A stretch of DNA of 12,399 nt, taken from Bacteroidia bacterium. GTDB lineage: Bacteria; Bacteroidota; Bacteroidia; Bacteroidales; UBA12481. The notes under the pieces were generated by a model. It was not told the origin of the DNA. It did not search any database and saw nothing but the letters and a program-made list of their open reading frames with translations. Below are positions 1-12,399 of the stretch, piece by piece. Every line of letters starts with the position of its first letter. The stretch's first letter is position 1. The DNA lies in contig JAPLDV010000603.1 in the NCBI GenBank assembly GCA_026391235.1, positions 1 to 12,399 on the forward strand, given 5' to 3'. Made by a program: the position numbers and the translations under genes.

Positions 1-2
1 AA

Positions 3-131
3 GGAAACGTGAACAGGCATAAATACATCCTCGATAGCTATGCTCTGCTTTTGAAACAGCGTCTCTACCCCATGCAATATGCTAAATTTAACAAACGCTA
101 TAAACCCAATGAACTCTACAAACGCCATTAA
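3..131 (+). CDS. 3' end of an unidentified ORF entering from the left
   Basis: A reading frame is open from the window edge to a TAA at 129-131 and gives about 42 residues, including the stretch KYILDSYALLLKQRL. The last third is read out of frame through the 9-bp repeat array, so the real end of the ancestral protein may have been lost when the array arose or expanded. I do not recognise the family. A weak resemblance to the middle of CDP-glucose 4,6-dehydratase is possible, because the tail of that enzyme lies just downstream in another frame, but I cannot support it. It may be an intact gene end, a remnant or chance. Confidence 0.25.
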   Translation, partial: GNVNRHKYILDSYALLLKQRLYPMQYAKFNKRYKPNELYKRH

Positions 132-192
132 CTCTACAAACTCCATGAACCCTATCAACTCTATAAACTCCATGAACTCAACAAACCCACTC
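85..192 (+). repeat. 9-bp tandem repeat array, copy 1 (12 units)
   Basis: Twelve degenerate 9-bp units follow without interruption, each close to AAC-TCT-ATA or AAC-CCA-ATG. In the reading frame of ATG 79 every unit reads Asn-x-x, where the second residue is mostly Ser, Pro or Ala and the third is Thr, Ile, Met or Leu. The invariant AAC at the start of nearly every unit and the free variation elsewhere suggest a DNA-level repeat, not a selected peptide. The array sits exactly where the body of the dehydratase should join its tail. A shorter copy of the same repeat lies at 810-863. Confidence 0.9.
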
Positions 193-411
193 CACGAGGC
201 GAGCCTTCTCAAACTTAATTGCGACAAAGCCCACGCCGAACTCAATTGGTACAGCGTCCTCACAATTGACGAATGCTTGCAGATGACCGCGGAATGGTAT
301 AAGATATTTTATACAGGAGACCAGACAAAAGACATGCATCAGTTCTGCCTGGAGCAGATACATAGTTATATGGACAGAACAATAAAGAAACACCCTCCCC
401 GTATGAAATGA
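193..411 (+). pseudogene. C-terminal remnant of CDP-glucose 4,6-dehydratase (RfbG-like)
   Basis: The last ~70 residues of this frame look like the tail of RfbG, the NAD-dependent SDR enzyme that turns CDP-glucose into CDP-4-keto-6-deoxyglucose for CDP-dideoxyhexose synthesis. The family signature 'P-H-E-A-x-x-L-K-L' is present, followed by a 'K-A-x-x-x-L-x-W' helix, 'T-x-x-W-Y-K' and 'D-M-x-x-F-x-L-E-Q-I'. The Rossmann fold, the YxxxK active site and all of the N-terminal ~280 residues are missing. The preceding sequence is a 9-bp repeat array whose ATG at 79 gives a nominal 110-residue ORF. I read it as a deletion scar, not a functional protein. Its stop overlaps the hicA start (ATGA), so translation of the tail could feed ribosomes into hicA. 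Confidence 0.75.
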
Positions 412-590
412 AAAGGGCTGAACTCATTAAGCATATCAAAAAGTATGATGCTGTCTTTATTCGTGAAGGCGGAAGGCACACCATCTATCAAAGAGGCGAA
501 TATAAAACACAAGTTCCGAGACACAATGAAATTGTTGATGAATTGGCAAGAAAGATTTGTAAGGATCTCAACATACCTTTCGTGAGGTGA
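408..590 (+). CDS. hicA: HicA-type mRNA interferase toxin
   Basis: This 60-residue protein has the usual length and layout of HicA, a double-stranded-RNA-binding-domain-like toxin that cleaves mRNA and is held inactive by HicB. Visible family features are the N-terminal K-x-x-E-L-I-K helix, the strand carrying R-E-G-G-R-H-T-I-Y with the expected catalytic histidine at residue 24, and the V-P-x-H motif near residue 37 followed by a C-terminal helix. It starts within an ATGA overlap with the dehydratase remnant, and no good Shine-Dalgarno is visible, so translation may depend on reinitiation. hicB follows after 4 bases, and toxin-first order is typical of hicAB. The catalytic His is kept, so I expect an active toxin. 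Confidence 0.85.
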   Translation: MKRAELIKHIKKYDAVFIREGGRHTIYQRGEYKTQVPRHNEIVDELARKICKDLNIPFVR

Positions 591-594
591 TGCT

Positions 595-816
595 ATGAAG
601 TATAGAGCTGTCGTAAAAAAATCCGGAGAATGGTGGATTGGCTGGCTAATCGATTTACCCGGTGTCAATGCACAGGAAAAAACAAGGGAAGAATTACTTG
701 AGTCGTTGCGTATCGGTGCAGAGGACATGCTTGCGATGGATGTACCTTTTGTTCCGGATGCTCAACTGACAATGATCGATGTGCCAAATCCCATTTGGAT
801 CGCAGAAAGAACGTGA
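595..816 (+). CDS. hicB: HicB-like antitoxin (short form)
   Basis: A 73-residue protein with the HicB partial RNase H-like fold: M-K-Y-R-A-V-V-K strand, a W-W-I-G-W strand in place of the usual aromatic segment, L-P-G-V-N-A-Q turn, then the T-R-E-E-L-L-E-S-L helix. It is at the short end for the family. It ends soon after the fold, with no visible C-terminal ribbon-helix-helix or HTH DNA-binding domain, so self-repression through HicB is doubtful here. A Shine-Dalgarno GAGGTGA at 584-590 overlaps the hicA stop and sits 4 bases before the ATG, which couples the two genes. The stop codon (814-816) lies inside the first unit of the second 9-bp array, so the array may have trimmed or replaced the original C-terminus. 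Confidence 0.85.
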   Translation: MKYRAVVKKSGEWWIGWLIDLPGVNAQEKTREELLESLRIGAEDMLAMDVPFVPDAQLTMIDVPNPIWIAERT

Positions 817-863
817 TAAACTCTACAAACCCAATGAACCCAATAAACTCAATAAACCCTCTT
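810..863 (+). repeat. 9-bp tandem repeat array, copy 2 (6 units)
   Basis: Six units of the same 9-bp repeat as 85-192, again with AAC at the start of each unit and again readable as Asn-x-x triplets. The first unit overlaps the hicB stop codon and the last runs in frame into the epimerase head. As with the first copy, the array sits exactly at the join between two gene pieces. Confidence 0.85.
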
Positions 864-977
864 GCAGCAGACCTGGATCACATCCTCACCCACACCCGTG
901 ACCTACGGGAGGAGCTTCGGGATCAGGGAATATTCCTGGAGGTGAAATTTTTGCTCACTCATTCATTTGCCCAATAA
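861..977 (+). pseudogene. N-terminal remnant of an NAD-dependent epimerase/dehydratase
   Basis: Residues coded by 864-938 (D-L-D-H-I-L-T-H-T-R-D-L-R-E-E-L and on to G-I-F-L) match, from memory, the leader of a family of extended SDR sugar-nucleotide epimerases whose next residues are the glycine-rich TGGTGFFG loop. Here similarity stops exactly before that loop, and the frame continues through unrelated codons to TAA at 975-977. No cofactor or active site remains, so this is a decayed 5' end. The nominal start at 795 lies inside hicB and need not be used. Together with the RfbG tail it suggests that an older deoxysugar operon was deleted here. Confidence 0.6.
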
Positions 978-1026
978 TATCGTAAGTTTCCAGAGTGCCG
1001 GATCTCGGCATGGAAAAAAAACCGAC

Positions 1027-1058
1027 AAAAAGCCCTTATTCTTAAAGGCACCTTTTTT
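1027..1058 (+). terminator. Weak rho-independent terminator-like hairpin
   Basis: A six-pair stem with one mismatch (GCCCTT at 1032-1037 with AAAGGC at 1044-1049, six-base loop) is preceded by five A and followed by ACC and six T. The A-run on one side and T-run on the other could let it act in both directions. It would insulate the hicAB/remnant region from the downstream operon. The stem is short and imperfect, so this is tentative. Confidence 0.3.
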
Positions 1059-1100
1059 GGGGTAAAATGGGCAGTTAAGCCCTGGAAGGCAGTTTCAACC

Positions 1101-1178
1101 GTTAAGTTTTAAGCTTTAAGTTAAAAATATCAATTCGCATAACACAACCCTTAACCCTTAAATCTTAATTACTTAAAT
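1101..1178. repeat. Two opposed arrays of a 7-bp repeat (TTTAAGn / nCTTAAA)
   Basis: The left arm (1101-1125) has three to four units of the type TTTAAGN. The right arm (1147-1178) has four to five degenerate units such as ACCCTTA, AATCTTA and ACTTAAA, which is the same heptamer in reverse complement. About 20 bases separate the arms, which could fold into an imperfect hairpin in RNA or single-stranded DNA. The period (7 to 8) and sequence differ from the 9-bp arrays upstream, so it is a separate repeat family. Confidence 0.6.
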
Positions 1179-1272
1179 CTGTTTATATATCTTAGCTTGG
1201 TCCGACCCCGATAATTCATCGAGCAGTCATACTCTTAAATTGGCTCAGAAATAAAATCTTTGGAGTGGAAAC

Positions 1273-1767
1273 ATGCCCATAAAAAATGATGTTCAGTTGG
1301 GAGTGGAAGTTAAAATATTTCATCCAGAGCTTGTCAATCTTTACGGTTGTATCATTGGCAATGAAACAAAGATCGGTGCTTTCGTCGAAATCCAGAAAAA
1401 TGCGGTGATTGGCGAACGGTGCAAAATCTCCTCGCATACTTTTATTTGTGAAGGTGTAATAATCGAAGACGAGGTTTTCATAGGACACGGTGTGATGTTC
1501 ACCAATGACCTCTATCCAAGAGCAACCAGAGCGGATAGTTCGCTACAAACAGAGACAGATTGGCAGGTTATCAAAACAATAATAAAAAAGCGTGCCTCTA
1601 TTGGCAGTAACGTAACCATTATGGCAGGTGTCACAATTGGTGAAAATGCTATTGTCGGCGCTGGAGCGGTAGTCACTAAGGATGTTCCTGGCAATACAAT
1701 TGTTGCAGGAGTTCCCGCCCGCACCTTAGGCACAATTGATAAACCCGGAGCCCAGGAGACAATATGA
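1273..1767 (+). CDS. Hexapeptide-repeat sugar-nucleotide N-acetyltransferase (WbpD/WlbB/FdtC-like)
   Basis: A 164-residue left-handed beta-helix enzyme. Hexapeptide turns are visible at about residues 14-72 (I-G-N-E-T-K-I-G, V-I-G-E-R-C) and 108-147 (A-S-I-G-S-N-V-T-I, T-I-G-E-N-A-I-V-G-A-G), and the end has the family motif V-A-G-V-P-A-R. The segment V-M-F-T-N-D-L-Y-P-R-A (74-84) is characteristic of the acetyl-CoA-dependent enzymes that acetylate a 3-amino group on a nucleotide sugar; Asn78 lies at the position of the conserved substrate-site Asn of WlbB-type enzymes. The start is supported by GGAGTGG at 1262-1268. The gene opens the operon and overlaps the next by ATGA. With the oxidoreductase at 2129 and aminotransferase at 3182 it would complete an oxidise-aminate-acetylate route. 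Class confidence is high; exact substrate unknown. Confidence 0.85.
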   Translation: MPIKNDVQLGVEVKIFHPELVNLYGCIIGNETKIGAFVEIQKNAVIGERCKISSHTFICEGVIIEDEVFIGHGVMFTNDLYPRATRADSSLQTETDWQVIKTIIKKRASIGSNVTIMAGVTIGENAIVGAGAVVTKDVPGNTIVAGVPARTLGTIDKPGAQETI

Positions 1768-2132
1768 CAATTCGAGGTTTATCGTTAGTCTTTCTCAGTG
1801 CCTTTATTACTGTGGCGGCCAATCTAATGCTCCGTGCCGGTGTCGATAGGGCGGGTGTTTTCCCTGCGCAATTCCAAACGGTGTCCAATGCAATCGCAAG
1901 ATTGATGTCACAACCATTATTTTTATATGCGATGGCAGTTCTACTATGGTTTTACGTGATTTCCACGGAGCCACTTAGCGTCGCCTATCCCCTTTTAGTC
2001 AGTTTGACATTCATTTTCGTGACGCTCGGAGCAATCGTTGTCTTTGGTGAAGCGCTGACCCTCCCCAAAGTTGTTGGAATGCTGATCATCCTGATCGGCA
2101 TTATAATAGTAGGCAGGGGTAAATTATTATGA
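1764..2132 (+). CDS. SMR/EamA-type four-helix membrane protein (ArnE/ArnF-like flippase subunit?)
   Basis: A 122-residue hydrophobic protein with four predicted helices at about 5-25, 50-66, 70-95 and 99-117. The pattern A-Y-P-L-L ... F-G-E-A-L-T-L-P-K-V-V-G-M-L-I-I-L-I-G belongs to the small multidrug resistance/EamA group. The middle segment ending P-L-S-V-A-Y-P-L-L resembles ArnE/ArnF, which flip undecaprenyl-phosphate aminoarabinose in lipid A modification. The membrane-embedded Glu of drug-exporting SMR proteins is absent from helix 1, which argues against drug efflux. ATGA overlaps tie it to both neighbours, and the operon also encodes a polyprenyl-phosphate sugar transferase (8501) and a GT-C transferase (11125). 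I infer that it flips the lipid-linked sugar. ArnE/F act as a pair; only one gene is seen here, so it would have to form a homodimer or use a partner elsewhere. Confidence 0.75.
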   Translation: MTIRGLSLVFLSAFITVAANLMLRAGVDRAGVFPAQFQTVSNAIARLMSQPLFLYAMAVLLWFYVISTEPLSVAYPLLVSLTFIFVTLGAIVVFGEALTLPKVVGMLIILIGIIIVGRGKLL

Positions 2133-3136
2133 TCGGCATCGGTGTCATTGGTTATGGCTATTGGGGGCCCAATCTCGTCAGGAACTTTTCGGAAGTCTCT
2201 GGATCGAAAGTCATCGCAGTCAGTGATCTGAGATCCGAAAGGCTCGCGTTGGCAAAGAGCCGCTATCCAACGATCAAAACTATGACTAATTGCCATGATC
2301 TGATTGCCGATCCGGCAATTGACGCAGTTATAATCGCTACACCGGTTTCCACGCATTTTGATCTTGCAATGCGGGCGCTGGATATGGGTAAGCACGTCCT
2401 AGTGGAAAAGCCGATGACGGCAACCGCTGAACAGGGAATCCGTTTGATCGAAAGGGCACGAAAAACAAATCGTGTTCTTTTGGTAGATCACACATTTATC
2501 TACACGGGGGCTGTGCGCAAAATGAGGGAATTTATTCAAAATGGTGAGCTGGGAGAAATCTATTATTATGACTCTACGCGTGTAAATCTTGGGCTTTTTC
2601 AACACGACGTCAGCGTAATATGGGATCTTGCCGTTCACGATCTTTCGATTCTTGATTATGTGTTGAGAGTTCAACCTGTCGCAGTTTCAGCTACCGGTAT
2701 AAACCATGTAAGCAATGCGCCAGAAAACGTGGGATACATGACCTTGTTTTTCAATTCATCCCTGATCGCACATATAAATGTAAACTGGCTTTCACCCGTA
2801 AAATTACGCCTGACCATGATCGCGGGGAGCAGGAAGATGATCGTCTTTGACGATCTTCAACCCAGCGAGAAAATCAAGGTCTACGACACCGGTATCACGG
2901 TCAACAAACAACCTGACAATATTTACGATATGCTCATTGGGTACCGCACGGGCGATATGTGGGCACCACGATTCGACACAACAGAAGCTCTGAGGGCGGA
3001 AGCGCTTCACTTTATTGATTGTATCGATACAGACCGCGATCCTGACACAAACTGCGAAATGGGCCTGCGGGTGGTACGGATACTTGAAGCCGCCACGAAA
3101 TCGATCAGAGATAAGGGGCAATTGGTTGCTCTGTAA
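2129..3136 (+). CDS. Gfo/Idh/MocA-family sugar-nucleotide oxidoreductase
   Basis: 335 residues, normal for the family. The N-terminal NAD-binding loop is G-x-G-Y-W-G-P-N (8-15), the E-K-P motif is at 93-95, and the C-terminal beta-sheet domain starts near 120. The catalytic-type motif W-D-L-A-V-H-D is at 165-171 with His170. In glycan loci such enzymes (WbpB/WlbA type) oxidise C3 of a UDP-sugar so that a PLP enzyme can aminate it, and the acetyltransferase at 1273 plus the aminotransferase at 3182 fit that role. WbpB-type enzymes use a UDP-N-acetyl hexuronate; no UDP-GlcNAc 6-dehydrogenase is in this window, so the substrate must come from elsewhere or be different. ATGA overlap upstream, 45-base gap downstream. 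Confidence 0.88.
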   Translation: MIGIGVIGYGYWGPNLVRNFSEVSGSKVIAVSDLRSERLALAKSRYPTIKTMTNCHDLIADPAIDAVIIATPVSTHFDLAMRALDMGKHVLVEKPMTATAEQGIRLIERARKTNRVLLVDHTFIYTGAVRKMREFIQNGELGEIYYYDSTRVNLGLFQHDVSVIWDLAVHDLSILDYVLRVQPVAVSATGINHVSNAPENVGYMTLFFNSSLIAHINVNWLSPVKLRLTMIAGSRKMIVFDDLQPSEKIKVYDTGITVNKQPDNIYDMLIGYRTGDMWAPRFDTTEALRAEALHFIDCIDTDRDPDTNCEMGLRVVRILEAATKSIRDKGQLVAL

Positions 3137-3181
3137 CAGACACTTTTGCTTTATTGAATTTCCCGTTTTCCAAGAGGATTT

Positions 3182-4312
3182 ATGAACGAACCTATTCATT
3201 GCATGGATTTGAAACGACAGTATTTAACTATCCGAGAGGAAATTTTATCGGCGCTCTCCGCCGTTTGCGAAAAGACAGCCTTTTCCAGTGGACCGTTCGT
3301 TGAAGAATTTGAGAAGAATTTTGCCGATTACTGCAATGTTTCATTTTGTACAGCCGTTAATAGTGGCACCTCCGCCCTTCATCTGGCTCTGATCGCCGCC
3401 GGAATACAGTCTGGAGATGAAGTAATTGTTCCAGCCAATACCTTTATAGCGACTGCATGGGCTGTTTCTTATGTGAATGCCACCCCTGTTTTCGTTGACT
3501 GCACATCCGACACCTGGAATATTGATCCCCAGAAAATCGAAGAAAAGATAACAAAAAAGACCAAAGCGATCATTGGTGTTCACTTATATGGCCAGCCTTT
3601 CGATGTCGATGCCGTAAAATTGATTGCTGATACTCATAAATTGATAATGATTGAGGATTGTGCGCAAGCGCATGGTGCAATTTACAAAGATCAGAAAGTA
3701 GGCGGATTTGGTGCGCTCGGCTGTTTCAGTTTCTATCCCGGAAAAAATCTCGGCGCATATGGTGAAGGCGGCGCAATCGTTACCAACAATGAAGATTTCG
3801 AACGACGCATTAAAAGCCTACGCAACCATGGCTCGACGATCCGCTACCATCACGAAGAACTGGGCTTCAATATGCGGATGGATGGATTTCAGGGTGCTGT
3901 CCTGAATGTAAAACTGAAATATCTCGATTCGTGGAATAAACGACGCAGAGAAATTGCCCGAATGTACCAAGAAAGAATCAAAAATGATAAAATCCGGGTG
4001 CAAGCTCAACCTTCCTGGACCTCGTCCGTTTACCACCTTTTCGTCGTTACGGTGGATGATAGAGATCATTTCATGCAGTATTTGCAGGAGGGGAAAATAT
4101 TTTGTGGTTTGCATTACCCGATATCTTGTCATCTTCAGAGAGCATACAGTCACTTGGTATACAAGAAGGGGGATTTACCAAATGCAGAGTATTTGGCTGA
4201 TCATTGTGTTTCACTACCGATGTTTCCGGAACTGAATGATGAAGAAGTAAGTAAAGTCGTTGATGTAGTTAATAAATACACGAAACTTCAAAAACCCAGT
4301 ATGTTTAAATAA
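3182..4312 (+). CDS. DegT/DnrJ/EryC1/StrS aminotransferase 1
   Basis: A 376-residue fold-type I PLP enzyme that transfers an amino group, usually from glutamate, to a keto-sugar nucleotide. Visible features are the N-terminal D-L-K-R-Q-Y, the cofactor phosphate region N-S-G-T-S-A-L-H-L-A-L (60-70), I-E-D-C-A-Q (157-162, with the pyridine-binding Asp159 and Gln162), and F-S-F-Y-P-G-K-N-L-G-A with the Schiff-base Lys188. The start is supported by AAGAGGA at 3172-3178, five or so bases before the ATG. It follows the oxidoreductase that would supply its 3-keto substrate, so WbpE/WlbC/FdtB-type C3 amination is the best guess. It ends one base before the unrecognised gene at 4314. All key residues are present. 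Confidence 0.9.
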   Translation: MNEPIHCMDLKRQYLTIREEILSALSAVCEKTAFSSGPFVEEFEKNFADYCNVSFCTAVNSGTSALHLALIAAGIQSGDEVIVPANTFIATAWAVSYVNATPVFVDCTSDTWNIDPQKIEEKITKKTKAIIGVHLYGQPFDVDAVKLIADTHKLIMIEDCAQAHGAIYKDQKVGGFGALGCFSFYPGKNLGAYGEGGAIVTNNEDFERRIKSLRNHGSTIRYHHEELGFNMRMDGFQGAVLNVKLKYLDSWNKRRREIARMYQERIKNDKIRVQAQPSWTSSVYHLFVVTVDDRDHFMQYLQEGKIFCGLHYPISCHLQRAYSHLVYKKGDLPNAEYLADHCVSLPMFPELNDEEVSKVVDVVNKYTKLQKPSMFK

Positions 4313-4313
4313 T

Positions 4314-5348
4314 ATGCTTTTTCAAACTCCTGACTTGGATTTAAGACGTTTATCTGTCCTCTGTAGTATGGAAATTGATCGATGTCAATTAGATTTATCC
4401 GGAAGTGTTGTCATCACTGAAGCTGCTACCGGGTCTTATGTTGTCACACCTGTTATAGCTGCTATGGCCGGTGCAAAACATGTATATGCATTTACCAAGT
4501 CAACCACTCACGGTACTGTAGATACGGTTATTCAACAGACCATGGCTTTAGCCGAAATTGCACATGTTAAGGGGAAAATCGATATTGTTACAGAAAAGGA
4601 AAAAGAAATAATTGCCAGAGCAGATATAATTACAAATAGTGCACATTTAAGACCGATTGATTCAATAATGATCCAATGGATGAAACCGACAGCCGTAATA
4701 TCTTTAATGTATGAAGCATGGGAATTTCGCGAAAGTGATTTAGACCTGGATAGTTGTAAAATAAAGAATATAATTGTTGGAGCAACGAACGAGCGTCATG
4801 CTTCAATCGATGTATTTTCTTACTTGGGAATTATGGCTATTAAGTTATTGACCGATGCCGGTATCGCTGTGTATGGCAGTCATATTTTGTTATTATGTGA
4901 TAATAATTTTGAATCTTACATCTCAAAAAGTTTAATAAATGCAGGTGCAAAATTAGATGTTAAAGAAAAATTATATGCCAAAAATAATTCATATCTAAAT
5001 TATGATGCAATTTTAGTTGCTTTGAAGCCAAGAGATAATTTCATTTTTGCTGAAAGCGACATAAACTTTATTGCTGAAAAACTAACAACAACAATTATTA
5101 TTCAGTTTTGGGGAGATATCCAGCGGGAAGAAATGAGAAAAAGAAACATTTTATTCTGGCCAATAAGTAATGTTGAAAAGGGGCACATGGGTATCTTACC
5201 GTCTAATATTGGCCCAGAACCCATAATTAAACTTCAGACGGGTGGATTGAAGGTTGGGGAACTTCTCTGGCGATATAGAAAGTCGGGTGAGACTGTGAAT
5301 GAAATAATTAAGCGATTAGAGGCATCTGGATATGGAGAAGGTCTTTAA
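4314..5348 (+). CDS. Unrecognised two-domain protein in a glycan operon
   Basis: I do not recognise this 344-residue protein. It is soluble, with no signal peptide or membrane segment. It appears to hold two Rossmann-like alpha/beta units. The first runs from about 30 to 160 and begins S-V-V-I-T-E-A-A-T-G-S-Y-V-V-T-P with a H-V-Y-A-F-T strand after it. The second runs from about 183 to 300 and begins G-I-A-V-Y-G-S-H-I-L-L-L-C-D. Neither has a classical GxGxxG dinucleotide loop. The C-terminal stretch G-I-L-P-S-N-I-G-P-E-P-I followed by L-Q-T-G-G-L-K-V-G-E (294-316) looks like a conserved functional loop. It starts one base after the aminotransferase stop and is followed 24 bases later by the LpxD-like gene. 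Both are AT-rich relative to their neighbours. A role in making or carrying the acyl group, or in a further sugar-nucleotide step, is a guess from position only. Confidence 0.8.
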   Translation: MLFQTPDLDLRRLSVLCSMEIDRCQLDLSGSVVITEAATGSYVVTPVIAAMAGAKHVYAFTKSTTHGTVDTVIQQTMALAEIAHVKGKIDIVTEKEKEIIARADIITNSAHLRPIDSIMIQWMKPTAVISLMYEAWEFRESDLDLDSCKIKNIIVGATNERHASIDVFSYLGIMAIKLLTDAGIAVYGSHILLLCDNNFESYISKSLINAGAKLDVKEKLYAKNNSYLNYDAILVALKPRDNFIFAESDINFIAEKLTTTIIIQFWGDIQREEMRKRNILFWPISNVEKGHMGILPSNIGPEPIIKLQTGGLKVGELLWRYRKSGETVNEIIKRLEASGYGEGL

Positions 5349-5372
5349 TCTTGGAAGAATTGAGATAGAATA

Positions 5373-6263
5373 ATGTTATTATCAGAAATTACAAGAGAAA
5401 TTCAGATAAGAATTATTAGGGATGGAGAATTTGAGTCGTTAGGTTTGCTATCACATACGGCAAGAAAAATGCTCGTTGTATTATACGATCTTAATTATTT
5501 GGATGTTCTTAAAAGAAATAAAAACATATCGTGCGTTGTTACGTCTGATCCTATTGTAGAATTAATTCCACCAGAGTTGTCCGTTGCCGTAAGTGATAAC
5601 CCACAAATGATCTTTTATGACATTCACAAGTATTTATTTAAATATACTGATTTTTATTGGAAAGATTTCCGTACTGAAGTTTCACCCGATGCTTTAGTCC
5701 ATGAAAAATCTTACATTGCACCCAAAAATGTAAAAATAGGGCATGGTACAATAATCGAACCGGGTGTTTGTGTTTTAGGGCGATCACTAATAGGTAAAAA
5801 TGTTATAATTCGGGCAAATAGTGTTATCGGGGGCGAAGGTTTTGAACCCAAAAACATAAATGGAAAACATACAATGATACCGCATGCAGGTGGCGTTTGT
5901 ATTGGTGATAGAGTTGAAATTCAGTCAAATACGCATATTGCCAAATCCGTCTTTGGTGGATTTACTACCATAGGTGCAGACACGAAAATTGATGCTTTAG
6001 TTCACATTGCACACAATGTAGTAATTGGCGAGAGGTGCGAAATAGTAGCATGTTCATTGATAGGTGGTAGTTCAATAATTGAAGAAGAAGCCTATATTGG
6101 ACCAAATTCGACTATTTCAAGTGAAATAAAAGTAGGAAAGAGAGCGGTTGTAACATTAGGTGCGGTTGTAACAAGAGATGTTCCAGAAGATACAAGAGTT
6201 AGTGGGAATTTCGCTATAGACCATAATAAATTAATAAAATTTATCAAAAAATTAGATGAATAA
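5373..6263 (+). CDS. LpxD-like N-acyltransferase (left-handed beta-helix)
   Basis: A 296-residue protein with the two-part plan of LpxD, which N-acylates UDP-3-O-acylglucosamine in lipid A synthesis. The N-terminal uridine-binding-like domain covers about 1-100 (V-V-T-S-D-P near 55-60, V-A-V-S-D-N-P near 71-77), and hexapeptide turns fill 101-275. V-I-G-G-E-G-F (151-157) matches the LpxD A-D-G-F loop region, and H-I-A-H-N (211-215) keeps the catalytic His214. It ends V-T-R-D-V-P-E-D, then a short Lys-rich helix, shorter than typical LpxD (about 340). With no lipid A genes nearby and a sugar operon around it, I infer acylation of an amino sugar for a surface glycan. The start has only a weak GAGA element 8 bases upstream. 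Confidence 0.82.
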   Translation: MLLSEITREIQIRIIRDGEFESLGLLSHTARKMLVVLYDLNYLDVLKRNKNISCVVTSDPIVELIPPELSVAVSDNPQMIFYDIHKYLFKYTDFYWKDFRTEVSPDALVHEKSYIAPKNVKIGHGTIIEPGVCVLGRSLIGKNVIIRANSVIGGEGFEPKNINGKHTMIPHAGGVCIGDRVEIQSNTHIAKSVFGGFTTIGADTKIDALVHIAHNVVIGERCEIVACSLIGGSSIIEEEAYIGPNSTISSEIKVGKRAVVTLGAVVTRDVPEDTRVSGNFAIDHNKLIKFIKKLDE

Positions 6264-7296
6264 TTTAATGCAAAAAAAGAAATCACAACTAAAATTTGAT
6301 TCACCATCAATTATGGTTACTGGTGGTGCCGGTTTCATTGGGTCAGAATTGACACGGCAGTTGGTGTGCCACGGATTTCATACAATCGTCATCGACAGCC
6401 TCATTAATGGAAAACAAGAGAATATAGCAGATCTAATCGGAAAAGGTGCAGATCTGATTATCGCAGATATTCGAGATGAAGCTGAAATCGATAAACTGAC
6501 GAAACAAGTAGAGGTAGTTTTCCATCTGGCTTGTCTCGGCGTGAGACATTCCATTCACGATCCATTGGAAAATCATGATGTCAATGCAACGGCAACGCTA
6601 AAACTACTCAGTGCTTCAAGGAGAAATGGTGTTAAAAGATTCATCTACATTTCTAGTTCGGAGGTGTATGGAACTGCTAAATGGGTACCAATGACCGAGG
6701 AACACCCCACATCGCCAAATACGGTTTACGGCGCTTCAAAACTTGCTGGCGAATGTTATACCCGTGCCTTTTTTGAAACATACGAACATCCTACAACTGT
6801 CATTCGGCCTTTTAACACTTACGGACCCAATTGCCATCATGAGGGCGATAGCGGTGAGGTGATCCCTAAATTTTTATTGCGAACACTTGCCGGACTTCCG
6901 ATGATCGTCTTTGGAAACGGAAAACAAACACGCGATTTTACTGAAGTTACCGACACGGCACGGGGGATCATAGAATGCGGTTTACATGAGAAAGCCATAG
7001 GACAGACGATTAATATCGGCGGTAGTCATGAAGTATCGATCGATGAACTGGCGTCGCACGTTTCCAAGATGATTGATGGACAGAGCAGTGTCATCCACGA
7101 ATCGCCACGTCCCGGAGACGTACTGAGGCTTTATGCGGATACCACAAAAGCTTTACAGTTGTGCGGTTTCAAACCGAATATCTCTTTGCAGGAAGGGTTA
7201 CAGAAACTCAAGAACTGGTATCTTAGCACCGGCATTTCACCTCAGGAACTTCTAAAGACTGAAATTGTAAAGAACTGGGAGATGTTTCCAAAATAA
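6256..7296 (+). CDS. Extended SDR sugar-nucleotide epimerase/dehydratase
   Basis: 346 residues with the NAD loop T-G-G-A-G-F-I-G at 22-29, S-S-S-E-V-Y-G at 133-139, the catalytic Y-G-A-S-K with Tyr158 and Lys162, and R-P-F-N-T-Y-G-P further on. This is a complete extended short-chain dehydrogenase acting on a nucleotide sugar. The R-P-F-N and S-E-V-Y-G motifs are shared by 4-epimerases, UDP-xylose synthase and the ArnA decarboxylase domain, so I cannot choose the reaction. The start overlaps the LpxD-like gene by 8 bases; a second in-frame ATG at 6268 would avoid the overlap. Base composition becomes more GC-rich soon after its start. The second aminotransferase follows with a 1-base overlap, suggesting that it aminates this enzyme's product. 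Confidence 0.87.
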   Translation: MNNLMQKKKSQLKFDSPSIMVTGGAGFIGSELTRQLVCHGFHTIVIDSLINGKQENIADLIGKGADLIIADIRDEAEIDKLTKQVEVVFHLACLGVRHSIHDPLENHDVNATATLKLLSASRRNGVKRFIYISSSEVYGTAKWVPMTEEHPTSPNTVYGASKLAGECYTRAFFETYEHPTTVIRPFNTYGPNCHHEGDSGEVIPKFLLRTLAGLPMIVFGNGKQTRDFTEVTDTARGIIECGLHEKAIGQTINIGGSHEVSIDELASHVSKMIDGQSSVIHESPRPGDVLRLYADTTKALQLCGFKPNISLQEGLQKLKNWYLSTGISPQELLKTEIVKNWEMFPK

Positions 7297-8504
7297 TGAA
7301 CGATATGCAAAGGTTCATTCCTATAGCCAAACCCTGGATGGATGAACGCGAAGCCGATGCGGTGGCACGCGTCATTGCTTCCGGCTGGATTACCCAGGGG
7401 CCGGAGGTGGCTGCTTTCGAGAAGGAATTCGCCGCTTATGTTGGTGCACCTTATGCCTGCGCCGTGTCAAGCTGCACAACCGCCCTTCACCTTGCCCTGC
7501 TTGCCGTTGGTATCAAGCCTGGTGATGAAGTAATCACTGTAAGCCATTCCTTCATTGCTACAGCAAATAGTATCCGCTATTGCGGTGCGCTACCGGTTTT
7601 CGTGGATATCGAACCGGACACTTTCAATCTGAACCCTTCACTGATTGAAGCGCTGATCAACGATAAGACCAAAGCCATTCTATGCGTGCATCAACTGGGT
7701 ATGCCGTGCAATCTTGACGCTATCATTGACATCGCTCGAAGGCACAACTTATTTGTTATTGAGGACGCGGCCTGCGGAATTGGCAGTGAAATCAGTTGGC
7801 ACGGTAAATGGGAAAATATCGGGAAACCTCATGGTGATATTGCCTGCTTCTCCTTTCATCCGCGAAAATTACTCAGCACAGGGGATGGGGGTATGCTGAC
7901 AACGGCAAATGATGAATGGGATCATCAATTCCGTTTGTGGCGACAGCACGGCATGAGCGTTCCAGATACTATTCGGCATGGGGCGAAGGAAATCATCTTG
8001 GAATCTTATCCATGTGTCGGTTACAATTACCGCATGACTGATGTGCAGGCGGCAATGGGTCGTGAACAACTTAAAAGATTGCCGGAAATCGTTGCGAGGA
8101 GGAGAGAAATGGTCAAACGTTATCGGACGCTGTTGAGTGAAGAAATTCCAGACATTGGATTGCCTTTAGAACCCACATGGGCAAGAAGCAACTGGCAGAG
8201 CGTCTGCGTGCGGTTGCCGGAACGGGTGAATCAGATAACCGTGATGCAAGAGATGCTCGATGCTGGAATAGCAACCCGACGGGGAGTTATGTGCGCCCAT
8301 CGAGAAGAGCCCTACAGTCACGGAACTTGGTCATGTGGAAAAGGACCCGGCCCATGCGAATGTGAACCGGGACGATGTGCCAGGCTTACCGAAAGCGAAA
8401 GGGCGCAGGATCGCTGCATAATTTTACCATTATATCATCAAATGACGGAAGATGATCAACACAGAGTCATTACGACCCTGAAAAAATCTTGTGTGCGTAT
8501 ATGA
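7296..8504 (+). CDS. DegT/DnrJ/EryC1/StrS aminotransferase 2 with a Cys-rich C-terminal insert
   Basis: A 402-residue PLP aminotransferase clearly different from the first. The cofactor region is S-S-C-T-T-A-L-H-L-A-L (58-68), Asp157 lies in V-I-E-D-A-A-C, and the Schiff-base Lys191 is in F-S-F-H-P-R-K. A Cys sits where many relatives have Gln or His after E-D-A-A. Near the C-terminus a segment C-G-K-G-P-G-P-C-E-C-E-P-G-R-C (347-361), plus Cys374, carries five cysteines. I recall a related P-G-R/A-C-A-R-L-x-E-S-E-R-A-Q-D stretch in a subgroup of DegT enzymes, but the extra cysteines could bind a metal or form disulfides. TAATG junction with the SDR upstream. Likely C4 or C3 amination of a keto-sugar nucleotide; the substrate is unknown. 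Confidence 0.9.
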   Translation: MNDMQRFIPIAKPWMDEREADAVARVIASGWITQGPEVAAFEKEFAAYVGAPYACAVSSCTTALHLALLAVGIKPGDEVITVSHSFIATANSIRYCGALPVFVDIEPDTFNLNPSLIEALINDKTKAILCVHQLGMPCNLDAIIDIARRHNLFVIEDAACGIGSEISWHGKWENIGKPHGDIACFSFHPRKLLSTGDGGMLTTANDEWDHQFRLWRQHGMSVPDTIRHGAKEIILESYPCVGYNYRMTDVQAAMGREQLKRLPEIVARRREMVKRYRTLLSEEIPDIGLPLEPTWARSNWQSVCVRLPERVNQITVMQEMLDAGIATRRGVMCAHREEPYSHGTWSCGKGPGPCECEPGRCARLTESERAQDRCIILPLYHQMTEDDQHRVITTLKKSCVRI

Positions 8505-9484
8505 CAAGACCCGATATGCTGTTGACGATCATCACTCCTGCATACAACGAAGCCGGTAATATACCCCTTCTATATCAGCGAATTGAAAAGGTTCTGAAAG
8601 ATGAAATGATCGATTGGGAGTGGATCATTATTGATGATCATTCTCAAGACGATTCATTTAAAGTCATTTCGCAGATCGCTCAGCAGGATACCCATGTTAA
8701 AGGTATACGACTGGCGCGAAATGCAGGTTCCCATACGGCTATCAAATGCGGGCTGGATTTCTGTCAGGGTAATTGCACCGTTGTTATGGCGGCCGACCTT
8801 CAGGATCCACCTGAAACAATCCCCGATCTCATTAGCAAGTGGCAACAAGGGGCGAAGGTTGTCTGGGCCGTTCGAGAACAGAGGCAGGGAGAAAAAGCCA
8901 GCACCATTGGGTTTTCTCGTCTTTATTATTTTCTTATGAGAAAAATTGTTGGTATCCGGGAAATGCCGCCCACAGGGGCGGACTTCTTTCTCATAGATAC
9001 GCAAGTCATTGCTGCCTTGAAGCAATTCAACGAAGCACACGTTAGCCTTCTGGCATTAATCACTTGGCTGGGTTTTCAGCAGGATTTCATTACCTACAAT
9101 AAGGAAGCAAGGGAGTACGGAAAATCTGGCTGGACGCTTAAGAAAAAATTGAAATTGCTGGTCGATTCTATCACCGCCTTCAGTTACTTTCCCATCCGTT
9201 TCATGAGCTATTTGGGTTTCCTGATCGCAATGTGCGGCTTTATCTATGCCACCGCTGTTTTAGTTAATAGTCTTGCGGGTAGGCCAATTCAAGGATGGGC
9301 ATCATTAATGGTAGTTGTCCTTGTTATTGGGGGTATGCAAATGCTCATGCTCGGAATATTGGGGGAGTATTTATGGCGCGCACTCGATGAGAGTAGAAAA
9401 AGGCCAAGATATGTAATTGAGAAACAATTAATTGGCTGTACGAATCGGATGCGAAACAAGGAGAACATATCTTTAGCTGACTGA
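8501..9484 (+). CDS. GtrB/ArnC-like polyprenyl-phosphate glycosyltransferase (GT2)
   Basis: 327 residues. The GT-A domain starts L-L-T-I-I-T-P-A-Y-N-E (7-17), has the nucleotide-binding I-I-I-D-D-H-S (42-48) and the A-A-D-L-Q-D-P-P-E motif (97-105; acidic pair at 99 and 102), and is followed by two membrane helices at about 235-257 and 266-290. The tail R-K-R-P-R-Y-V-I-E is typical of GtrB/ArnC/DPM-type enzymes, which move a sugar from a nucleotide to undecaprenyl phosphate on the cytoplasmic face. I place the start at ATG 8501, which forms an ATGA overlap like other junctions in this operon. An upstream in-frame TTG at 8489 is a weaker alternative. It would load the sugar for the flippase at 1764 and the GT-C enzyme at 11125. 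Confidence 0.9.
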   Translation: MTRPDMLLTIITPAYNEAGNIPLLYQRIEKVLKDEMIDWEWIIIDDHSQDDSFKVISQIAQQDTHVKGIRLARNAGSHTAIKCGLDFCQGNCTVVMAADLQDPPETIPDLISKWQQGAKVVWAVREQRQGEKASTIGFSRLYYFLMRKIVGIREMPPTGADFFLIDTQVIAALKQFNEAHVSLLALITWLGFQQDFITYNKEAREYGKSGWTLKKKLKLLVDSITAFSYFPIRFMSYLGFLIAMCGFIYATAVLVNSLAGRPIQGWASLMVVVLVIGGMQMLMLGILGEYLWRALDESRKRPRYVIEKQLIGCTNRMRNKENISLAD

Positions 9485-9569
9485 CCCAAGATGACCCGAG
9501 AAAGGTCCCTGATGAATTATAAAATGGGTGAATCGTGAGCAGAATAAGTGACAAACGAATTATTGAGTC

Positions 9570-9574
9570 AGGAG
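9570..9574 (+). promoter_or_regulatory. Ribosome binding site that sets the radical SAM start
   Basis: AGGAG ends 8 bases before ATG 9583. The in-frame GTG at 9535 has no comparable element, and the 16 extra residues it would add do not resemble the family N-terminus, which begins right at M-R-P-N-V-L-L-I-N-P. Confidence 0.75.
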
Positions 9575-9582
9575 AAAAAACC

Positions 9583-11079
9583 ATGCGTCCGAACGTTCTT
9601 TTAATAAACCCAAGCATTGGGAATGCATCGCAGAATAAGAGGATTAATCGAGTTGTTGGAATTACATTCCCGACAAGCATTGGGATACTGGCGGGATGCT
9701 TGATGGCATCTGGCATAGATGTCCGGATCTTGGACGAGCAAATTTCTCCCCTATCCAAATCGGATTTGCTTCATCTGATCAATTCTATGCAGATCCCGCG
9801 AATCGTTGGGATTAGTGTTTTGACGCTCAATTCCAGCCGTGCTTATGAGATAGCAAAGCAGGTCAAGCAAGTGGATCCCTATGCAACGGTGGTGTTGGGT
9901 GGTATTCACCCGACTGTTGCTTTGGACGAGGCGCTTCATGCCGAAGGGGTGGACCTGATCGTTCGGGGCGAGGGGGAAGATACATTCCTTGAGTTAGTAC
10001 AACTCATTCTTCAGGGCAAGGAATATAAGGGAATAAGCGGCATTTCTTTTTCATTGGACGGAAAAACCATCCATACCCCCACTCGACCATTCATAGACAA
10101 TCTGGACTCAATCCCACCGATGCCGTATCACCTGTTCGAAACAGACATCCTTCGGTATCCCGGTTTCTCAACTGTTGTGGGATCGCGCGGCTGTCCGTAT
10201 TCATGTTTGTTTTGCTCATCTAGAAGCATTTCAGGCAAGAAGTATCGTTTTCACTCGGTTGACCGGGTTGTACAAGATTGTACTACATTGATTCGTAAAT
10301 ACAAACAGCAATCCGTCTTTTTCACCGACGACAATATCGCTGTCGATCGTCAGCATTTTATCGAGCTCTGTGACGCATTGACCAAAGAGGGACTCCACAA
10401 GGAGGCATTCTTTCACGCCTCTATGCGGGCTGACAATGCGACTGACGAAATCTTGGAAAAAGCGCGTGCGACCAATTTCAAAATGATCTACTTTGGTTTT
10501 GAAACCGGCGTTGAACGGCTGATGAAGATTATTGACAAACGCGAGACAGTTACCCAAGTCGTAGAAGCTATTCAAAGGGCTCATCGCGCGCATATATCGG
10601 TCGGCGCGACTTTGATATTTGGTTTGCCCACCGAGACAAGGAGAGATAGATATGACACAATCAAGCTTGCCAACTCTTTGCCACTCGATTCGATTCGTTT
10701 CAATACGCTGGTTCCATACCCCGGCACTCCAGCCTACAAGATGCTGGCCCCGCAGGGGAAAATACTCATTAAAGGCTGTTGGGAGAACTTTGGGGTACAA
10801 TATATGTGGGAAAGTGATGACATTCCCTATGTACCGGATGAAAGTAACCGCATTGAGCTGATTTTTGATACGATGTATGCCAACTTGTCATATTATCTCG
10901 CCCCCAAAGGGATCAGTAAACTCCTCAAATCACCTGTTGCTGGCGGCAACGTCATCAAGCTAAAAAAACATTGGTTTCTCTCATTACAGGAACTGTACAA
11001 GATGGGCAGTGTCTTTACCTATCTTTTCGGTCGGTTCCTGAGCGTAGCAGCCAGAATGTTGTGGGCTAAAGTTTTCTAA
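9583..11079 (+). CDS. B12-binding-type radical SAM enzyme
   Basis: 498 residues. Residues 1-150 form a cobalamin-binding-like domain (N-V-L-L-I-N-P start, V-V-L-G-G-I-H-P near 103-110, R-G-E-G-E-D-T near 128-134). The radical SAM domain covers about 190-420 and its [4Fe-4S] motif is C-P-Y-S-C-L-F-C with Cys204, Cys208 and Cys211 (CxxxCxxC). No DxHxxG lower-ligand motif is seen, which is common in BchE/HpnJ-like members. The family includes methyltransferases, ring-closing enzymes and dehydratases, so the reaction is open. Placed between a polyprenyl-phosphate sugar transferase and a GT-C enzyme, it may modify the sugar, the lipid carrier or the acceptor lipid. Strong AGGAG at 9570. It lies 98 bases after the GT2 gene with no terminator between. 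Confidence 0.87.
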   Translation: MRPNVLLINPSIGNASQNKRINRVVGITFPTSIGILAGCLMASGIDVRILDEQISPLSKSDLLHLINSMQIPRIVGISVLTLNSSRAYEIAKQVKQVDPYATVVLGGIHPTVALDEALHAEGVDLIVRGEGEDTFLELVQLILQGKEYKGISGISFSLDGKTIHTPTRPFIDNLDSIPPMPYHLFETDILRYPGFSTVVGSRGCPYSCLFCSSRSISGKKYRFHSVDRVVQDCTTLIRKYKQQSVFFTDDNIAVDRQHFIELCDALTKEGLHKEAFFHASMRADNATDEILEKARATNFKMIYFGFETGVERLMKIIDKRETVTQVVEAIQRAHRAHISVGATLIFGLPTETRRDRYDTIKLANSLPLDSIRFNTLVPYPGTPAYKMLAPQGKILIKGCWENFGVQYMWESDDIPYVPDESNRIELIFDTMYANLSYYLAPKGISKLLKSPVAGGNVIKLKKHWFLSLQELYKMGSVFTYLFGRFLSVAARMLWAKVF

Positions 11080-11108
11080 AAGAGATATAACATAGGACGT
11101 AATGTAAC

Positions 11109-11116
11109 AGGAGGGG
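11109..11116 (+). promoter_or_regulatory. Strong ribosome binding site for the GT-C gene
   Basis: AGGAGGGG lies 8 bases before ATG 11125, in the 45-base gap after the radical SAM gene. It is the best Shine-Dalgarno match I saw in the window. Confidence 0.8.
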
Positions 11117-11124
11117 AAAGCCAT

Positions 11125-12399
11125 ATGCCAAATATTTTACAAAATTTGTCGGATACTTTATTCCGGAGAACTGGCCGACTTTTTGCCCTCTTTTTCCTGC
11201 TGATCATTGCTTTGAAATGGCCTTTTTTTTCAATTCCTCCCGTCTGGGATGATGCATTCAGCGTATTTCCGGCAGCGGGTTTCCTGGTCAATCATGGATT
11301 CGATTATTCTCTATTGCTAACCCAACCACTCTATCTTGACGGAGGACCGACCGCCCATGCATTATCTTTACTAACTCTAGTGACTGCACTTGTTCTGAAA
11401 GTAACGGGCGGTGGAACATGGGCTTGGGTAATTTTGCATCTCACACAGTGGCTTATGGCAGCGGCCATTGGGACCATGCTGACGCGGATCTACAACAAAT
11501 TATTTGATGAAATACCAGCTTTCCTTCTGGCATTTGTCACGCTGGCGTATCCGCTCATGATGGCGCAGCTTGGCTGCATGTACCTCGAAGTGCCTCTGCT
11601 TTTTTTTTCGCTTTTGGCTTATTATCATTATCATAATGATCGAATATGGTTTGCGTCACTGTGCCTGGTTGCCGCCTGCATCACCAAAGAAAGCGGAGTC
11701 GTTGCCGTTGGGACACTGGCCATGACAGCTTTGTGCACTCAGAGGGCACCGGTCAGAAAAAGGTTTATTGATGCTTTAATACTGGTGCTCCCTGCCTTTG
11801 TCGGGGTTATGGCTCTGTTGAGAATAGTTGACAATTACATCTCATTCTCGATTTCATACGACTTCAGAAATGTTCTCAATATCCTCTTCTATCGTAACCT
11901 GTCTGTCTATCAGAGTTATATTGTTCACATTCCGGAGTTAATTGTTATTGTTACCATAAGCGTTTTGATAGCAATATCATTGTTGTCATTGCACTTTTAT
12001 CAATATAAAAAAACAGGACAAGGACAATCCAGTATTGTTATTTTCAACAGTTTTTTTATTATTATATTTCTACTGTTTCACTTTGTTTTGTATTCTTACA
12101 TGCAGACGGCAGCCCCCTATTTTCTGTCCAGATACTTCTTTTACGCCATCCCAGCGATGTTTTTTGTGATTTATTATATGATTGACAAGATGATAGAGAA
12201 GAGCAAGACAAAAGGGATTCTGCTTTTGATCATCATTGGAGTGTGTCTCATTAACAGGAGCGGAATGCTCTATCCCCCGATCCCGTATTCAAGCATTGCG
12301 ATGGCGGAGCGGTCGGAAGAGTATATTGATGGCTATAAAGTGCAAAAAGAATATATTGGTATGATTGAGAAGCAAATATCTAAAGATGTGCCAATATAT
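11125..12399 (+). CDS. GT-C membrane glycosyltransferase (PMT/ArnT-like), 3' end outside the window
   Basis: The frame is open from ATG 11125 to the window edge, 425 codons, with many hydrophobic helices (first at about 18-36). After helix 1, the periplasmic loop carries P-P-V-W-D-D-A with Asp42-Asp43, the acidic motif expected in GT-C enzymes that use polyprenyl-phosphate sugars. C-I-T-K-E-S-G (185-191) is another common PMT-family feature. ArnT and PMT relatives usually exceed 500 residues, so about 100 or more residues are probably missing. It would transfer the sugar from undecaprenyl phosphate to a periplasmic acceptor, completing the set with the genes at 1764 and 8501. Runs of eight T (11223-11230) and nine T (11600-11608) lie inside the coding frame. 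Confidence 0.85.
   Translation, partial: MPNILQNLSDTLFRRTGRLFALFFLLIIALKWPFFSIPPVWDDAFSVFPAAGFLVNHGFDYSLLLTQPLYLDGGPTAHALSLLTLVTALVLKVTGGGTWAWVILHLTQWLMAAAIGTMLTRIYNKLFDEIPAFLLAFVTLAYPLMMAQLGCMYLEVPLLFFSLLAYYHYHNDRIWFASLCLVAACITKESGVVAVGTLAMTALCTQRAPVRKRFIDALILVLPAFVGVMALLRIVDNYISFSISYDFRNVLNILFYRNLSVYQSYIVHIPELIVIVTISVLIAISLLSLHFYQYKKTGQGQSSIVIFNSFFIIIFLLFHFVLYSYMQTAAPYFLSRYFFYAIPAMFFVIYYMIDKMIEKSKTKGILLLIIIGVCLINRSGMLYPPIPYSSIAMAERSEEYIDGYKVQKEYIGMIEKQISKDVPIY

Follow-up and report, generated by a model that had tools for sequence, protein, structure and literature searches.

An unnamed family of two-domain Rossmann-like proteins paired with changing modifying transferases in sugar-nucleotide operons

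Positions 4314–5348 (+ strand) of the window, the 12,399-nucleotide stretch of Bacteroidia DNA analysed here, encode a 344-residue protein, hereafter T, which represents a new family within a known fold and has a strong and testable genomic context. Our survey of loci supports the view that T and the gene following it, here termed partner X, form a two-gene cassette whose X type changes repeatedly. Recomputation of the open reading frame, which begins with ATG, returned exactly the limits given in the first-pass annotation. The gene is as tightly packed as described there, with a gap of 1 base after the end of an aminotransferase gene (4312) and of 24 bases before the start of an LpxD-like acyltransferase gene (5373).

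The protein had been presented as one without a nameable family, and the searches bear this out. The sole Pfam match is noise (PF21097, E = 0.13), no NCBIfam family matches at E ≤ 1, and no PDB sequence is found at E ≤ 10, either with phmmer or with a 120-sequence profile. Since 2,707 proteins match T at E ≤ 1e-3 (the window’s own entry counted), it is not a chance reading frame. All named entries among the best 120 of these are called “hypothetical protein”. Relatives occur in Cyanobacteria, Bacteroidetes, Actinobacteria, Planctomycetes, Proteobacteria and candidate phyla such as Omnitrophota. The family is therefore large and widespread and so far has no name; in the open-licence PMC literature neither a description nor a name was found, although it may be in print elsewhere. 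The proposal of an undescribed family within a sugar-nucleotide operon is thus supported. Some cyanobacterial-type members (L001 9800–11023, P0007 and P0018; 407–409 residues) carry an N-terminal extension, which by eye resembles partial repeats of the protein’s own N-terminus.

The window contains one plus-strand run of sugar-nucleotide genes. Upstream of T lie hexA (1273–1767), a hexapeptide acetyltransferase of 164 residues; a small membrane protein (1764–2132, 122 residues), weakly TMEM234/EamA-like but below both cut-offs, which we take to be ArnE/F-like; GFO (2129–3136), a GFO/IDH/MocA oxidoreductase whose best NCBIfam match, UDP-GlcNAc 3-dehydrogenase, is below cut-off; and DegT1 (3182–4312), a DegT/DnrJ/EryC1 aminotransferase with QdtB (PDB code 3frk) as its closest solved relative. 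Partner X (5373–6263) is a hexapeptide acyltransferase of 296 residues. We term it LpxD-like, and not LpxD, because its score of 143.2 bits against TIGR01853 is below the equivalog cut-off of 242.5. It is followed by Epim (6256–7296), an SDR protein of the epimerase/dehydratase/decarboxylase type (best NCBIfam match LegB, below cut-off), a second DegT aminotransferase, DegT2 (7296–8504), which is PseC/perosamine-synthase-like, and a PgfS/ArnC-like glycosyltransferase, GT2 (8489–9484), with NCBIfam matches below cut-off. A B12-binding radical SAM protein (9535–11079) ends the run; all these genes are on the + strand. In their content of aminotransferase, formyltransferase and ArnC/PgfS-like GT2, the Arn and N-formyl sugar pathways (ArnA, ArnB, ArnC) resemble the T operons; to our knowledge, the Arn pathway has no T-like protein.

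An AlphaFold model of T (pLDDT 95.6) comprises two Rossmann-like domains and, together with PDB fold matches, supports the architecture suggested at first. Among solved structures, those of SAH hydrolase, dipicolinate synthase A and D-2-hydroxyacid dehydrogenases come closest in fold, with 8–14% identity; the best matches have 11–13% identity and a TM-score of about 0.55, and the best 50 matches listed in each whole-model comparison with the PDB are NAD(P)-type enzymes. A strong full-length match to a characterised family had been named as the outcome that would overturn the case for a new one; the fold matches of the model are at the superfamily level only. With SAH hydrolase (PF05221) T shares the two-domain fold over its full length, but the two are 12% identical, PF05221 gives no T match at E ≤ 1 and is absent from the families matched by 30 members, and the NAD loop of the hydrolase (consensus GYGDVGKG in ten aligned sequences) is replaced by CDNxF, which reads CDNNF in the window. 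The profile–profile comparison that had been recommended was run against SAH hydrolase with hhalign and gave probabilities of 8.0% and 5.8%, both alignments being shallow. Subunit A of dipicolinate synthase (DpaA/SpoVFA) likewise has the fold of T, yet it is 11–13% identical, its glycine loop is missing in the window’s clade, its family PF16924 is not among the T matches at E ≤ 1, and it belongs to a lysine-pathway context whereas T belongs to a sugar context. From the D-2-hydroxyacid and formate dehydrogenases, clades A and B of T (see below) differ by the missing glycine loop. The window protein has no Pfam match to PF00389 or PF02826; PF00389 gives weak matches to 4 of 30 members (best E = 0.004), and PF02826 matches one of ten clade C proteins scanned (E = 0.0017, 18.2 bits against a cut-off of 25.1).

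Three clades, mutually only about 30% identical, were compared: the window’s own clade A (119 listed sequences aligned), clade B (the best 120 of 789 relatives found with the distant member L080) and clade C (the best 120 of at least 558 relatives found with L118); the three search sets may overlap. Eighteen of the 50 tallied positions are kept at ≥ 91% in each clade. A core of T35, E36, T107, N108, R113, P114, M132, E134, W136, E137, R139, E160, G267 and K313, 91–100% conserved per clade, is proposed for the family and is present in the window protein (T35 E36, T107 N108, R113 P114, M132xE134xW136E137xR139, E160, G267, K313). Most of it lies in domain 1 (residues 24–185; 4383–4868, + strand), which holds all of these residues up to E160; the comparison of this domain used 57 of 78 references and the window, with L037 left out of the references. 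In domain 2, the first strand runs LLCDNNF in the window, and residues 195–199 (CDNNF; 4896–4910, + strand) occupy the site of the glycine-rich NAD(P)-type loop of distant relatives. The lack of a GxGxxG loop, noted at first for the window protein, is confirmed and extends to all of clade A (0/119) and clade B (0/120), yet 67 of the 120 clade C sequences have the motif. In clade A the loop is C-D-N-x-F, with C195, D196, N197 and F199 at 98–100%; in clade B it is mostly S-[DSN]-D-x-F after a tryptophan; and in clade C it is glycine-rich, with G at position 195 in 100%. On the simplest reading of these sequences, the loop would have been lost from an NAD(P)-binding ancestor, the family tree being unrooted. 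With the NAD loop kept in one clade and absent from the other two, the family is an example from nature of a dehydrogenase-like fold whose core stays fixed even where the cofactor loop is missing. The C-terminal stretch 294–316, singled out earlier as a conserved loop, is indeed conserved in 30 aligned sequences (invariant L295, S297, G300, P301, L307, Q308, G311, K313 and E316), and in the AlphaFold model it runs from a loop into a helix (301–323). Two distant relatives, L117 8489–9637 (– strand; loop GGGFTG) and L118 8497–9591 (+ strand; loop GGALTG), adjoin a WbmS-like deacetylase gene, identified by its BLAST label in L117 and confirmed as PF22537 in L118.

To describe the slot after T, we assembled 84 T loci: 80 kept from the 89 relatives of a genome profile scan, the window, locus L081 of the nearest available genome and two plasmid records. 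They include many near relatives (Nostocales, Chitinophagaceae). T was located by tblastn, as simple longest-ORF calling misses it in 12 of 81 loci. Partners were labelled by BLAST to representatives taken mostly from such slots, with Pfam support for the representatives. A PF00551-type formyltransferase lies in the stretch behind T in 51 loci, an LpxD-like protein in 9, a FemAB-type protein in 5, another hexapeptide protein in 4, a GNAT protein in 3 and a methyltransferase in 2; ten loci have no gene of these types there. In three of those ten (L028, L054, L061) the contig ends too soon for the slot to be judged, and the other seven (L024, L034, L040, L063, L071, L073, L083) have no capping gene 3′ of T; a GNAT gene (PF00583) precedes T in L024, and L083 has a formyltransferase five annotated genes upstream on the other strand. 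Another gene stands between T and its partner in 4 of the 74 loci with one (L013, L025, L044, L045), which leaves 70 of the 81 loci that can be assessed with a modifying transferase immediately after T. The suggested neighbourhood survey for LpxD-like genes was part of this work; such a gene is directly next in 8 of the 84 loci, the window included. Behind T, L044 carries a gene with a weak methyltransferase match that stays below cut-offs, a gene of NeuD type, an ORF without a name and another ORF similar by eye to the FemAB-type ORF of L045. As separate observations, an ATP-grasp protein (L071 2246–3283; PF15632, 101 bits) is next after T in L071 and precedes an ORF that is HAD-like by eye; in Bradyrhizobium, a 2OG-Fe(II) oxygenase (L035 3917–4801; PF13640, 54.5 bits) lies just 5′ of the T–formyltransferase pair, and an ORF of the same cluster (L039 3252–4133) is found at the same place in a second genome.

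A second sample of 395 genomes, spread evenly over the class to which a Chitinophagaceae genome belongs, contained 15 with T, from which 11 loci were fetched (one, L124, is very likely the same record as L055). In 10 of these 11 the gene after T is an acyl- or formyltransferase; of the remaining genes on these stretches, 9 of 143 are of this type. In a phylogeny of 81 T proteins, from which L082 and L083 are absent, 17 changes among six partner types were counted over 70 rows. For the formyltransferase label there are 11 changes, as compared with 25.1 in shuffles, a clustering which means that partner exchange is not free; the LpxD-like label has no clear clustering (7 against 7.7). T is thus constant while its partner type changes repeatedly, though not freely.

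Clusters that lack T indicate what otherwise fills this place. A sample of 291 genomes from the class to which a Nostoc genome belongs contained 6 with T and 21 with GFO (orthologue threshold E ≤ 1e-70); GFO accompanies T in five of the six, and T is missing from 16 of the 21. From these 16 genomes 12 loci were fetched, four genomes not being fetched. In L089–L093 the order is hexA, GFO, DegT1, a hexapeptide acetyltransferase (Hex38), Epim and DegT2; L098 is arranged likewise, a 226-residue hexapeptide protein filling the slot; L096 is rearranged, L095 has no gene in the slot, and L097 and L099 are only partly readable. The DegT1–Epim slot of L094 holds an ISL3-family transposase (5143–6296; PF01610, PF14690). 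A Hex38 homologue (≥ 45% identity over ≥ 150 residues) occurs in none of 23 cyanobacterial loci with T and in 8 of 11 without, the latter being the fetched loci less L101. In Bacteroidetes, a PglD-type acetyltransferase (≥ 35% identity to that of L104, which is above the TIGR03570 cut-off) is present in 0 of 24 loci with T (L054, L076 and L079 left out) and in 5 of 12 without. These 12 were taken from 15 DegT1 loci with no adjacent T, and one of them, L103, comes from a genome with a distant T on another contig. There are exceptions, namely L044, which bears T together with a NeuD-type acetyltransferase above the NCBIfam cut-off, and the divergent T loci L117–L120, which contain genes labelled PglD-like. 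The PglD/NeuD-type and Hex38 N-acetyltransferases occupy the corresponding slot as a functional counterpart and not as a homologue, since they belong to the unrelated hexapeptide-repeat family and are a single gene as against T plus X.

Trees of the cyanobacterial core enzymes, with 21 of the 23 loci with T and 9 without entered (rows were lost for one GFO, one DegT1, two DegT2 and one hexA), require 6, 6, 5 and 6 changes between the two labels for GFO, DegT1, DegT2 and hexA, respectively. These counts were reached by 41 to 116 of 500 shuffles, and the starred branches force only 3, 1, 1 and 2 changes. The Epim tree, which kept 2 of 9 rows without T and 17 of 21 with T, was unused. Cluster and tree counts alike include close relatives and are not independent. 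We read these data as a core that makes the same amino-sugar nucleotide with or without T, for which T plus X and a single acetyltransferase are alternative endings. Two T-less loci, L105 and L108, whose genomes are not among the T-bearing ones, have a formyltransferase directly after DegT1. The formyltransferases of these loci share 57% identity between themselves and 26–34% with T-linked ones, which themselves form at least two lineages about as far apart as L105/L108 are from them. It follows from these loci that T is not needed for formylation as such, and a requirement of T for any formylation is thereby ruled out; a supply of the formyl donor by T is ruled out by its LpxD-like, GNAT, FemAB and methyltransferase partners.

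T can also stand apart from the core operon. It does so in four Bradyrhizobium genomes, in three of which a formyltransferase adjoins it, and all four carry GFO (56–57% identity), DegT1 (47–49%) and DegT2 (61–62%) elsewhere; in one (G003) the core cluster DegT2–Epim–DegT1–hexA–GFO (L084) is on the same contig about 18 kb from T. Of 10 genomes searched in which T is distant or isolated, 5 have no GFO at E ≤ 1e-30 and all 10 have DegT2 at E ≤ 1e-60, so the substrate of T need not be the same everywhere. Distant T is found with Epim, DegT2 and an asparagine-synthase-like amidotransferase in L080 (where the last is PF00733), L100, L114, L116 and L122, and directly 3′ of a WbmS-like deacetylase gene in L117–L119; PF22537 is confirmed for the copies of L118 and L108. 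Given these differing neighbours, and as GFO is not always present, the substrate may differ between T clades. In L100 (8972–13729) a divergent T is followed by a formyltransferase and further genes, presumably WbpG-, HisH- and HisF-like; L114 has the same gene order, with 53–58% identity to the L100 genes.

Our leading, though tentative, explanation is that T acts on the amino-sugar nucleotide just before, or together with, capping of the amine by X, and does so by a redox-neutral remodelling. The position in the pathway is the firmer part: T very probably works on the amino-sugar nucleotide immediately before or with capping, because T is constant, X varies, the cassette sits in the acetyltransferase slot and the core enzymes of both cluster types are intermixed. 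In such a scheme GFO, DegT1, hexA, Epim and DegT2 would make the amino-sugar nucleotide; T would take the free-amine form before X and remodel it by acid–base chemistry in the cleft between its two domains; and the acceptor altered in this way would require another capping enzyme, the variable X, which would cap the amine with a formyl group, an acyl group or another substituent. As to the chemistry, an isomerisation or epimerisation is put first because the family can do without the NAD loop but keeps its domain 1 core, but taken by itself it is a doubtful assignment. If ring carbons C2–C4 all bear nitrogen, few positions would be left for an epimerase. Also counted against the explanation as a whole are the formyltransferases of L105 and L108, the acetyltransferases of L044 and L117–L120, the clustered formyl label and the few forced branches. 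The two functions offered in the first-pass annotation fare unequally, as an uncharted sugar step fits better than acyl loading, the reaction itself being a prediction.

Among the alternatives, the building of a two-part N-substituent by T and X is unlikely but has several points in its favour. T would join an amino acid, or a similar small unit with an amine of its own, to the amine of the sugar, and X would cap the new amine. This would explain why the X families are unrelated and extend to FemAB proteins and methyltransferases, why two genes are found where others have one acetyltransferase, the gene content after T in L044 and the WbmS-like deacetylase gene directly 5′ of T in L117–L119. 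We know of no enzyme of this fold that forms amides, and T has no match to an ATP-, CoA- or tRNA-binding family in Pfam or NCBIfam. Also in its favour, formylation and amino acids are reported as modifications of the terminal O-antigen sugars of Bordetella (PMC7504554). The Bordetella wbm genes were considered because a WbmS-like gene adjoins some T; the passages of PMC3849452 and PMC7504554 consulted describe no T homologue among them, and no Bordetella name is among those shown for 360 listed T homologues, most entries being nameless. Somewhat less probably, T would be an NAD(P)-dependent oxidoreductase whose dinucleotide loop is altered and whose type is that of D-2-hydroxyacid dehydrogenase, SAH hydrolase or dipicolinate synthase. 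The listed NAD(P)-type fold matches, the GxGxxG motif of clade C and the weak PF00389 matches all lend themselves to this view, but the loop is missing from every clade A and clade B sequence aligned, and the residues that replace it in clade A are nearly invariant.

If T were instead an N-deacylase that frees the amine, for example from an N-acetyl group, and X re-acylated it in the manner of LpxC and LpxD, the LpxD-like partners and the tight pairing with N-acyltransferases would be accounted for. We regard this as improbable, since T matches no deacetylase family in Pfam or NCBIfam, would be redundant beside the WbmS-like deacetylase of L117–L119, and should find a free amine already supplied by DegT2. 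The missing NAD loop of clades A and B would also suit a non-catalytic, scaffolding partner of X or of the aminotransferases, yet so many positions are kept across clades of such low mutual identity, and the X families beside T are so unrelated, that a role of this kind is very improbable. We give almost no credence to the earlier idea that T makes or loads the acyl group for the LpxD-like enzyme. T does adjoin an LpxD-like gene in the window and in seven other loci, but a formyltransferase follows far more often, and T also stands beside hexapeptide, GNAT, FemAB and methyltransferase proteins with differing usual donors; the idea is rejected because the partner type changes repeatedly.

As for the product of the core, we take the window’s gene set to fit 2,3,4-triamino sugar pathways. 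A triamino sugar was considered that would resemble 2,3,4-triacetamido-2,3,4-trideoxy-L-arabinose, which is a constituent of the Psychrobacter cryohalolentis O-antigen (PMC8040287). More speculatively, and with little probability, T may found an enzyme class, an offshoot of the SAH hydrolase/dipicolinate synthase fold without the NAD loop that adds a spacer to, or rebuilds, a highly amino-substituted sugar nucleotide; if true, the class would be a general, unrecognised diversification module for bacterial surface amino sugars. T acting ahead of capping, as in the leading explanation, would explain how many bacteria may diversify the amino sugars of their surface glycans, the capping enzyme being swapped behind a constant step, and solving one member would annotate the whole family.

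Two short genes form a unit upstream of the operon: positions 408–590 of the window match the HicA toxin (PF07927, 33.5 bits, cut-off 27), and the ORF that follows (595–816) is HicB-like by eye, with no Pfam family. Tandem Repeats Finder located repeats of 9-base period, of the type ATAAACNNN, at 90–186 and 816–859. Repeats of this type flank the HicA-like unit on both sides, the first stretch being inside an ORF at 79–411.
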